Origin: Prochlorococcus marinus str. MIT 9515
GTDB taxonomy: Bacteria; Cyanobacteriota; Cyanobacteriia; PCC-6307; Cyanobiaceae
Length of the DNA stretch: 64,000 bases
Direction of reading: 5' to 3'
Assembly (NCBI RefSeq): GCF_000015665.1
Contig: NC_008817.1
Span: forward strand, 248,001-312,000
Made by a program: the position numbers and the translations under genes. Below are positions 1-64,000 of this stretch, in pieces. Positions within the stretch are counted from its first letter, which is position 1. Every line of letters begins with the position of its first letter. Below the pieces are notes generated by a model. The model made no database searches. It was not told the origin of the DNA and was given only the letters and a program-made list of their open reading frames with translations.

Positions 1-553
1 AGCCAGCTAAAATGATTGTTATAAATATGGATCTTTCTAAACCCCACTGCAGTAATTCATTTTTTCTCCAAAGTTTTCTTTGAAAGAAAAATATTTCATG
101 ATAAAAAAATCTGGGAGCAATAAGCCAAATTGGTCCAAAGGTACTAACAATATGATCAGGGTCATTTTTAGGATCATTTACATGAATATGATGTTGTAAG
201 TGAACTCTAGTAAAAACTGGAAAACTGAATCCCAAAAGTATAGCTGATCCATGTCCCATTGCTTGATTTATCCAAGGTATGGGATGAGCAGCTTTGTGAC
301 ATGCATCATGGATTACAGTGCCTTCAATATGAAGAGCAAGAAATGCAGTAGCAACTAATAGTGGAAGAGGCCAAACACCTCTATACCACTGCCAAATACT
401 TAGAAAAGCAAGAAAATAACCACCAAAAAACAATCCTAATGTTGGGTTCCAAAAATTTGGAGGGTCGATATAATTTCTTATCTCCCTTTGCCAACCACTT
501 ATCTTAGAAGAATTAGTTTGAATATTTTTATTTTGACTAGTTAATTTTGAAAT
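1..553 (-). CDS. crtR: beta-carotene hydroxylase, partial (C-terminus off the left edge)
   Basis: Membrane diiron hydroxylase of the fatty-acid-desaturase superfamily, which makes zeaxanthin from beta-carotene. The reverse strand reads a continuous frame of about 180 residues up to the window edge. It shows a conserved IDPPNFWNPT stretch, a hydrophobic segment, the HDACH histidine box (about 315-300) and the HLQHH box (about 200-186), followed by NDPKNDPDH. The C-terminal histidine box lies outside the window. The start is unclear: an in-frame TAG at 559-557 is followed by no ATG, GTG or TTG before the conserved N-terminus. The first in-frame TTG would remove about 40 residues, including the conserved part. 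I used the ATT at 553-551 as a provisional start. Family assignment is firm; the start is not. Confidence 0.88.
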   Translation of the reverse strand, partial: MSKLTSQNKNIQTNSSKISGWQREIRNYIDPPNFWNPTLGLFFGGYFLAFLSIWQWYRGVWPLPLLVATAFLALHIEGTVIHDACHKAAHPIPWINQAMGHGSAILLGFSFPVFTRVHLQHHIHVNDPKNDPDHIVSTFGPIWLIAPRFFYHEIFFFQRKLWRKNELLQWGLERSIFITIILAG

Positions 554-726
554 TGTCTATATGTAATCTATAGATAATATAACCAATTATTTATAGTGAT
601 TGCATAACTATCTCTAATATTTTTTAAGTTTCTAAAATTTTTAAAAATTCAATTATGTGTCAAATTGAGGATCTTAAGTAAAAATTATTTTTAAAATTTA
701 CCTTGCTAAACTAAAATTTCATTATT

Positions 727-808
727 GCGGTCGTGGCGGAATTGGTAGACGCGCGAGTTTTAGGTACTCGTATCTTCGGGTGTGGGAGTTCAAGTCTCCC
801 CGACCGCA
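727..808 (+). tRNA. tRNA-Leu (anticodon TAG)
   Basis: A full class II cloverleaf can be drawn. The 7-bp acceptor GCGGTCG/CGACCGC has discriminator A. The anticodon stem CGAGT/ACTCG holds a 7-nt loop TTTAGGT, giving anticodon TAG. There is a long leucine-type variable arm and a T stem GGGAG/CTCCC with loop TTCAAGT. No CCA is encoded, so the CCA-type nucleotidyltransferase at the other end of the window would have to add it. Confidence 0.96.
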
Positions 809-891
809 TTTCAAGAGAAAATTAATATAAATCAATTTAATGAGTTAATTATTTGAATTATTACTATACTCAAAGATAATAACGCAAGATT

Positions 892-1419
892 TTGGTAATT
901 TATTTAGGTTGTTTTTATATATTTATTGGGATTACATTTTTGTTAATACCTCTTTTATATATCGAATTAGGCAGACCAAGAGATCTAATAAAAGCGGGTT
1001 TGAATTTAATGATTGGGATGTTATTACTTGTTAAGAGCAATATTTTTGTTAATTTTTACGCTTCAACTTTAATTGTAGTAACTTTATTATTTATTTTTTA
1101 TTTAGTAGAAATTTTTTCTATAAGATGGAATCAATTAACTAACCAAGAGCAAAATAATTTAAAAACTTTCAAAGAATTGAAAAAAAACTTTTTAACATTC
1201 ATAGAGGCTATCTCTCTAGCAAGGAAAGACTTTTTAAATTTCAATAGTATTTTTAAATTTGGAAGAAACAATGAAAATTTAAATAAAAAAAAGTGGGTTA
1301 GGAATGGTGAAAATGATAATATAAGTAATTCAAACAAAAATAATTTACTGACTTTAGAGATGCAAAAAAAAGCAACAATTCAATCTAAAAAAGATACAAT
1401 TGATGTTGAAAATATATAA
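892..1419 (+). CDS. Ycf66-like membrane protein
   Basis: A 175-residue protein with two or three hydrophobic helices in its first 95 residues: about 1-25, 35-53 and 56-77. The C-terminal half is lysine- and asparagine-rich and probably cytoplasmic. Size, topology and the ARKDFLNF stretch after the membrane part resemble the Ycf66 family of cyanobacteria and plastids, whose function is unknown. The start is TTG at 892; no ATG occurs earlier in frame. It lies 43 bp before ileS on the same strand. The Ycf66 link is from recalled family features, not from a search. Confidence 0.6.
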   Translation: MVIYLGCFYIFIGITFLLIPLLYIELGRPRDLIKAGLNLMIGMLLLVKSNIFVNFYASTLIVVTLLFIFYLVEIFSIRWNQLTNQEQNNLKTFKELKKNFLTFIEAISLARKDFLNFNSIFKFGRNNENLNKKKWVRNGENDNISNSNKNNLLTLEMQKKATIQSKKDTIDVENI

Positions 1420-1462
1420 ATAAAACAAATACATTCAATACTTATAAATCCCATAAATTCTA

Positions 1463-4360
1463 ATGAAACCCAAAAATAATAAAGATAAAAAATCTAAGTT
1501 TTCCTATAAAGAGACATTAAATTTGCTGAAGACTGATTTTTCAATGCGAGCTAATTCAGTAAGTAGGGAACCTCAAATACAGGAATTCTGGTTGAAAAAT
1601 AAGATTGATTTGGAATTGGGTTCATCGAATTTAGGTGAAAAATTTACTTTGCACGATGGGCCTCCTTATGCAAATGGTTCTCTTCATATGGGACATGCTT
1701 TAAATAAAGTTTTAAAGGATATTATTAATAAATATAAAACTCTTAAGGGATTCAAGGTTCATTTTGTCCCTGGTTGGGATTGTCATGGATTACCAATTGA
1801 ATTAAAAGTCTTACAGAGTTTAAAATCTCATGAAAGAAAAGATTTAGATTCTTTAGGATTAAGAAAAAAAGCGACAGATTACGCAAAGATTCAGATAAAA
1901 AATCAACTAGAGGGTTTTAAGAGATGGGGTATATGGGGAGACTGGGATAATCCATATTTAACTCTTAAGAATAATTATGAATCTGCCCAAATTGGTGTTT
2001 TTGGAAAGATGTTCTTAAATGGCTATATATATAGAGGTTTAAAACCTGTTCATTGGAGTCCAAGTTCTAGAACAGCACTTGCAGAAGCAGAACTAGAATA
2101 TCCAGAAGAGCATTATTCAAGTAGTGTTTATGTATCTTTAAATATTTCTAACTTATCAGATGAAATTCTCTTGAAGTTAGAAGAAAAGGATCTTAAGAAT
2201 AAATTACTTTCTAATTTAAATAAACTATTTATAGCTATATGGACAACCACACCCTGGACTATTCCAGGTAATGAAGCAGTAGCTATTAATCCAAGAATAA
2301 ATTATGTTTTTGCCGAAGATCAAAATGGTGATATATTTCTCTTTGCAAAAGATTTAATTTCTGAGATTTCTGAGAAATTAGAAAGAGAATTCAATACTTT
2401 AATAGATGTAAAAGGTTCAATGCTTACCGGCATCGAGTATAAACATCCTACAAAAAATAAGTTTTGCAATATTGTAATAGGAGGTGATTACATAACAACA
2501 GAATCTGGGACAGGAATTGTACATACTGCACCGGGTCATGGTATGGATGATTTTAATGTTGGCAAAAAATATCATTTACCTATAACTTGTATTGTTGATG
2601 AAAAAGGTAATTTAAATAATCATGCTGAAAAATTTTGCGGATTAAATGTTTTAAAAGATGCGAATGATTTGATTATTGAGGATTTAAAGAAAAATAATTT
2701 ACTACTTTTAAAAGAAAAATATAAGCATAGATATCCATATGATTGGAGAACTAAAAAACCTACAATATTTAGAGCTACTGAACAATGGTTTGCATCTGTA
2801 GAAGGATTTAGATCCTCAGCTTTGAAAGCAATCGAGGATGTTGAATGGATGCCGAAAACAGGAAAAAAAAGAATTTATTCGATGGTTGTTGGAAGAGGAG
2901 ATTGGTGTATTTCTAGGCAACGGTCTTGGGGCGTACCAATACCAGTTTTCTACGAAAAAAAGGGAAAGGAAATATTACTTAATAGTGAGACTATCAATCA
3001 TATACAAAAGTTATTTAATGAGCATGGAGCAGATATATGGTGGGACTGGGATGAGAAAGATTTATTACCAAAACAATATAAAGAAGAATCTGATCGTTGG
3101 ATAAAAGGTCTAGATACCATGGATGTGTGGTTTGATTCAGGATCTAGTTGGGCCGCTGTTTGTGAGCAAAGAGAAGAATTAGCATATCCTGCTGACTTAT
3201 ATTTAGAGGGCTCTGATCAACATCGAGGTTGGTTTCAATCTTCTTTGCTAACCTCGGTAGCAGTAAATAATAAGCCGCCATATAAAAAAGTTCTAACTCA
3301 TGGATTTGCATTAGATGAAAATGGCAGAAAAATGAGTAAATCTTTAGGCAATGTTGTTGATCCAAATATTATTATTAATGGAGGTTCTAATCAGAAAATC
3401 CAACCCGCTTATGGAGCTGATGTCCTTCGGCTTTGGGTGAGTTCTGTAGATTATTCAGTTGACGTCCCGATTGGATCTAACATTTTAAAACAATTATCGG
3501 ATGTTTATAGAAAAGTAAGAAATACAGCCAGATATCTTTTAGGTAATATTCATGATTATGATCCAATTGACGAGGAAATTGATATCGATCAGTTGCCGAT
3601 ATTAGATCAATGGATGTTAAATAGATTAGTTGATGTCTCGGATCAAATAACAATTGCATATGAAAATTACGAATTCTCGAAGTTTTTTCAAATATTGCAA
3701 AGTTTTTGTGTTGTTGATTTATCCAATTTTTACTTGGATATTGCAAAAGATAGGTTATATGTAAGTGCTAAATCTTCGATAAGGAGAAGAACTTGCCAAT
3801 TTGTGATGTCTAAAATTGTAGAAAATTTAGCGGTTCTTATTTCGCCGGTACTTTGTCATATGGCTGAAGATATTTGGCAAAATATTCCATATTCAACTAA
3901 TGAAAAATCTGTATTTGAACGAGGATGGCCAAATTTGCCAAAGTCATGGATTAATCCTGAACTTAATGAACGTATTTCTAATCTAAGAAAATTGAGAGTG
4001 GAAATTAATAAAGCTATAGAGGGATGTAGAACCCAGCAAATAATTGGAGCTGCTCTCGAAACAGAGGTTAATTATCTCCCTGAAAACGAAATAATTAAAA
4101 ATTCTCTTTCTTGGCTTGAAAAATTTGGTAACAAGGAAGTTGATTTATATAGTGATTGGTTGATAGTTTCTAAGTTCAATGTCGTAAATAATTTATTTGA
4201 GGATTATTTAATTATCGATGATAACGAACTTGGAAAGATTCAAATTCTTAAAGCAAAAGGTCAGAAATGTGATAGATGTTGGCATTATCAAAGTAACACT
4301 GTGATGGGCATTGAAGATACCAAATTATGCAAGAGATGTGCAAATATTATTACCAGTTAA
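1463..4360 (+). CDS. ileS: isoleucyl-tRNA synthetase
   Basis: Charges tRNA-Ile in the cytoplasm; a class I synthetase of 965 residues, normal bacterial length. The HIGH motif appears as HMGH at residues 75-78 after PPYANGSL. The editing domain includes the [11 protein letters not shown] motif. KMSKS lies near residue 622. The C-terminus carries a zinc-binding CDRCWHY...CKRC element, so this is the bacterial type with an intact C-terminal zinc finger. Start is ATG at 1463. The gene converges on the DUF7734-like gene, 9 bp apart. Confidence 0.98.
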
Positions 4361-4369
4361 ATAGTTAGT

Positions 4370-4678
4370 TTAATTCCAATTTCTTTGGTTAAGGAAAAAA
4401 AGAGAGTCAGTATTTTCTCTTACTATAACTTCTGATCCTTGGGTTAAAGGTGCCTCATATAAAATGAACTTTGTAAAGAAATGGTCAAATTCTATAACTT
4501 GTTTTTCTGAATCTATTTCAATTTGGTGGGTTGTAGAGCTACTAAAGCCTTTATAAATAATTATTTCTAGAAATTCTTTAGAGTATTCTCTTAAAAGATA
4601 TCCCTGTAGTTTTAAAAGTCTATTAGGGATCATAAAACTAATTTTTTCTAAATTTCTTATTAAATCAATTTCTGCCAT
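4370..4678 (-). CDS. conserved cyanobacterial/plastid protein, DUF7734-like
   Basis: A soluble protein of about 102 residues, starting MAEIDLIRN. Its best landmark is IIYKGFSSSTTH in the middle, followed by acidic and hydrophobic stretches (EVIVRENTDS). This matches my memory of the DUF7734 family shared by cyanobacteria and chloroplasts; function unknown. I chose the ATG at 4678 rather than one nine codons upstream because it leaves a short 14-bp overlap with the end of the preceding DUF3177 gene, a typical translational-coupling layout. Confidence 0.6.
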   Translation of the reverse strand: MAEIDLIRNLEKISFMIPNRLLKLQGYLLREYSKEFLEIIIYKGFSSSTTHQIEIDSEKQVIEFDHFFTKFILYEAPLTQGSEVIVRENTDSLFFLNQRNWN

Positions 4679-5288
4679 AATTAGAAAAACCAGAATTCCT
4701 CCCACTTTTAGGTAGTTTAATTATTGCCCATTGGAGTAAACCTAAAATATATATTAATAAAGCAAACAATCCTAAGAATTTTGCAATCGGTTGAGAAAAG
4801 CTAGCTCCAAATAAAAAGTTAAATAAATTTTTTAATATAAAATATAAATTTGTCGAGGGTTTAAGCCAAATTTGACATTCAGGAGAATTGATAAAAGAAA
4901 TACAATTTATATTATTCATACTTTGAATTAAAAAATTTAAAGATATAAAAGTTAGGGACCATCTCCAAACTTTCGTTGTTGTGCTTAATGGATGTGAAAT
5001 ATCATACTCTTTTAATTCGTCATTAATATCATCCCAAAACCAAACTGATATAGCCATTATTACCGTTGAAATATTTGTAATTAAAAGAGCGTAGTTGTAC
5101 TTTCCGATTAAAAGAATAAGGCTTATAAAGAATAAAAGGGATATTTTCCAATAATTAGTAAGAAGTTTTGAAATCGCTTTGCTTTTGTTTTTTATAGACC
5201 AGCAAAATAGAGTAAAAGGAATACCTACTATGAAGACTAATGAAAGTTGAAAAGATAGCCAAATTGAAAGCTGATTAAAAATGTTCAA
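4665..5288 (-). CDS. DUF3177 family membrane protein
   Basis: A 207-residue integral membrane protein with about five hydrophobic segments (residues about 10-30, 48-66, 68-85, 113-125 and 165-190). The central region has the tryptophan-rich VWFWDDINDEL and WRWSLTF stretches and a late CISFINSPECQIWLKPS loop. I recall this arrangement from the cyanobacterial DUF3177 family, which has no assigned function. Its 3' end overlaps the following DUF7734-like gene by 14 bp, so the two are probably one operon. Confidence 0.7.
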   Translation of the reverse strand: MNIFNQLSIWLSFQLSLVFIVGIPFTLFCWSIKNKSKAISKLLTNYWKISLLFFISLILLIGKYNYALLITNISTVIMAISVWFWDDINDELKEYDISHPLSTTTKVWRWSLTFISLNFLIQSMNNINCISFINSPECQIWLKPSTNLYFILKNLFNFLFGASFSQPIAKFLGLFALLIYILGLLQWAIIKLPKSGRNSGFSNYGRN

Positions 5289-5414
5289 ACCTTTTTAATT
5301 TTTTATATACATAATTATTAAACCTCACTCACCTTCGTCTTAACTTATTATTGTCATAGTTGTGAATATTATGCATTATTTAATTTTCTAGTAAGAAATA
5401 ATTAAACAAACTTT

Positions 5415-6044
5415 ATGAGACAGCATGTAAATCCGCTCAGTAAAAATTTTTTTGAAATAGATCCAATACCTCCATTGAATGAAGTTTTTGAAAATCCACA
5501 ATTACCTCTTCATTTAGATATTGGTTGTGCTTCTGGTGATTTTTTAATGGAATTGTCATTAAAAAATAAAAATTGGAATTATATAGGAATTGAAATTAGG
5601 GAGAAATTAGTTCTTAATGCAAATTTGAAAATCAAAAATAGAGAATATAAAAATGTATATTTTTCCTTTGGAAATGCGATTAATATTCTTAATAATACTA
5701 ATAATAAAACTCTTATTGATGCGATTACTAGTATTTCTTTTTATTTTCCTGATCCATGGTTTAAAAAGAAACATCATAAAAGACGGGTAATTCAACCTGA
5801 ATTTATTAATTTACTCTCAAATGCAATGCGAACAAGATCCTTGATTTTTATTAAAACTGATGTTCAAGAGCTTTTCGAATATATGGAACTCACAATATTA
5901 GAAAGTCTAAAGTTCAAGAAATTAGCTTATGAAGATTTTCGAGTTAATGAGAGTTTTAATCCAATCAAAACACAAACTAAAAGAGAGAAGTACGTGTTAT
6001 TAAGTCAATTTGAAATTTATGAAAGTATTTATATTAGAATTTAA
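5415..6044 (+). CDS. trmB: tRNA (guanine-N7-)-methyltransferase
   Basis: Methylates N7 of G46 in the tRNA variable loop using S-adenosylmethionine. 209 residues. The N-terminal MRQHVNPLS is typical of cyanobacterial TrmB. The SAM-binding motif LHLDIGCASGDFL lies near residues 33-46 and the family signature FPDPWFKKKHHKRR near 110-124. The stop is one base from the end of the convergent glmM gene. Assignment is secure. Confidence 0.95.
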   Translation: MRQHVNPLSKNFFEIDPIPPLNEVFENPQLPLHLDIGCASGDFLMELSLKNKNWNYIGIEIREKLVLNANLKIKNREYKNVYFSFGNAINILNNTNNKTLIDAITSISFYFPDPWFKKKHHKRRVIQPEFINLLSNAMRTRSLIFIKTDVQELFEYMELTILESLKFKKLAYEDFRVNESFNPIKTQTKREKYVLLSQFEIYESIYIRI

Positions 6045-6045
6045 T

Positions 6046-7404
6046 TTATAAATTATTAGATATTTTATTGATTTTTGAACGAAGTTCGGTTGTGATTTTT
6101 GTCGATAAAAAATCTACTTCTTTTTGATTTTGTGCTTCAACTAATATTCGTAAAACAGGTTCAGTTCCACTTGGGCGAATATAAACTCTACAGTCATTTT
6201 TTTTAATACTTGAAAAACTTTCTATACTTTCATTTATAAGATCCTTATTTGAGTTGTTTATGTTTTTAAAGTCAAAACTCAGAAGAATATTGGTAAGTTT
6301 TTGGGGGTATGGTAAGAAGCTGCTATTAAGCCAAGATTCTAAATTAATATTTTTTTTCTTACAGTATTTGGAAATTTGAAGTGCAGTTAATATACCATCT
6401 CCGCAAAAGTTATTAATTTTTGAGAGTATATGACCTGATTGTTCTCCGCCTAATAAGGCTTTTTTTTCCTTTAGTGCTGCAAATATGAACTTATCTCCAA
6501 CTTCTGTTCTATATAAAATACCCCCAATATTATTCCAATTCCTTTCAAAACCTAAATTAGCCATTCTTGTTGAGATGATTGTGTTATTAGTAAGTACTTT
6601 TTCTTCCAGAAGTTCTCTGCCCCATAGAAAGAGTATATGATCTCCATCTAGGATATTGCCTTTTGAATCAACTCCAATCACTCTATCTGCATCACCATCA
6701 AAGCTAAAACCCATATCAGCATCATTTTCTTTTATGGCTTTATTTAGTGGATCTAAACATGTAGAACCGCAATTTAAATTTATTTTTAAACCATCTTTGT
6801 CATTATTAATAACTTTGACATTAGCACCAAGTTTCTTAAAAACACTCTCCGCACATGTGGTCGCTGATCCATAACACGCATCTAAGATTATTTTCATTCC
6901 TTCTAAATTTTCATTTTCCATACTATCGATAAGACCTTTGGTATAGATATTTAGTAGTTCATTATTTTTGCTGACCGATTTATATTTATTAGTGATTATT
7001 TTATTATTATCTACTCTTGCCATAATCAGTTCTATTCGTTTTTCAAAATCTCTTTTAATTTTTTCTCCATTTTTATCAAAGATTTTAATGCCATTAAATT
7101 CTGGAGGATTGTGGCTTGCTGAAATCATAATTCCACTACTGAATTTTTCTTTTTTTATTAAAAATGGGATGGCTGGTGTAGGACAGATTCCTAAATATAT
7201 AAATTCTTTTCCGGCATCCTTAATACCTTTTGATATTGCCTCAAAAAGAATCTCTCCACTTATTCTTGTATCTCTTCCAATTAGTATTGGATTATTTGTT
7301 TTCACAATAAATCCCAAAGCATATCCAACTTTATAAGCTAAGGAATATGTTATTTCTTTATCAAATCTCCCCCTAATTCCATCTGTACCGAATATAGATT
7401 GCAT
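6046..7404 (-). CDS. glmM: phosphoglucosamine mutase
   Basis: Interconverts glucosamine-6-P and glucosamine-1-P for peptidoglycan and lipid A precursors. 452 residues, the usual length. FGTDGIRG is at the N-terminus, the phosphoserine loop ISASHNPP has catalytic Ser97, the metal loop is SFDGDADR, the sugar loop GGEQSGH, and the phosphate-binding end RPSGTEPV. The FGTDGIRG start and SASHNPP loop separate it from the second phosphohexomutase at 38911. Confidence 0.96.
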
Positions 7405-7537
7405 ATTATGATTTCAATGAATATTGTAGTGTTAGTATTTTGTATCTTTCATTAATACTATCAGTTGAATAAAAGTAAAAAAATTAATTTTCTCTTTATT
7501 TATTTTATTTATATAAAATATAAGAAGTTAAAGTTTG

Positions 7538-8086
7538 ATGATGCAATCTGGAAATAAAGAATCATTTTTAAATCTCTCACAAAAGTCGATACTGATATTA
7601 TCTTTTACTCTCATTATTGGATCTCTACTCTTATTCAAAAATCTAGTATTTCAACCTAACTTTCTTCTTAAAAAATTTGGAGAATTAACTATTGATCCTG
7701 AGATAGCTTTTACAAACAAAAAACCTACTTTTCTTGAATTTTATGCAGAGTGGTGTGAAGTTTGTAAAGAAATGGCGCCAAGTGTTGCTGACATTAAAGA
7801 AGAATACGAAAAAGATATTAATTTTGTTTTTTTAAATGTAGATAATCCTAAATGGGAAAAATACATAAGAAATTTTAATGTTAATGGAATTCCACAAGTA
7901 AATCTTTTTGATGAAGACGCTAACCTAGAAGTTACGTTTATTGGTAAACAGCAAGAAAAAACTATAAAAGAATCTCTTGATAATTTATATGAACATTCTC
8001 AAAGTAATCTACAAATTTTAAATACTGAATTTTCTAAGATCAGAGACAACAAAAATTATCAGACTTCTCCAAGAAGTCACGGATAA
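7538..8086 (+). CDS. txlA: thioredoxin-like protein TxlA (HCF164-like), membrane anchored
   Basis: An N-terminal hydrophobic segment (about residues 17-38) anchors a thioredoxin fold with active site WCEVC in FYAEWCEVCKEMAP. The cis-proline region is VNGIPQVNLF. The family passes reducing equivalents across the thylakoid or plasma membrane for cytochrome and photosystem assembly, as plant HCF164 does. TTG ATG ATG occurs at 7535-7543; I chose the first ATG (7538). It converges on thyX, 2 bp apart. Confidence 0.85.
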   Translation: MMQSGNKESFLNLSQKSILILSFTLIIGSLLLFKNLVFQPNFLLKKFGELTIDPEIAFTNKKPTFLEFYAEWCEVCKEMAPSVADIKEEYEKDINFVFLNVDNPKWEKYIRNFNVNGIPQVNLFDEDANLEVTFIGKQQEKTIKESLDNLYEHSQSNLQILNTEFSKIRDNKNYQTSPRSHG

Positions 8087-8088
8087 TT

Positions 8089-8727
8089 TTATTCCCAATT
8101 CAGTGCTTCAGATACAGATGGAAAAGATTTGATAAATACTGTCTTACAATCTTCAGCTATTTCCATATGTTCTTTTTGCGTTCCTTCTTTTGATCTTAAT
8201 TGTATATAGTGAATCCAAGACCTACAGGAACCTGTCATATAAATTCTGGTTGGAGTAGCCAATGGCATAATAAATCTTGCACATTCCTTTGCTATCCCTG
8301 CATTAAGCATTTCTTCATATAAATTATTTGCCTCTTGAAAATGTTTTTCAATTTTTTCTGAAAATTTGCTTTTAACTTCATTAGGTATATCATCCATACT
8401 ATTTTGACGATTCTTTTTATCTTGTCTCCTTAATTCTGGGATAGGAATGTCATTTCCTAGTAAATTAGTTTCTGCATATCTTTGGGAGAATTCTTGAAAA
8501 GTAAATGATCTATGTCTAAGAATTTGAGCAGCTATACCTCTATTAGTCTCAATTTTTAATGTCATACATGATTGCTCAAAAACAGACCAGTGCTCATGTT
8601 GAATACAATATCTTAATAATCCTGCAAATTTATCATTATCTTGATTAGAAGGATTAGAAACTCTGGCTATAAAAGCCATTGTTTTTTCCGCATCTGGAGT
8701 TAGTGTAATAAGCTCAACTCTACTCAT
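8089..8727 (-). CDS. thyX: flavin-dependent thymidylate synthase
   Basis: Makes dTMP from dUMP with FAD and methylene-tetrahydrofolate. 212 residues. The ThyX signature reads RHRSFTFQEFSQRY near residues 73-86; the usual RHRxxSxxxxSxR has Thr in place of the first Ser. A second conserved region is the C-terminal TGSCRSWIHYIQLR. It follows dcd by one base and a cobO-like gene, a compact deoxynucleotide operon. No thyA is present in the window. Confidence 0.96.
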   Translation of the reverse strand: MSRVELITLTPDAEKTMAFIARVSNPSNQDNDKFAGLLRYCIQHEHWSVFEQSCMTLKIETNRGIAAQILRHRSFTFQEFSQRYAETNLLGNDIPIPELRRQDKKNRQNSMDDIPNEVKSKFSEKIEKHFQEANNLYEEMLNAGIAKECARFIMPLATPTRIYMTGSCRSWIHYIQLRSKEGTQKEHMEIAEDCKTVFIKSFPSVSEALNWE

Positions 8728-8728
8728 T

Positions 8729-9322
8729 TTAAATTTTGGCTAAAGTTACTTGTTCTGGTTGATTTTGATATTTACCTTTCCTATCTTCATACGTTGTAGA
8801 ACAGGGATCACCCTCAAAAAACAATAGTTGACAAATACCTTCATTTGCATAAATTCTACAATCAGCACCAGAACTGTTACTGAATTCTAATGTAAGGTGC
8901 CCCTCCCATCCGGCTTCCGCTGGGGTTGTGTTTACTATTATTCCAAGACGGGCATAAGTACTTTTACCAATACATATAACAGTAATATTTTCTGGCACTT
9001 TCATTTTTTCTAGAGCGACACCCAAGCCATAAGAATGAGCAGGTAAAATAAAAAACTCACCATCTTTGTCTTTATGAAGAACAGTTTTTTCTAAATTATC
9101 AGGATTAAACTTCTTTGGATTCATAACAGTTCCCGGGACATGCTTAAATATTAAAAACTCTTTAGAAGAAAGTCTTAAATCATAGCCATATGATGAACAG
9201 CCATAACTTAAAACTGCGTTTTTTTTCAGAGTTGGATCAAGGTGTCTTACCAAGTTTGATTGGAAAGGGTTGATCATTCCTTCGGAAGCTTTTTGGTTTA
9301 TCCAGAGATCATTTTTCAGCAT
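8729..9322 (-). CDS. dcd: dCTP deaminase
   Basis: Converts dCTP to dUTP, the main bacterial route to dUMP for thymidylate. 197 residues of the trimeric dUTPase fold. The signature GKSTYARLGI is followed by TTPAEAGWEGHLTLEFSN, which contains the catalytic Glu in WEG...E. The start is 5 bp after the cobO-like stop, and the stop is one base before thyX, so dCTP deamination and dTMP synthesis are transcriptionally linked. Confidence 0.95.
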   Translation of the reverse strand: MLKNDLWINQKASEGMINPFQSNLVRHLDPTLKKNAVLSYGCSSYGYDLRLSSKEFLIFKHVPGTVMNPKKFNPDNLEKTVLHKDKDGEFFILPAHSYGLGVALEKMKVPENITVICIGKSTYARLGIIVNTTPAEAGWEGHLTLEFSNSSGADCRIYANEGICQLLFFEGDPCSTTYEDRKGKYQNQPEQVTLAKI

Positions 9323-9327
9323 AATTT

Positions 9328-9906
9328 TTATGAGCGAAGCTCTGTAATTTGGTCAGCCATTAATAAGAAATTTTTAGGAATGTTTGTACCAGTAAGGATT
9401 ACATCTCCAGTTATGAATCGGTTTTGAAGTGTTGAAATCAAATCATCTTTACTTATGATATTTAATTCCAAAGCTAGAAAAATTTCATCTAGGATAATTT
9501 GATCATATTCTCCAGATAATAATTCTTTTTTACAGAAATCCCATAATTCATTAATGGAATGATTAATCGATTTTGCCAGGTTTTCATTACTTGCTATTTC
9601 TTCGGGTTCATATTGATCATAAGAATTTGATGATCTTATCCACGTTAGGTTCCCGCAAAGCTTTTGTGCATTGACAATACCTTGTTTTACACCTCCCTTC
9701 ATTAATTGTACTAAAAGAACTTTTCTTCCTAAAGCTGCATTCCTTAGTGAATCTCGGATAATAGATGAATAACTTCCTCTGTAAGAAGATTGATAAATCT
9801 GAATTTGACCATTATGATTTGGCCTTCTTAATTTAGATTCTTTATTATTTATATTTACAACTTGCTGATTACTTGTTGAATAACTTTTTAATGAGCTGAC
9901 TGACAT
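9328..9906 (-). CDS. cobO: CobO/BtuR-like cob(I)alamin adenosyltransferase homologue with degenerate P-loop
   Basis: 192 residues with the overall CobO/BtuR pattern: a first strand QIQIYQ, then VLLVQLMKGG near residues 63-72, IILDEIFLALELNII near 143-157, and a C-terminal ILTGTNIPKNFLLMADQITE that aligns with the family's ILTGR..P..L...AD..TE end. The ATP-binding P-loop (normally GxGKGKTT after the first strand) is replaced by SSYRGSYSS at about 40-48, with no GK[ST]. It may have lost or changed ATP binding. It heads the operon with dcd and thyX and is divergent from ntcA. The family link is recalled; whether it is still an adenosyltransferase is open. Confidence 0.7.
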   Translation of the reverse strand: MSVSSLKSYSTSNQQVVNINNKESKLRRPNHNGQIQIYQSSYRGSYSSIIRDSLRNAALGRKVLLVQLMKGGVKQGIVNAQKLCGNLTWIRSSNSYDQYEPEEIASNENLAKSINHSINELWDFCKKELLSGEYDQIILDEIFLALELNIISKDDLISTLQNRFITGDVILTGTNIPKNFLLMADQITELRS

Positions 9907-9969
9907 TATTTAGATTAACTTTATCTACATTAAGTATAATTTGAATTTAAGTACGCTGCATATAGTGTA

Positions 9970-9983
9970 ACCTTACTTAAGGT
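9970..9983. promoter_or_regulatory. inverted repeat in the cobO-like/ntcA divergent intergenic region
   Basis: ACCTTA, a 2-base spacer CT, then TAAGGT: a perfect 6+6 inverted repeat. It sits 63 bp upstream of the cobO-like start and 109 bp upstream of the chosen ntcA ATG. A near match to the NtcA half-site layout (GTA-N8-TAA at 9967-9980, one base off GTA-N8-TAC) overlaps it. It may be an operator or an autoregulatory site; this is inference only. Confidence 0.35.
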
Positions 9984-10092
9984 AGGCATCCAGAAAAGAG
10001 AATTTAAAAAAAACATAAGATATTAGAAACTGTTACTGTTGATACAAGATATTTTCATCTGTCTCCTTAAATTTTTATTAGTAAAGAGATTC

Positions 10093-10827
10093 ATGTTGCC
10101 AACTTCTAGAGGATTTAATCGCTCCACTCAGCAACCATCCGGACAAAATACCATTAATACCGTTGGGGAAAGATTTCCAATTAATAAAACTTTAATGGAA
10201 GTAATAAAGGGCCTTGAAGGAGCCAGTACAGAAATGGTTGAAAGATCGAAAACAATATTTTCCCCTGGAGATCCTGCTGAGAGAGTTTACTTAATAAGAA
10301 GAGGAGCCGTCAGATTATCAAGAGTTTACGAATCTGGAGAAGAAATTACTGTTGCATTGTTAAGAGAAAATAGCCTGTTTGGCGTCTTATCTCTTTTAAC
10401 AGGACATAGGTCTGATCGTTTTTATCATGCAATAGCTTTTACGAGAGTTGAAGTGATTACGGCTCCTGCCAATTCTGTTTTGAGAGCAATTGAAGCAGAT
10501 GCATCTGTTGGTCTTTTACTATTGCAAGGCCTTTCAAGCAGGATTCTACAAACAGAAACAATGATTGAAACCCTCACACATAGAGATATGTCATCTCGCC
10601 TAGTAAGTTTTTTGATGGTTTTGTGTCGAGATTTTGGAGTGGCAAGTAAAAAGGGCATTACTATAGATTTGAAACTTTCTCATCAAGCAATAGCAGAGGC
10701 AATAGGTTCAACGAGAGTAACAATTACAAGATTATTAGGAGATTTGAAGGATTCAGGATTACTTACTATTGAAAAGAAAAAGATTACAGTTTTTGATCCA
10801 ATAGCACTTGCAAAAAGATTTAATTGA
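10093..10827 (+). CDS. ntcA: global nitrogen regulator NtcA (CRP family)
   Basis: CRP/FNR-family transcription factor that reads nitrogen status through 2-oxoglutarate and binds GTA-N8-TAC sites. 244 residues from [11 protein letters not shown]. The cyclic-nucleotide-type sensor domain contains [23 protein letters not shown] in positions 50-80. The dimer helix is about residues 130-160. The C-terminal helix-turn-helix is [22 protein letters not shown] chose ATG 10093; the in-frame extension to 10039 adds 18 residues with no family resemblance. It is divergent from the cobO-like/dcd/thyX operon and followed by the DUF3084 gene 52 bp later. Confidence 0.96.
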
Positions 10828-10879
10828 AAATTAATCAATTAATTATCTATTATGTTATTAGTAAATAAATACAAATATT

Positions 10880-11851
10880 GTGTCTGGTTGGCTTTTTATT
10901 ATTTTTTTATTATTACTTGGAGGTTTAATTTCAACATTAGGTGACTTGTTAGGTTCCAAGATTGGTAAAGCTAGATTTAGTGTTTTAAAATTAAGACCAA
11001 AAAAAACTGCAATTTTAATAACAATTTTGACTGGTAGCTTGATAAGCGCATCATCATTATTCCTAATGATATTAGTAAATAGACAGCTAAGAGTAGGCCT
11101 TTTCAAGTTAGGCGATCTACAGAAAAAACTTCAGGAAAGTAAACAAGTTTTGATACCTTTAAAAAAAGAAAGATCAATATTAGAAAATAAAATTAAAGCT
11201 AAAGAGACAGAATTCAAACAACTTGAAAGGAATATAATAGCTTTAAGGAGTGGCAAATTTGTTATTAGAAGTGGGCAATCTTTAATTATTTCCGAAATTA
11301 CTTCCTCTAGCCAAGAGGATATTAAATCTCAAATAGAAAATATTATTATCAATGCCAATAAATACACTCACAAGATAGTAAAGCCAGAAAGTAAAAATAT
11401 TAAAAATTTATTGTTATTAAGAAAAAATCATATTGAAGAGATGCAAAATACTATTTTAAAAGGTGGTAATTGGGTTATTAATATAAAATCTGTCAGGAAT
11501 GTTTTAAAAGGTGAAAATTATGTTTATGCTTTTCCCGAGATAACAGAGAACAAAATAATAGTTAGAAAAGGTGAAAAAATCACGAAAATTGATTTCAAAG
11601 AAGAAAATTTTAATAAAAAAGATTTTGGTGATAAGGTCAATTTCTTACTTTCCTCTAGTTTGGCTGAAGTTAAGAGAAGAGGTTCTCTTACAAATGAAAT
11701 AAAATTGCGAAGCGATTCTGTTAAAGAATTACGAGATTTCTTAAACAAAAATGATAAAATTAATTTTGAATTAGAAGCAGTATCTATTAGTAATAGCAAG
11801 ACAGCGCAACCTGTAATTATTAAATTAAATATAAATTATCCACAATCTTAA
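10880..11851 (+). CDS. DUF3084 family membrane/coiled-coil protein
   Basis: 323 residues starting at GTG 10880. Two transmembrane segments occur at about 3-22 and 47-68, joined by the conserved LLGSKIGKARFSVLKLRPKK loop. A coiled coil follows at about 77-125 (KLQESKQVLIPLKKERSILE...), then a mixed alpha/beta C-terminal domain. This is the cyanobacterial DUF3084 architecture; its function is not known. Its stop codon directly abuts the start of the RuvC-like gene (TAA then ATG), so the two are probably co-translated. Confidence 0.75.
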   Translation: MSGWLFIIFLLLLGGLISTLGDLLGSKIGKARFSVLKLRPKKTAILITILTGSLISASSLFLMILVNRQLRVGLFKLGDLQKKLQESKQVLIPLKKERSILENKIKAKETEFKQLERNIIALRSGKFVIRSGQSLIISEITSSSQEDIKSQIENIIINANKYTHKIVKPESKNIKNLLLLRKNHIEEMQNTILKGGNWVINIKSVRNVLKGENYVYAFPEITENKIIVRKGEKITKIDFKEENFNKKDFGDKVNFLLSSSLAEVKRRGSLTNEIKLRSDSVKELRDFLNKNDKINFELEAVSISNSKTAQPVIIKLNINYPQS

Positions 11852-12289
11852 ATGTCTATAATTTTAGCTATTGATCCCGGTATATCGAAATGTGGAGTAA
11901 TAGTAGCTGACCTAACAGAAAAAAAAGTTTATGAAGCAGTAGTTATAAATAGCTGTTTACTTTTAAAATACGTAAAAAAAAAATATCAAGACCAAAAAAA
12001 TATTCAATGTCTCATTGGTAATGGAACAAGCAGTGAAATTTATATAAATGACTTGAATCAAATGGTACCTAATGTGATCATTGCTGAAGAAAAAAATTCA
12101 ACTTTTAGAGCCAAGCAAAGATATTTTGAAATTTTCCCCTTATTGGGGATCAAATGTTTTTTGCCCAGAGAAATATTTATTTTGAATAAAAATTTAGATG
12201 CATTAGCTGCATTAATTATCATGGAGGATTATTTCCAAGTTAAATTTGATTTCAGTAAAAAAATTAAAACTAAAACTTGGCTGAAATAG
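11852..12289 (+). CDS. RuvC/YqgF-like RNase H-fold protein
   Basis: 145 residues. The N-terminal IILAIDPGISKCG is the first strand and catalytic-Asp motif of RuvC/RuvX-type nucleases. Later come LIGNGTSS (strand 4), VIIAEEKNS with an acidic pair, and LNKNLDALAALIIM with the final Asp. The acidic residues expected of the fold are thus present. It is too short and divergent to be RuvC itself and lacks the RuvX sequence pattern, so the substrate is unknown. It abuts DUF3084 with no gap. Its 3' end overlaps the convergent DUF3146 gene by 20 bp. Confidence 0.65.
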   Translation: MSIILAIDPGISKCGVIVADLTEKKVYEAVVINSCLLLKYVKKKYQDQKNIQCLIGNGTSSEIYINDLNQMVPNVIIAEEKNSTFRAKQRYFEIFPLLGIKCFLPREIFILNKNLDALAALIIMEDYFQVKFDFSKKIKTKTWLK

Positions 12290-12527
12290 TGAATTTGTAT
12301 TCATTTCCAGCTTCGAGCTCATAATCTTTTTTTAAAAGGAATCTCAATAATGAGTCTTCAATTAATGCTCTTCCTAAAGGTGGTTTTACCATCAAGATTC
12401 CTTTACCAAATGACCATGTGAATTGCCACTTGAAATCGCTTGCTTCTACAACTCCTTTTAATTCTTTTTTAATGAAACAGTACTCTTTAACACTTACGTT
12501 TGCTGTAGTCTCAGGTTTAGATTTCAT
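12270..12527 (-). CDS. DUF3146 family protein
   Basis: An 85-residue soluble protein with the pattern PETTA-V...KWQFTWSF...PPLGRALIEDSLLRFL...DYELEAGNEYKFTISA. This is the cyanobacterial DUF3146 signature as I recall it; function unknown. It is predicted to be mostly beta strand. It lies 13 bp downstream of pth on the same strand and overlaps the RuvC-like gene tail-to-tail. Confidence 0.75.
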   Translation of the reverse strand: MKSKPETTANVSVKEYCFIKKELKGVVEASDFKWQFTWSFGKGILMVKPPLGRALIEDSLLRFLLKKDYELEAGNEYKFTISAKF

Positions 12528-12540
12528 TATATTTAATCTT

Positions 12541-13140
12541 TTATTTGTGGAAAGAATTTAATTCGCTAATAATATAATCTTCATTTTTAATATCTAATTC
12601 TTCTAGTGATTCAATTACTTTTTGATAAACTTTTTCTAACGTAGAATTCTCTTGAGAAGAAATATTCCCTAAGACGTGGGAAATCGTGTTCAGTTGTTTC
12701 TTTGTTTCATTAATGGGAGGCGATCCTATACCTATTTTTATTCTATTGAAATTTTCAGTCTGTAATTTATTTATGATATCTTTCAGGCCATTATGTCCTC
12801 CAGAACTTCCTTTTTTTCTGAATCTAATCTTACCCAGAGGCAGATCGATATCATCAACTATTATAAAAACCTTATCCAAACTGATCTTGTACCAATCCAC
12901 TATTGCCTTCACAGCATCTCCACTATTATTCATATAAGTGTGAGGCATAAATAACTTATAGATAGAATCATTTATTTTGAATTCTGTATATCTGCTTTTC
13001 AGCTTATTTTTTAGAGTAAATTGTGCATCATATTTTTTTGAAAAAGTTTCTAACAACAAAAATCCAATATTATGCCTGCTTTTGATATATTGTTTACCAG
13101 GATTACCTAAACCAATAATAAATACCTCATTATCCTTCAT
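12541..13140 (-). CDS. pth: peptidyl-tRNA hydrolase
   Basis: Recycles peptidyl-tRNA released from stalled ribosomes. 199 residues. GLGNPGKQYIKSRHNIGF is at the N-terminus with the catalytic His in RHN. It also has MPHTYMNNSG, then VDDIDLPLGKIRFRKKGSSGGHNGLKD and the family region RIKIGIGSPP. All key motifs are intact. Confidence 0.96.
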   Translation of the reverse strand: MKDNEVFIIGLGNPGKQYIKSRHNIGFLLLETFSKKYDAQFTLKNKLKSRYTEFKINDSIYKLFMPHTYMNNSGDAVKAIVDWYKISLDKVFIIVDDIDLPLGKIRFRKKGSSGGHNGLKDIINKLQTENFNRIKIGIGSPPINETKKQLNTISHVLGNISSQENSTLEKVYQKVIESLEELDIKNEDYIISELNSFHK

Positions 13141-13307
13141 AATTTCAATTTATATCTAAAGTTTTTAAATTATAAATATAGGAAATTAGTGAAAGTTTTT
13201 CTAATGTGTATGACAACACAATTTATATAAGATTTGAATATGTATTTTTTGATATTCTAGAATTACCTATGCGATAAAGTAGTTCAATCTATAGAAATTC
13301 AATATAT

Positions 13308-13508
13308 CTAATTGCCATTCCAATCAACTGAGAAACCTTGTAGGAGCAATGATTGATTATAAATTTGTAGGAGTATAACTAGGAAAACTAATAAAAGTAA
13401 ACCTATGACAGTCATAATAGGAACAGCTCCCCATCCAGGAACAACTTTTCCTTGTCCTGAGTTTCCAATAGCTTTCAGAAGAGTACCTAATGCAGTTTTT
13501 TGGCCCAT
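13308..13508 (-). CDS. psbH: photosystem II reaction centre protein H
   Basis: 66 residues beginning [12 protein letters not shown], then a stromal segment with VVPGWGAVP, one transmembrane helix ([21 protein letters not shown]) and a short lumenal tail. Stabilises the PSII core and QB site. An in-frame extension upstream to 13697 exists but lies antisense to psbN and has no PsbH-like sequence, so I start at 13508. The gene is divergent from psbN with 79 bp between start codons. Confidence 0.96.
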
Positions 13509-13587
13509 AGTAATTTCTCTAAATCGAATATATTTCGTTATTGTATAAGAACTAATACATAAATTGTTCACAAACTTATTAAAATTG

Positions 13588-13740
13588 ATGCAAACTTTAT
13601 CATCCGCACCAGATCCAGCTGTTTCTGTAGCCGTTACAATCCTTGCTGTGTTATTGGCTTTAACAGGTTTTGGACTATGGACAGCATTTGGTCCCAAGGC
13701 TACAAAGTTAACTGATCCTTGGGATGATCATGATGATTAA
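13588..13740 (+). CDS. psbN: PsbN, PSII assembly protein
   Basis: 50 residues: [20 protein letters not shown] at the N-terminus, one transmembrane helix through [15 protein letters not shown], and the DPWDDHDD end. PsbN is needed for PSII assembly and repair rather than being a stable subunit. It faces psbH head to head, the usual cyanobacterial and plastid arrangement. psbI follows 131 bp later on the same strand. Confidence 0.95.
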
Positions 13741-13871
13741 CTATTTAATTTGAAATTTTATAAGCTTTATAAAGTATTTCAAAATTTACCAAAAATACAA
13801 AAAGTAAACCTTTTATCATAAATTAAATATAGATTTAATAGGATATAAATCTGTTAGCACTCGTAAATTCT

Positions 13872-14000
13872 ATGCTTGCCCTTAAAATTTCTGTATACAC
13901 AATTGTATTTTTCTTTGTTGGTATATTCCTTTTCGGATTTTTAGCAAGTGATCCGACTAGAACTCCAAATAGAAAAGATTTAGAAAGTCCTCAGGATTAA
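13872..14000 (+). CDS. psbI: photosystem II reaction centre protein I
   Basis: 42 residues: [36 protein letters not shown] and the tail LESPQD. This is a typical PsbI with one transmembrane helix and a stromal tail containing the [10 protein letters not shown] signature. PsbI binds D1 early in PSII assembly. The start is ATG at 13872. Confidence 0.95.
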
Positions 14001-14022
14001 TTTTTTTTAATCTAGTCACATT

Positions 14023-15807
14023 TTGAATATAAGGAATTTTATAAAAGCTATATCTCTTGTTTCTTCATTAATAAACTTTTCCTCACTTGGAAAAACTATT
14101 GAACTTATTGATATCGAAACCAAGAATACTTTTCAAACTAAGACATATTATTTTGACAATTCAAAGGAAACTCAGGAAGAATTATTAAAAAAAAATAATA
14201 ACAATCTAATAATAAATTCTGAAGTTAATATTAATAAAATTTTTAGAAATAATTCTCCATTATTATTGGTAAATTCTAGTATTACCAAAAAAGAGTTAGA
14301 GATTCAATCTCAAATACAATCTGAAGAGAATAATATCCTGAATGCAGAAGGTAATGTTCTGGTTACTTATAAAGGGAACATTCTGAAAGCAGATAGCCTT
14401 ATTTACGATAAAACGAATAAGATCATTATTGCCAATGGAAATGTGTCTTTGAATATTGGAGAACAATTATTCAAAATGGTTAGCTTAAAATATGATTTCA
14501 ATAATAGAAAGGGTTATTTGTTAGATGTTAAGGGATTAATTAAGACAGATAATCTGATTGATGATTTGTTTTCTAATTTTGAAAATTCAGATGCTAAAAA
14601 AATTGAAATTTTAAAAGAAATCAAAAAAGATAAAGTTAGGCATACGCCAAAAAGTATTGAGAATTGGGTATTATTTACAGATAGAATTAATATTTCTGGA
14701 AATAAATGGACAAGTGTTAAAACTACATTAACTAATGATTTGCTTGAATTAAAGCAAGTCAAGATTGAAGTCAATGCTCTTGAAGCTATTGCAAGAAATG
14801 AAGAACTGAAATTTAAATCTTCTGTAAACTTTTTAGTTTTAGATGAAAAAATCAATATTCCTTTTTGGTTTGGAGACAGAACTTTAACTAAAGAAATTAG
14901 GTATGAAAATAGATGGAATATTGGATTTGATAACGTTGATAAGGATGGATTTTTTATTGGTAGAAAACTTAATTCAATCAATATATTTGATGATTTCATT
15001 TTAGATTTAGAACCACAATTTTTAATTCAACGATCACTTAAAGGATATACAAAAAGTTTTGTGAGCCAAGGAGATTCTATAACTGCAGATAAGGTTAAAA
15101 GAGATGTAACATTGAAAGATTATTTTGCTCTCAATTCTCAAATCAAAGGGAAAATTAATAAATGGACTTTAGAAATAGATCAGCAAAATAATTCGTTTGA
15201 TCCTGAGAAGTTTTCAGACTCTATTAGATTTAAAGCTAATTTAAGTAAAGATATTTATTTTTTGAATTCAAAATGGAAAAAAAGTTTCTACGGTATCTAT
15301 AGAGATAGGGTATGGAATGGTTCTATAGGTGAAACTGAAATTTACTCAGCCTATGGTTCTAAATTAGAAAAACAAAATTCTTGGGTTTCTAATGGAATTA
15401 GTAAAACTGAGATATTGTCTTTAGGATTGGCAAGTTTTAAGGGAGAAGCCTTAAATAGTAAAAATTTGGTTAGATCTACAAAAGGTAATTTCTTTTATTT
15501 GTTAGATCAAAAATTCCCAATAATTGTTGATGAATCTACAAATGAATTTATTGATAGTTCATATAATTACATTCCAAAACCAATCAAGAAAGGACTTAGC
15601 CTTAATACTAAATTAGAATTATTGTATTCTTTTTACGATAGTGGCAATAATCAACAGTACGTGGGTTTCGGTGCTGGTCCGGAATTTGTGTTTGGGGATT
15701 TCAAAAAAAATCTTTCGACTATACCAAAATTAGCTTATTACCTTTTTATAAATAAAAGCGGAGAAGTATGTTTAAGTTTGATCAAATTTCTGATAAATTT
15801 ACTTTAG
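14023..15807 (+). CDS. LptD-like DUF3769 outer-membrane protein, 5' part of a frameshifted gene
   Basis: 594 residues from TTG 14023, with a hydrophobic N-terminal segment that could be a signal sequence. Residues about 100-190 have the OstA/LptA-type repeat pattern (LNAEGNVLVTYKGNILKADS, ANGNVSLNIGEQLF). The rest alternates beta strands as expected for a DUF3769 barrel, the cyanobacterial counterpart of LptD. The last 12 or so codons (after FINKSGE) are out of register. The barrel's end, ending in phenylalanine-rich FGFQ, continues in another frame from 15768. The gene is therefore broken by a one-base change near 15762-15767, unless the base is a sequencing error or a -1 frameshift is used. 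Confidence 0.75.
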   Translation: MNIRNFIKAISLVSSLINFSSLGKTIELIDIETKNTFQTKTYYFDNSKETQEELLKKNNNNLIINSEVNINKIFRNNSPLLLVNSSITKKELEIQSQIQSEENNILNAEGNVLVTYKGNILKADSLIYDKTNKIIIANGNVSLNIGEQLFKMVSLKYDFNNRKGYLLDVKGLIKTDNLIDDLFSNFENSDAKKIEILKEIKKDKVRHTPKSIENWVLFTDRINISGNKWTSVKTTLTNDLLELKQVKIEVNALEAIARNEELKFKSSVNFLVLDEKINIPFWFGDRTLTKEIRYENRWNIGFDNVDKDGFFIGRKLNSINIFDDFILDLEPQFLIQRSLKGYTKSFVSQGDSITADKVKRDVTLKDYFALNSQIKGKINKWTLEIDQQNNSFDPEKFSDSIRFKANLSKDIYFLNSKWKKSFYGIYRDRVWNGSIGETEIYSAYGSKLEKQNSWVSNGISKTEILSLGLASFKGEALNSKNLVRSTKGNFFYLLDQKFPIIVDESTNEFIDSSYNYIPKPIKKGLSLNTKLELLYSFYDSGNNQQYVGFGAGPEFVFGDFKKNLSTIPKLAYYLFINKSGEVCLSLIKFLINLL

Positions 15808-16016
15808 ATATTGCCTTTGACCAACAGTTGTTTGGACCGCTTATTCTAAAAAATTCTGCAACTCTAAATTTAGATAGTGATTCAAAAGATTATGGAGATT
15901 TCATAAATTCTAGAATCTCGTTAAATTGGAAAAAAAGATCCTATGAATTTGGCATCTTTTATCAAGCGCATAATGAAGCAGGGGGTATAGCTTTTACTTT
16001 ATTTGGCTTCCAATAG
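15768..16016 (+). CDS. DUF3769 protein, 3' part in a shifted frame
   Basis: 82 residues from an internal ATG: MFKFDQISDKFTLDIAFDQ, GPLILKNSATLNLD, ISLNWKKRSYEFGIFYQAHNE, then GGIAFTLFGFQ. The alternating hydrophobic pattern and terminal aromatic residue are those of the last strands of an outer-membrane barrel. It belongs to the DUF3769 protein encoded just upstream. Reading -1 after GGA GAA gives AGT ATG TTT AAG and rejoins the two parts (KSGE-SMFKF). On its own it is unlikely to be functional. Confidence 0.7.
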   Translation: MFKFDQISDKFTLDIAFDQQLFGPLILKNSATLNLDSDSKDYGDFINSRISLNWKKRSYEFGIFYQAHNEAGGIAFTLFGFQ

Positions 16017-16019
16017 GTT

Positions 16020-16640
16020 TTAGAAATTAGAATTGAATTTAATATAAGGTAATTCATTCAATTTTTTTTCAATTAAATCATTATTTTCAATTAATTTTGA
16101 TGTGGTATCCCATTCGCCCGATAAAAACATTTTTCTTGATGTTTCTTTTATTTCAAGATCAAATTTTAAATCTTTTGATAATGCAACTGATTTTAAAAGG
16201 TCAACCTCAAAAAATAAAGCTTTATTATTGATATATTTTTGGATAATTTGTATTGATTTCTTAGAAAGAGTAAAACATGGAACACCAATCGCAATGCAAT
16301 TGCTATAAAAAATATCCGCGAAACTTTCGCCAATGATTGCCTTAATGCCCCATCTCATTAATGCTTGGGGAGCATGTTCTCTGCTTGAACCACATCCAAA
16401 ATTACTGTTAACAATGAGTATCGAGGCACCTTTATTAGCCTCTAAATCAAAAGGATGTTTTCCTTTAAGAGCTTTGCGATCGTCATCAAAAACAGATTTT
16501 CCTAAGGAATCAAAATTTACACATTTTAAAAAACGAGCGGGTATTATTCTATCAGTATCAATATCATCTCCAACTAATGAGATGCATTTACCATTTAATT
16601 GTGAAAATCTACCTATAGGGGGGGTGAATTTAACGTTCAT
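16020..16640 (-). CDS. leuD: 3-isopropylmalate dehydratase small subunit
   Basis: Forms the isomerase of leucine synthesis with LeuC. 206 residues. Landmarks are [35 protein letters not shown] and [14 protein letters not shown], the swivel-domain motifs of the aconitase family. Its start overlaps the leuC stop by 4 bp, so the subunits are translationally coupled. Confidence 0.96.
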
Positions 16641-18046
16641 TTATTTAGAAAATCTCTAACATCACTTACTTTTCCCTTTATAGCAGCAGCAGCTACCATC
16701 GCAGGGCTCATTAAAAGCGTTCTACCGCTCGGAGATCCTTGTCTCCCTTTGAAATTTCTATTGCTCGAGCTTGCACTTACTTGGTTACCTATTAATTTGT
16801 CAGAATTCATTGCTAAACACATCGAACATCCTGGCTCTCTCCACTGAAAACCTGCATCTATGAAAACTTTATCAAGACCCTCCTCTTTCGCTTCTTTTGC
16901 AACCCTCTCTGATCCTGGAACCACAAAAGCTTTGATATTTTTTGCTATTTTATGATTCCCTAATACTCGAGCAGCAACTCTTAGATCACTGATTCTTCCA
17001 TTAGTGCAACTACCTATAAAACAAACATCGATAGGAGTATCTTTTATTGGTTGTCCAGGTTTGAAACCCATATATTCATAAGCCTCCCCAGCAATAAACT
17101 GATCATTTGGATGTATTTCTCCCAATGAAGGGATTTTCTGGCTAATGCCTATACTTTGTCCAGGAGTAATACCCCATGTAACAGTAGGTTCCACTCTTGA
17201 GGCATCTATTTTGATAACGTCATCAAAAATAGAATTCTCATTACTTTGTAATGATTTCCACCACTTAATAGCCTTATCCCAATTTTCATTTTGAGGCGAG
17301 CATAATTTATCCTTGATGTAACTAAAGGTTTTTTCATCAGGATTTATATAACCGCATCTTGCTCCTCCTTCAATAGACATATTGCATATTGTCATCCTCT
17401 CTTCCATTGATAATGCACTTATAGCTGGGCCCGCAAATTCATAGGCATAACCTACTCCAGCTTTTACTCCAAGATGATTAATTATATGTAGTACTAAATC
17501 TTTAGCATAAATTCCATTGGATAATTTATTCTCACACCAAATTTGCCTAACTTTTAGCTTATTCATAGCAATCGTTTGACTAGCAAGGACATCTCTTACT
17601 TGACTAGTACCAATGCCAAAAGCTATTGATCCAAAGGCTCCATGTGTTGATGTATGAGAATCTCCACAGGCTATAGTCATGCCTGGCTGTGTTAATCCAA
17701 GTTCTGGAGCTACTACATGTACAATTCCTTGCTTACCACTACCAATATTAAAAAATTTAATTTTGTGTTCGAAACAATTCTTTTCTAGAGTATCAATCAT
17801 TTGTTCAGCCAGATTATCTCTAAAAGGCCTGTTTTGATTATCTGTTGGGACGATATGATCAACTGTTGCAACAGTCCTATTTGGAAATTTGACTTTTAAA
17901 TTTTTATCTTTTAAAGCTCCAAACGCTTGGGGGCTAGTAACTTCATGAATAAGGTGAAGACCGATAAAGATTTGATCCGAGCCACCAGGAAGATTTGCAA
18001 CTTTGTGTAATTCCCAGACTTTATCAAATAAGGTATCTTGACTCAA
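16637..18046 (-). CDS. leuC: 3-isopropylmalate dehydratase large subunit
   Basis: 469 residues, normal length. Carries the 4Fe-4S ligands of the aconitase family: Cys in [10 protein letters not shown] and the pair in [11 protein letters not shown]. Also has [12 protein letters not shown] and the substrate-binding [11 protein letters not shown]. Isomerises 2- to 3-isopropylmalate in leucine synthesis. It is the first gene of the leuCD pair and follows cinA by 12 bp. Confidence 0.97.
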
Positions 18047-18058
18047 TTTGAAAAAAAG

Positions 18059-19360
18059 TTACTTACTTTTAGATAATAAGATTAATCGAAGACTGTTTAA
18101 ACACACATTTACACTTAGTCTTTGAATTTCAACTCTATTTCTAGTGGAGCTAAATATTTTTTTGATATTAGTTATGTGATTATTTGGTCCTGCTATTGAG
18201 ATATAAACTATTCCAACGGGCTTTTCTTTACTACCTCCACTGGGTCCTGCAATACCACTAATTGCTATTGACCAATCAGAATTTAGTTTCTCTCTTGCAT
18301 TAATCGTCATATCTTGAGCAATCTCTTCAGATACAGCACCGTATTTTTTTATCCTATCTTCAGGAATATTTAATAATGATTGTTTAAGTTCATTACTGTA
18401 AGAAATAATACTACCTTTGAAAACTTGAGAGGATCCTGATACTTTTGTAATAGTTGAAGAGAGAAGACCTCCAGTACAGGATTCTGCAAAACCTAAAGAT
18501 TCTTTTCTTTTGAGTAATTCCTTAATTAACACGCTTGATAAAGTCTCATTATCTTCACCAAATATAAACTTTGAAAACTCTTTTTTTAACTCCTCTTTCA
18601 CTGGTTTAATTAAATTTTTTGCTTGAAGTTCATTTGTAGCTCTTGCGGTTATTCTAAGCTTCAGCTCTCCTAAATTGGCATATGGTGCAACTGTTGGGTT
18701 TTTAAGTTTCAAAAGGTTATCTATCTTTTCTGAGACTTTAGATTCTCCTATTCCAGAAAAATTAAGAGTATTTGAGAAAAATATATAACCATCTGAAAAG
18801 TTTTTTTGAATATAGTCAATTGCTGTTTCTTTCCACATTACTTTCATTTCACTTGGTACTCCAGGAAAAGTTAATATAGTAAATCCCTTTTTTGGTTTCC
18901 AAATCATCCCAGGAGCAGTGCCTCTAGGATTATGAATTATTTGAGCATCTTTTGGGAAGAAACATTGTTTTTTTAAGCTGGAGTTATTTTGAATTGAACT
19001 TGAAAGTGATAGCTTTTTTTTGATTTCGTCCCATAAAGATTCTCTTTCATATAGTGTGACATTAAAAGATTTAGCGATTGCTTCAGTAGTTAAGTCGTCT
19101 GGAGTAGGTCCTAGACCTCCTGTAGTAATCAATAGATCACTTCTTAAAGATATTTCTTTAATTAAATTACTGATCCTTTTGGAATTATCTCCAATAGTTG
19201 ACTGCCTGAAATGATTAAGTCCCAATGCTGATAGTTCCTCAGAAATCCACTGAGCATTAGTGTTGACTATATTTCCTAAAAGTAATTCAGTTCCTATTGA
19301 AAGAATTTCAACCCCTTTACAATTAGGTTCATTTGATCGATGATTCAAGTTTGGCTTCAT
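18059..19360 (-). CDS. cinA: CinA-family protein (nicotinamide-nucleotide amidase type)
   Basis: 433 residues in two domains. The N-terminal MoaB/MogA-like domain has [20 protein letters not shown] and [11 protein letters not shown]. The C-terminal CinA domain has [13 protein letters not shown] and [11 protein letters not shown], the NMN deamidase motifs. It may process damaged or free nicotinamide nucleotides. The predicted start overlaps the end of glyA by 32 bp. A shorter start nearer VEILSIGTE would remove the overlap, but no better start codon is evident. Confidence 0.92.
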
Positions 19361-20600
19361 AAAGAGGAAAACTATTACATAAACTTAATACCCTTTCCTT
19401 ACATTCTTTTTCAATTAATAAATCATCTGGATTTAGTAATCTATCAGCAATAATTTCACCAACTTCAATAAAAGCTTCATCATTAAAACCTCGAGTAGTT
19501 AATGCTGCAGTTCCTAATCTCAACCCACTTGTGACAAAAGGAGATTCAGGATCAAACGGAACAGTATTTTTATTTGCTGTAATATTTACTTCACTTACAA
19601 GTAAATCAGCAACTTTTCCTGTCATATTAATACTTCTTAAGTCAAGCAAAACAATATGATTATCCGTACCTCCACTAACAATATCTATTCCTCTGTTGAT
19701 TAAGGTTGAAGAAAGAACTTTTGCATTTTTGATAACCTGTTTTGAGTAATTAACAAAGTTGGGCTGTAAAGCTTCTCCAAAGGCAACTGCCTTAGCTGCG
19801 ATAATATGTTCTAAAGGCCCACCTTGAGTTCCTGGGAAAACAGATTTATCAAACTTTTTCCCAAATTCTTTATCTTTACATAAAATCAATCCTCCTCTTG
19901 GACCTCTCAAGGTCTTATGAGTTGTAGTAGTTACCACATCGCAATATGGAATTGGATTCGGATGAAGTTTACTAGCTACTAGTCCTGCAATATGAGCGAT
20001 GTCAGCCATTAAAAAAGCTCCAACTTCATCAGCAATACTTCTGAAAGATTTGAAATCAATTGTTCTTGGATAAGCAGAATATCCACAGATAATGAGTTTC
20101 GGTTTTGTAGCTAAAGCAATATCTCTTATTACATTAAAATTTAATTTATTAGTTTCTTTATCAACTCCATAGTGCACAGCATTGAACCACTTTCCACTCA
20201 TATTCACAGGAGATCCGTGGGTTAAATGTCCACCATGAGATAAATCCATTCCTAAAATTGTGTCTCCTGGATTAAGTAAACTTAAAAACACAGCTGCATT
20301 TGCTTGTGCTCCACTATGGGGTTGAACATTCGCCCAGTCTGCATCAAAAAGTTGCTTGGCTCTCTCGATTGCTAGTTCTTCGATTTCATCAACAAATTCA
20401 CAACCACCGTAATATCTTTTTTGAGGAAGACCTTCAGCGTATTTATTTGTTAAGACTGATCCCTGAGCTTGCATTACGGCCATTGATGCGAAATTCTCAC
20501 TAGCTATTAATTCAAGATGAGTTTCTTGTCTATTTTTTTCGGAATTAATTAAGTTTGATATGATTGGATCACTTTTTTTGAGATTTTGAAGAATATTCAT
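19329..20600 (-). CDS. glyA: serine hydroxymethyltransferase
   Basis: PLP enzyme interconverting serine and glycine while loading one-carbon units on tetrahydrofolate. 423 residues. Shows [23 protein letters not shown], and the PLP-lysine motif [16 protein letters not shown]. In Prochlorococcus it serves both one-carbon supply and photorespiratory glycine use. Head gene of the glyA-cinA-leuC-leuD minus-strand run. Confidence 0.97.
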
Positions 20601-20677
20601 TCAAACAGGGAAACTATAGATTAAATATAGACGATTTTTTAAAACAAAATATAAAAAAAATATTTCATAATTTTTTA

Positions 20678-20751
20678 CGCGCCTGGAGAGATTCGAACTC
20701 CCGACACCCTGATCCGTAGTCAGGTGCTCTAATCCACTGAGCTACAGGCGC
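20678..20751 (-). tRNA. tRNA-Arg (anticodon ACG)
   Basis: The reverse strand folds as a 74-nt cloverleaf. Acceptor GCGCCTG pairs with CAGGCGC, discriminator G. The anticodon stem CCTGA/TCAGG has loop CTACGGA, giving anticodon ACG (to be edited to ICG). The T arm contains GTTCGAATC. No CCA is encoded. Confidence 0.96.
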
Positions 20752-20840
20752 ATATTTATGTAATATCTCTGGTTTTGGGTCTCTTAGTCAACTAGATTTC
20801 AGTTAAACTGTCTATTATTAACAATCTAATTTTTATAATT

Positions 20841-21092
20841 ATGCCGATTAAATGGTATGGCAATGGTGATTCCGAAGATCCAACTTATAAACATTTCTCT
20901 CGAATAGTAAACTTTGTAATTCATTGCATGGTATTTACTGCTGTTGTAAGCGGAACTTGGCTTTTTAAAGAAATTAAACATGACTTGCTATTTTTTAATA
21001 ATTTTGCAATTGCCTGGACAGTTATTCTCGTATCACATTTGCTATTTGTTTTTATAAAAAAACCTAAAGATTTTCAAAATCAATCAACTTAG
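20841..21092 (+). CDS. small two-helix membrane protein of unknown function
   Basis: 83 residues. A polar start MPIKWYGNGDSEDPTYKHF is followed by two hydrophobic helices (about 24-43 and 53-72) joined by KEIKHDLLFFNN, and a basic tail. I do not recognise a family. It is followed 9 bp later by the DUF3181 gene on the same strand, and it starts 90 bp after tRNA-Arg, which is transcribed away from it. Confidence 0.65.
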   Translation: MPIKWYGNGDSEDPTYKHFSRIVNFVIHCMVFTAVVSGTWLFKEIKHDLLFFNNFAIAWTVILVSHLLFVFIKKPKDFQNQST

Positions 21093-21101
21093 GCTTTAGT
21101 T

Positions 21102-21383
21102 ATGAATTCACAGATTCAAATTAGTGATTTAGAAAATATCATTTCAGAAAAAATTTTTATTAAAATAGAGAAATGGAACCTTTATCTGGGAGATGCGGGT
21201 TTAGCTAGAAATCTTGCTCTTGAATGCATTAGTAATTTGGACAAAGGCAGCAAAAATGCCGCAATAACTAGCTTAGAAGCAATTAACGTAAAAATAGGGG
21301 ATGGAGATCAAACAATTCAATTATCTAAGTTGATAACTTCATCTCAAATTTGTGATTTAGAGGAAATACTTGATAATTTATGA
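21102..21383 (+). CDS. DUF3181 family protein
   Basis: 93 residues, soluble and mostly helical. The stretch IFIKIEKWNLYLGDAGLARNL is the cyanobacterial DUF3181 signature as I recall it; function unknown. It sits 9 bp after the small two-helix protein, so the two are probably co-transcribed, and it converges on murJ. Confidence 0.72.
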   Translation: MNSQIQISDLENIISEKIFIKIEKWNLYLGDAGLARNLALECISNLDKGSKNAAITSLEAINVKIGDGDQTIQLSKLITSSQICDLEEILDNL

Positions 21384-21390
21384 ATGTTAA

Positions 21391-22971
21391 TCACATTTTA
21401 ATTGGTAGTTTTAATTTATTAACCCCTAATAATCTGGTTATCGAAAAATAAATTATCGAAAAAGCTAAAAATCCAATAATTAATATTATTAAACTCAAAA
21501 TGTTCGAGTTTAATTCATCGAAATCTTTGATTATGGCGTAGCAAGTTGTGCTGGTAATTAAGCAAGCTAATGAAATAAGAAAAATCCTCTTTAATAAAAT
21601 AGGTATAGATATTTTGATTTTATAAACATTAAAATTTGCAGAAAGAAAAATACAAATAATTAAATTAACTAGTCCTGAAGAAAGGATTATCCCAATTACA
21701 CCAAAATTATAAGGTAATAAATTTCCAAAATTATGTATTGGAGCTCCAAGTAAAAACCAATCAAAAAAAACATTCAGTATTATTCCTCCTAAAGATAATT
21801 GAAAGGGTAACTTGGGTTTCTCAATAGAGTAGTAAGTTCTTACCAATAAATCTCTGTAAAGATAAAACGGAATTCCAACAGCATAGGCAATTAAAATATT
21901 TTTTACTAAAGAAACTGCCTCAGAATTAAAAGCACCTCTTTGAAAAACAAACTGCACTATCTGATTATTAAATGTGATGAAAAAACCCGTTAAAAAAAGA
22001 GTTGTTAAAAAACAGTATTCTATTCCTGAGATTAAACTTTTTTCTAGAGCTCTAATTTCTTGATTACTCTGGAATCTTGAAAACTTTGGGAGTAGTGGCA
22101 AAATTAAAACGTTTGATAAGATTCCAAGTGGCGCTTGTATAAGAAAGTTACCGTAGGCTAAACCTGATGCAGCTCCTTGAAAACTTGAAGCGAAAAACAT
22201 ATCGATAAAAACATTTATTTGTCCTAAACCTGATGAAATTGATGCAGGCGCGATCAATTTTAAGATTCTTTTCTCTTCACTGTTAACTGATTGGACTCCT
22301 AATTTAAATCTTAATAAGCCGATCTTATTTATTTCCCAGAGTTGTATAACGAATTGAATGCAAGTACCTGTCAAGGTTGCTGAAGCTAGTAATCCTGTAT
22401 AAAAAAAATTATTGGAAGTTGTATTTTGAGAATTTATAATCCAACTGATTGTAATAAATAAAATTGTTGTAAGACTTGTAAAAGCTGGACTTATACTGGA
22501 TAAGAAAAATTTATTTCTTGAATTGAGAGCTCCAAAACTTAAACCTATAAAAGCTGATAAAGGGATGCAAGGAGTTAGTAATTTTAGTTGGTAACTTGCA
22601 ATTGATTTGGATTCGATACTTAAATTTGGACCTATAAAATTTATAAAAAAATCGGAATTAAAAAATATAATTATTCCTAATAAAAAAAATAAAAAAGTTA
22701 ATTTAATACTTACTTTTGTTAGAACAATAGCCCCATCGCGCTTATTAAGAGGGGTTATTACGGCTACAACAGCATTATGTAATGGACCGTTAATACCTCC
22801 AATAAGAATAAGTAAAAACCCAGGAATTATGTAAGCATAATTGAACGCATCATATGTTGTTCCAACCCCAAAGGCCGCAGCTATAAATATTTGTCTAATA
22901 CAACCCGCAGCTTTACTTAGGGATGTGGCAAAGGAAATTGATACTATATTGTTTTTTAAATATGAATTCAT
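21391..22971 (-). CDS. murJ: lipid II flippase MurJ (MviN)
   Basis: A 526-residue MATE-like membrane protein with about 14 helices. It flips lipid II across the plasma membrane for peptidoglycan synthesis. Family landmarks are the N-terminal SISFATSLSKAAGCIRQIFIAAAFG, YDAFNYAYIIPGFL, and VFQRGAFNSEAV. I chose the start MNSYLKNN at 22971; a longer in-frame start at 23013 adds 14 residues lacking family features. Confidence 0.93.
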   Translation of the reverse strand: MNSYLKNNIVSISFATSLSKAAGCIRQIFIAAAFGVGTTYDAFNYAYIIPGFLLILIGGINGPLHNAVVAVITPLNKRDGAIVLTKVSIKLTFLFFLLGIIIFFNSDFFINFIGPNLSIESKSIASYQLKLLTPCIPLSAFIGLSFGALNSRNKFFLSSISPAFTSLTTILFITISWIINSQNTTSNNFFYTGLLASATLTGTCIQFVIQLWEINKIGLLRFKLGVQSVNSEEKRILKLIAPASISSGLGQINVFIDMFFASSFQGAASGLAYGNFLIQAPLGILSNVLILPLLPKFSRFQSNQEIRALEKSLISGIEYCFLTTLFLTGFFITFNNQIVQFVFQRGAFNSEAVSLVKNILIAYAVGIPFYLYRDLLVRTYYSIEKPKLPFQLSLGGIILNVFFDWFLLGAPIHNFGNLLPYNFGVIGIILSSGLVNLIICIFLSANFNVYKIKISIPILLKRIFLISLACLITSTTCYAIIKDFDELNSNILSLIILIIGFLAFSIIYFSITRLLGVNKLKLPIKM

Positions 22972-23043
22972 TAGATATTGATTAAAATTTTTTCTAAGAA
23001 GATATATAGTCAATTATATTTTATTTTATTTTATAGAATATCT

Positions 23044-23793
23044 ATGGATGATCGGATCATTAATTTTGAACCATTAATTGAAGGTGTTTTAATTAAAAGA
23101 TACAAAAGATTTCTTTCAGATATTAAGCTTGATAATGGTGAGATTGTTACAGCCCATTGCGCTAATACAGGTCCAATGAAAGGGCTTTTAAATGAAGGAG
23201 CCAAAGTGCGAATTAGCTATTCTTCCTCTCCTAAAAGAAAGCTATCTTGGACTTGGGAACAAGTAGAAGTAACAGGAATCAATAATGAAAAGGTTTGGGT
23301 TGGAATAAATACATTATTTGCAAACAAATTAATTAAAACAGTTATTGAAAAAAACTTACTAAAAGATAAGCTTGGTGATATTGCTACAATCCAATCAGAA
23401 GTGGTTTATGGGCAAGATAAAAAAAGTAGAATAGATTTTCTTTTGACTCCAAAAATTTCAAATCCAGATAATCGTAAAATTTTTATTGAGGTTAAAAATA
23501 CTACCTGGAAAAAAAATAAAATAGCTCTTTTCCCTGATACAGAAACAAAAAGGGGACAAAAACATTTAATAGAATTAAAGGGTGTAATGCCTGAAAGTAA
23601 AAGTGTTTTAGTTCCTTGTATTACTAGAAAAGATGTAGATTTTTTTGGTCCAGGGGATGAAGCAGATCCTATTTATGGAGATCTTTTTAGGGATTCAATC
23701 GATGCAGGAATGCTTTTAATCCCATGTTGTTTTGAATTTCATAAAGACCACATAACTTGGAAAGGATTTAAACCCTTGAAATTAGATGGCTAA
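23044..23793 (+). CDS. sfsA: SfsA family protein (putative sugar-fermentation-stimulation / nuclease-like fold)
   Basis: About 249 residues from [20 protein letters not shown]. Contains the family motifs [38 protein letters not shown] and [13 protein letters not shown]. The D...EVK arrangement resembles PD-(D/E)XK nucleases, and the biochemical role is unsettled. I start at ATG 23044 because the upstream 22 in-frame codons are hydrophobic and unlike SfsA. It is the gene upstream of the amt1 promoter region. Confidence 0.92.
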
Positions 23794-23865
23794 TCTGGTG
23801 ATTTTTGATTTTATTGTAAAAATTTTAATTAAATGAAAATTATTTAATGAGTAACTATCAAATTG

Positions 23866-23879
23866 GTATAAATGAATAC
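23866..23879 (+). promoter_or_regulatory. NtcA-binding site upstream of amt1
   Basis: GTA, eight bases (TAAATGAA), TAC: an exact match to the NtcA consensus. A -10-like CAAAAT lies 22 bases downstream (23902-23907), the spacing of NtcA-activated class II promoters. The downstream gene is the ammonium transporter, a known type of NtcA target. The factor itself is encoded at 10093-10827. Confidence 0.75.
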
Positions 23880-23920
23880 TCGACATAGACAGTTTTCAGA
23901 GCAAAATTATGAATGAAAGG

Positions 23921-23941
23921 AAACAGCATTTGCTGTTTTTT
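23921..23941 (+). promoter_or_regulatory. hairpin with U-tract in the amt1 leader
   Basis: AAACAGC, loop ATTT, GCTGTTT, then further Ts. It lies between the inferred promoter and the amt1 start codon, 18 bases before ATG. It could be a 5' stabilising stem, a weak attenuator, or the terminator of a transcript arriving from sfsA. Its role is not established. Confidence 0.45.
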
Positions 23942-23958
23942 GTAGACTAATTTTTTTT

Positions 23959-25419
23959 ATGACCAATGCTTTGCAAACGCCTCATAGGCGCTCGAGTTCC
24001 AAGCTACAAGATGCGAGTCTTGTTAATGGACCCATGCTCCTTTTGAGAAGTATTCGTGGATTCAGTTCAAACCGTTCAATGTTATGGCTTGCAACTGTTC
24101 CTCTCTCTTTGTTTGGTTTAGGTATTTTTAATCTTTCAGCTCATGCAGCTGATTTGCCCGAGCTAAATGCAGCTTTTCTTGCTAACAATTTATGGCTTTT
24201 GATCGCTACCATTTTAGTGATCTTTATGAATGCTGGCTTCGCTATGGTTGAAGCAGGTATGTGTCGGTCTAAAAACGCCGTTAACATTCTTACTAAAAAT
24301 CTTTTTGTATTTGCTTTGGCTGTAACCTCTTATTGGTTTATTGGTTATTCACTAATGTACGGGGGAAGTATTGCTGACGGATGGCTTTATTTTGGAGGCC
24401 TATTTTTTGATCCAACAGTTACTGCGGATATGGTTACTGATGCTGGATTAGTTCCAACAGTCGATTTCTTATTCCAGTCTGCTTTTGCAGGTACTGCAGC
24501 AACTATCGTTTCTGGTCTTGTTGCTGAAAGAGTTAAATTTGGTGAGTTTGTTGTTTTTGCGATTGTTTTAACAGCATTTATTTATCCAATTGCTGGTAGT
24601 TGGAAATGGAATGGAGGTTGGCTTGACTCTCTTGGTTTCGTTGACTTTGCTGGTTCTTCAATTGTTCATTCAGTTGGAGCATGGGCAGGTTTGGTAGGAG
24701 CTATGCTTCTCGGGCCAAGAATTGGTAAATTTAGAGATGGAAAGCCTCAAGCTATGCCAGGACACAATATGGCTATTGCCACATTGGGTGCTTTGGTTCT
24801 ATGGATAGGTTGGTATGGATTTAATCCGGGTTCTCAACTTGCTATGGATCAATGGGTCCCATATGTTGCTGTAACAACAACTCTTGCAGCTGCAGCCGGT
24901 GCGATAGGAGCAACTATTGTGTCCACTTTAACTTCAGGAAAGCCTGATCTTACAATGATCATTAATGGTATTCTTGCGGGTCTGGTAAGTATTACTGCAG
25001 GTTGTGGTGATATGACTCTTGCAGGTGCTTGGTTCGCTGGGCTAGTCGGAGGCATTATCGTTGTATTCTCTGTTGCAGCTGTTGATGCAGCCGAAATTGA
25101 TGATCCTGTTGGAGCATTCTCTGTTCATGGTGTATGTGGTGTATGGGGTACCCTCGTTATTGGTCTTTGGGGAACTGCAGTTCAAGCAGATGGAGCAGGT
25201 TTGGGTTTGTTCAATGGTGGTGGAATTAAACTACTTCTTGTTCAAGCTTTAGGTGCAGCAGCTTATGCTATCTGGACATTAGTTACTTGCTGGATCGCTT
25301 GGTCTGTTATCGGAGGTATATTCGGTGGAATTCGAGTATCTGAAGAAGAAGAGACTCAAGGTTTAGATATTGGAGAGCATGGGATGGAAGCATATCCAGA
25401 CTTTGCCTCTGCAAAATAA
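23959..25419 (+). CDS. amt1: ammonium transporter
   Basis: 486-residue Amt/MEP/Rh channel with an N-terminal signal-like region and 11 predicted helices. Family features are AGFAMVEAGMCRSKNAVNIL, the pore region FLFQSAFAGTAATIVSG, SSIVHSVGAWAGLVGA with the first pore His, GHNMAIATLGALVLWIGWYGFNPGS, and FSVHGVCGVWGTL with the second pore His. Codon use is GC-richer than its neighbours, as expected of a strongly expressed gene. It is preceded by an NtcA site and ends at a strong terminator, so it is probably monocistronic. Confidence 0.97.
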   Translation: MTNALQTPHRRSSSKLQDASLVNGPMLLLRSIRGFSSNRSMLWLATVPLSLFGLGIFNLSAHAADLPELNAAFLANNLWLLIATILVIFMNAGFAMVEAGMCRSKNAVNILTKNLFVFALAVTSYWFIGYSLMYGGSIADGWLYFGGLFFDPTVTADMVTDAGLVPTVDFLFQSAFAGTAATIVSGLVAERVKFGEFVVFAIVLTAFIYPIAGSWKWNGGWLDSLGFVDFAGSSIVHSVGAWAGLVGAMLLGPRIGKFRDGKPQAMPGHNMAIATLGALVLWIGWYGFNPGSQLAMDQWVPYVAVTTTLAAAAGAIGATIVSTLTSGKPDLTMIINGILAGLVSITAGCGDMTLAGAWFAGLVGGIIVVFSVAAVDAAEIDDPVGAFSVHGVCGVWGTLVIGLWGTAVQADGAGLGLFNGGGIKLLLVQALGAAAYAIWTLVTCWIAWSVIGGIFGGIRVSEEEETQGLDIGEHGMEAYPDFASAK

Positions 25420-25441
25420 GTTAAAACTTAAATATAAAATT

Positions 25442-25475
25442 AGAAACTTGACTTTTGTCAGGTTTCTTTTTTTTT
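25442..25475 (+). terminator. rho-independent terminator of amt1
   Basis: An 11-bp stem, AGAAACTTGAC with GTCAGGTTTCT (one G-U pair), encloses a TTTT loop and is followed by a run of nine Ts. It starts 22 bp after the amt1 stop codon. It is the clearest terminator in the window. Confidence 0.9.
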
Positions 25476-25512
25476 CTCAAAAAATTAATTTAAATGATGT
25501 AATATTGAAAAC

Positions 25513-26709
25513 ATGGATACTCAAGCGATAAAACACTCAGTACAACATTCGGGAAGATATAACCGCAAAGGTTTTGAATCCCCTACTCAACGTGCTAAGG
25601 CTTTAGGAGAATCATATCAAAGTGATTTAATTGCATCAATAAGAGAAAATAATTTTAGTTTTGAAAAAGGTAGGTTAAAGATAAAACTTGCTAAATCCTT
25701 TGGTTTTTGTTGGGGAGTTGAGAGAGCAGTTGCAATGGCCTATGAAACGAGAAGACATTATCCTAATGAGGATATTTGGATGACGAATGAAATTATTCAT
25801 AATCCATCAGTTAATAATCATCTCAGCAGAATGAATGTAAAAATAATTTCTGCAAAAAATGGGATAAAAGACTTTTCCTCAGTCTCAACTGGGGATGTTG
25901 TAATTCTTCCTGCATTTGGAGCAACAGTTCAAGAGATGCAATTACTTCATGAAAAAAAATGTCAGATAATTGATACTACTTGTCCTTGGGTTTCTAAAGT
26001 TTGGCATACTGTTGAGAAGCATAAAAAACACACTTTTACTTCTATAATCCACGGGAAATATAAACACGAAGAAACTCTTGCGACTAGATCCTTTGCAGGA
26101 AATTATTTAGTTGTTTTTGATTTAGATGAAGCTGAATATGTATCTAACTATATTCAAGGACATGGTGATAAAAATAAATTCATGAATAAGTTTGCAAAAG
26201 CTTGTTCAGATGGATTTGATCCAGATGTTCATCTTGAGAGAATAGGAGTTGCCAATCAAACAACAATGCTAAAAAGTGAAACAGAGGAAATTGGTAAATT
26301 TTTTGAAAAAACCATGTTAATGAAATATGGCCCAGCAAATATAAATGATCATTTTTTAGCTTTTAATACTATTTGTGATGCTACAGAAGAAAGGCAAGAT
26401 GCGATGTTTTCTTTAGTTAATGAAGACTTGGATATACTTGTAGTCATAGGAGGTTTTAACTCCTCGAATACGACTCATTTGCAAGAAATCGCAATAAGTA
26501 ATAATATCGAATCTTTTCATATTGATATTTCAGATAGGATTTCTGTTGAGAATAACTCTATTTGTCATAAACCTCTCGAATCTGAATTGATTTTGAAAAA
26601 GAATTTTATTCCAGACGGTAAAATTAAGGTAGGAATTACCTCGGGAGCTTCTACTCCTGACAAGATAGTTGCTGATGTTATTGAAAAATTAATTGCTATT
26701 ACTCAATAA
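25513..26709 (+). CDS. ispH: 4-hydroxy-3-methylbut-2-enyl diphosphate reductase
   Basis: Last step of the MEP isoprenoid pathway, giving IPP and DMAPP; a 4Fe-4S enzyme. 398 residues, the long cyanobacterial/plant form. The conserved Cys residues appear in [25 protein letters not shown] and [27 protein letters not shown] and [10 protein letters not shown] are also typical. The supply of isoprenoids supports carotenoid and chlorophyll tails. Confidence 0.96.
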
Positions 26710-26801
26710 ATATTAATTTTTCCGCCTAATTTTTAACTTTATCAAGTACATTTATCCTAAATATCTACGTTATTATTTAGAATAATAATAAAAAATGAAG
26801 T

Positions 26802-27362
26802 ATGGAAGACACAACACAATCTAATCAAGAAAAAACAGCTAAAATGAATGCTTCAAAGGCCCCTCAAAAAGTTGAGGTCGTTGTTGCTAATCCTTCATCA
26901 AATTCTGAAGTAAATATCTTAGGGGAATTATCCATTTTTATTTTAAGGATCGGCTTTAGTGTATTGATGATTCATCACGGTTTAGAAAAACTTCAAGACC
27001 CTCAAGGATTTGCAGAATTTGTTGTAGGAAAATATTTTCCTTTTTTACCGGGTGATCCAGTAATTTGGACCTTTGGAGCTGCTATTACTCAATTAATATG
27101 TCCATTAGGTTTGGCTTTAGGAGTTTTTGCAAGACTTTGCTCACTTGGTCTATTTTCAACTATGGCATTCGCTGTTTATTTTCACCTATTAGATACAGGT
27201 TTAGAAGGATTTCCATTGGCAGTAGTTGAAGGTCATAATTATGCTTTTGAGCTTTCTTTTGTCTATGGAATTATTTCTCTTTATTTTTTATGTGCCGGGC
27301 CTGGAAGGTTGGCTTTACTTCGTAAGACTAATAAAATAACTTATTATCCAAAAACAAATTAA
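26802..27362 (+). CDS. DoxX family membrane protein
   Basis: 186 residues. A polar N-terminus of about 45 residues is followed by four hydrophobic helices with the DoxX pattern: LRIGFSVLMIHHGLEKLQDP, then GAAITQLICPLGLALGVFARL and a C-terminal FVYGIISLYFLCAGPGRLAL. DoxX proteins are linked to redox or oxidative stress in several bacteria, but no specific role can be read here. It ends 1 bp before the convergent purH stop. Confidence 0.85.
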   Translation: MEDTTQSNQEKTAKMNASKAPQKVEVVVANPSSNSEVNILGELSIFILRIGFSVLMIHHGLEKLQDPQGFAEFVVGKYFPFLPGDPVIWTFGAAITQLICPLGLALGVFARLCSLGLFSTMAFAVYFHLLDTGLEGFPLAVVEGHNYAFELSFVYGIISLYFLCAGPGRLALLRKTNKITYYPKTN

Positions 27363-27363
27363 C

Positions 27364-28917
27364 TTAATGTAAAAAGTGTCTTTTGTGGGTAAATATCATG
27401 GAAATACCCCTTGAATCACACATTTTTATGCTTTCTTCATCTCTTATACTACCTCCCGGCTGAATAATAGAACTTATTCCATACTTATCTGCAAGTCGCA
27501 CTGTATCTGCGAACGGGAAAAAACCATCGCTTGCTAAAACCCCTCCAGAATCAATTTCTTTAGCTGCTTCTAAAGCTATTTTTGAAGCCCCAACTCTATT
27601 CATTTGCCCAGCTCCTATGCCAAGAGTTTGTTGATCTTTTGCAACTACAATAGCGTTCGACTTAACATGTTTACAAATTTTCCAAGCAAATTTCAAATCT
27701 AAATATTCCTGTTCAGTTGGATTCTTTTTGGTTACTGAAATCCAAGAATCTTCTGAATTTTCCTGATTATCAGAATCTTGTATGAGTATTCCTCCCATAA
27801 TTGATTTGGAACAAGTTTGGTTTTCTTTAGGCAGCATTTCTTTTGTTAACTTTAAAACTCTCAAATTCTTTTTGGTTTTAAATATTTCTAAAGCTTCTTT
27901 ATCAAAGGATGGTGCTACTACGCACTCTAAAAAAATGTCTTTCAGAATAAGGGCAGTTTCTTTATCAACATTGGCATTAAATGCTACTATGCCCCCAAAG
28001 GCACTAACTGAATCGCACTTTAACGCATTCTTAAAAGAACTAGATGCTGAGTTGCTAATCGAAGCCCCACAAGGATTATTATGTTTGAGAATAACTGCAG
28101 CTATTGATTCGGTCTTAATGTTAGGCTTTGTTTCATATCCAAATTCTAATACAGTTAATAGAGCTGATTCAAGATCGAGTATGTTGTTATAGCTTAACTC
28201 TTTGCCTTGTAATTGTTCTGCTGAATTCCATCCAATATTATTTAATCCATACCATAATGCTTTTTGATGGGGATTTTCTCCATACCTTAATTGCTTTATA
28301 AGCGGGTATGATTCTATAAAATTCGAAGGTCTTAAATCCTTTTCTTTACTAATCCAATTTGATATTGCAGAGTCATAACTTGCGGTATGTTGAAACGCCT
28401 CAAATGCTAATTTCGTTTTAAAGTCTTTGCTAAGTGGTCCTTTTTTGATCTCTTCAATATAATTTTGATATTGATTAGGATCTACTAAAACTGCAACATC
28501 AGCATGATTTTTAGCTGCAGAGCGTATCATAGATGGACCTCCTATATCAATATTCTCAATTGCTTCTTCCCAAGGACATTGCTCTTCCACTTTTTTCTTA
28601 AAGGGATACAAATTAACAACTACCAAATCAATCAATTCTAGTTTGTTTTCTAATATTTCCCTTTGATGCTCTTCATTAGATCTTTTAGCAAGAATTCCTC
28701 CATGAATCTTTGGATGTAAAGTTTTAACTCTCCCGTCAAGAATCTCTGGAGATTCAGTAAAATCTGCTACTTTAAGAACAGGAACTTTTGCCTCTGTCAA
28801 GTACTCAGCGGTCCCTCCGCTGGATAAAATATTATAACCAAATTTTTCAACTAAATCCTTACAAAATGGAATGATATTTGTTTTATCAGAGACACTTACT
28901 AGGGCTAATGGTGACAT
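27364..28917 (-). CDS. purH: bifunctional AICAR transformylase / IMP cyclohydrolase
   Basis: Final two steps of IMP synthesis. 517 residues. The N-terminal MGS-like IMP cyclohydrolase domain has LVSVSDKTNI, SSGGTAEYL, and GRVKTLHPKIHGGIL. The C-terminal transformylase has RYGENPHQKALWY, ILKHNNPCGAS, DSVSAFGGIVAFN, GIGAGQMNR and SDGFFPFADTV. All expected motifs are intact. Confidence 0.97.
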   Translation of the reverse strand: MSPLALVSVSDKTNIIPFCKDLVEKFGYNILSSGGTAEYLTEAKVPVLKVADFTESPEILDGRVKTLHPKIHGGILAKRSNEEHQREILENKLELIDLVVVNLYPFKKKVEEQCPWEEAIENIDIGGPSMIRSAAKNHADVAVLVDPNQYQNYIEEIKKGPLSKDFKTKLAFEAFQHTASYDSAISNWISKEKDLRPSNFIESYPLIKQLRYGENPHQKALWYGLNNIGWNSAEQLQGKELSYNNILDLESALLTVLEFGYETKPNIKTESIAAVILKHNNPCGASISNSASSSFKNALKCDSVSAFGGIVAFNANVDKETALILKDIFLECVVAPSFDKEALEIFKTKKNLRVLKLTKEMLPKENQTCSKSIMGGILIQDSDNQENSEDSWISVTKKNPTEQEYLDLKFAWKICKHVKSNAIVVAKDQQTLGIGAGQMNRVGASKIALEAAKEIDSGGVLASDGFFPFADTVRLADKYGISSIIQPGGSIRDEESIKMCDSRGISMIFTHKRHFLH

Positions 28918-28950
28918 TACAAAAAAACTTGATTACTTAAGAATATAAAC

Positions 28951-29568
28951 ATGAAATACGATATCAATCATGAATATGTTTCCATTAGCTCTCAAACAGC
29001 GAAGCACAGAATCATTTTGATTCATGGTTGGGGGGCTGATGCAGAGGACCTTTTGCCAATAGGACAAGAAATTATTGAAATATCTAATGTTGATTTTGAA
29101 GTCTTGTCTCTAAAAGCCCCTAGTTTGCATCCTAATAATGTTGGGAGGCAATGGTATGGTTTATATCCTCCTGATTGGAATAAGGCAGATGATGAAGTAG
29201 ATCAGCTTCTTCGATCACTTAGGATGTTGGGTACTTGCAACATTCCACTCGAGAAAACAATTCTGTTGGGTTTTTCTCAAGGGGGAGCAATGGCAATAGA
29301 TGTAGGTTGTAAGCTAAATGTAGGTTTGATTGTTGCTTGTAGTGGATATGCTCATCCTAATTGGGAGCCGAATGAAAAATGCCCTCCAATATTAATAAGT
29401 CATGGATTAATGGATGAAGTAGTACCAATATCAGCTTCAAAATATATTTATCAAAAAATTAAAAATGTATCCCATAAATTTTGTGAATTAAATGAATTTG
29501 ATGGCTATCACCAAATTGATCCCAACTTAATTCATTCTATAAATTTAAAAATCAAAGAATTATTTTAA
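28951..29568 (+). CDS. alpha/beta hydrolase, carboxylesterase/phospholipase family
   Basis: 205 residues. The nucleophile elbow is LGFSQGGAM (Ser near residue 112), the oxyanion region IILIHGWGADAEDL, the acid residue in SHGLMDEVVP, and the catalytic His in FDGYHQID. This is the acyl-protein thioesterase/carboxylesterase type. The substrate is unknown. It is divergent from purH and overlaps the DUF3155 gene tail-to-tail by 4 bp. Confidence 0.88.
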   Translation: MKYDINHEYVSISSQTAKHRIILIHGWGADAEDLLPIGQEIIEISNVDFEVLSLKAPSLHPNNVGRQWYGLYPPDWNKADDEVDQLLRSLRMLGTCNIPLEKTILLGFSQGGAMAIDVGCKLNVGLIVACSGYAHPNWEPNEKCPPILISHGLMDEVVPISASKYIYQKIKNVSHKFCELNEFDGYHQIDPNLIHSINLKIKELF

Positions 29569-29933
29569 ACGAAGGCATATTCATATTCTTCAATTTCTTC
29601 CCAATCATCTGCAGTAAGTTCTAAACCTTCAAATATTTTTTCTTCTCCTATACCTTCAACTACAACTTTAAGTGAAGGAAATAAAAAATGATTTTCTTCT
29701 GCGTATTGTGCACTAAATAATCCTTTTTCTCCCCAGAAGAACCTATCAGTGGTATGTTCATTTCTTCGAACATTGAAAACAGATGGAGCAGATAACGCAT
29801 TTTCTGCTATGAATCTTCTTGCAGCTGTTACTGGTTTATGTTTACCTGTTTCGATATGATAAATAGGGACGTGCGCCATAACTCTTTGACCCGCAAGTCT
29901 CCTTCTACTGATCCTCTTTCTTTTTTTAGACAT
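29565..29933 (-). CDS. DUF3155 family protein
   Basis: 122 residues. A very basic N-terminus, MSKKRKRISRRRLAGQRVM, is followed by HVPIYHIETGKHKPVTAARRF and an acidic C-terminus (ELTADDWEEIEEYEY). This pattern is the cyanobacterial DUF3155 family as I recall it. The basic N-terminus suggests nucleic-acid contact, but function is unknown. Confidence 0.75.
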   Translation of the reverse strand: MSKKRKRISRRRLAGQRVMAHVPIYHIETGKHKPVTAARRFIAENALSAPSVFNVRRNEHTTDRFFWGEKGLFSAQYAEENHFLFPSLKVVVEGIGEEKIFEGLELTADDWEEIEEYEYAFV

Positions 29934-29993
29934 TGATTAGTACTCCGAAAATTCTTTATAACTTAGATTAGCCTTATTTGATTTTACTAATCT

Positions 29994-30084
29994 TATAATT
30001 GTGACTTTGAATTCACATCAAATGACATAGAGGACCCATCAACCTCTGATGTAGCATATAAATATGGACAATAGTTCATATTTA
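29994..30084 (+). promoter_or_regulatory. promoter and structured leader upstream of the sensor kinase gene
   Basis: A perfect TATAAT at 29994-29999 would start transcription near 30006. Two hairpins follow. The first is at 30025-30052: ACATAGAGG pairs with CCTCTGATGT with one bulged G and a 9-nt loop. The second is at 30059-30084: TAAATATG pairs with CATATTTA, 10-nt loop. The kinase ATG is at 30189, so the 5' leader would be about 180 nt. It could equally be a small RNA. No known riboswitch is recognised. Confidence 0.45.
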
Positions 30085-30188
30085 AGGCTGAAATAAGTCA
30101 AACCTCTATTAATATCTTAATACTTTTTTCAGATTTTACAAGTTTTTTTTAAATTTTCTCCAAAATCTTATCTAATAAATTATTTATC

Positions 30189-31325
30189 ATGAAGATTTCC
30201 CAAAAATTTGAAGATCTAACTTTAAAACAACTAGAGAGTTTTGGCTGCTTAATGGGCGTTACTCAACTAGTTTTATACATTGCTTCAGCCAAAGAAGGCT
30301 CTAAAGCAACATTTGAAATGATTGCTCAATGGCCAAAAGTTGATAAATTATTAGTATCAATAGATGATGATCCAACATTAAAAGTTTCATCACCTAACAG
30401 AAGGTGGTATCCCTTACAAGAAAAAGAAATTTTACTCGGCGTTCTTCGAGTTGAAACTGATTTAAACAATGGTAATTGGCCATTAATACTTGATTCTAGA
30501 TTGAAAGCTCTCTCAATATCTTTGGCAAAATGCGTATCCATTGAAATAGAACGACAAAATAATAATAAAGAAATAAATGTTTTAAAAAATCAAGTTGACA
30601 TTGTGATCCATCAGTTGAGAAATCCATTAGCTGCTATAAGAACATATGCAAAATTATTAGTTAAAAGACTTGGATCTGACCTCGGCTCTATAGAAATTGT
30701 TGAAAGTATGATGGTAGAGCAAAACCAAATTAACCAATATGTTGACTCTTTTGAACAATTAAATAAACCCATCAAACTTCTTTTAGATATTGGAGAAGAA
30801 AGGTTATTATTACCCCCTAATTTAGATAACGGAAAAAAAATAAGTATTCAAGATCTTCTTCTTCCAATTTTGGAAAGAGGAAATGCTAATGCAAAATTAG
30901 AAAATAGAGCTTGGATTCAACCTGAGATTTGGCCTGAATGGACTTTATTAGCTGTTAAACCAAGATTTATGGTGATTTCTGAGATTGTCGCTAATTTATT
31001 AGAAAATGCTTTTAAGTATGCTAATAAGGATGCAGAAATTGGAATCTTTATTACTAAAAGAGGACTTTGCATTTTTGATGATGGCAAAAAAATAACAAAA
31101 AATGAAAACGAGAAAATTTTTCAAAAAGGTTTTAGAGGCGCAGCTTCAAAGAAAAAAGAAGGAACTGGCGTAGGACTTTTTTTGGCGAGAAAATTAGCAA
31201 AACAAATTGGAGGAGATTTAAACATAGTAGATAATTCTATGAAAGATAATAATGAAGAATTAAATGCTCTTAAAAAGAAAAACATATTTTATTTAGAACT
31301 TCCTATAAAAGAACTGCATTTATAA
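30189..31325 (+). CDS. sensor histidine kinase, Hik2/CSK-like
   Basis: 378 residues with no transmembrane helix, so cytoplasmic. An N-terminal region of about 120 residues looks like a GAF-type sensor. The H box is IVIHQLRNPLAAIRTYAKLL with phospho-acceptor His141, the N box IVANLLENAFKYANKD, and the G2 box GTGVGLFLARKLAKQIGG. The G1 box is reduced to FDDGKKI. The HQLRNPLxAxRT motif resembles Hik2, the chloroplast sensor kinase of cyanobacteria and plastids, which reports redox state; that assignment is from memory. No response regulator is adjacent. Its last 23 bp overlap the convergent cobS. Confidence 0.8.
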   Translation: MKISQKFEDLTLKQLESFGCLMGVTQLVLYIASAKEGSKATFEMIAQWPKVDKLLVSIDDDPTLKVSSPNRRWYPLQEKEILLGVLRVETDLNNGNWPLILDSRLKALSISLAKCVSIEIERQNNNKEINVLKNQVDIVIHQLRNPLAAIRTYAKLLVKRLGSDLGSIEIVESMMVEQNQINQYVDSFEQLNKPIKLLLDIGEERLLLPPNLDNGKKISIQDLLLPILERGNANAKLENRAWIQPEIWPEWTLLAVKPRFMVISEIVANLLENAFKYANKDAEIGIFITKRGLCIFDDGKKITKNENEKIFQKGFRGAASKKKEGTGVGLFLARKLAKQIGGDLNIVDNSMKDNNEELNALKKKNIFYLELPIKELHL

Positions 31326-32004
31326 ACAACATTGTTGTTTCAACAAGCACCACGCTTGCTCCGCAGGCATCTCCATTGAATCCACCAATTTTACTACCTA
31401 AAAATTTGGGAATTGCATAACTTATAAAAAATCCTATCAATAATAGAAAAATTTGTTTAATTATAAAGTCAGCTGATTTATCTAAAAATAAAAAATAAAA
31501 AATAAAAATAAAAATAAAAGTTAAAGAAACTAAAGATTCTTTTTTAAAACCATTCCAGTATTTTTTGTGCTGTATTGACTTTGTCTCAAGAGTTATATAT
31601 TGAAATTTATCTATAAAGATTAATGTTGAAAACCTTCCCCAAAATAGGCAAATAGGTAATATTGAAATTATTTGGCTTTGAATTTTTAGTAGACATGCAA
31701 TTTGCATTAAAGTTATAAAAAATAATGATTGAACTCCAAATGCACCAACTTGACTATCTTTCATAGCTTTTAAACATTTATTTTTGCCTGCAAAAATACC
31801 ATCAAAAGTATCCATTAAGCCATCTAGATGAAGACCCCCAGTAATTAAATACCCAGAAGCCACACAAATTGGAACGGATGCATAAGCAGACCAAGAATTG
31901 TTTCTTAAAATCAGATAAATAAGACTTTGTATTAACCCTATGAAAAATCCTATTATTGGGGAAAATTGAGCAATATTTTTAAATTTTGGAGTAATAAAGG
32001 GCAA
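31303..32004 (-). CDS. cobS: adenosylcobinamide-GDP ribazoletransferase (cobalamin synthase)
   Basis: Last step of (pseudo)cobalamin assembly; a membrane protein with about six helices. CobS landmarks are FSPIIGFFIGLIQS, GYLITGGLHLDGLMDTFDGI, KDSQVGAFGV and the C-terminal GGFNGDACGA. The first ordinary start codon in frame is the TTG at 32004. However, the frame stays open upstream to a TAA at 32088-32086 and encodes NNLAGAWIFYTTFPK, which looks like the true CobS N-terminus. So translation probably begins upstream at a non-ATG codon. A run of AT-rich repeats at about 31480-31520 encodes alternating Phe and Ile. Confidence 0.9.
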   Translation of the reverse strand: MPFITPKFKNIAQFSPIIGFFIGLIQSLIYLILRNNSWSAYASVPICVASGYLITGGLHLDGLMDTFDGIFAGKNKCLKAMKDSQVGAFGVQSLFFITLMQIACLLKIQSQIISILPICLFWGRFSTLIFIDKFQYITLETKSIQHKKYWNGFKKESLVSLTFIFIFIFYFLFLDKSADFIIKQIFLLLIGFFISYAIPKFLGSKIGGFNGDACGASVVLVETTMLFINAVLL

Positions 32005-32141
32005 CTTTGGAAAAGTAGTATAAAAAATCCAAGCTCCTGCAAGATTATTAATGAAATTGTTTTTGATGAGACTACTGATACTTAGTTATTGAATAATAGA
32101 GTAGATTAATAAAAAAAATCAGAAATTCTTTAAAATTTATC

Positions 32142-33260
32142 GTGTTTAATTTTGAAGTTATATCAAGTTGTAGTAATACAGAAGCTAGAACTGGGATATT
32201 CCATACTCCTCATGGTCAAGTTAGAACTCCTAGATTCATGCCAGTGGGCACGTTAGCAACAGTTAAAGGTATCTCCTCACAACAGTTGAAATCTACTGGT
32301 TCGGAAATGATTCTTTCTAATACATTTCATCTTCATCTTCAGCCTGGCGAAAAACTTATCAAAGAGGCAGGCGGAATTCATGAATTCATGAATTGGGACA
32401 AACCTGTTCTTACCGATTCAGGGGGGTATCAAGTTTTTAGCCTGGCTAAACTAAACAATATTACAAATGAAGGGGTGGAATTTAAAAATCCCAGAGATGG
32501 GAGCCCCGTTTTTTTATCTCCTGATAAAGTAATGCGTATTCAAATGGATCTTGGCTCTGATATTGCAATGGCTTTTGATCATTGTCCTCCTCATACTGCG
32601 ACTGAAAATGATATTCAAGACTCGTTAAATCGTACACATTTATGGTTAGAAAATTGTGTTGAAACTCATAAGAAATCTAATCAAGCATTATTTGGAATTG
32701 TGCAAGGGGGGCGGTATCCCAAACTAAGAGAAATTAGTGCCAAATTTACCAGTTCTTTTGGTTTGCCTGGAATTGCTGTAGGGGGAGTTAGTGTTGGAGA
32801 GTCAGTTGAGCAAATTCACAACGTTATAAATTTTGTACCAAAATTCTTACCTAAAGATAAACCGAGATACTTAATGGGTATAGGTTCCCTAAAGGAGATA
32901 ACACTAGCGATTGCAAAAGGATTTGATCTGTTTGATTGTGTTTTGCCAACAAGGTTAGGACGACACGGTACAGCTTTTTTTAATGATGAAAGATGGAATA
33001 TTCGAAATGCCCGTTTTAAAAATGATTTTTCTCCAATAGATAAAACTTGCAAATGTGAGACTTGTAAATCTTATTCTCGTGCTTATTTGCATCATTTAGT
33101 TAGAAATGATGAAATATTAGGTCTAACTCTTATTAGTCTTCATAATATTGCGCATCTGCTTCGATTTACAAATGCAATTTCTGCGGCAATCAAAGATAAT
33201 TGTTTTACAATAGATTTCGCTCCGTGGAAAAGATCCTCTATTGCTCACCATACGTGGTAA
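32142..33260 (+). CDS. tgt: queuine/preQ1 tRNA-ribosyltransferase
   Basis: Exchanges G34 for preQ1 in tRNAs with GUN anticodons. 372 residues starting at GTG 32142. Motifs: [15 protein letters not shown], the catalytic Asp region [18 protein letters not shown], a second Asp in [16 protein letters not shown], and the zinc site [17 protein letters not shown]. All are intact. Confidence 0.96.
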
Positions 33261-33293
33261 CGTTCTAAGATAATTAATTAATTTATTAAGAAG

Positions 33294-33434
33294 GTGCTCA
33301 CTCTTTTAAATACATTCGCTGAATTGCCTGAAGCATACAAGGCTTTCGCTCCAACCGTTGATGTTCTTCCTTTAATACCTTTATTTTTCTTTTTACTAGT
33401 TTTTGTTTGGCAAGCTGCAGTTGGATTTAAATAA
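33294..33434 (+). CDS. psbK: photosystem II protein K
   Basis: 46 residues from GTG 33294. A short N-terminal propeptide ([13 protein letters not shown]) precedes the mature form, which begins near [16 protein letters not shown]. One transmembrane helix ends with [11 protein letters not shown]. The C-terminal WQAAVGFK is the PsbK signature. It lies 33 bp after tgt on the same strand. Confidence 0.95.
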
Positions 33435-33449
33435 AATATTATTTATTGA

Positions 33450-34454
33450 TTAGAAAGGTATTTCAAGTGATATTGCATCACCTGAGTTTTCTACTGCACA
33501 CTCAATAAAATCTGCAATTTTTAATGCCCTTGAGGCTTGTTCTCCATCCACCTCGGGAGATTCTTTACCTTGTACGCACTTAAGAAAGTGCTCTAACTCT
33601 GCATACAAAGGTTCAATAGAGGTTGTGCTTACTTCCTCAACATAACCATCATTTCTATAAACTAATTCTCCATGCTCTGCTGTATAGGATTCATGAGCCT
33701 TTCTATGGATTTGTAATGAATGGTTTAAGAAGTCCGTTTCCACAAGACCATTCTGGCAATGTGCACTTAAACTCCTGATTTTTTTATGACTCATTTTGCT
33801 GGCAGTCAAACTCGCAATAATATTATTGTTGAAAACTAAAGTAGCATTTACATAATCTATTAAGCCCTCACTGTTTCTTCCTCCTACAGCCGCTAATTTC
33901 TGTATTTTTGAATTTACTAATTCAAGAACTAGATCAATATCATGAATCATTAAATCCATTACAACTGATACATCATTTGCTCTATCTGCATGAGGACTGT
34001 GCCTTCTTGCTTCTAAAACAACAATTTCTTCATTTTGAACTATTTTATTTAACTCTCTAAAAGCAGGATTAAATCTTTCAATATGCCCAACTTGTAGAAG
34101 ACAATTACTAACTTTAGAGGCATTGATTAAAGATTTTGCTTCCAACTCATTAGCTGCAATAGGTTTCTCTATAAGAACATTAATACCGGCCTTAAGACAA
34201 TCTAGACCTACTTTGTGGTGAAGAAGCGTAGGGACAGCTATACAAATCGCATCAACTTTTGAAAGAAGCTCATGATAATCTTTAAACCACTCACATTGAA
34301 ATTGCTCTACCGCCAATTTACCTCTGTTTTCGTTTGGATCTGCAACTCCTACTAAATCTGCATCTTTCAGCAAACTAAGCACACGAGCATGATGCCATCC
34401 CATATTTCCTATCCCGATTACTCCAACCTTTACTGAAGATGAGGTTGGTTTCAT
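33450..34454 (-). CDS. Gfo/Idh/MocA family oxidoreductase
   Basis: 334 residues. The N-terminal Rossmann fold has GVIGIGNMGWHHARVL, VDAICIAVPTLLHH, and the EKPIAANELEAKSL motif containing the conserved EKP lysine. The C-terminal domain has VMDLMIHDIDLVLEL. It is NAD(P)-dependent, probably acting on a sugar or sugar-nucleotide. The substrate cannot be named. It precedes a tRNA and pyrE with no pathway link. Confidence 0.9.
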   Translation of the reverse strand: MKPTSSSVKVGVIGIGNMGWHHARVLSLLKDADLVGVADPNENRGKLAVEQFQCEWFKDYHELLSKVDAICIAVPTLLHHKVGLDCLKAGINVLIEKPIAANELEAKSLINASKVSNCLLQVGHIERFNPAFRELNKIVQNEEIVVLEARRHSPHADRANDVSVVMDLMIHDIDLVLELVNSKIQKLAAVGGRNSEGLIDYVNATLVFNNNIIASLTASKMSHKKIRSLSAHCQNGLVETDFLNHSLQIHRKAHESYTAEHGELVYRNDGYVEEVSTTSIEPLYAELEHFLKCVQGKESPEVDGEQASRALKIADFIECAVENSGDAISLEIPF

Positions 34455-34504
34455 ATCTTATAGTCCATGTATATTAAGTTATTATCCTTCATTGGATGTC
34501 AATT

Positions 34505-35773
34505 TTAACTTTTTGGCAGAAATATTTTTACACGATCAATTTTGGGACCTGACATTGAAATTATTTCAAATTTAATATTTTTGAAATCTAAACTATCTCC
34601 AATTTTGGGAACCATTTGAAATTTTTCAAGAAGAAATCCTGCTAGTGTATGGTAATCAGCTCCTTCTGGAAGAAAACATCCCAACTTTTTATTGATTTCT
34701 ATTATTTCTGCTTTTCCTGCAATTGACCACTTTCTGGAGAAATTATCTAACATTTTCATATCAGAATATATCCTGCTACTCAGTCTTTCTTCTCCAACAA
34801 TTTCTCCAGTAAGATCAGCGGCAGTTATGAGCCCCTCAGTTCCACCATGTTCATCAACAACAAGCAAAAATGGATTATAGTCTCTAACGAGAGGCAATAT
34901 CTCTGCTAACGAGCATGTCTCAATGACTTTTGTCACAGGTAAAAGGAAAGGTTCTAATAATGTATTTGCTTCCATTTCGCTTTTGGATATTGGTTTTGCT
35001 AAGTAACGTAAATCTAAAACCCCTAAAACATCATCTAGTGATTCACCAATCACAAAAAAACGAGCATGCCTTGTTTTATCAACTTGTTTCATAAGTTCAG
35101 CAAACGTAATATTTTTTGGCAAAGTTACCATTTCAGATCTTGGAATCATTACTTCTTTGACTTGAGTATCTTTTAAAGCAAAAACACCTTCTAAGATATT
35201 TTTCTCATCAGGTTTTAATCCTGTGACATTATCTGTTTCTATTAAAGTTTCTAATTCACCCGCTGATAATACTGAATTTAATGAATCCCATTTGTTGTTT
35301 AGATGAAATAACCTTAAACAAGCGCTTGCAAAAAATTCAATTACAGAAACAATAGGTTGCATTCCTTTACGAACAGCATCAAAAATTGTAGTTAATCTCA
35401 AAGCAGCTGACTCTGGATTATTAATTACTAATGCTTTAGGAATAAGACCTGATATGAGGGTGACGATAAGTACTATAAATAAAAACATTAAGAGATCATA
35501 TATTCGATTTGAAAATTTATTTTCGTTCCAAAAATCATTAGCTAAACCTTTACTTAACCAACCAATAGCTATTAGAGAAATTGTTACTCCAAATTGAGAA
35601 GCTATTAAGGAAGATATGAATCTTTTTTGAATTTTTAAAATTGAAAATGCCCCTTTTCTTTTCTCTTCTATCAGTCTTAAAACTTTACTTGGTCTTATTA
35701 ATAAAAATGAAAGTTCACTTGCAGCAAAAAAAGCTGGAAACATCAAAAGTAAAAAAAGTAAAGTTATTTTCAT
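34505..35773 (-). CDS. CNNM/CorC-HlyC family membrane protein with CBS domains
   Basis: 422 residues. The N-terminal DUF21/CNNM membrane region has three to four helices, then two CBS domains (about 195-320, with VMIPRSEMVTLP and LVVDEHGGTEGLITAADLTGE), and a CorC_HlyC domain at the C-terminus. Members take part in Mg2+/cation homeostasis; old annotations call them hemolysins. Nothing here indicates a toxin. It is transcribed toward the oxidoreductase gene. Confidence 0.9.
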   Translation of the reverse strand: MKITLLFLLLMFPAFFAASELSFLLIRPSKVLRLIEEKRKGAFSILKIQKRFISSLIASQFGVTISLIAIGWLSKGLANDFWNENKFSNRIYDLLMFLFIVLIVTLISGLIPKALVINNPESAALRLTTIFDAVRKGMQPIVSVIEFFASACLRLFHLNNKWDSLNSVLSAGELETLIETDNVTGLKPDEKNILEGVFALKDTQVKEVMIPRSEMVTLPKNITFAELMKQVDKTRHARFFVIGESLDDVLGVLDLRYLAKPISKSEMEANTLLEPFLLPVTKVIETCSLAEILPLVRDYNPFLLVVDEHGGTEGLITAADLTGEIVGEERLSSRIYSDMKMLDNFSRKWSIAGKAEIIEINKKLGCFLPEGADYHTLAGFLLEKFQMVPKIGDSLDFKNIKFEIISMSGPKIDRVKIFLPKS

Positions 35774-35792
35774 TCGTTAACAAATTAGTGAT

Positions 35793-35864
35793 GGGGGTGG
35801 CGAGGATCGAACTCGCCTTAGCCAAATTATGAGTTTGGTGCATTCACCAGATTGCTACACCCCC
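35793..35864 (-). tRNA. tRNA with CAT anticodon (tRNA-Met, elongator type)
   Basis: The reverse strand folds as a 72-nt cloverleaf. Acceptor GGGGGTG pairs with CACCCCC, discriminator A. The anticodon stem-loop holds CAT. The T arm contains GTTCGATCC. The first pair G-C and lack of an initiator-type C-A mismatch exclude initiator tRNA. A lysidine-modified tRNA-Ile(CAT) is not fully excluded by sequence reading alone. Confidence 0.92.
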
Positions 35865-36002
35865 GGATTTTGCAGTAATGATTAATTACATTCAATTTAC
35901 TTACAATATAAAAATAATATTTCAAAAAGCACCAACTTAGTAAGTTTTTGTGAGATTTCTTTTTTTTCTCCTAATCTTGAAATATTAGCTGACCTTCTAT
36001 AA

Positions 36003-36581
36003 ATGAACAATTTTTCTCAGGAGAACAATTTAAATAAGAAGAATTTGTTAAAACTATTAATTGAAAAATCTTATAAGAAAGGAAACTTTATTTTGGCATC
36101 CGGTAAAGAAAGTGCTCATTATCTCAATTGTAAACCTGTATCATTAAATGGAAAAGGGTTGCAATTAATTAGTAATTTGTTTTTAGAGTTAATGGATCCA
36201 AGTTCAAAAGCTGTGGCTGGTTTAACTTTAGGAGCCGATCCTTTAGTTAGTGGTGTAATCTTAACGGCTGCTTCTAAAGGATTATTATTAGATGCTTTAA
36301 TTATTAGGAAAGAAACAAAGGAATATGGAACAAAAGCTGGATTAGAGGGCCCTACATTAAAGGAAGAAACTGTAGTGACTGTTTTGGAAGATGTTGTCAC
36401 TACGGCTGGATCAGCTATTAAAGCAATTAAAAAATTACGAGAAAATAATTTTATAGTTAAAGAAGTTTTGTCTATTGTTGATAGGAAAGAGGGAGGATAT
36501 GAGGCCTTAAAAGAACACAATATACAATTAAAAAGCTTATTCTCAATAGAAGACTTTCTTATGAATAATGTCCAAAATTAA
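36003..36581 (+). CDS. pyrE: orotate phosphoribosyltransferase
   Basis: Converts orotate and PRPP to OMP in pyrimidine synthesis. 192 residues. The PRPP motif is [39 protein letters not shown] and [12 protein letters not shown] are also typical. The next gene starts 14 bp before this stop codon, in another frame. Confidence 0.95.
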
Positions 36582-37416
36582 TGTAAAGAAAGACCAAATT
36601 TGGCTTGAGAAATTTGATTGCTTTTCTATTACTGGAAAAGATAGTAAAAGATTTTTAAATGGAATAACGACTGGAAATATTGTTAATTTAAATAATAATG
36701 TTTTACAAACTTGCTGGTTATCACCAAATGGAATTTTAAAGTCATTACTGGAGATTAATTGCTTAGAGAATAAATTAGACGTAATTGTCTTTGTAGGAAA
36801 TACTAGTGAAATTAGAAAATACTTTAATGAGATTATTTTCCCCTCCGATGATGTTTTATTAAGTGATACTTTTTCAATTAATAGACTTCAGCACGTTGAT
36901 GATATTAATTCATGGAGAGTCACACAACCTATCTTTTTTCATAATAAAGATAAAGAATATGCTTTTTACAACAACAATCCAAATTTAATGAATACTAACG
37001 ATTTACAATCGTGGAAGATTAATCAGGCTATACCATCCTTAGATAGTGAAATTAATGGCAAAAATAATCCACTTGAATTAGGACTTGCAGATCTTGTAGA
37101 TTTCAATAAAGGTTGTTATTTGGGGCAAGAAACGATGTCAAAAATCAGAAATGTTTCTTCTTTAAAGCAGGAAATCAGAGTATGGACTGCTAAGGATAGA
37201 GTTATAAATATAGAGTCTGATAGTAAGAAAATTTATAATAATCAGAATAAAGAAAAAACAGTCGGTTACATTACATCTATTTATAAATCAGATTCTCTAA
37301 CTACAAAAGGTTTGGCATTGATAAAGAGGAAATACTTGGATAAGGAAAACTCTTTTTTTTCTGATAAATTTGGCCAAATTTCAATAGATAAATCTGTAGG
37401 TTCAACTTTTCTTTAA
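36568..37416 (+). CDS. YgfZ/GcvT-like folate-binding protein
   Basis: 282 residues. The diagnostic YgfZ motif KGCYLGQET is near 187-195, in a GcvT-type fold that begins [20 protein letters not shown]. In E. coli YgfZ assists iron-sulfur cluster maturation with tetrahydrofolate. It overlaps pyrE by 14 bp and converges on the nuclease gene with no gap. Confidence 0.9.
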
Positions 37417-38841
37417 TCAATAATTGCGTTTTTTGATTAACCACTTTGCGATTTGAAGTGTAGCCATACAGTCATCTCTATTGTATTGAATAATCTTTTT
37501 TAAAAAAAGATCATTCAAAGTATTTTTGTATTGTATCCACCAATATAAAGCTTTTGATCCACTTACATTTTTTTGTCTCCATTTGAATCCCATCCAATTG
37601 GCAACTGTTTTTAAACTATAGTTTCTAATCGGTAATATCCATGAACCTCTAACTATTAAGTGCAAGTCTATGAATCGGGACTTAAGGATCTCAATTTCTT
37701 TTACATCAAGATTTAATTGCCTTGCTAATTTTAATATTGCTATTTTCTCAGTTTCTCCATAATGTAAAACTGGCCAGGATTTTTCAGACAAAAGTTTCTG
37801 AATAATTTCTTGATTTGATTTTTTGCAATTTTTTTTGAGGTTTAATATTGGATCATAAAAATCATCTTTAACATTTTCAAATAAATTATTTACTTTTAAA
37901 AATCCATATAAAAAATCATGCTTCTCATCCGGATTTGACTCAATATCAAACATAAAGAATCCTGAATCTTTTTTTGATAAAAGAGAAGATAAGTTATCAC
38001 TTTCAAAAATTCGAATTGGTGTTCCTGATAAATATGCTTTTGATTGATTTATAAACTTTGAAGCTTTTTCAAACTTTTGATCTTTGAATTGATTCAGTTT
38101 TTCTCCTAAATCTATTTCTCGAGCAGTAGCAAGTTCTTTAATATTAGAGATCCCACTTTTATGGAGAAGGAAAGCAGTTTTAGAACCGATACCGTCTATA
38201 TCAGTTAAATATCCATTATCTTTTGCTTCGGTATCGCAAAACTTCTGCCATGAACATATCGTACATTTTTTTCTGTCTTCAGTAATATCCGGAATAGATC
38301 TTTTTAGAGTTTCGTTTAAATTTAAAAAGGTACTTAATACTTTTTTTCTTAATCGTTGGTTTAAATCAATTCTTTCAATATTAATTTGATTTGAATAATT
38401 TGAAATTACTAATCCCGCCTCAATTTTTGATTCTTGAAAGGGTTCTAATAAAATCGAACAAAAGGCTAAATCAAATAGATGCTCTTTTGTTGTTCTATGG
38501 CCTAACTTATACATAACAGGAATATATTTGTAATCTCCCCATTTGCTATGTCCAACTACTTTTTTAAGTAATTGAGGTTGGATTTCTGCATTTATGTTGT
38601 TGGTTAATTTTGATCTCGCTTTTAATCCAATTACTCCGCGTGAACCCTTCTTACATGCTTTTGTTCCGGTATATAAATCTCCATTACTTATTTTATAAAA
38701 GTTTTTGTATCTATTAATTATTTCTATAGATAGATGTGGTGACCAAATTTTATGCAACTTATTGCCCTGATAATCAAGCCAAGCTTTTCTCTTGCATCTA
38801 ATAAAACTTTTTAAATAAAGATTATTCAAATTTTTTTGCAA
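37417..38841 (-). CDS. TM0106-type RecB-like nuclease with HhH and exonuclease domains
   Basis: 474 residues, three parts. Residues about 1-205 form a RecB/Cas4-like PD-(D/E)XK domain flanked by four Cys (Cys16, Cys193, Cys196, Cys202) that suit a 4Fe-4S cluster. Residues about 213-240 carry a helix-hairpin-helix (DIDGIGSKTAFLLHKSGI). Residues about 293-470 form an RNase H-like 3'-5' exonuclease fold with FMFDIESNPD and a final YNRDDCMAT. Families of this build are called TM0106; no biological role is established. It likely acts on nucleic acid. No cas genes or repair partners adjoin it. Confidence 0.85.
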   Translation of the reverse strand: MQKNLNNLYLKSFIRCKRKAWLDYQGNKLHKIWSPHLSIEIINRYKNFYKISNGDLYTGTKACKKGSRGVIGLKARSKLTNNINAEIQPQLLKKVVGHSKWGDYKYIPVMYKLGHRTTKEHLFDLAFCSILLEPFQESKIEAGLVISNYSNQINIERIDLNQRLRKKVLSTFLNLNETLKRSIPDITEDRKKCTICSWQKFCDTEAKDNGYLTDIDGIGSKTAFLLHKSGISNIKELATAREIDLGEKLNQFKDQKFEKASKFINQSKAYLSGTPIRIFESDNLSSLLSKKDSGFFMFDIESNPDEKHDFLYGFLKVNNLFENVKDDFYDPILNLKKNCKKSNQEIIQKLLSEKSWPVLHYGETEKIAILKLARQLNLDVKEIEILKSRFIDLHLIVRGSWILPIRNYSLKTVANWMGFKWRQKNVSGSKALYWWIQYKNTLNDLFLKKIIQYNRDDCMATLQIAKWLIKKRNY

Positions 38842-38910
38842 AGGCAGTTTAAATTTTTACTTATATAAATTAATATAGATAATTATTGGAAATCAAGGAA
38901 CTTTTTAACT

Positions 38911-40371
38911 TTGTCTGAAAATGAACTAGATAAAATAAAATTCGGAACTGATGGATGGAGAGGAATAATTGGATTTGATTTCAATTTGTCAAATCTCTCT
39001 AGGGTAGTTGTTGCTTCATGTCAAGAATTAGATTATCAATACTTCGATGAAACTAAATCTAAAAAAATACTCATAGGTTACGATCGTAGATTCATGGCAA
39101 GTGAGTTTGCAAATGAGATAGCCTCTTATGTGAAGGGATGTGGTTTTGAACCTGTGTTATCCCATACTTATGTTCCAACACCTGCCTGTAGTTTATATGC
39201 CAAACATAATATGTTTTTAGGTTGTTTGGTAATTACAGCAAGTCATAATCCATATAATTGGCTAGGCCTAAAGATTAAGAGTTTTAAGGGATGCTCTGTA
39301 GATGAATCTTTTACAAAGGAAGTTGAAAAAAGGCTGCTTCTTGAAAACTCAATTGAAAGATTAGAAGGCCCATATGACAAAGTTGATATTAAGAAGTTTC
39401 ATTTAGATCAGATTAAATCAAATTTTAATATTGATTTTATTGTAAATAATTTAAAGAAAATGAATCTGCATATTTTTGTTGATTCGATGCATGGTTCGGC
39501 TGCAAATTGTATTAGCCAGATATTTGATAGTTATGATTCAAATATCTTCACTGAAATTAGAGCTAATTATGATCCCTTATTTGGAGGTAATCCTCCAGAA
39601 CCACTTCTAAAATATTTAGAAAATTTATCTGAAATTTTAATAACAAATTCTAAAAAAGGTATTAAAACTCTTGGAATAATTTTTGATGGAGATGGCGATA
39701 GGATTGCTGTAATTGATGAAAAAGGAAGATTTTGTAGTACGCAAGTTTTATTACCTTTTTTTATAAGTTACTTGGGCGAAAAGAATAAGAATTTATTTCC
39801 AGTACTTAAAACTGTTAGTGGTTCAGACATTATTGGTAATATCGCAAAAAATCAAAATCGAGAGGTTGTTGAATTACCTGTAGGTTTTAAATATATTGCA
39901 AAAAAAATGATTAACGAAGAAATATTTATTGGAGGAGAAGAATCAGGAGGGGTAGGCTTTGGAGACTTTATGCCAGAGAGAGATGCGTTATATGCGGCTA
40001 TGGTTTTATTAAATGGAATCGCAGAAAAATCGAAATATCTTTGTGAAACTTTAGATGAAATTCAACAAAAATTTGGACCAAGTTTTTATAGAAGAATTGA
40101 TATTAAATTTCCAAATCAGTCAGAAAAAGAAATTTTTAAAAAATTTATTAATAATAATATTCCTTCAGAAATATGTGGACATAAGATTATTAGTATCTCC
40201 CATGTCGACGGTATAAAATTGAGGCTTGATAATAATTTCTGGCTATTATTTAGGTTTTCAGGAACAGAGCCTCTTTTAAGATTATATTGTGAGGCTACAT
40301 CTGAATATGATTTAAATGAGGTTTTGCAATGGAGTCAAAAATTCATAAACAGAGTTAAACAAAATCAATGA
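38911..40371 (+). CDS. phosphoglucomutase/phosphomannomutase family protein
   Basis: 486 residues from TTG 38911. KFGTDGWRGIIG at the N-terminus, phosphoserine loop LVITASHNPYNWLGLK, metal loop IIFDGDGDRI, sugar loop IGGEESGG and phosphate site RFSGTEPLLRL. It is the second phosphohexomutase after glmM. The GTDGWRG and EESGG motifs point to glucose- or mannose-phosphate use, supplying glycogen or sugar nucleotides. rdgB overlaps its 3' end by 4 bp. Confidence 0.93.
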   Translation: MSENELDKIKFGTDGWRGIIGFDFNLSNLSRVVVASCQELDYQYFDETKSKKILIGYDRRFMASEFANEIASYVKGCGFEPVLSHTYVPTPACSLYAKHNMFLGCLVITASHNPYNWLGLKIKSFKGCSVDESFTKEVEKRLLLENSIERLEGPYDKVDIKKFHLDQIKSNFNIDFIVNNLKKMNLHIFVDSMHGSAANCISQIFDSYDSNIFTEIRANYDPLFGGNPPEPLLKYLENLSEILITNSKKGIKTLGIIFDGDGDRIAVIDEKGRFCSTQVLLPFFISYLGEKNKNLFPVLKTVSGSDIIGNIAKNQNREVVELPVGFKYIAKKMINEEIFIGGEESGGVGFGDFMPERDALYAAMVLLNGIAEKSKYLCETLDEIQQKFGPSFYRRIDIKFPNQSEKEIFKKFINNNIPSEICGHKIISISHVDGIKLRLDNNFWLLFRFSGTEPLLRLYCEATSEYDLNEVLQWSQKFINRVKQNQ

Positions 40372-40943
40372 AAATTTTATATTTAGCAAGCAAAAACTTT
40401 GGAAAAATTAAAGAATATAAAAAATTACTATCAAATGTAAATTGTCAATTATTGCTTCAACCAGAATCAATAGAAGTTGAAGAAAATGGCAATACATTTA
40501 GGGAGAATGCAATTAAAAAAGCATGTGAAGTTTCTAAAAAGACAGGAAACTATGCAATAGCAGATGATTCGGGAATATGTATTGATGCTTTGGACGGGAA
40601 GCCAGGCATTTACTCATCGCGATATGCAGAAAATGATCAAAGAAGAATAGAAAGAGTTTTAAAAGAACTTGATGGAGAAAAAAATCGATGTGCTTTTTTC
40701 ATAGCAAATGTTTGTGTTTGCAGTCCAAGTGGGGATTTAATATTAGAATCGGAAGCTAAATGTTTCGGCAATATTATTGAAAAACCCAGAGGAAATAGTG
40801 GCTTTGGATATGATCCTATTTTTGAAGAGGTGTCAAGTCGATTAACTTTCGCTGAGATGAATAATGAATTAAAAGATGAATGTAGTCATCGTGGCAAAGC
40901 ATTAAAAAAAATTATTCCTCAATTGTTAGAAATATTTGCATAA
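40368..40943 (+). CDS. rdgB: inosine/xanthosine triphosphate pyrophosphatase
   Basis: HAM1/RdgB house-cleaning enzyme that removes ITP, dITP and XTP. 191 residues. Motifs: LASKNFGKIKEYKKLL, ADDSGICIDALDGKPGIYSSRYA, and GNSGFGYDPIFEE with SHRGKALKK at the end. It starts inside the phosphohexomutase stop (ATGA), so the two are translationally coupled. Confidence 0.95.
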   Translation: MKILYLASKNFGKIKEYKKLLSNVNCQLLLQPESIEVEENGNTFRENAIKKACEVSKKTGNYAIADDSGICIDALDGKPGIYSSRYAENDQRRIERVLKELDGEKNRCAFFIANVCVCSPSGDLILESEAKCFGNIIEKPRGNSGFGYDPIFEEVSSRLTFAEMNNELKDECSHRGKALKKIIPQLLEIFA

Positions 40944-42431
40944 TTAATTATTAACCCAAGATCCATGCAGGCCATGTGGAATTGATATCGGAAGCTCATA
41001 AATAGCTAATTCTTTTAAATCATTGGCATCTAATATCACAAGATCACTTCCTCTTCTACTACCATTCCATATCAGAACAAATAAGTAACCGTCATCTTCT
41101 TTATTTGATATTTGTGATGGGACCATTATTGGTTCACTAACGAATCCACTAGGTGCTGCTGACCAATAAATTTCCTCTTTGGTAGTCAAATTAATTTTCT
41201 TTATAGCCTGTAGAGGAGCATTTCCTGTCTTCTTATCAGTACAAGCCATCCATGAATGAGTCGCTTTTAATCCTAAGAATTTGGGATTAACAGTAGCGAA
41301 TTCGCAAGTTTGTGTACTTAAAGTTTCAAATTGAGACTTTTTCCCTTTAAGGTCGATAATAGATCTTTTTAAATTCCCAGCTGGATATTGATCAAAATCA
41401 ATATCCCTAAAATTTTCGTCTGGACCAACAGAAGGGAAATCATCATAAAAAATACTATCTAAAATTATGTTTGAATCCTTTTCGAATGCATTAACATGAT
41501 GAAAAACAAATCCCTCTGGGGCATCTATAGTTATTGATGGTTGCCCCTTAAATAAACCGCTTTCCCTTGGGATTATAAAAAATTTTGCTTTTTTATTGGG
41601 ATTTGATTTCAAACATTGAGCGGCTCCTTTTTGGCCCATCACAAATGGCAGTGGGTTGAAGTCGATAGCATTCTGTAAAAATATTGCCCAATTGGTTGTA
41701 ATTGCGAAATCATGAAGGAATGCAAAACCATTAAATGTATCTTTCCTGTCAAATATCAATTCACCAGAATTTTCACCAGCATTTGAAAATTCCATTAATC
41801 TAATAGTGCTTTTTGGCCCGGTTTGTACTCCAAAAGTCACCATGACTTCAGAGGAATAATTTGAATTGAAATCTGCTTTTGGATGAGCACTAAAAGCTTC
41901 ATTGGCTTTTAAAACCCCATTCAAAGTTGTTAATCCTTTTGTATCTAGATTACTTGGTTCTAAGGCATGTGGACCTGCTGCTTCCCATAGTGCGAGAACT
42001 TCATTACCTAGTTTTACAACGTGTGTATTAGCAATATTTTTGAATTTTAAATCCAGAGCATTATTTAATATGCCCCCACTTTTTTGAGTACCAAAAACGC
42101 CTCTATAAACAAATTTATTAATCTTTGTTTCCTCTATATAACCTTTTGTTCTCACAAACTTATTTGTTAATGATGGTTTCCCATTCTTAAAGTTAATTGC
42201 AGTGATCATGCCATCTCCATCGAATGGATGATGAACCCATTGACCTCCTCTCTCTAATATGCCGGGCCCGTTTCTAAGCAAAGTTCCGTTTAATTCAACA
42301 ATATTTTCGCCTTTAGTAATCTTTAATGATTCATTTGTTAATTCTGTTTCAACATTTTTATATGCGCTAGACCAATCTTCTTTATTAAAAGCTTGATTAG
42401 TCTTAATTTGTTTGTCTTGAATATAAGTCAC
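40944..42431 (-). CDS. carotenoid cleavage oxygenase (apocarotenoid oxygenase family)
   Basis: 495 residues of the seven-bladed RPE65/ACO family. The four iron-binding His motifs are visible: AFSAHPKAD, FAFLHDFAIT, FVFHHVNAFE, and IPHGLHGSW near the C-terminus. GTLLRNGPGILERGG is the usual first-strand signature. It probably cleaves an apocarotenoid; substrate and product (retinal or other) are unknown. It is followed upstream on the same strand by hisB and fabI, with no obvious pathway link. Confidence 0.92.
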   Translation of the reverse strand: MTYIQDKQIKTNQAFNKEDWSSAYKNVETELTNESLKITKGENIVELNGTLLRNGPGILERGGQWVHHPFDGDGMITAINFKNGKPSLTNKFVRTKGYIEETKINKFVYRGVFGTQKSGGILNNALDLKFKNIANTHVVKLGNEVLALWEAAGPHALEPSNLDTKGLTTLNGVLKANEAFSAHPKADFNSNYSSEVMVTFGVQTGPKSTIRLMEFSNAGENSGELIFDRKDTFNGFAFLHDFAITTNWAIFLQNAIDFNPLPFVMGQKGAAQCLKSNPNKKAKFFIIPRESGLFKGQPSITIDAPEGFVFHHVNAFEKDSNIILDSIFYDDFPSVGPDENFRDIDFDQYPAGNLKRSIIDLKGKKSQFETLSTQTCEFATVNPKFLGLKATHSWMACTDKKTGNAPLQAIKKINLTTKEEIYWSAAPSGFVSEPIMVPSQISNKEDDGYLFVLIWNGSRRGSDLVILDANDLKELAIYELPISIPHGLHGSWVNN

Positions 42432-42511
42432 TTTAAAGTTTTATTTTTATTTATTTTCGCCAAAAATCTATAAAATTGTGGCTTATTAAAAAAAATACTT
42501 AAATTGTATAG

Positions 42512-43117
42512 CTAATCAATTTCTAGCATTCCTTTACTACTAGGGATAGTTCCGGATCTCCTTAAATCTATTTCAGTAGCCATTCTCATTGATCTTGAAA
42601 AGGCTTTAAAACATGCCTCAACTATATGATGAGAATTTCTCCCTTCTATTTGGTTGATATGAAGGGTTATTCCACTACTGTTAACAAAAGCTATAAAAAA
42701 TTCTCTTACTAATTCAGTATCATAATTTCCTATTCTTGGTGCTTTCAATTTGAGACCATAAGATAAATGAGGCCTTCCTGAACAATCTAAGGTCACTTGA
42801 ACTAAAGCCTCATCTAAAGGTGCAAAAAAATGCCCAAATCTGTTTATCCCCTTTCTTTCTCCAAGGGCTTTGGTAAATGCTTTACCAAGGGCAATTCCGA
42901 CATCCTCATTTGTATGATGATCATCAATGTGTGTATCTCCTATAGCTCTTATTTTTAAATCAAATAATCCGTGACTTGATATTTGATGAAGCATATGATC
43001 TAAGAAGGGTATCCCTGTATCAATTTCTGAAATTCCGTTGCCATCTATATTAATAAAAATACTAATATCTGTTTCATTTGTTTTTCTTTTAATTTCAGCT
43101 TGTCTTGAGGATGACAT
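42512..43117 (-). CDS. hisB: imidazoleglycerol-phosphate dehydratase
   Basis: Sixth step of histidine synthesis. 201 residues, the monofunctional form. The manganese-binding motifs [15 protein letters not shown] and [16 protein letters not shown] are both present. It lies 21 bp downstream of fabI on the same strand. Confidence 0.96.
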
Positions 43118-43138
43118 TTTAGTTTTTAAAATTTTAAT

Positions 43139-43921
43139 TTACATTCCATTAATGCAATAACCTGCATCAACATAAATAGTTTGGCCTGATATACCACTTG
43201 CAAGATCACTCAAAAGAAAAGCAGCCGTATTACCTACTTCTGTTTGAGTAACTGTTCTGCGTAAGGGGGCTTTTTCTTCAACATTATGTATCATATCTAA
43301 AATGCCACCTATTGCAGAACTGGCAAGTGTTCTGATTGGGCCAGCACTTATTGCATTTACTCTTACTTGCCTTTCAGGACCAAGTTCTGCAGAAAGGTAC
43401 CTCACAGACGCTTCAAGAGCTGCTTTGGCTACTCCCATCACATTGTAATTGGGTATGGCTCTTTCAGATCCTAAATAAGTTAAAGAAACGACCCCGGCAC
43501 CATCACTGAATAGTGGTTTTGCTGCCTTACATAGAGGTGCTAAAGAATAAGCACTAATATTTAAAGCTCTATCAAAACCTTCGGATGAAGTCGCACTATA
43601 ATCTCCGATTAATTCATCACGGCCAGCGAATGCAAGACAATGAACTAACCCATCAATTTGCCCCCAATTATTTTTAATATTTTCAAAAATTTCTTCAATT
43701 TGAGAAGGATTCTGCACATCAAGCGGGAGGAATAGTGATGGCTTTAAATCTTTCGTTAACTCTCTAACTTTAGACTCAAATCTCCCTTTTTCATCTGGCA
43801 AATATGTAATTCCTAGTTCAGCGCCAGCTTTTGAAAGTTGCTGAGCTATACCCCATGCTATTGAACGATTGTTGGCAATTCCAGTAACTAGAATTTTTTT
43901 GCCAGTTAAATTTAGAAGCAT
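43139..43921 (-). CDS. fabI: enoyl-[acyl-carrier-protein] reductase
   Basis: Last step of fatty acid elongation, NADH-dependent. 260 residues of the SDR fold. Has VTGIANNRSIAWGIA at the nucleotide site, the catalytic YNVMGVAKAALE (Tyr-X6-Lys), and VNAISAGPIRTLA. All are typical of FabI rather than FabL or FabV. Confidence 0.96.
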   Translation of the reverse strand: MLLNLTGKKILVTGIANNRSIAWGIAQQLSKAGAELGITYLPDEKGRFESKVRELTKDLKPSLFLPLDVQNPSQIEEIFENIKNNWGQIDGLVHCLAFAGRDELIGDYSATSSEGFDRALNISAYSLAPLCKAAKPLFSDGAGVVSLTYLGSERAIPNYNVMGVAKAALEASVRYLSAELGPERQVRVNAISAGPIRTLASSAIGGILDMIHNVEEKAPLRRTVTQTEVGNTAAFLLSDLASGISGQTIYVDAGYCINGM

Positions 43922-44022
43922 TTTATTTATTATTTATATAATTCTCCTACAAAAAGTACACTTCTTTGCGTATTACTGCAAAATATACAATAATTTTCAA
44001 CTATAAGAAATATTTTTTAAGC

Positions 44023-44616
44023 ATGGTTAAAACAAATTCAATGTATTTGGAATTAGGGACTCAATTACCTTTTTTCGAAATGATTAATGTCAATTCATCT
44101 AATCAAGAAAAATATAATTTTTCAAGACTGGATAATAGACATTTACTATTAATGTTTATTTGCGCCCATTGCCCTTTTGTAAAATATATTGAAAATCATA
44201 TTTCAGTTTTAAGCGCTGATATTGAGGATCAAGTTCAAACTATTGCAATTTCAAGTAATGATATTGTTACTCATCCTTCTGATTCTCCAGAGAATTTAAG
44301 AAATCAAGCTAAATTGCAAGGCTGGACTTTTCCTTATCTGTATGATGAAAGGCAAGTTTTTGCCAAAAAATTAAAGGCTGCATGCACGCCTGATTTCTAT
44401 CTTTTTTCAAATGCTGGGAATAAAAAATTCCCCCTTTTTTATCATGGACAACTTGATAGTAGTAGACCTAGTAATGATATTCCCATTACAGGAGAAGATT
44501 TACGAGCCGCGGTTCAAGAATTAAATAAAAATAGTAATTATCCTAACCCTCAACAACCATCGCTTGGATGTAATATTAAATGGACTCCAGGTGGAGAACC
44601 TGATTGGTTTAAATAA
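44023..44616 (+). CDS. thioredoxin-like / AhpC-TSA domain protein
   Basis: 197 residues from ATG 44023; an in-frame extension to 43966 has no family features. The thioredoxin-like fold has the redox motif FICAHCPFVKYIE (CxxC-type), IAISSNDIVTHPSDSPENL, and the cis-Pro region KAACTPDFYLF. It is of the peroxiredoxin-like/alkyl hydroperoxide reductase superfamily with CAHC. The physiological partner is unknown. Confidence 0.85.
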   Translation: MVKTNSMYLELGTQLPFFEMINVNSSNQEKYNFSRLDNRHLLLMFICAHCPFVKYIENHISVLSADIEDQVQTIAISSNDIVTHPSDSPENLRNQAKLQGWTFPYLYDERQVFAKKLKAACTPDFYLFSNAGNKKFPLFYHGQLDSSRPSNDIPITGEDLRAAVQELNKNSNYPNPQQPSLGCNIKWTPGGEPDWFK

Positions 44617-44660
44617 AGTAAACATAATGTTCTTCCCAGAGAAAAGCCTTTAAAGCTAAT

Positions 44661-45875
44661 ATGATTAATATGCAAATCCCTCCATTTACCTTAGAAAGAC
44701 AGTTCAAAGAAATTGGCTCTGATATCGAAGATGCTGTTTTGAAAGTTCTTAAAGGTGGACAATATGTAGGCGGTCATGAGATTTCTAGATTTGAAGAGAA
44801 TTTCGCATCTCTTATTGGAGTAAATCATGCTATTGGGTGTAATAGTGGAACTGATGCATTAATACTTGCTTTACGTGCTTTAGACATTGGAGAGGGGGAT
44901 GAAGTAATTACTTCATCTTTTAGTTTTTTCGCTACTGCTGAAGCTATCAGTGCAGTAGGAGCCAATCCTGTTTTGGTAGATATTAATCCAACTAATTATT
45001 TAATTAATATTGATTTAATTGAAAGAGAAATAAACTCTAATACCAAAGCAATTATGCCAGTCCATTTATTTGGTAATGCTGTAAATATGAAATCAATAAA
45101 AGTATTAGCTAAAAAATATGATTTAAAAATAATTGAGGATTGTGCTCAAGCAACTTGTACTTTATGGGGTAATTCTAAGGTAGGTAGTATTGGAGACATT
45201 GGATGCTTTAGCTTTTTCCCAACTAAGAACTTAGGGGCTGCTGGAGATGGTGGTGCAGTTACAACCTCAGATTACAATATTGCTAGAAAAGTAAGAGAGT
45301 TGGCAGTTCATGGAAGTCCTAAAAGATATCACCATACTCAAATAGGATATAATAGTAGGCTCGATACTCTACAAGCAGCGGTCTTAAATATCAAACTAAA
45401 ATCCCTATCAAAATGGATCAGTAATCGTCAAAAAATAGCCAATAATTATTTTGAATTATTAGAAGAAAATAGTTTTCTTCACTTCCCTATGATTGATTTT
45501 GACTCTATTTCGCATTCTTGGAATCAATTTGTGATCAGATTAAAAAATTATAATTATGATATAAACAATAATTACTCAAATTTATTTGAAACTGATTTCA
45601 ATAAAAATAATTCTTTGAGAAATTTATTGAAACTCAGACTTTCCGAGAAAGGAATTAATTCAATTATTTATTATCCGATTCCAATACATGCACAAATAGC
45701 ATACAAAAATATAAATTTCTCTAGAGAAAAACTTATTAATACAGAGATAGTTTGCACTGAAGTACTTAGTCTTCCAATGTATCCGGAAATTTCTTATGAA
45801 GAACAAGTTTATGTATCTAAAAACTTTAATATTATTTTAAAAAAATGTATTGACGAACTTCAAATATGTGCGTAA
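44661..45875 (+). CDS. DegT/DnrJ/EryC1/StrS family PLP aminotransferase
   Basis: 404 residues. GVNHAIGCNSGTDALILALRA is the PLP phosphate site, EDCAQATCTLW carries the Asp, and FFPTKNLGAAGDGG carries the catalytic Lys. The family mostly aminates keto sugars for cell-surface glycans, but this gene is isolated from other sugar genes. A second ATG at 44670 could be the start. Its end overlaps the convergent photolyase by 16 bp. Confidence 0.9.
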   Translation: MINMQIPPFTLERQFKEIGSDIEDAVLKVLKGGQYVGGHEISRFEENFASLIGVNHAIGCNSGTDALILALRALDIGEGDEVITSSFSFFATAEAISAVGANPVLVDINPTNYLINIDLIEREINSNTKAIMPVHLFGNAVNMKSIKVLAKKYDLKIIEDCAQATCTLWGNSKVGSIGDIGCFSFFPTKNLGAAGDGGAVTTSDYNIARKVRELAVHGSPKRYHHTQIGYNSRLDTLQAAVLNIKLKSLSKWISNRQKIANNYFELLEENSFLHFPMIDFDSISHSWNQFVIRLKNYNYDINNNYSNLFETDFNKNNSLRNLLKLRLSEKGINSIIYYPIPIHAQIAYKNINFSREKLINTEIVCTEVLSLPMYPEISYEEQVYVSKNFNIILKKCIDELQICA

Positions 45876-47296
45876 AGATCTTTAAAAAGTCTTTGCTGAG
45901 TATTGTGATTAACTATAGCTCCATAATAATTATTTTTTTCCAAATCAGAAATCTCACCATTTAGGATATCTTTATTAGGTACTTTAGATAATTCTGGAAT
46001 CCAGAATTTAATATATTTGCAAATAGGATCGAATTTTTTAGTTTGAGTATATGGATTAAAAATTCTTAATGGCTTTGGATCCATGCCACTACTTGCACTC
46101 CATTGCCAACCTCCATTATTTGCGGCTAAGTCTCCATCCACCAATACCTTCATAAATTTTTCTTCACCCATTTGCCAATTGCAAATAAGATCTTTTACGA
46201 GAAATGAAGCAACTATCATTCGACATCTATTATGCATCCAGCCTGTACTATTAAGTTGTCTCATTGCTGCATCGATAATAGGAACTCCAGTTTCTCCATT
46301 GCTCCATCGATCAAACCATTCATGATTATTTTGCCAAGGAAAATGATCCCATTTTTTTCTGTAAGGTCCTTTTTCTAATTCTGGAAAATGGAATAAGCAA
46401 TGTTGATAGAATTCTCTCCAAACTAGTTCTTTTTGCCAAGTTTCTATTGATATTTTATTATGGTTATTTTTATTTTTTAAGTCAGTAAACAAGGTTGAAT
46501 TCCAGACTTTTCTTATACTTATTGTCCCAAATCTCAATGATGCACTTAGGAATGATGTTCCGTTTTGATCAGGAAAGTCTCTTGAAGATGCGTATGATCC
46601 AATTTTATCTTGGTTAATAAATTGGTCTAATAATTTTTCTGCAGCTATTTCTCCTGGTTTGCAAGGACATAAATTAATACCATCAAAATTTACTTTTTTT
46701 ATAAATTTCTCTAATATTAATCTTGAACTATCAATTTTTTGACTTTCTTTAATCCCTATTTCTAAATCCTTTAATTTACCAATATTATTAAGATTTTTTT
46801 TCGAAGTGAGTAATTGTAGTTTTGACTTTAATTTTTTGTAAAACGGACCATAAACTGTATATGGTTTGTTACTTCCAGTATGAATTTGAGAAGGTTCTAA
46901 TAATAAGTGATCCCATAATTCTATAATCTCAATTTTAAACTTTTTTAAAGTATTTTTAATTTCTAAATCACGATTAATTTCATAAGGTTCTATTGCTTTA
47001 TTCCAAGCAACAAATTTAGCATCAATTAATTGAGCCAATTTAGGTATGAGAGTTAATGGATTACCTTCATCTATAATCATTCGACTACCAAGGGTTTCCC
47101 AATTTCTGCTTAATTCTTGCAATGAATTTCCAAGAAACCATGCTCTAGAATTCGCATTAAAGTCTTGAGAATAATTTTGATCAAAAATATATGTTGAAGT
47201 AATAGCATTTGATAAAGAAAATGCTTTTGACAAAGCGTTATTGTCATAAATTCGAAGATCTTTTCTATGCCAAAAAAGTATTCTGGGATTATTCAT
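45860..47296 (-). CDS. phr: deoxyribodipyrimidine photolyase (CPD photolyase)
   Basis: Repairs UV pyrimidine dimers using blue light and FAD. 478 residues, class I. The N-terminal Rossmann domain begins RILFWHRKDLRIYDNNALSKA. FAD-domain motifs include WQKELVWREFYQH, MRQLNSTGWMHNRCRM and DGDLAANNGGWQWSASSG. Presence of phr fits a surface, high-light ecotype. Confidence 0.95.
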   Translation of the reverse strand: MNNPRILFWHRKDLRIYDNNALSKAFSLSNAITSTYIFDQNYSQDFNANSRAWFLGNSLQELSRNWETLGSRMIIDEGNPLTLIPKLAQLIDAKFVAWNKAIEPYEINRDLEIKNTLKKFKIEIIELWDHLLLEPSQIHTGSNKPYTVYGPFYKKLKSKLQLLTSKKNLNNIGKLKDLEIGIKESQKIDSSRLILEKFIKKVNFDGINLCPCKPGEIAAEKLLDQFINQDKIGSYASSRDFPDQNGTSFLSASLRFGTISIRKVWNSTLFTDLKNKNNHNKISIETWQKELVWREFYQHCLFHFPELEKGPYRKKWDHFPWQNNHEWFDRWSNGETGVPIIDAAMRQLNSTGWMHNRCRMIVASFLVKDLICNWQMGEEKFMKVLVDGDLAANNGGWQWSASSGMDPKPLRIFNPYTQTKKFDPICKYIKFWIPELSKVPNKDILNGEISDLEKNNYYGAIVNHNTQQRLFKDLYAHI

Positions 47297-47856
47297 TAAA
47301 TTCCTAAAAATTGCTTTGCTCTAAACCAAGCTGTTACTGTCTTTGCATCAAGGACTTCATCACCACAAGAAATTAAATTATCTAAATTCTGAGGATCCAT
47401 AAGCAAAACTTCTATATCTTCGTCTAAATCCCCTTTTACCTTATTTTTTAATTTACTTAAATCACGTGCAAGAAATAAATGAATGACTTCATCTGAATAT
47501 CCAGGAGCATTTACTAGAGCTCCTAGTTTATCCCATTTTTCTGCTTTATATCCAGCCTCCTCCTGAATTTCTCTTTTGATTGAGTTTATTGGGGTCTCTC
47601 CAATTTCTAAAGTACCTGCTGGAAATTCCAGCAAATATCTAGATACAGCAAATCTGTATTGGCGCAGGAGTATAACTTTATTTTCGTTTGTTATGGGAAC
47701 AGCTAATGCAGCGTTTGGGAATATTATTTGTCCATATTCATCTTCATGTCCATTAGGTAGCTCAATTCTATTGATTTCAAAACTAAATTTTTTTGTTTTT
47801 AACTCGGAGATTTTTTCTTTAAAAATGGCTTTTTTGAAGTGAATGTTATCATCCAT
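47296..47856 (-). CDS. NUDIX hydrolase (ADP-ribose pyrophosphatase-like)
   Basis: 186 residues. The Nudix box is seen as GTLEIGETPINSIKREIQEE followed by AG. NKVILLRQYRFAVSRYLLEFPAG precedes it, the ADP-ribose pyrophosphatase pattern. It shares one base (TAATG type) with the downstream photolyase start, so the two are translationally coupled. Confidence 0.9.
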   Translation of the reverse strand: MDDNIHFKKAIFKEKISELKTKKFSFEINRIELPNGHEDEYGQIIFPNAALAVPITNENKVILLRQYRFAVSRYLLEFPAGTLEIGETPINSIKREIQEEAGYKAEKWDKLGALVNAPGYSDEVIHLFLARDLSKLKNKVKGDLDEDIEVLLMDPQNLDNLISCGDEVLDAKTVTAWFRAKQFLGI

Positions 47857-47901
47857 AATTTAAATAAAAATACCCTAACAGTTATTTTAGGATTTTGGAA
47901 A

Positions 47902-48480
47902 TTAATCAACAAGCCATCTTTCTTCTTCAACTTTTTTAACTGTTTGTGTTCTACTTAAGACTTCAGAAAGGGGAGATATTATAAAATTACGATTCATAAA
48001 TCTTGGGTGAGGTAATATTAATTCTTCATCCTTGAAACAAAAATCTTCCCACCATAAAATATCTAAATCTAAACATCTAGATAACCATTTCATGTTATTG
48101 GGAGTCTTTTTTCTTCCAAAATTTCTTTCCAAATTTTTAAATTCTCTTAGAAGGAATTTTGCATTTTCTGTTGTTTGCTTTGGGAAAGAGTTACTTTTGA
48201 CTAGGACAAGTGTGTTTAGATAATTTGGTTGATTATCCTTGACTCCATGAGGACTTGATTCATATATTGAAGACCAATAAAAAATTGTTTCAGATGATTC
48301 AGTTTCTTTATTACAATATTTAGATTGGTTTATCCAACTCTTTATTAAAGTCTCAATTTTTGGTTTGCAAATTATAAATGTTTCAATAGGTTTTCCATAA
48401 TTACTATCAATATTTGCTCCTAATGATATACATAGTCCATTTTTGATATTAAGATTTGATAATTCCACTAAAAAAAACAT
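47902..48480 (-). CDS. folK: 2-amino-4-hydroxy-6-hydroxymethyldihydropteridine pyrophosphokinase
   Basis: Transfers pyrophosphate from ATP in folate synthesis. 192 residues. [15 protein letters not shown] is at the N-terminus, the central signature [24 protein letters not shown], then [19 protein letters not shown]. The DLDIL and HPR motifs hold metal and substrate ligands. It is divergent from chlD with 36 bp between starts. Confidence 0.94.
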
Positions 48481-48516
48481 TGTTATTGGATAAATTCTAT
48501 ATCAGGGATTTTTAAA

Positions 48517-50682
48517 GTGATTTTGGAAAAAAAGTTAAAAGGAAAAGAAGACATAAAGGATTTAATGAAAAAGAAAGATTCTTTTAGAGCTTTTCCATTG
48601 GCTGCGATTACGGGACACAGCTTATTAAAATTATCTTTACTTTTATCAGCAGTTGATCCTAGCTTAGGGGGAGTTGTTATAGCAGGCGGTAGAGGTACAG
48701 GTAAGTCAGTTTTAGCGAGAGGTTTACATTCTTTAATTCCGCCGATAGAAGTAATAGATAATGAATCAATACTTGAAAAATTACGGGATAATAAGACTTC
48801 TTTAAGGCCTATAAGTAGAAATTTAGATCCAACAAAACCTGAAGAATGGGATGAAAATATTCATGAGTTAATAGCGAATATGTTTGGGGATGATTATCTT
48901 AACCAAATTGAAAATATTCCAAAAAAGATTATACAAGCCCCATTTATTCAAGTTCCAATTGGCATTACAGAAGATAGACTTGTTGGGTCTATAGATGTTG
49001 CAGCTTCTTTAAATACAGGAGAACAAGTTTTTCAGCCAGGTATCCTAGCTGAAGCTCATAGGGGTGTGTTGTACGTTGATGATATTAATTTATTGGACGA
49101 TGGGATTGTAAATTTAATTCTTGAAGCTACTGGTAGAGAACAAAATAATATTGAAAGAGATGGATTAAGTCTTTCTCATCCATGTAGATCTCTTTTGATC
49201 GCGACTTATAATCCCGAAGAAGGAGCTTTAAGAGATCATGTATTGGATAGATTTGCAATTGTTCTCTCTGCAGATCAATCTATTGATAATGATCAAAGAG
49301 TTGAAATAACAAAATCTGTTTTATCTCATGCAGAAAATAACATCAAGTTTTCAGAAAAATGGTCTGACGAATCTGATAATTTATCAACCCAGTTGATTTT
49401 GGCTAGGCAATGGTTGAATGATGTAAAAATTACTGAAGAGCAAATAACTTATTTGGTAAATGAGGCTTTAAGAGGTGGAGTTGAAGGACACAGGTCTGAA
49501 TTATTTGCAGTGAAGGTTGCCAAGGCAAACGCAGCTCTAAGAGGTGATGAGAATGTTAATTCTGATGATTTAAAAGTAGCAGTAAGATTAGTTATTCTTC
49601 CTAGGGCAATGCAAATACCTCCTGAAGATGAAGATATTCAACCTCCTCCACCTGAAGATCAAAATCCACCCCCACCTCAATCAAGTAATGAAGAATCTGA
49701 ACCTGAATCAAATGAAAATGAGAATGATCAAGAGCAAGAACAACAAGAGGATAATTCTGAGGGGGATGAAGATGCTACTTCGGAAATTCCAGAAGAGTTT
49801 ATTTTAGATCCTGAAGCATGTATGGTAGATCCTGATTTATTGCTTTTTTCATCAGCAAAGTCTAAAGCAGGAAATAGTGGAAGTAGGTCAGTAATTCTTA
49901 GTCAAAGTAGAGGTAGATATGTCCGACCTTTAATTCCAAAAGGTAAAGTAGAGAGAATCGCTGTTGATGCAACTCTAAGAGCAGCTGCCCCGTATCAAAA
50001 ATCTAGAAGATTAAAAAATCCCGGTAAAACCATAATCATTGAGGAAAATGACTTTAGAGCAAAGCTCCTTCAAAAAAAGGCAGGAGCATTAGTTATTTTT
50101 CTTGTTGATGCTAGTGGTTCTATGGCTTTGAATAGAATGCAAAGTGCAAAAGGTGCAGTAATCAGACTTTTGACCGAGGCGTATGAAAATAGAGACGAAG
50201 TAGCTCTTATTCCTTTTAGAGGAAATCAAGCAGAAGTTCTTTTGCCTCCAACAAGATCTATTACCGCAGCAAAAAGAAGATTAGAAACAATGCCATGTGG
50301 AGGTGGATCGCCTTTGGCTCATGGGTTAACTCAATCAGCCAAAGTCGCAAAAAATGCACTCTCTACAGGAGATATTGGTCAGGTCATTGTTGTTGGAATA
50401 ACTGATGGCAGAGGTAATGTTCCATTAGGCATATCACTAGGTCAAGTTGAAAATGAAAATGAAGATGAAAATGTGAATTTGAAGCAAGAAGTTTTAGATA
50501 TTGCAGCCAAATATCCTATGTTAGGAATAAAGCTATTAGTAATAGATACAGAAAGAAAATTTATTGCTAGTGGCTTTGGAAAAGAACTAGCGGAAGCTGC
50601 AAAAGGAAAATATGTTCAATTACCAAAAGCTACAGATAAGACAATTGCAGCGATGGCTTTAAACGCAATCAATGAATTTTAA
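48517..50682 (+). CDS. chlD: magnesium chelatase subunit D
   Basis: ATP-dependent Mg insertion into protoporphyrin IX, first committed step of chlorophyll synthesis, with ChlI and ChlH. 721 residues from GTG 48517. The N-terminal AAA+ domain has [14 protein letters not shown]; the linker (about 370-425) is proline- and acid-rich ([12 protein letters not shown], then many Glu/Asp). The C-terminal VWA domain has [12 protein letters not shown] (MIDAS). Confidence 0.95.
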
Positions 50683-50686
50683 ATTT

Positions 50687-51532
50687 TTATGGATAAATCT
50701 CGTTAAGGAATTTAGAAAGCCCAATTGTTAAATCTCTTAAAGATTTTGTTAATTCTTTGTCTTTCATTAAGCCTTCAAAATCATCACTCATATTGTCTAA
50801 TTTGCCTGATATTGATTCCGCGGCATTTATTGTCAACTTAATATCTTTCAGAGTGTCTTCGTTATCGATGGCAGACAAAATACTGTTTAAATGACCTGCC
50901 GCTACTGTAACTTCTTTGATAAGAGGTTTAACTCTTAAAATTTCTTGCTTAGACAAATAAATTAGTTCATCAAGATTTTCTTGTGTTTTATCAAATTGGT
51001 CTATTGAATTAACTACATTTTCAATTAGATTTTCTTGATTTGATTCTTTTAGGATTTGATTTATCCTGTTAGTTATGTTTGAAAGGCTAGAAAGCTGCTT
51101 TCCAGTAATAGTGTCTCCCTGGCACACAATTAATTCACTATCACATTCTTCTGATATTGCTTTTGCAATATCCTTTGGGATTGTTTTTTGACTGGTTTCT
51201 AATGATACTTGAACATCACCTCCTAGAAAAGAATTGGTAACAACTTTTGCAAATGCTGGCTTTGGAAGAATAATTTCAGGATTATTGAGAACGATTTTTG
51301 CTTTGATGGATTCATTAGTAAAAAGAATATCTTCAATTGAACCTACTAAAATTCCTCTGTAAGTTACTGGAGATTTTTTTGATAAACCGCTTGCGTTGTT
51401 AAATTCTGCGAAAAGATACCAATTCTTTGAAGAAAGTTTTACACCTCTTAACCAGAAGGAAAAAAAAGTAAATATTAATATTCCTCCTAATAAGGAAAAT
51501 CCTACAATTGAGTCTCGTAAGCTTCTACGCAT
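50687..51532 (-). CDS. MlaD/MCE domain lipid-transport protein
   Basis: 281 residues. An N-terminal transmembrane helix (about 8-28) is followed by an MCE domain (VTYRGILVGSIEDILF, KAFAKVVTNSFLGG) and a helical C-terminal part. MCE proteins bind the substrate of ABC-type lipid transporters between inner and outer membranes. The ABC ATPase is encoded 5 bp upstream. No MlaE-type permease is visible in the window. Confidence 0.9.
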   Translation of the reverse strand: MRRSLRDSIVGFSLLGGILIFTFFSFWLRGVKLSSKNWYLFAEFNNASGLSKKSPVTYRGILVGSIEDILFTNESIKAKIVLNNPEIILPKPAFAKVVTNSFLGGDVQVSLETSQKTIPKDIAKAISEECDSELIVCQGDTITGKQLSSLSNITNRINQILKESNQENLIENVVNSIDQFDKTQENLDELIYLSKQEILRVKPLIKEVTVAAGHLNSILSAIDNEDTLKDIKLTINAAESISGKLDNMSDDFEGLMKDKELTKSLRDLTIGLSKFLNEIYP

Positions 51533-51537
51533 AATGT

Positions 51538-52323
51538 TTAAATCTCTTTTGGTTGCATTGGTCCATTAAGGTTTCCATTTCTAAACTGAAAAACGTAAGG
51601 ATCATTACTTTCTTTAAATTCATCAATAGAACCCGCCCATCTGAATTTACCTCCATAAAGTATCACAACTTTTTCTGAAGTCCTTTCTATAGTACTAAGA
51701 ACATGACTAACTACAATAGATGATCCATTTGCTTTATTATTTGTCTTATTGATTAAATCTTCAATTCTTGATGAAGCAATGGGATCAAGTCCAGCGGTAG
51801 GTTCATCAAAAAGTAATAATGGCTTATTTTTTTTATCTAAGTCTTGTTCTGTTATTAATGCTCTAGCAAAACTTACTCTTTTTTGCATACCGCCACTTAA
51901 TTCATTTGGAAGTTTTTCCTCAACATCAAATAAACCCACCTCTTGTAAACATTCTCTAACTATTTCTCGAATAGATTGTTTGGATAAATTTTTATTTCTT
52001 TGAAGTATAAATCCTACATTTTCTTCAATAGTTAAAGAGCCTAATAAAGCTGGATTCTGAAAAACTAATCTTACATCCGGAGGATGAGTTTGATCTAATC
52101 TTAGGTAAGTTTGTTTTTCCCCAAATATGCTTAATTCCCCCTCATTAGGTAAAATTAAACCTGCTAATATTTTTAATATAGTTGATTTTCCAGAGCCTGA
52201 TGGACCAATAATTGCTAATTTTTCTCCCTCATTTAGTTTTAAATTGACTTTGTCTAGTACATTTTGATCCCCCCAACTAATGGAGAGATTATTGGTTTCT
52301 ACAGCAGGTTTTGAATTTTTCAA
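51538..52323 (-). CDS. ABC transporter ATP-binding protein, MlaF type
   Basis: 261 residues. Walker A GPSGSGKSTILK, Q-loop LVFQNPALLG, signature LSGGMQKR, Walker B LLLFDEPTAGLD, H-loop VSHV. The LSGGMQKRV signature is that of the MlaF/Ttg2A group, and the adjacent MlaD-like gene (5 bp apart) supports lipid transport. The permease must lie elsewhere. Confidence 0.92.
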   Translation of the reverse strand: MKNSKPAVETNNLSISWGDQNVLDKVNLKLNEGEKLAIIGPSGSGKSTILKILAGLILPNEGELSIFGEKQTYLRLDQTHPPDVRLVFQNPALLGSLTIEENVGFILQRNKNLSKQSIREIVRECLQEVGLFDVEEKLPNELSGGMQKRVSFARALITEQDLDKKNKPLLLFDEPTAGLDPIASSRIEDLINKTNNKANGSSIVVSHVLSTIERTSEKVVILYGGKFRWAGSIDEFKESNDPYVFQFRNGNLNGPMQPKEI

Positions 52324-52348
52324 AATTTATAGATTGCAATTTGTCTTT

Positions 52349-52397
52349 AAATACATATTGCCTACTTTTTAAAAATAAAAAAAGGATGTATGTATTT
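52349..52397. repeat. inverted repeat between mlaF-like and yvcK-like genes
   Basis: AAATACATA at 52349-52357 and TATGTATTT at 52389-52397, a perfect 9+9 inverted repeat spaced by 31 bases in the divergent intergenic region. It could be a regulatory element or leader structure, but in such AT-rich DNA it may also be chance. Confidence 0.3.
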
Positions 52398-52453
52398 GAT
52401 TTATAATTAGTTTAAATATAAACATAAATTTTGAAAAAAAATTTAGAGGGATT

Positions 52454-53842
52454 TTGATGAAGAAGAGGAAAAAAAGAGTAAAGAGAACTTTATCTTATTT
52501 TAAAAAATCAAATTTAGGATTGATAAATAGGATTATAAGAATTTTAAGTTGGCTCTTACCGGGACTGGTAATAAAAAGATGGATGATAACCTCTGCCATT
52601 GGATTATTAACTTCATTATTAGGGATTGTAATCTGGACTAATTTAAGGCCCCTTTATTGGTTAATAGCAGTTTTTTTCTGGATAATAGATCAGTTAACAA
52701 GTATTTTGCCTATTTCAATATTAGGGCCATTAATATTTATCTTTGGGCTTCTGTTAATTGGAATTGGTCAAAATAGAAGTATCAATTCTATACAAAAAGC
52801 GCTTGTCCCAGAGAAGAATACATTTTTAGTAGATGCACTCAGAGTAAAAAGTAAATTAAATAGAGGCCCCAATATTGTTGCTATTGGAGGAGGAACAGGT
52901 TTGTCAACCTTATTAAAAGGTTTAAAAAATTATAGTAGTAACATTACTGCAATAGTTACGGTTTCTGATGATGGAGGTAGCAGCGGAGTTTTAAGAAAAC
53001 AATTAGGTGTTCAACCTCCTGGGGATATAAGAAATTGCTTGGCGGCATTATCAAATGAAGAACCTATATTGACAAGATTATTTCAATATCGATTTTCAGG
53101 AGGAAGCGGATTAGAAGGGCATAGTTTTGGTAATCTTTTTTTATCAGCACTAACAACAATTACAGGAAGTTTAGAAAAGGCAGTTCAGGCATCGAGCAAA
53201 GTTTTAGCGGTCCAGGGACAAGTTTTACCAGCAACAAATATTGACGTAATGCTTTGGGCAGAACTAGAAGACGGTCAAAAAATATTTGGGGAAAGTAATA
53301 TAAGCCAATCAAAAAAAATGATTTCTAGGATTGGTTATCTTCCTGAAAATCCATCAGCTCTTCCAAGCGCGCTTGAATCTATAAAAGAAGCAGACTTAAT
53401 AGTACTAGGACCTGGGAGTCTCTATACTTCTTTGCTACCTAATTTACTTGTCCCAGAAATAGTAGATGCTCTTTTGAAAAGTAATGCTCCAAAAATTTAT
53501 ATAAGTAATTTGATGACTCAACCTGGAGAAACCGATGGACTTGACGTATACCAACACATCAAAGCAATAGAAAAACAATTGTTAAATTTTGGGGTAAAAA
53601 CCCGAATATTTAATGCAATACTTTCTCAAATTCAATTCGAAAAGTCACCGCTCGTTGATTATTATCAAAGTAGAGGAGCCATACCAGTTGTATGTAATAA
53701 AGAAAAATTAATTTCAGAAGGTTATTATGTTTTGCAAGCTCCTCTTTATTCAAGAAAAATTACCCCAACACTTAGGCATGACCCTCGAAGACTTGCGAGG
53801 GCAGTCATGTTTATTAATAAAAAATTAAAGAAATTAAATTAA
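52454..53842 (+). CDS. YvcK/CofD-like protein (gluconeogenesis factor family)
   Basis: 462 residues. The N-terminal about 110 residues hold two to three membrane helices; the rest has the CofD-like fold with IGGGTGLSTLLKGL, VSDDGGSSGVLR, GDIRNCLAALS, EGHSFGNLFL and GPGSLYTSLLPNLLV. YvcK affects cell shape and carbon balance in Bacillus; it binds UDP-sugars. The membrane extension is usual in cyanobacterial members. Start taken at ATG 52454. Confidence 0.9.
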   Translation: MMKKRKKRVKRTLSYFKKSNLGLINRIIRILSWLLPGLVIKRWMITSAIGLLTSLLGIVIWTNLRPLYWLIAVFFWIIDQLTSILPISILGPLIFIFGLLLIGIGQNRSINSIQKALVPEKNTFLVDALRVKSKLNRGPNIVAIGGGTGLSTLLKGLKNYSSNITAIVTVSDDGGSSGVLRKQLGVQPPGDIRNCLAALSNEEPILTRLFQYRFSGGSGLEGHSFGNLFLSALTTITGSLEKAVQASSKVLAVQGQVLPATNIDVMLWAELEDGQKIFGESNISQSKKMISRIGYLPENPSALPSALESIKEADLIVLGPGSLYTSLLPNLLVPEIVDALLKSNAPKIYISNLMTQPGETDGLDVYQHIKAIEKQLLNFGVKTRIFNAILSQIQFEKSPLVDYYQSRGAIPVVCNKEKLISEGYYVLQAPLYSRKITPTLRHDPRRLARAVMFINKKLKKLN

Positions 53843-53847
53843 TAAAT

Positions 53848-54378
53848 CTAATAGGCATCTTGTAATTCATAAAAGTCAGGTTGAATATAATCTTTTCTTA
53901 AAGGCCATCCTCTCCAATCCTCAGGCATCAAAATTCTTTTGGGGTTTGGATGATCTTGAAAGTTGATCCCGTACATGTCATAAGTTTCTCTTTCCTGCCA
54001 ATCACTCCCTTTGAAAATTTTATAAAGGCTAGGTACAGATAAATCTGAATCTCGATTTAAAAAAACTTTAACTCTAATTTCTTTAATCTCTTCTAATTCT
54101 TCAATATCTTGAAGTGAGATTAAATGGTAAAAACTTACAAGACGTTTCCCGGGTCCCTCATCATAACCTCCTTGACACTGTAGGTAATTAAAGCCATATT
54201 TTTTTAAAGAAGATATGGCTTCGTATAATTTTTCGGGTTTAACTGAGAGGAGCTCAACACCTATGTGATCGTTTCCTAATGAGTTGTTTGTAATTCCATC
54301 TTTATAAAGTCGATTACTTACTATTCCTCTTTGTTCAACTATTTCTTCTGAAGATTTAGATAAATTATTTTGGTCCAT
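53848..54378 (-). CDS. ndhJ: NDH-1 subunit J
   Basis: 30-kDa-type subunit of the photosynthetic NDH-1 complex. 176 residues. [14 protein letters not shown] and [22 protein letters not shown] are the family signature. Its start shares one base with the ndhK stop (TAATG), part of the ndhC-ndhK-ndhJ operon. Confidence 0.96.
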
Positions 54379-55112
54379 TATTTTGTTTCTTCATCAATTA
54401 AGTTCTCTTCGATTTTAACTTTTATATTTTCTTCAATCATCTCTAGATCTGAAGACTTAATTGCTTTTTCAGATTTTTTGTTTAAATATTCTCCGGTATT
54501 TTCTGAAAAAACAAGTTTCATATCATGTTTGACAGTCAAATACCTGTGAGTTTGTTCAGCTTTATTCCTTTCAAGAATACTTTCATTCCCAACTTTTTTT
54601 CTTAATTTAATAACCGCGTCAAAAATAGCTTCTGGTCTAGGAGGGCATCCGGGAAGATATAAATCAACCGGGATTAATTTATCAACCCCTCTTACTGCAG
54701 TTGTCGAGTCTGCACTAAACATCCCACCAGTTATTGTGCAAGCTCCCATAGCAATTACATACTTTGGCTCTGGCATTTGCTCATACAATCTCACTAATGC
54801 TGGCGCCATCTTCATTGTTACGGTCCCTGCAACAATAAGTAAATCAGCTTGTCTTGGGGAACTTCTAGGTACCAAACCAAACCTGTCAAAATCGAATCTA
54901 GACCCTATCAGTGCTGCAAATTCGATGAAACAGCATGCGGTTCCATATAAAAGTGGCCATAGACTACTTAATCTGGCCCAGTTATGAAGATCATCTAAAC
55001 TAGTCATTATGATATTTTCACTCAAGTCAGTCGTTACTTGTGGAGCACCTAGAGGATTACAGGTTTCTTCTCTAAGCTCTCTAATTGCTTTTGGTGATAG
55101 TGAATTGTTCAT
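54378..55112 (-). CDS. ndhK: NDH-1 subunit K
   Basis: 20-kDa-type iron-sulfur subunit carrying cluster N2. 244 residues. Cluster ligands are seen in [12 protein letters not shown] (Cys pair), [11 protein letters not shown] and [11 protein letters not shown]. The C-terminal about 60 residues are acidic and poorly conserved. It lies 4 bp downstream of ndhC. Confidence 0.96.
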
Positions 55113-55116
55113 TTTT

Positions 55117-55479
55117 TTAACTCCATTCTAAAGCTCCTTTTCTCCATGCATACGCAAGTGCAATAACCAATATTGCGATGAATATGAGAGCTTCAATAAA
55201 GGCTAATAAGCCTAATCTATTGAACGCGACAGCCCAAGGATAAAGAAACACCGTTTCTACATCAAATATAACGAATACTAAAGCAAACATGTAGTATCTA
55301 ATGTTGAATTGAATCCAAGCTCCTCCAATGGGCTCCATTCCTGATTCATATGTAAGTTTTCGCTCACCAGTTCTCCCTTTGGGAGCAACAATTAGGTTGG
55401 TAACTAAAGCTAAAATTGGAACTGCAGCAGCAATTATTAGAAAACCTAGAAAATATTCGTAGCCTGGGAGTGAAAACAT
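55117..55479 (-). CDS. ndhC: NDH-1 subunit C
   Basis: A 120-residue membrane subunit with three helices. [20 protein letters not shown] and [20 protein letters not shown] are the NuoA/NdhC signature. It is the first gene of ndhCKJ and is divergent from the rubredoxin gene. Confidence 0.96.
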
Positions 55480-55552
55480 TTAAAAAAAATAGTGGGAAAA
55501 TTCGCTTAATTCAGCAAAATCTTTTAGAGTCACTTTAGTTAAATACTAAATC

Positions 55553-55981
55553 GTGAGTGAAAACATTCAACCATCTTCTGATGATAAACAAATAGTTGAG
55601 GATTTAGCTAAGGAAGAATCTTCGGAAAAACTCCCTAAACTTAACAACAAAGAACTTACTATTAATTTAGAACAAAATAGATTCGAATGTAGAAGTTGTG
55701 GATATATTTATGATCCTATAGAAGGGAACAAGAAGCTTAATATCCCCAAAAATACTCCTTTTTCATTAATAGACGGTAACATTTTTGCTTGTCCAGTATG
55801 CAGGGCAGGTAAAAATTTATATAAAGATATAGGACCAAGAGAAAAACCAAGTGGTTTTGAAGAAAATTTAACTTATGGCTTTGGATTTAATAGCTTGCCA
55901 CCTGGTCAGAAAAATATTTTAATTTTTGGTGGATTAGCATTTGCCGCGGCATGTTTCCTTTCTTTATACTCTTTGCATTAA
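55553..55981 (+). CDS. membrane-anchored rubredoxin (RubA)
   Basis: 142 residues from GTG 55553. The iron site is two CxxC pairs, CRSCGYIYDP and ACPVCRAG. An acidic N-terminal extension of about 45 residues precedes it, and the C-terminus is a transmembrane helix (KNILIFGGLAFAAACFLSLY). RubA is a thylakoid factor needed for PSII (and reported for PSI) assembly. It is 9 bp upstream of ycf48 and near psbEFLJ, which supports that role. Confidence 0.92.
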   Translation: MSENIQPSSDDKQIVEDLAKEESSEKLPKLNNKELTINLEQNRFECRSCGYIYDPIEGNKKLNIPKNTPFSLIDGNIFACPVCRAGKNLYKDIGPREKPSGFEENLTYGFGFNSLPPGQKNILIFGGLAFAAACFLSLYSLH

Positions 55982-55990
55982 TATAAGTCC

Positions 55991-57004
55991 ATGAAAAATT
56001 TTTTAATTAGCATCCCAAATCTTATTTTATCGCTTACTCTCTGCCTTGTTTTAACCAGCTGTTCCTCAAATGGTGTAAAAATGAGTGAAAGCAGTCCTTG
56101 GGAAACAATTCAATTTGAAGATCAGTCAAACGCATTAGACGTGGACTTCATAGATAATAACCATGGATTTCTAGTTGGTTCAAATAGACTGATCATGGAA
56201 TCAAAAGATGGAGGACGATCATGGGAAAAGAGATCATTAGATATTCCTGCAGAAGAGAATTTTCGCTTGCTTGATATAGATTTTAAAGGTTCTGAAGGCT
56301 GGTTAATCGGACAACCTTCTTTGGTAATGCATACTATTGATGAAGGGAAAAACTGGACTAGGTTATCTCTTGGTAAACTTCCTGGCCAACCTTTTTTAGT
56401 ATCAACTATTAATGAAGGGGTTGCTCAATTAGCAACAACTTCAGCGGCTATTTATGAGACTTCAAATAGTGGTGAAACATGGGAAGCAAAAGTATCAGAT
56501 CCCTCTGAACAGGGCGGTATAAGAGATTTAAGAAGGACATCTAAAGGAGATTATGTAAGTGTAAGTAGTTTGGGAAATTTTTTCTCTACTCTCGATAGTG
56601 GAAGTGATACTTGGATAGCTCACCAAAGAGCAAGTAGTAAGAGAGTTCAAAGTATTGGATTTAATCCAAGTGGGAATTTATGGATGTTATCTAGAGGAGC
56701 TGAAATAAGATTTAATGAAGACATTAATGATGTGGAAAAATGGAGCAAACCAATAGTTCCCATTTTAAATGGTTATAATTACTTGGATATGGGTTGGGAC
56801 CCTGATGGTAATATTTGGGCTGGAGGGGGTAATGGCACTTTAATAGTTAGTAAAGATGATGGTAAGACTTGGAATTCTGACCCTATTGCCTCAGATCTGC
56901 CTACTAACTTTATTAAGATTCAATTTCTAGCAAAAGATGAGTTGGATTCTCCCAAGGGATTTATTCTTGGAGAGAGGGGCTATATATTGAAGTGGAATGG
57001 TTAA
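55991..57004 (+). CDS. ycf48: photosynthesis system II assembly factor Ycf48/HCF136
   Basis: 337 residues. A signal peptide ends in a lipobox LTSC (Cys near residue 24), so it is a lumenal lipoprotein. The rest is a seven-bladed propeller with repeated motifs such as [24 protein letters not shown], and [11 protein letters not shown]. It stabilises newly made D1 in the PSII reaction-centre complex. It sits between rubredoxin and psbEFLJ. Confidence 0.95.
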
Positions 57005-57127
57005 TTAAAAAAAATAAAAAAATTCTTAAATTTCTTGTCATTTAACAACTGTCTGTAACCAAGCTGTAAATTTCTCCACAAACATAGTATTTTTCCTTGT
57101 AAGATCAAGAAGTAATTAATTGTGATT

Positions 57128-57376
57128 ATGGCCGCAGGTTCAACGGGTGAACGCCCTTTCTTTGAAATAATCACCAGTATAAGATACTGGATTATTCATG
57201 CAGTAACACTTCCAGCTATCTTTATAGCGGGATTTCTATTTGTTTACACAGGCTTAGCCTATGATGCATTTGGGACTCCACGCCCTGATAGTTATTTTCA
57301 GGCGTCTGAGTCAAAAGCACCTGTTGTAACTCAAAGATATGATGCTAAATCTCAATTAGATTTAAGAACAAAATAA
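57128..57376 (+). CDS. psbE: cytochrome b559 alpha subunit
   Basis: 82 residues from ATG 57128 ([14 protein letters not shown]); a GTG two codons earlier is less likely. The haem His lies in [15 protein letters not shown]. One transmembrane helix, with the lumenal TPRPDSYF region. First gene of psbEFLJ; psbF follows 2 bp after its stop. Confidence 0.97.
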
Positions 57377-57378
57377 TT

Positions 57379-57525
57379 ATGTCAAATTCCCAAGCTCCAA
57401 TGCAGGCTGTTGAAGTTCGCGTTTATCCTATCTTTACTGTTCGCTGGCTAGCAGTACACGCTCTAGCGATACCTTCAGTATTTTTCTTAGGTGCTATAGC
57501 AGCTATGCAATTTATCAGTCGCTAA
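57379..57525 (+). CDS. psbF: cytochrome b559 beta subunit
   Basis: 48 residues: [20 protein letters not shown], then [18 protein letters not shown] with the haem-ligand His, and AAMQFISR at the end. Pairs with PsbE to hold the haem. It is too short for default gene callers, but the match is unambiguous. Confidence 0.97.
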
Positions 57526-57536
57526 CTTTATCAATC

Positions 57537-57656
57537 ATGCAAGTAAACGAAAATCCAAATAAAGTTCCAGTAGAACTTAATCGTACAAGCCTTTATCTAG
57601 GCGTATTATCAGTATTAGTTTTAGGAATTTTATTTTCCAGTTACTTTTTCAACTAA
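57537..57656 (+). CDS. psbL: photosystem II protein L
   Basis: 39 residues: [20 protein letters not shown] then [19 protein letters not shown]. The [10 protein letters not shown] and SSYFFN motifs are those of PsbL. It acts at the QA side of PSII. 11 bp after psbF. Confidence 0.97.
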
Positions 57657-57665
57657 ATTAAAATT

Positions 57666-57860
57666 ATGAGTAAATTAAAAGGCCCTGATGGGAGAATTCC
57701 CGATAGATTACCTGATGGCAGACCAGCTGTTGCTTGGGAAAGAAGATGGACTGAAGGAACCCTTCCACTTTGGCTGGTAGCTACAGCCGGAGGAATAGCG
57801 GTTATTTTTGTATTGGGTATATTTTTCTATGGATCATATCAAGGAGTAGGAGCAGGCTAA
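57666..57860 (+). CDS. psbJ: photosystem II protein J
   Basis: 64 residues with an N-terminal extension ([20 protein letters not shown]) typical of marine picocyanobacteria, then one helix ([20 protein letters not shown]) and the [10 protein letters not shown] end. Last gene of psbEFLJ, 9 bp after psbL. mtnP converges on it. Confidence 0.96.
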
Positions 57861-57897
57861 AGTATCCATTACTTTTTAGTTGTCTCATATAGTTAAT

Positions 57898-58797
57898 CTA
57901 ACTCCAATATATGTCTGTTAATATCTTCAGCTTTTCTTTGGTAGAGCTGGGGATATTTTCTTTTGGGGTTATTAAACCATCTTTCAAAGAAAAATGTGAT
58001 TTGCTTTTAGGTCTATCTCTATCAATAACTTTCGCTATTTCAAAGACAATTTTATTAGCAACTTCAGTATTAGTTCTGAGATTTTCCAAAACCATCTCTA
58101 CTGATACTTCTTGATGAGTTTGATGCCAGCAATCATAATCAGTAACCATGGATAGTGAAGAATAGGCTATCTCAGCTTCTTTAGCTAATCTTGCTTCAGT
58201 GTGATTAGTCATACCTATTATTGAACAACCCCAACTTCTATATAAGTTAGATTCTGCTCTGGTTGAGAAAGCCGGCCCTTCCATTGCTAGATATGTTCCT
58301 CCTCTATGTAATTGTCTTCCCCCCGGTATAGTTTTTTCTCCAACATTGGCTAGGATTTCTGATAAATTCCTACAGAAAGGATCACCCATAGTTACATGAG
58401 CTACTGCTCCTTCATTAAAAAATGTTGTAGGTCTTTTATGAGTTCGATCAATAAATTGATCGGGAATAACAATATCAAGGGGCCTAATTTGTTCTTGAAG
58501 GGAGCCAACTGCAGATGGAGCAATTATCCATCTCACACCAATAGATCGGAGAGCCCAAATGTTAGCTTTGTAAGGGATATCTGTTGGATTGAGACTATGT
58601 GTTCTACCATGTCTTGCTATAAAAGCAATTTCTAAGTTGCCAATTTTAAAGAGCCTAATTGAATCAGAAGGTTTACCATAAGGAGTATTGACCTCAAATT
58701 CTTCATGACATTCTATTTTGTCAATTGAATAGAAACCACTCCCACCAATTACTCCTAATCTTGATTCTTTAATTGGTAATAAATGCTGTTTATTCAT
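57898..58797 (-). CDS. mtnP: S-methyl-5'-thioadenosine phosphorylase
   Basis: Phosphorolyses methylthioadenosine in methionine salvage. 299 residues. RLGVIGGSGFYSID, ARHGRTHSLNPTDIPYKANI, EGPAFSTRAES, and GMTNHTEARLAKEAEIAYS are the PNP/MTAP-family II motifs. Its start codon lies head to head with the selD fusion, one base from its GTG. Confidence 0.94.
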   Translation of the reverse strand: MNKQHLLPIKESRLGVIGGSGFYSIDKIECHEEFEVNTPYGKPSDSIRLFKIGNLEIAFIARHGRTHSLNPTDIPYKANIWALRSIGVRWIIAPSAVGSLQEQIRPLDIVIPDQFIDRTHKRPTTFFNEGAVAHVTMGDPFCRNLSEILANVGEKTIPGGRQLHRGGTYLAMEGPAFSTRAESNLYRSWGCSIIGMTNHTEARLAKEAEIAYSSLSMVTDYDCWHQTHQEVSVEMVLENLRTNTEVANKIVFEIAKVIDRDRPKSKSHFSLKDGLITPKENIPSSTKEKLKILTDIYWS

Positions 58798-58798
58798 T

Positions 58799-60976
58799 GT
58801 GAAACAAATGACTATTAATCATCTAGTACTAATTGGAGGAGGACATACAAATGTTCTTTTGATGAGAAAATGGTTGATGAATCCTAAATTAATGCCAGAA
58901 ATACCTATCTCAATTATATCTAGAGATACTGATTTAGTTTATTCGGCTATGTTCCCTTCTGTTATTTCTAAATCAATTTCTTTAAATGATAGCTTAATTG
59001 ATATAAGATCTCTAGCTAAAAAGGCCAAAATATCTTTCATACAAAATGAAGTATTAAATATTGATTTTCACTTAAAAAAAATTTGTTTAAAAAATAGACC
59101 CTCAATTGGTTACTCAAAATTAGTACTTAACTACGGAAGTCAAACCAAAATCTCAGGAGAATTTGAAGATTTAGTCAATAATCAAATTGCTTTCCCTATT
59201 AAACCTTTTTTTAAAGCTTATGAGTTAATTAAAAACGAAGATAAGAATGATTCTGAACCTGAAAAACCTTTTATTATTGTTGGGAGTGGTCTCGCAGCAA
59301 TTGAAATTGCATTTGCTCTAAGAAAAAGATGGGAAAAAAGATCTTTAAAGATTCTTTGCAAAACATATAAAATTGATACTAAAATTTCAAAAAGTTTATA
59401 TAGATCGAATATAGAACTAGTTAAAAGCCTTCCTGTTGATTATGGAAAGATTCTCTTATGTACAGGAAATTCTTCACCTCTATGGGTACAAAGTTATAAT
59501 TCAGAATTAGATTCAAAAGGACGATTTTTAACAAATCAGAATTTAAGGTTGAAAAATTTTTCAGGGATTTTTGCAACTGGTGATTGCGCAGTCATAGAAA
59601 CCTCTAAGAGACCTTCATCAGGAATATTTGCAGTAAAAGCTTTGAATATATTGGCAGCTAATATTCAGCAGGACATAAAAGGTAAATCATTAAAAAGATG
59701 GTATCCCCAAAAAATCGGATTGCAAATAGTAAATTCTTATCCTAGGAAGATTCCCAAAGCTTTTGCCTTTTATGGTGATGTTGTGTTTGGGCCTTCTTTT
59801 TTTCTTTGGTATCTCAAAAATAAAATAGATGAAGGTTTTATTAAAAAATTTCGTATCTTAGAGCCGAAGATGAATCATAAAATCAGAGAAGGTGAGGAAA
59901 TGGATTGTAGAGGATGTGCAGCTAAAATTCCTCAAAATATTTTAAATAAATCCTTAAGAAGTGCTCAACTAGAAAATTTTGCAACTTCTCCCGAGGATGC
60001 TGTACAAATTTATAATAATAATCAAGAAACTATTCTTCAAAGTGTTGATGGATTCCCCGCATTAATAAGTGATCCTTGGTTAAATGCAAAAATTACTGTT
60101 TTGCATGCTTGCTCAGATTTATGGGCTTGCGGAGCAAAACTTTCATCTGTTCAGGCCTTAATATCTCTCCCTAAAGTTGGAAAGGATTTTCAAAGCTACC
60201 TTTTTACTCATTGTCTGAAGGGCATAAAAACAACAGTTGAAGAACAAGGAGGTGAGTTGATTGGAGGTCATACTTTTGAGTCAAGAAGTTTAGTTGATAA
60301 ACCTTATTCTTTAGGAATCGACATTTCTTTAACTGTTCAGGGTGTTTTGAGAAATGGAGCAAAACCATGGTTCAAATCCGGTATGCAAAAAGGGGATATT
60401 CTCCTAATGTCGCGACCTTTAGGCGTGGGAATATTTTTTGCTGCTCAAATGCAAAATATAAATTTGAAAGATAGTTCAGAGGAGATAATGAAAAATTTAG
60501 TTAAAAGCCAGCAACCATTGATTGAACAAATTTATTTTCTTCAAGATAAGTTTGGAGAAACGTTTATAAATGCAGCAACTGATATAACTGGCTACGGATT
60601 TATGGGACACCTTAAAGAGATGATTGATTCATCTAATTTATCAAGGAAAGATAATAACCTTGAACCTATAAATGTCTTATTAGATTTATTAGCATTTAAG
60701 GCTTATCCAGGAGTATTTGAGTTAATTCGTAAAGGTGTCAAAAGTTCTCTGTTCGAATCAAATAAAGAAATAATTGATCAAATTCTTTCAGAAAAACCAA
60801 AAAATAGAATTATTTCGTTTTCAAAAAAAAATAAAGTTAATAGTGAAAGTTTTAAAGAAAAAATATCATTATTATTAGACCCGCAAACATGTGGCCCACT
60901 TTTGATCAGTTGTGATCCTAAGTATGAAAGTTTTTTAAACGATGAATGGTATAAGGTTGGAGAAGTAATAAATTGA
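58799..60976 (+). CDS. selD: fusion of NADH dehydrogenase-like flavoprotein and selenide, water dikinase
   Basis: 725 residues in two parts. Residues 1 to about 355 form a pyridine nucleotide-disulfide oxidoreductase domain, with IGGGHTNVLLMRKW at the FAD site, IIVGSGLAAIEIAFAL at the NAD site, and GIFATGDCAV. Residues about 363-725 form SelD, starting MDCRGCAAKI, with Cys and Lys in the places of the catalytic pair. SelD makes selenophosphate. Cys rather than Sec is present. Start is GTG 58799 or ATG 58808. The fusion occurs in other cyanobacteria, so it is not a local rearrangement. Confidence 0.93.
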   Translation: MKQMTINHLVLIGGGHTNVLLMRKWLMNPKLMPEIPISIISRDTDLVYSAMFPSVISKSISLNDSLIDIRSLAKKAKISFIQNEVLNIDFHLKKICLKNRPSIGYSKLVLNYGSQTKISGEFEDLVNNQIAFPIKPFFKAYELIKNEDKNDSEPEKPFIIVGSGLAAIEIAFALRKRWEKRSLKILCKTYKIDTKISKSLYRSNIELVKSLPVDYGKILLCTGNSSPLWVQSYNSELDSKGRFLTNQNLRLKNFSGIFATGDCAVIETSKRPSSGIFAVKALNILAANIQQDIKGKSLKRWYPQKIGLQIVNSYPRKIPKAFAFYGDVVFGPSFFLWYLKNKIDEGFIKKFRILEPKMNHKIREGEEMDCRGCAAKIPQNILNKSLRSAQLENFATSPEDAVQIYNNNQETILQSVDGFPALISDPWLNAKITVLHACSDLWACGAKLSSVQALISLPKVGKDFQSYLFTHCLKGIKTTVEEQGGELIGGHTFESRSLVDKPYSLGIDISLTVQGVLRNGAKPWFKSGMQKGDILLMSRPLGVGIFFAAQMQNINLKDSSEEIMKNLVKSQQPLIEQIYFLQDKFGETFINAATDITGYGFMGHLKEMIDSSNLSRKDNNLEPINVLLDLLAFKAYPGVFELIRKGVKSSLFESNKEIIDQILSEKPKNRIISFSKKNKVNSESFKEKISLLLDPQTCGPLLISCDPKYESFLNDEWYKVGEVIN

Positions 60977-60979
60977 TAG

Positions 60980-62227
60980 TCAGTTTCTTTTAATTTTATC
61001 GATCTCTATATATCTCAACCTTTTAATTTCATTACCCATTTCTTGCCCCGGATGCCATCCTTCACTTTTTAATGATGCTCCACTTTTCTTTGATTTAATA
61101 AATTTATAAATAAAAAGCCATCTAAAAAATGATTTCCAAAATTCCCCCCCGTTGCAAATTAACAATTTAACTGTTTCTTCATCTAGGTTTTTTGTTTCAA
61201 TAAATTCAGTCCAATTTGAAGGAGTCAAATAGAGAAATTTTTCTTTTTCATTTTCTAATTGATTTGAAATATTTAGGTAATCTTTGAGTATTTTCTTTTC
61301 CTTGCTATTAATAAAAAATCTTTGACATGTTAGCTCAAAATTTTCTGAATTTTTTAATAAGTATAGAATATAATTTCCCTTTAATTTTTTAATCCACTTT
61401 AAACCCCTTAAAAATTTATTATCAATACTAATATTTTTATTTAAAATAGAAATAACTTCCCAATCATTTAGTAAAGAAACTATTTTTGCAAGATTGTCGT
61501 ATTTGTATATTTCTGACAATTCCATCCTGATTCTAATACTTATTCCTGGAGGAAATCTAGATTTAGTATCATCGTTAATAACTGCCCATGGCCATCTCTT
61601 GACAGTATCTTGAGATTGTTTAAGTGATTTTTTTGAAATTTTAAAACCTAATCTCGATGCATATCTTGCGCATCTTATTATTCTACTAGGATCATCTTGA
61701 ATACTATTTTCATGCAGCAAATGTAATTCTTTTTCTTTTATATGTTTGATGCCATCAAAGTAATCATAAATTTCTTGCTTTGAGAATTCAAAAGCTATGG
61801 CATTTATACTAAAATCTCTTCTTTTTAAATCCTCTTCAATACTTGTATGCTGTACGATTGGATTTAATCCTGGAGCTTCATAGGTTTCTTTTCTTGCAGA
61901 AGCTATATCAATTTTTAAATTGTTAATATTTAATTCAACAGTGTCATATATTTCAAACTCTTTTATTAGGCAAAGTTCTACATTTGATATGTTTTTTTTT
62001 ATGAATTTTGCTAGATCAACTGAAGATCCTTCAGTAACTATATCTATGTCGATTGGGCTGAAAAAAGTCTTTTTATGAATTTTATTGATTAATAAATCTC
62101 GTATATAGCCACCTACTATTGCAACTTTAACGTTGCTATGCAATTTAATATAATTAGAAATTATATTAAATAAGTCAAAAGGAATTTTTAATATTGATTG
62201 ATTTATATGAGCCGAAATATCATTCAT
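60980..62227 (-). CDS. tRNA nucleotidyltransferase / poly(A) polymerase family protein
   Basis: 415 residues. The class II head domain has AIVGGYIRDLLIN, then PIDIDIVTEGSS with the metal Asp pair, RRDFSINAIAFE, and PSRIIRCARYASRLGFKI. It adds CCA or A residues to tRNA 3' ends; the three tRNA genes in this window lack encoded CCA. Some cyanobacteria split the job between two enzymes, so whether it adds CCA, CC or A cannot be read here. Confidence 0.9.
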   Translation of the reverse strand: MNDISAHINQSILKIPFDLFNIISNYIKLHSNVKVAIVGGYIRDLLINKIHKKTFFSPIDIDIVTEGSSVDLAKFIKKNISNVELCLIKEFEIYDTVELNINNLKIDIASARKETYEAPGLNPIVQHTSIEEDLKRRDFSINAIAFEFSKQEIYDYFDGIKHIKEKELHLLHENSIQDDPSRIIRCARYASRLGFKISKKSLKQSQDTVKRWPWAVINDDTKSRFPPGISIRIRMELSEIYKYDNLAKIVSLLNDWEVISILNKNISIDNKFLRGLKWIKKLKGNYILYLLKNSENFELTCQRFFINSKEKKILKDYLNISNQLENEKEKFLYLTPSNWTEFIETKNLDEETVKLLICNGGEFWKSFFRWLFIYKFIKSKKSGASLKSEGWHPGQEMGNEIKRLRYIEIDKIKRN

Positions 62228-62234
62228 TTCAATT

Positions 62235-64000
62235 TCAGTTTATTGCTCTTATTGGAGCTAATCTTGGGTCTAAAATTTTGCTACCTTTATCTCCAAATTT
62301 AACTGCTAACGATATTTTTTCTCCACTACCAAAAATATGTATAATTTCTCCCTTACCAAATTTGGAGTGAATTACTTTATCTCCTATTATCCAACTTTTA
62401 CCTTTGCTGGGTCCGGAATATAGCTTTCTCACTGCATTGATAGGTTTATTTAAAAATTCATTTGAATTGTTCCTATCTACTCTTGTTAAACGGTCAAGAT
62501 GTCGATCCCTTCTAATAGAAGCACCACCAGATTGAGGTAATTCGCCATCAATTAATTCCTCTGGTATTTCTGAGAGAAAGATTGACGGAATTGTTGGTTC
62601 TCGCATACCTCCCCACAATCTCCTCTCCCTTGCATGTGATAAGAAAACTCTCTCTTTAGCTCTTGTTATACCTACATAGCATAATCTTCTTTCTTCTTCT
62701 AGAAGAGAAGGCGTATCAATGGACCTATGGCTTGGGAACAAACCTTGTTCGAGTCCAGTTATAAATACATTTTGAAATTCTAATCCTTTACTGTTATGGA
62801 GAGTCATTAAAGTAACAGAGTTGGGATGATTTTTTTTCGTATCATTATCTGTTGTTAAAGCTGCTGTTGACAAGAATCCTTCTACATTTGCATTCTCTGT
62901 CTCTTCTTCGAATTGAGTAGCAGCATTTATTAATTCCTGCAGATTATTTCGTCTGTCTTCAGATTCCTCTGAACCAGACCTTAACAATTCATTTAAATAA
63001 CCGCTTTTTTCTAAAATTAATTGAAGAATTTGAGCAGGTCCTGAGTTCTCTACGTAGCAAAGAAGGTCATTCATCAGGTCTGTGAATTTATTAATGCCCT
63101 TTGACGATCTACCTATAGTCTCATCTAAACTTTGTTTGTCATTTATGACCTCCCATAAAGGAATGTTTAACTTAATTGATAGATCACTAAGCTTTTGAAT
63201 AGTTGTTTTTCCTATGCCTCTTCTCGGCACATTTATGATTCTCAAAAGGCTTACATTATCTGAAGAATTTACTAATACTTTTAAATAGGCAACTGCATCT
63301 TTAACTTCTCTTCTGTCATAAAAACGTAATCCGCCAAAGATTGTATAAGGTATTCTCCATCTTACTAGTGATTCTTCTAATACCCTAGATTGAGCCCTAG
63401 TCCTATATAGGATTGCGAAATTTCTCCAAATTGGTTGATTATTATAATTGTTTAGAGATCTTAATTTTGTTGTTATTGCTTCAGCTTCAGATATTTCATC
63501 ATCACAGCTAAGCAACTTTAAAAGTTCTCCTTCTTCCTTTGTAGGCTTTAAAACTTTATCAATTCTTTCAGTATTATTTTCAATTAAAGAATTTGCAGCG
63601 TTAAGAATATTTGATGAAGATCTATAGTTTTCTTCTAATTTCACCAAAGATGCTTTCTTATCATTATTAGATGGACCTTTAAAATCTTCTTGAAATCCAA
63701 TTAATATTCTAAAATCGGCTGCTCTAAAACTATAAATACTTTGATCAGCATCTCCAACAACAAAAATTGATCGATTATTCCATTCGCAAAATTTATTTGG
63801 TTTAGTATTACCAGCCGTAATTAATTTGATAAGTTCATATTGTGTCCTATTTGTATCTTGATATTCATCAACTAAAACATGCTGGAATCTTTTATGCCAG
63901 TAATCCCTAACTAAATCATTTTGCCTTAATAAAAAAACCGGAAGTAGTAAAAGATCATCAAAATCTAAAGCATTATTTTTAGAGAGAGATATTTTGTATC
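62235..64000 (-). CDS. UvrD/PcrA/Rep-type DNA helicase, partial (N-terminus off the right edge)
   Basis: The reverse strand is open to the window end. Visible motifs are NALDFDDLLLLP (Ib region), VLVDEYQDTNRTQYE (Walker B), VVGDADQSIYSFR, ENYRSSSNILNAAN, LMTLHNSKGLEF, and RLCYVGITRAKERVFLSHA. Superfamily 1 helicase for excision repair and replication. The Walker A lies outside. The C-terminus ends in the KVIHSKFGKGEII domain typical of PcrA. An internal start at 63647 is not the real start. Confidence 0.95.
   Translation of the reverse strand, partial: YKISLSKNNALDFDDLLLLPVFLLRQNDLVRDYWHKRFQHVLVDEYQDTNRTQYELIKLITAGNTKPNKFCEWNNRSIFVVGDADQSIYSFRAADFRILIGFQEDFKGPSNNDKKASLVKLEENYRSSSNILNAANSLIENNTERIDKVLKPTKEEGELLKLLSCDDEISEAEAITTKLRSLNNYNNQPIWRNFAILYRTRAQSRVLEESLVRWRIPYTIFGGLRFYDRREVKDAVAYLKVLVNSSDNVSLLRIINVPRRGIGKTTIQKLSDLSIKLNIPLWEVINDKQSLDETIGRSSKGINKFTDLMNDLLCYVENSGPAQILQLILEKSGYLNELLRSGSEESEDRRNNLQELINAATQFEEETENANVEGFLSTAALTTDNDTKKNHPNSVTLMTLHNSKGLEFQNVFITGLEQGLFPSHRSIDTPSLLEEERRLCYVGITRAKERVFLSHARERRLWGGMREPTIPSIFLSEIPEELIDGELPQSGGASIRRDRHLDRLTRVDRNNSNEFLNKPINAVRKLYSGPSKGKSWIIGDKVIHSKFGKGEIIHIFGSGEKISLAVKFGDKGSKILDPRLAPIRAIN

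Follow-up and report, generated by a model that had tools for sequence, protein, structure and literature searches.

A P-loop-less paralogue of the CobA fold beside dcd in cyanobacteria and its association with class II ribonucleotide reductase

The DNA analysed here, referred to as the window, is a stretch of 64,000 nucleotides from the genome of Prochlorococcus marinus MIT 9515. It contains an open reading frame for a CobO-like protein of 192 aa, followed on the same strand by dcd and thyX and flanked upstream by the divergent gene ntcA (Table 1). A reading made from the sequence alone had described this protein as one that lost its P-loop, kept the other landmarks of its family and heads a dcd-thyX operon. 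The tight spacing and common strand of the three genes bear out the operon, and the landmarks VQLMKGG, LDEIFLALE and ILTGTNIP..ADQITELRS all lie within the 192-aa frame.

Table 1. Features of the MIT 9515 locus, in positions of the window
Feature	Position	Strand	Basis
P-loop-less CobA/CobO-fold protein, 192 aa	9328..9906	-	ATG start; PF02572, NF005648, AF2 model
Codons of residues 40-47, SSYRGSYS, former P-loop	9766..9789	-	alignment to CobA residues 36-43
Ser45 codon, at the Walker lysine position	9772-9774	-	alignment to CobA
Walker-B-like LDE codons, residues 139-141, retained	9484..9492	-	L in 146, D in 145, E in 147 of 147 rows
dcd, dCTP deaminase, operon gene 2, gap of 5 bp	8729..9322	-	TIGR02274, 121.2 bits, cut-off 92.8
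thyX, FAD-dependent thymidylate synthase, operon gene 3, gap of 1 bp	8089..8727	-	TIGR02170, 178.9 bits, cut-off 87.9
Terminator-like hairpin 3' of thyX	8062..8078	-	consensus match only
ntcA, divergent upstream neighbour, start codon not settled	10099..10827	+	TIGR03697, 358.8 bits

Profile searches gave the 192-aa protein 75.7 bits against PF02572 (CobA/CobO/BtuR), for which the cut-off is 25.7, so its kinship to this family is not due to chance. The best NCBIfam model was NF005648/PRK07414 at 129.7 bits, under the cut-off of 248, and the label 'PRK07414-type' used below therefore comes from alignment and the common adjacency to dcd, not from that cut-off. Against NF005647, the model of the tandem PRK07413, it scored 39.4 bits over a single domain, where the model demands 426 bits and two domains. 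The predicted AF2 structure (mean pLDDT 80.8; residues 1-27 below 50) resembles Salmonella CobA (4hut) with a Z of 18.3 over 153 residues at an rmsd of 3.6; the next family in this comparison was RecA (Z 11.4), with others at around 11. In four pairs of Prochlorococcus, dN/dS of the PRK07414-type gene was 0.14-0.20, compared with 0.01-0.06 for dcd and 0.03-0.10 for thyX, meaning that it is constrained, yet evolves faster than its two neighbours.

Where Salmonella CobA carries GNGKGKTT (residues 36-43), the MIT 9515 protein has SSYRGSYS, as the sequence-only reading had it, and a search for a nucleotide loop elsewhere in the protein found GK[ST] in none of 149 family members. We aligned 147 PRK07414-type sequences, a few genomes (G040, G043 and G023) being entered twice, and left out two incomplete sequences (L025 and L146), one of 121 bits (L154) and the two from the MIT 9515 window itself (L004 and L035). 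The column of the Walker lysine, which is K in 7/7 CobO rows, holds F in 106, S in 37, L in two, N in one and M in one of the PRK07414-type rows, and lysine in none. A different set of residues is conserved instead: an arginine (R43) at the position of CobA Lys39 in 145/147 rows, Q75 and R91 in all 147, D168 in 145 and Q186 in 146, each of which differs in the seven CobO rows. W89, common to five of the seven CobO rows, and E141 of the LDE motif are also present in all 147. Phe91 and Trp93 of CobA, reportedly critical there (the title of a 2012 study by Moore says as much), are replaced by Tyr96 and Gln98 in MIT 9515; across the alignment, Phe occupies the first position in 19/147 rows and Trp the second in none. 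This replacement argues against a corrinoid pose like that of CobA.

The absence of the P-loop is confined neither to the MIT 9515 gene nor to marine picocyanobacteria, and in this respect the reading needs widening, as relatives in the other cyanobacterial families sampled are also without it. The loop is replaced in 21 of 22 loci from outside the Cyanobiaceae (L005-L024 and L026; the sequence of the 22nd, L025, ends before the loop and is uninformative) and likewise in the other Cyanobiaceae loci of that locus set, which rules out a recent loss in Prochlorococcus. As judged by alignment, a P-loop-less paralogue runs through the cyanobacterial class, and the family reads as a repurposing of the CobA fold, not as its decay. 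Three genomes of family f1 (G068, G122 and G160) have a longer frame of 256-387 aa, in which an insertion separates the two halves of the domain; these were scored as having the gene.

The MIT 9515 genome (one contig, 1,704,176 bases) encodes four PF02572 domains in three proteins. Besides the 192-aa protein, these are a single-domain CobO with an intact GNGKGKTT and a tandem PRK07413 of 386 aa (771 bits) with GxGKGKS P-loops in both halves; a profile search of the genome for PF01923 (PduO/EutT-type) gave no match. The two P-loop-intact proteins answer the question of a second adenosyltransferase and rule out the 192-aa protein as the cell's only one for corrinoids, and because of them the PRK07414-type gene is not needed for the adenosyltransferase reaction. 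The B12-dependent ribonucleotide reductase (RNR) that the earlier reading had invoked is indeed encoded in this genome, as a class II enzyme of the RTPR type, adenosylcobalamin-dependent and 777 aa long (863 bits), and a profile search for NrdB found no match. That the PRK07414-type protein is an adenosyltransferase is unlikely. In particular, an ATP:corrinoid adenosyltransferase with an unorthodox loop, an idea to which the retained fold, the LDE motif and the near-constant arginine at the Lys39 position could lend something, is scarcely credible when F, S, L, N or M replaces the Walker lysine in every one of the 147 rows and one genome holds both CobO and the tandem in intact form as well.

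We then examined the PRK07414-type gene in a class-wide draw of 97 genomes, where it was present in 93 and missing in G057, G243, G248 and G250. A full dcd, defined as a TIGR02274 match of about 82 bits or more with shorter dUTPase-like matches uncounted, lies on the same strand within 1.5 kb downstream (an interval that allows a small intervening gene) in 56 of the 81 genomes with both genes, representing 18 of 24 families; it is not close in the remaining 25, and another 12 genomes keep the PRK07414-type gene without a full dcd. Among 80 named loci, mostly from Nostoc and allies and Leptolyngbya-like cyanobacteria, dcd is the next gene in 52 and the most constant neighbour. An adenylate-kinase-like gene, typed from one representative of its cluster, is found in 62 of these loci, in 59 of which it is the immediate neighbour on the divergent side. 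Adjacency to ntcA was seen only in Cyanobiaceae, and no cobalamin-synthesis gene appeared as a constant neighbour, among the loci compared. Several loci without dcd carry instead a dCMP deaminase, a deoxyribosyltransferase-like protein, a DCD/dUTPase-like protein and an archaeal-type thymidylate synthase; this alternative module is described and not counted here, since one gene cluster (cluster 6) mixes dCMP deaminase, deoxyribosyltransferase-like and DCD-like proteins and only representatives were typed. The setting of the PRK07414-type gene is dUMP/dTMP synthesis. At L076 (positions 8558-11900) and the similar L079, L085 and L126, dcd is replaced by convergent genes for the dCMP deaminase, the nucleoside 2-deoxyribosyltransferase-like and DCD/dUTPase-like proteins and the thymidylate synthase, which has MtrA- and pterin-binding-like parts; the entire dTMP route appears to have been exchanged at one place.

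RNR was the adenosylcobalamin-using enzyme surveyed across genomes. The PRK07414-type gene is present in 99/102 genomes with a class II RNR, compared with 0/39 with a class I RNR alone. Within the class-wide draw, NrdB (class I) was found in three of the 97 genomes: G057 and G243, which have neither a class II RNR nor the PRK07414-type gene, and G044, which has both classes and kept the gene. In G057, the adk-like gene and dcd lie 200 bp apart, and the PRK07414-type gene is missing from its usual place between them. A search of 388 genomes for NrdB retrieved 44 over the cut-off. Thirty-eight of these, from ten families, are without RTPR (best score 34 bits) and without the PRK07414-type gene (0/38), their best NF005648 score of 78 bits being at the level of CobO; the other six have RTPR too, and five of the six keep the gene. 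In a search of 151 Cyanobiaceae genomes, G090 and G132 gave nothing better than CobO-level matches. G090, which lacks the PRK07414-type gene, has NrdA and NrdB side by side; its apparent standing as a class II exception (TIGR02504, 396 bits) was ruled out by a PRK07207 score of 1278 bits, which together with the adjoining NrdB identifies class I. The other Cyanobiaceae of this search lie outside the 99/102 and 0/39 counts.

Some assignments in these counts deserve comment. Four RTPR-negative genomes with the gene (G215, G227, G239 and G255) are not counter-examples, as each encodes a class II NrdJ of the dimeric kind that passes the TIGR02504 cut-off, G227 being the one among these dimeric cases that was also typed against all models. 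G044, G048, G051 and G236 were scored as class II on evidence under the curated cut-off; G048 has a dimeric NrdJ below cut-off within a frame of 1601 aa, and RTPR of G236 and G051 is below cut-off or in pieces. Left out of both counts were G100, whose PRK07414-type copy extends over two frames, G384, with NrdB below cut-off, G132, which is 95% complete and has a tandem-like frame but no RTPR, NrdJ_Z or PRK07414-type copy, and G210, which has the PRK07414-type gene, yet gave no match to RTPR, NrdJ_Z or NrdB and whose assembly is listed as 8% contaminated. The three class II genomes without the gene are G248 and G250, which also lack a full dcd and have a tandem-like frame, and G474, which has its RTPR in two frames (L174:1716-2960 and 3187-4278), has no tandem and was scored as class II. 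Class II RNRs split into at least two frames near RTPR residues 350-420 were also seen in G043, G042, G222 and G233, and may be split genes, split inteins or broken genes. G248 (4.2 Mb, one contig) has its tandem-like PRK07413 match in a frame of 398 aa and no separate CobO match, and is possibly a corrinoid salvager with the tandem as its only adenosyltransferase.

The sequence-only reading had also suggested a link between cobalamin supply and deoxynucleotide synthesis. Of this, the tie to deoxynucleotide synthesis and to a B12-dependent RNR stands on the 99/102 and 0/39 counts, and 'cobalamin supply' is not borne out, as a single CobO-type match persists in 34 of the 39 class-I-only genomes, from which the PRK07414-type gene is gone. 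Retention nearly only alongside a B12-dependent RNR in the genomes sampled suggests that the protein serves RNR rather than B12 synthesis. Two simpler accounts are each weakened by genomes of the draw: a link to dcd with RNR class incidental by G057 and G243, which have dcd and lack the PRK07414-type gene, and a link to RNR only by G248 and G250, in which a class II RNR occurs with neither a full dcd nor the gene.

The same genomes bear on the main rival to a role in cofactor handling, namely that the protein senses nucleotides or is an allosteric partner to Dcd and/or NrdJ, in which case its P-loop-less RecA-like fold would bind a deoxynucleotide at a new site and tune dCTP/dUTP production. 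Such a protein would fit the constancy of dcd as a neighbour (56/81 genomes; the next gene in 52/80 named loci), the gathering of dUTPase-like, dCMP deaminase, thymidylate synthase and NMP-kinase-like genes at the locus, the new invariant residues with two arginines among them, and the joint absence of gene and full dcd from the class II genomes G248 and G250. We regard it as rather unlikely, however, given the 12 genomes that keep the gene without a full dcd, and given G057 and G243, the class-I-only pair in the draw, which have dcd and not the gene.

The tandem PRK07413 shows a similar distribution: it was not seen in the 39 class-I-only genomes, each of which has one CobO-type match or none. 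This would be expected if the PRK07414-type protein were a catalytically inactive subunit, forming a dimer with the tandem (or CobO) and regulating or stabilising it, as would the retention of the CobA fold and LDE and the P-loops in both tandem halves. Against such a subunit, a tandem-like frame occurs in G248 and G250, which lack the PRK07414-type gene, and in MIT 9515 the gene adjoins neither CobO-type gene, which leaves this explanation improbable.

The co-occurrence pattern is strong by count and thin by independent events. Fisher's exact test gives p = 1.2e-31 for the association with RNR class (a separate run took 100/103 class II genomes, with G100 still in), a value that ignores relatedness and is not usable as a test, and the counts themselves overstate the evidence because the genomes are related. 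On the best tree of 80 CobO proteins, RNR class changes eight times, and three of these changes are forced by well-supported branches. Of three independent pairs, an average of 2.8 have the PRK07414-type gene in step with RNR class (sign test, p = 0.25; significance is unreachable at n = 3). Such a small number of independent losses, together with evolution faster than that of dcd and thyX, is what one might expect of a passenger or relic that stays near dcd by gene order alone and whose loss alongside class II RNR was a lineage coincidence. This is very improbable in view of the dN/dS of 0.14-0.20, the residues invariant throughout the family, the presence of the gene in 93/97 genomes of the class and the gap in G057, which falls exactly at the usual place between conserved neighbours. 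In the same tree, CobO of GTDB family f22 (G057, G342 and G475; L205-L207) has a very long branch of 6.4 changes per column, apart from the remaining cyanobacterial CobO proteins, as if foreign.

Phage genomes were also searched. The RNR of cyanophage PSS2 is class II by profile (TIGR02505, 646.9 bits, cut-off 340) and 54% identical to that of MIT 9515, and the phage also carries a PRK07413-like tandem (49% identity) as well as dcd and thy1. Its 'cobO' is this tandem and not a PRK07414-type paralogue. Of the 68 phage records found to carry an RTPR-like gene, only the three from PSS2 have the tandem. Four of 50,697 phage records match the 192-aa protein, at 26-27% identity over around 70% of its length. 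Two contigs listed as viral (L145 and L146) have Prochlorococcus-like cobO-like, dcd and thyX genes in host order and look like host or chimeric contigs; L146 appears chimeric, with unrelated sequence at its start fused to the cobO-like frame.

Taken together, we consider a functional link of the PRK07414-type protein to class II RNR and dNTP synthesis quite likely. Counted in its favour, and in favour of the reading built on it, are the RNR-class counts, the gap in G057, the pairing with dcd, the invariant residues, dN/dS and the PSS2 tandem; counted against are the few independent events, G248 and G250, G474, G210, the 25/81 genomes in which dcd is not close, the 12 genomes that have the gene and no full dcd, the replacement of Phe91 and Trp93 and the restriction of the tandem to PSS2 among phages. 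To our knowledge, how class II RNR acquires or renews its cofactor is not settled, unlike the case of methylmalonyl-CoA mutase with MeaB. The literature matches listed included no published helper of class II RNR of the MeaB kind and no publication on the PRK07414-type family or its co-occurrence with RNR, with none for 'PRK07414'. According to PMC6370689, adenosylcobalamin is required by class II RNR and not by class I. For this reason, and because the protein has the fold of an enzyme that makes adenosylcobalamin but lacks the ATP site, a cofactor-handling accessory is favoured, although by analogy and hence tentatively. The protein may act at the cofactor step of class II RNR, where it would hold or hand over adenosyl-(pseudo)cobalamin or swap the spent cofactor, and the P-loop-intact tandem PRK07413 could be its ATP-using partner. 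As a whole, we favour (probability about 0.5) a repurposed CobA-fold paralogue for which the usual ATP-dependent adenosylation of corrinoids is not expected and which would be an accessory of dNTP synthesis with class II RNR, perhaps at a cofactor step. A more speculative extension is a dedicated cofactor service for class II RNR in cyanobacteria, in which PRK07413 and its PRK07414-type partner would load or renew adenosyl-(pseudo)cobalamin on NrdJ and, through co-expression with dcd, couple cofactor supply to the branch from dCTP to dTMP. The PRK07414-type gene, conserved in cyanobacteria and present or absent along with class II RNR, offers a concrete and testable candidate for a part in the supply or renewal of that cofactor.

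A possible working likeness is to MeaB/MMAA, the G-protein chaperone that with an adenosyltransferase delivers adenosylcobalamin to methylmalonyl-CoA mutase, according to PMC10481361, in that an accessory would help an adenosylcobalamin enzyme receive or renew its cofactor. MeaB, however, is a P-loop GTPase, and no such family is among the profile matches of the 192-aa protein. With CobA/CobO/BtuR (PF02572; Salmonella CobA 4hut and 1g64) the PRK07414-type protein has in common the fold, a Pfam profile score over the cut-off and the QxxKG and LDE motifs, but it lacks the P-loop, the Walker lysine, Phe91 and Trp93, has invariants of its own and is tied in genomes to dcd and RNR class. The members of NF005648/PRK07414 ('P-loop NTPase family protein') over the cut-off of 248 share with the MIT 9515 protein, which is under it, the gene order with dcd and the replaced loop; the name is misleading, as the aligned members have no P-loop, and labelling PF02572 proteins by homology as 'cobO' or 'P-loop NTPase' overcounts adenosyltransferases. 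The tandem cob(I)yrinic acid a,c-diamide adenosyltransferase PRK07413/NF005647 belongs to the same superfamily and was likewise unseen in class-I-only genomes, but it has two domains, each with a GxGKGKS P-loop, whereas the PRK07414-type protein has one domain and no P-loop.
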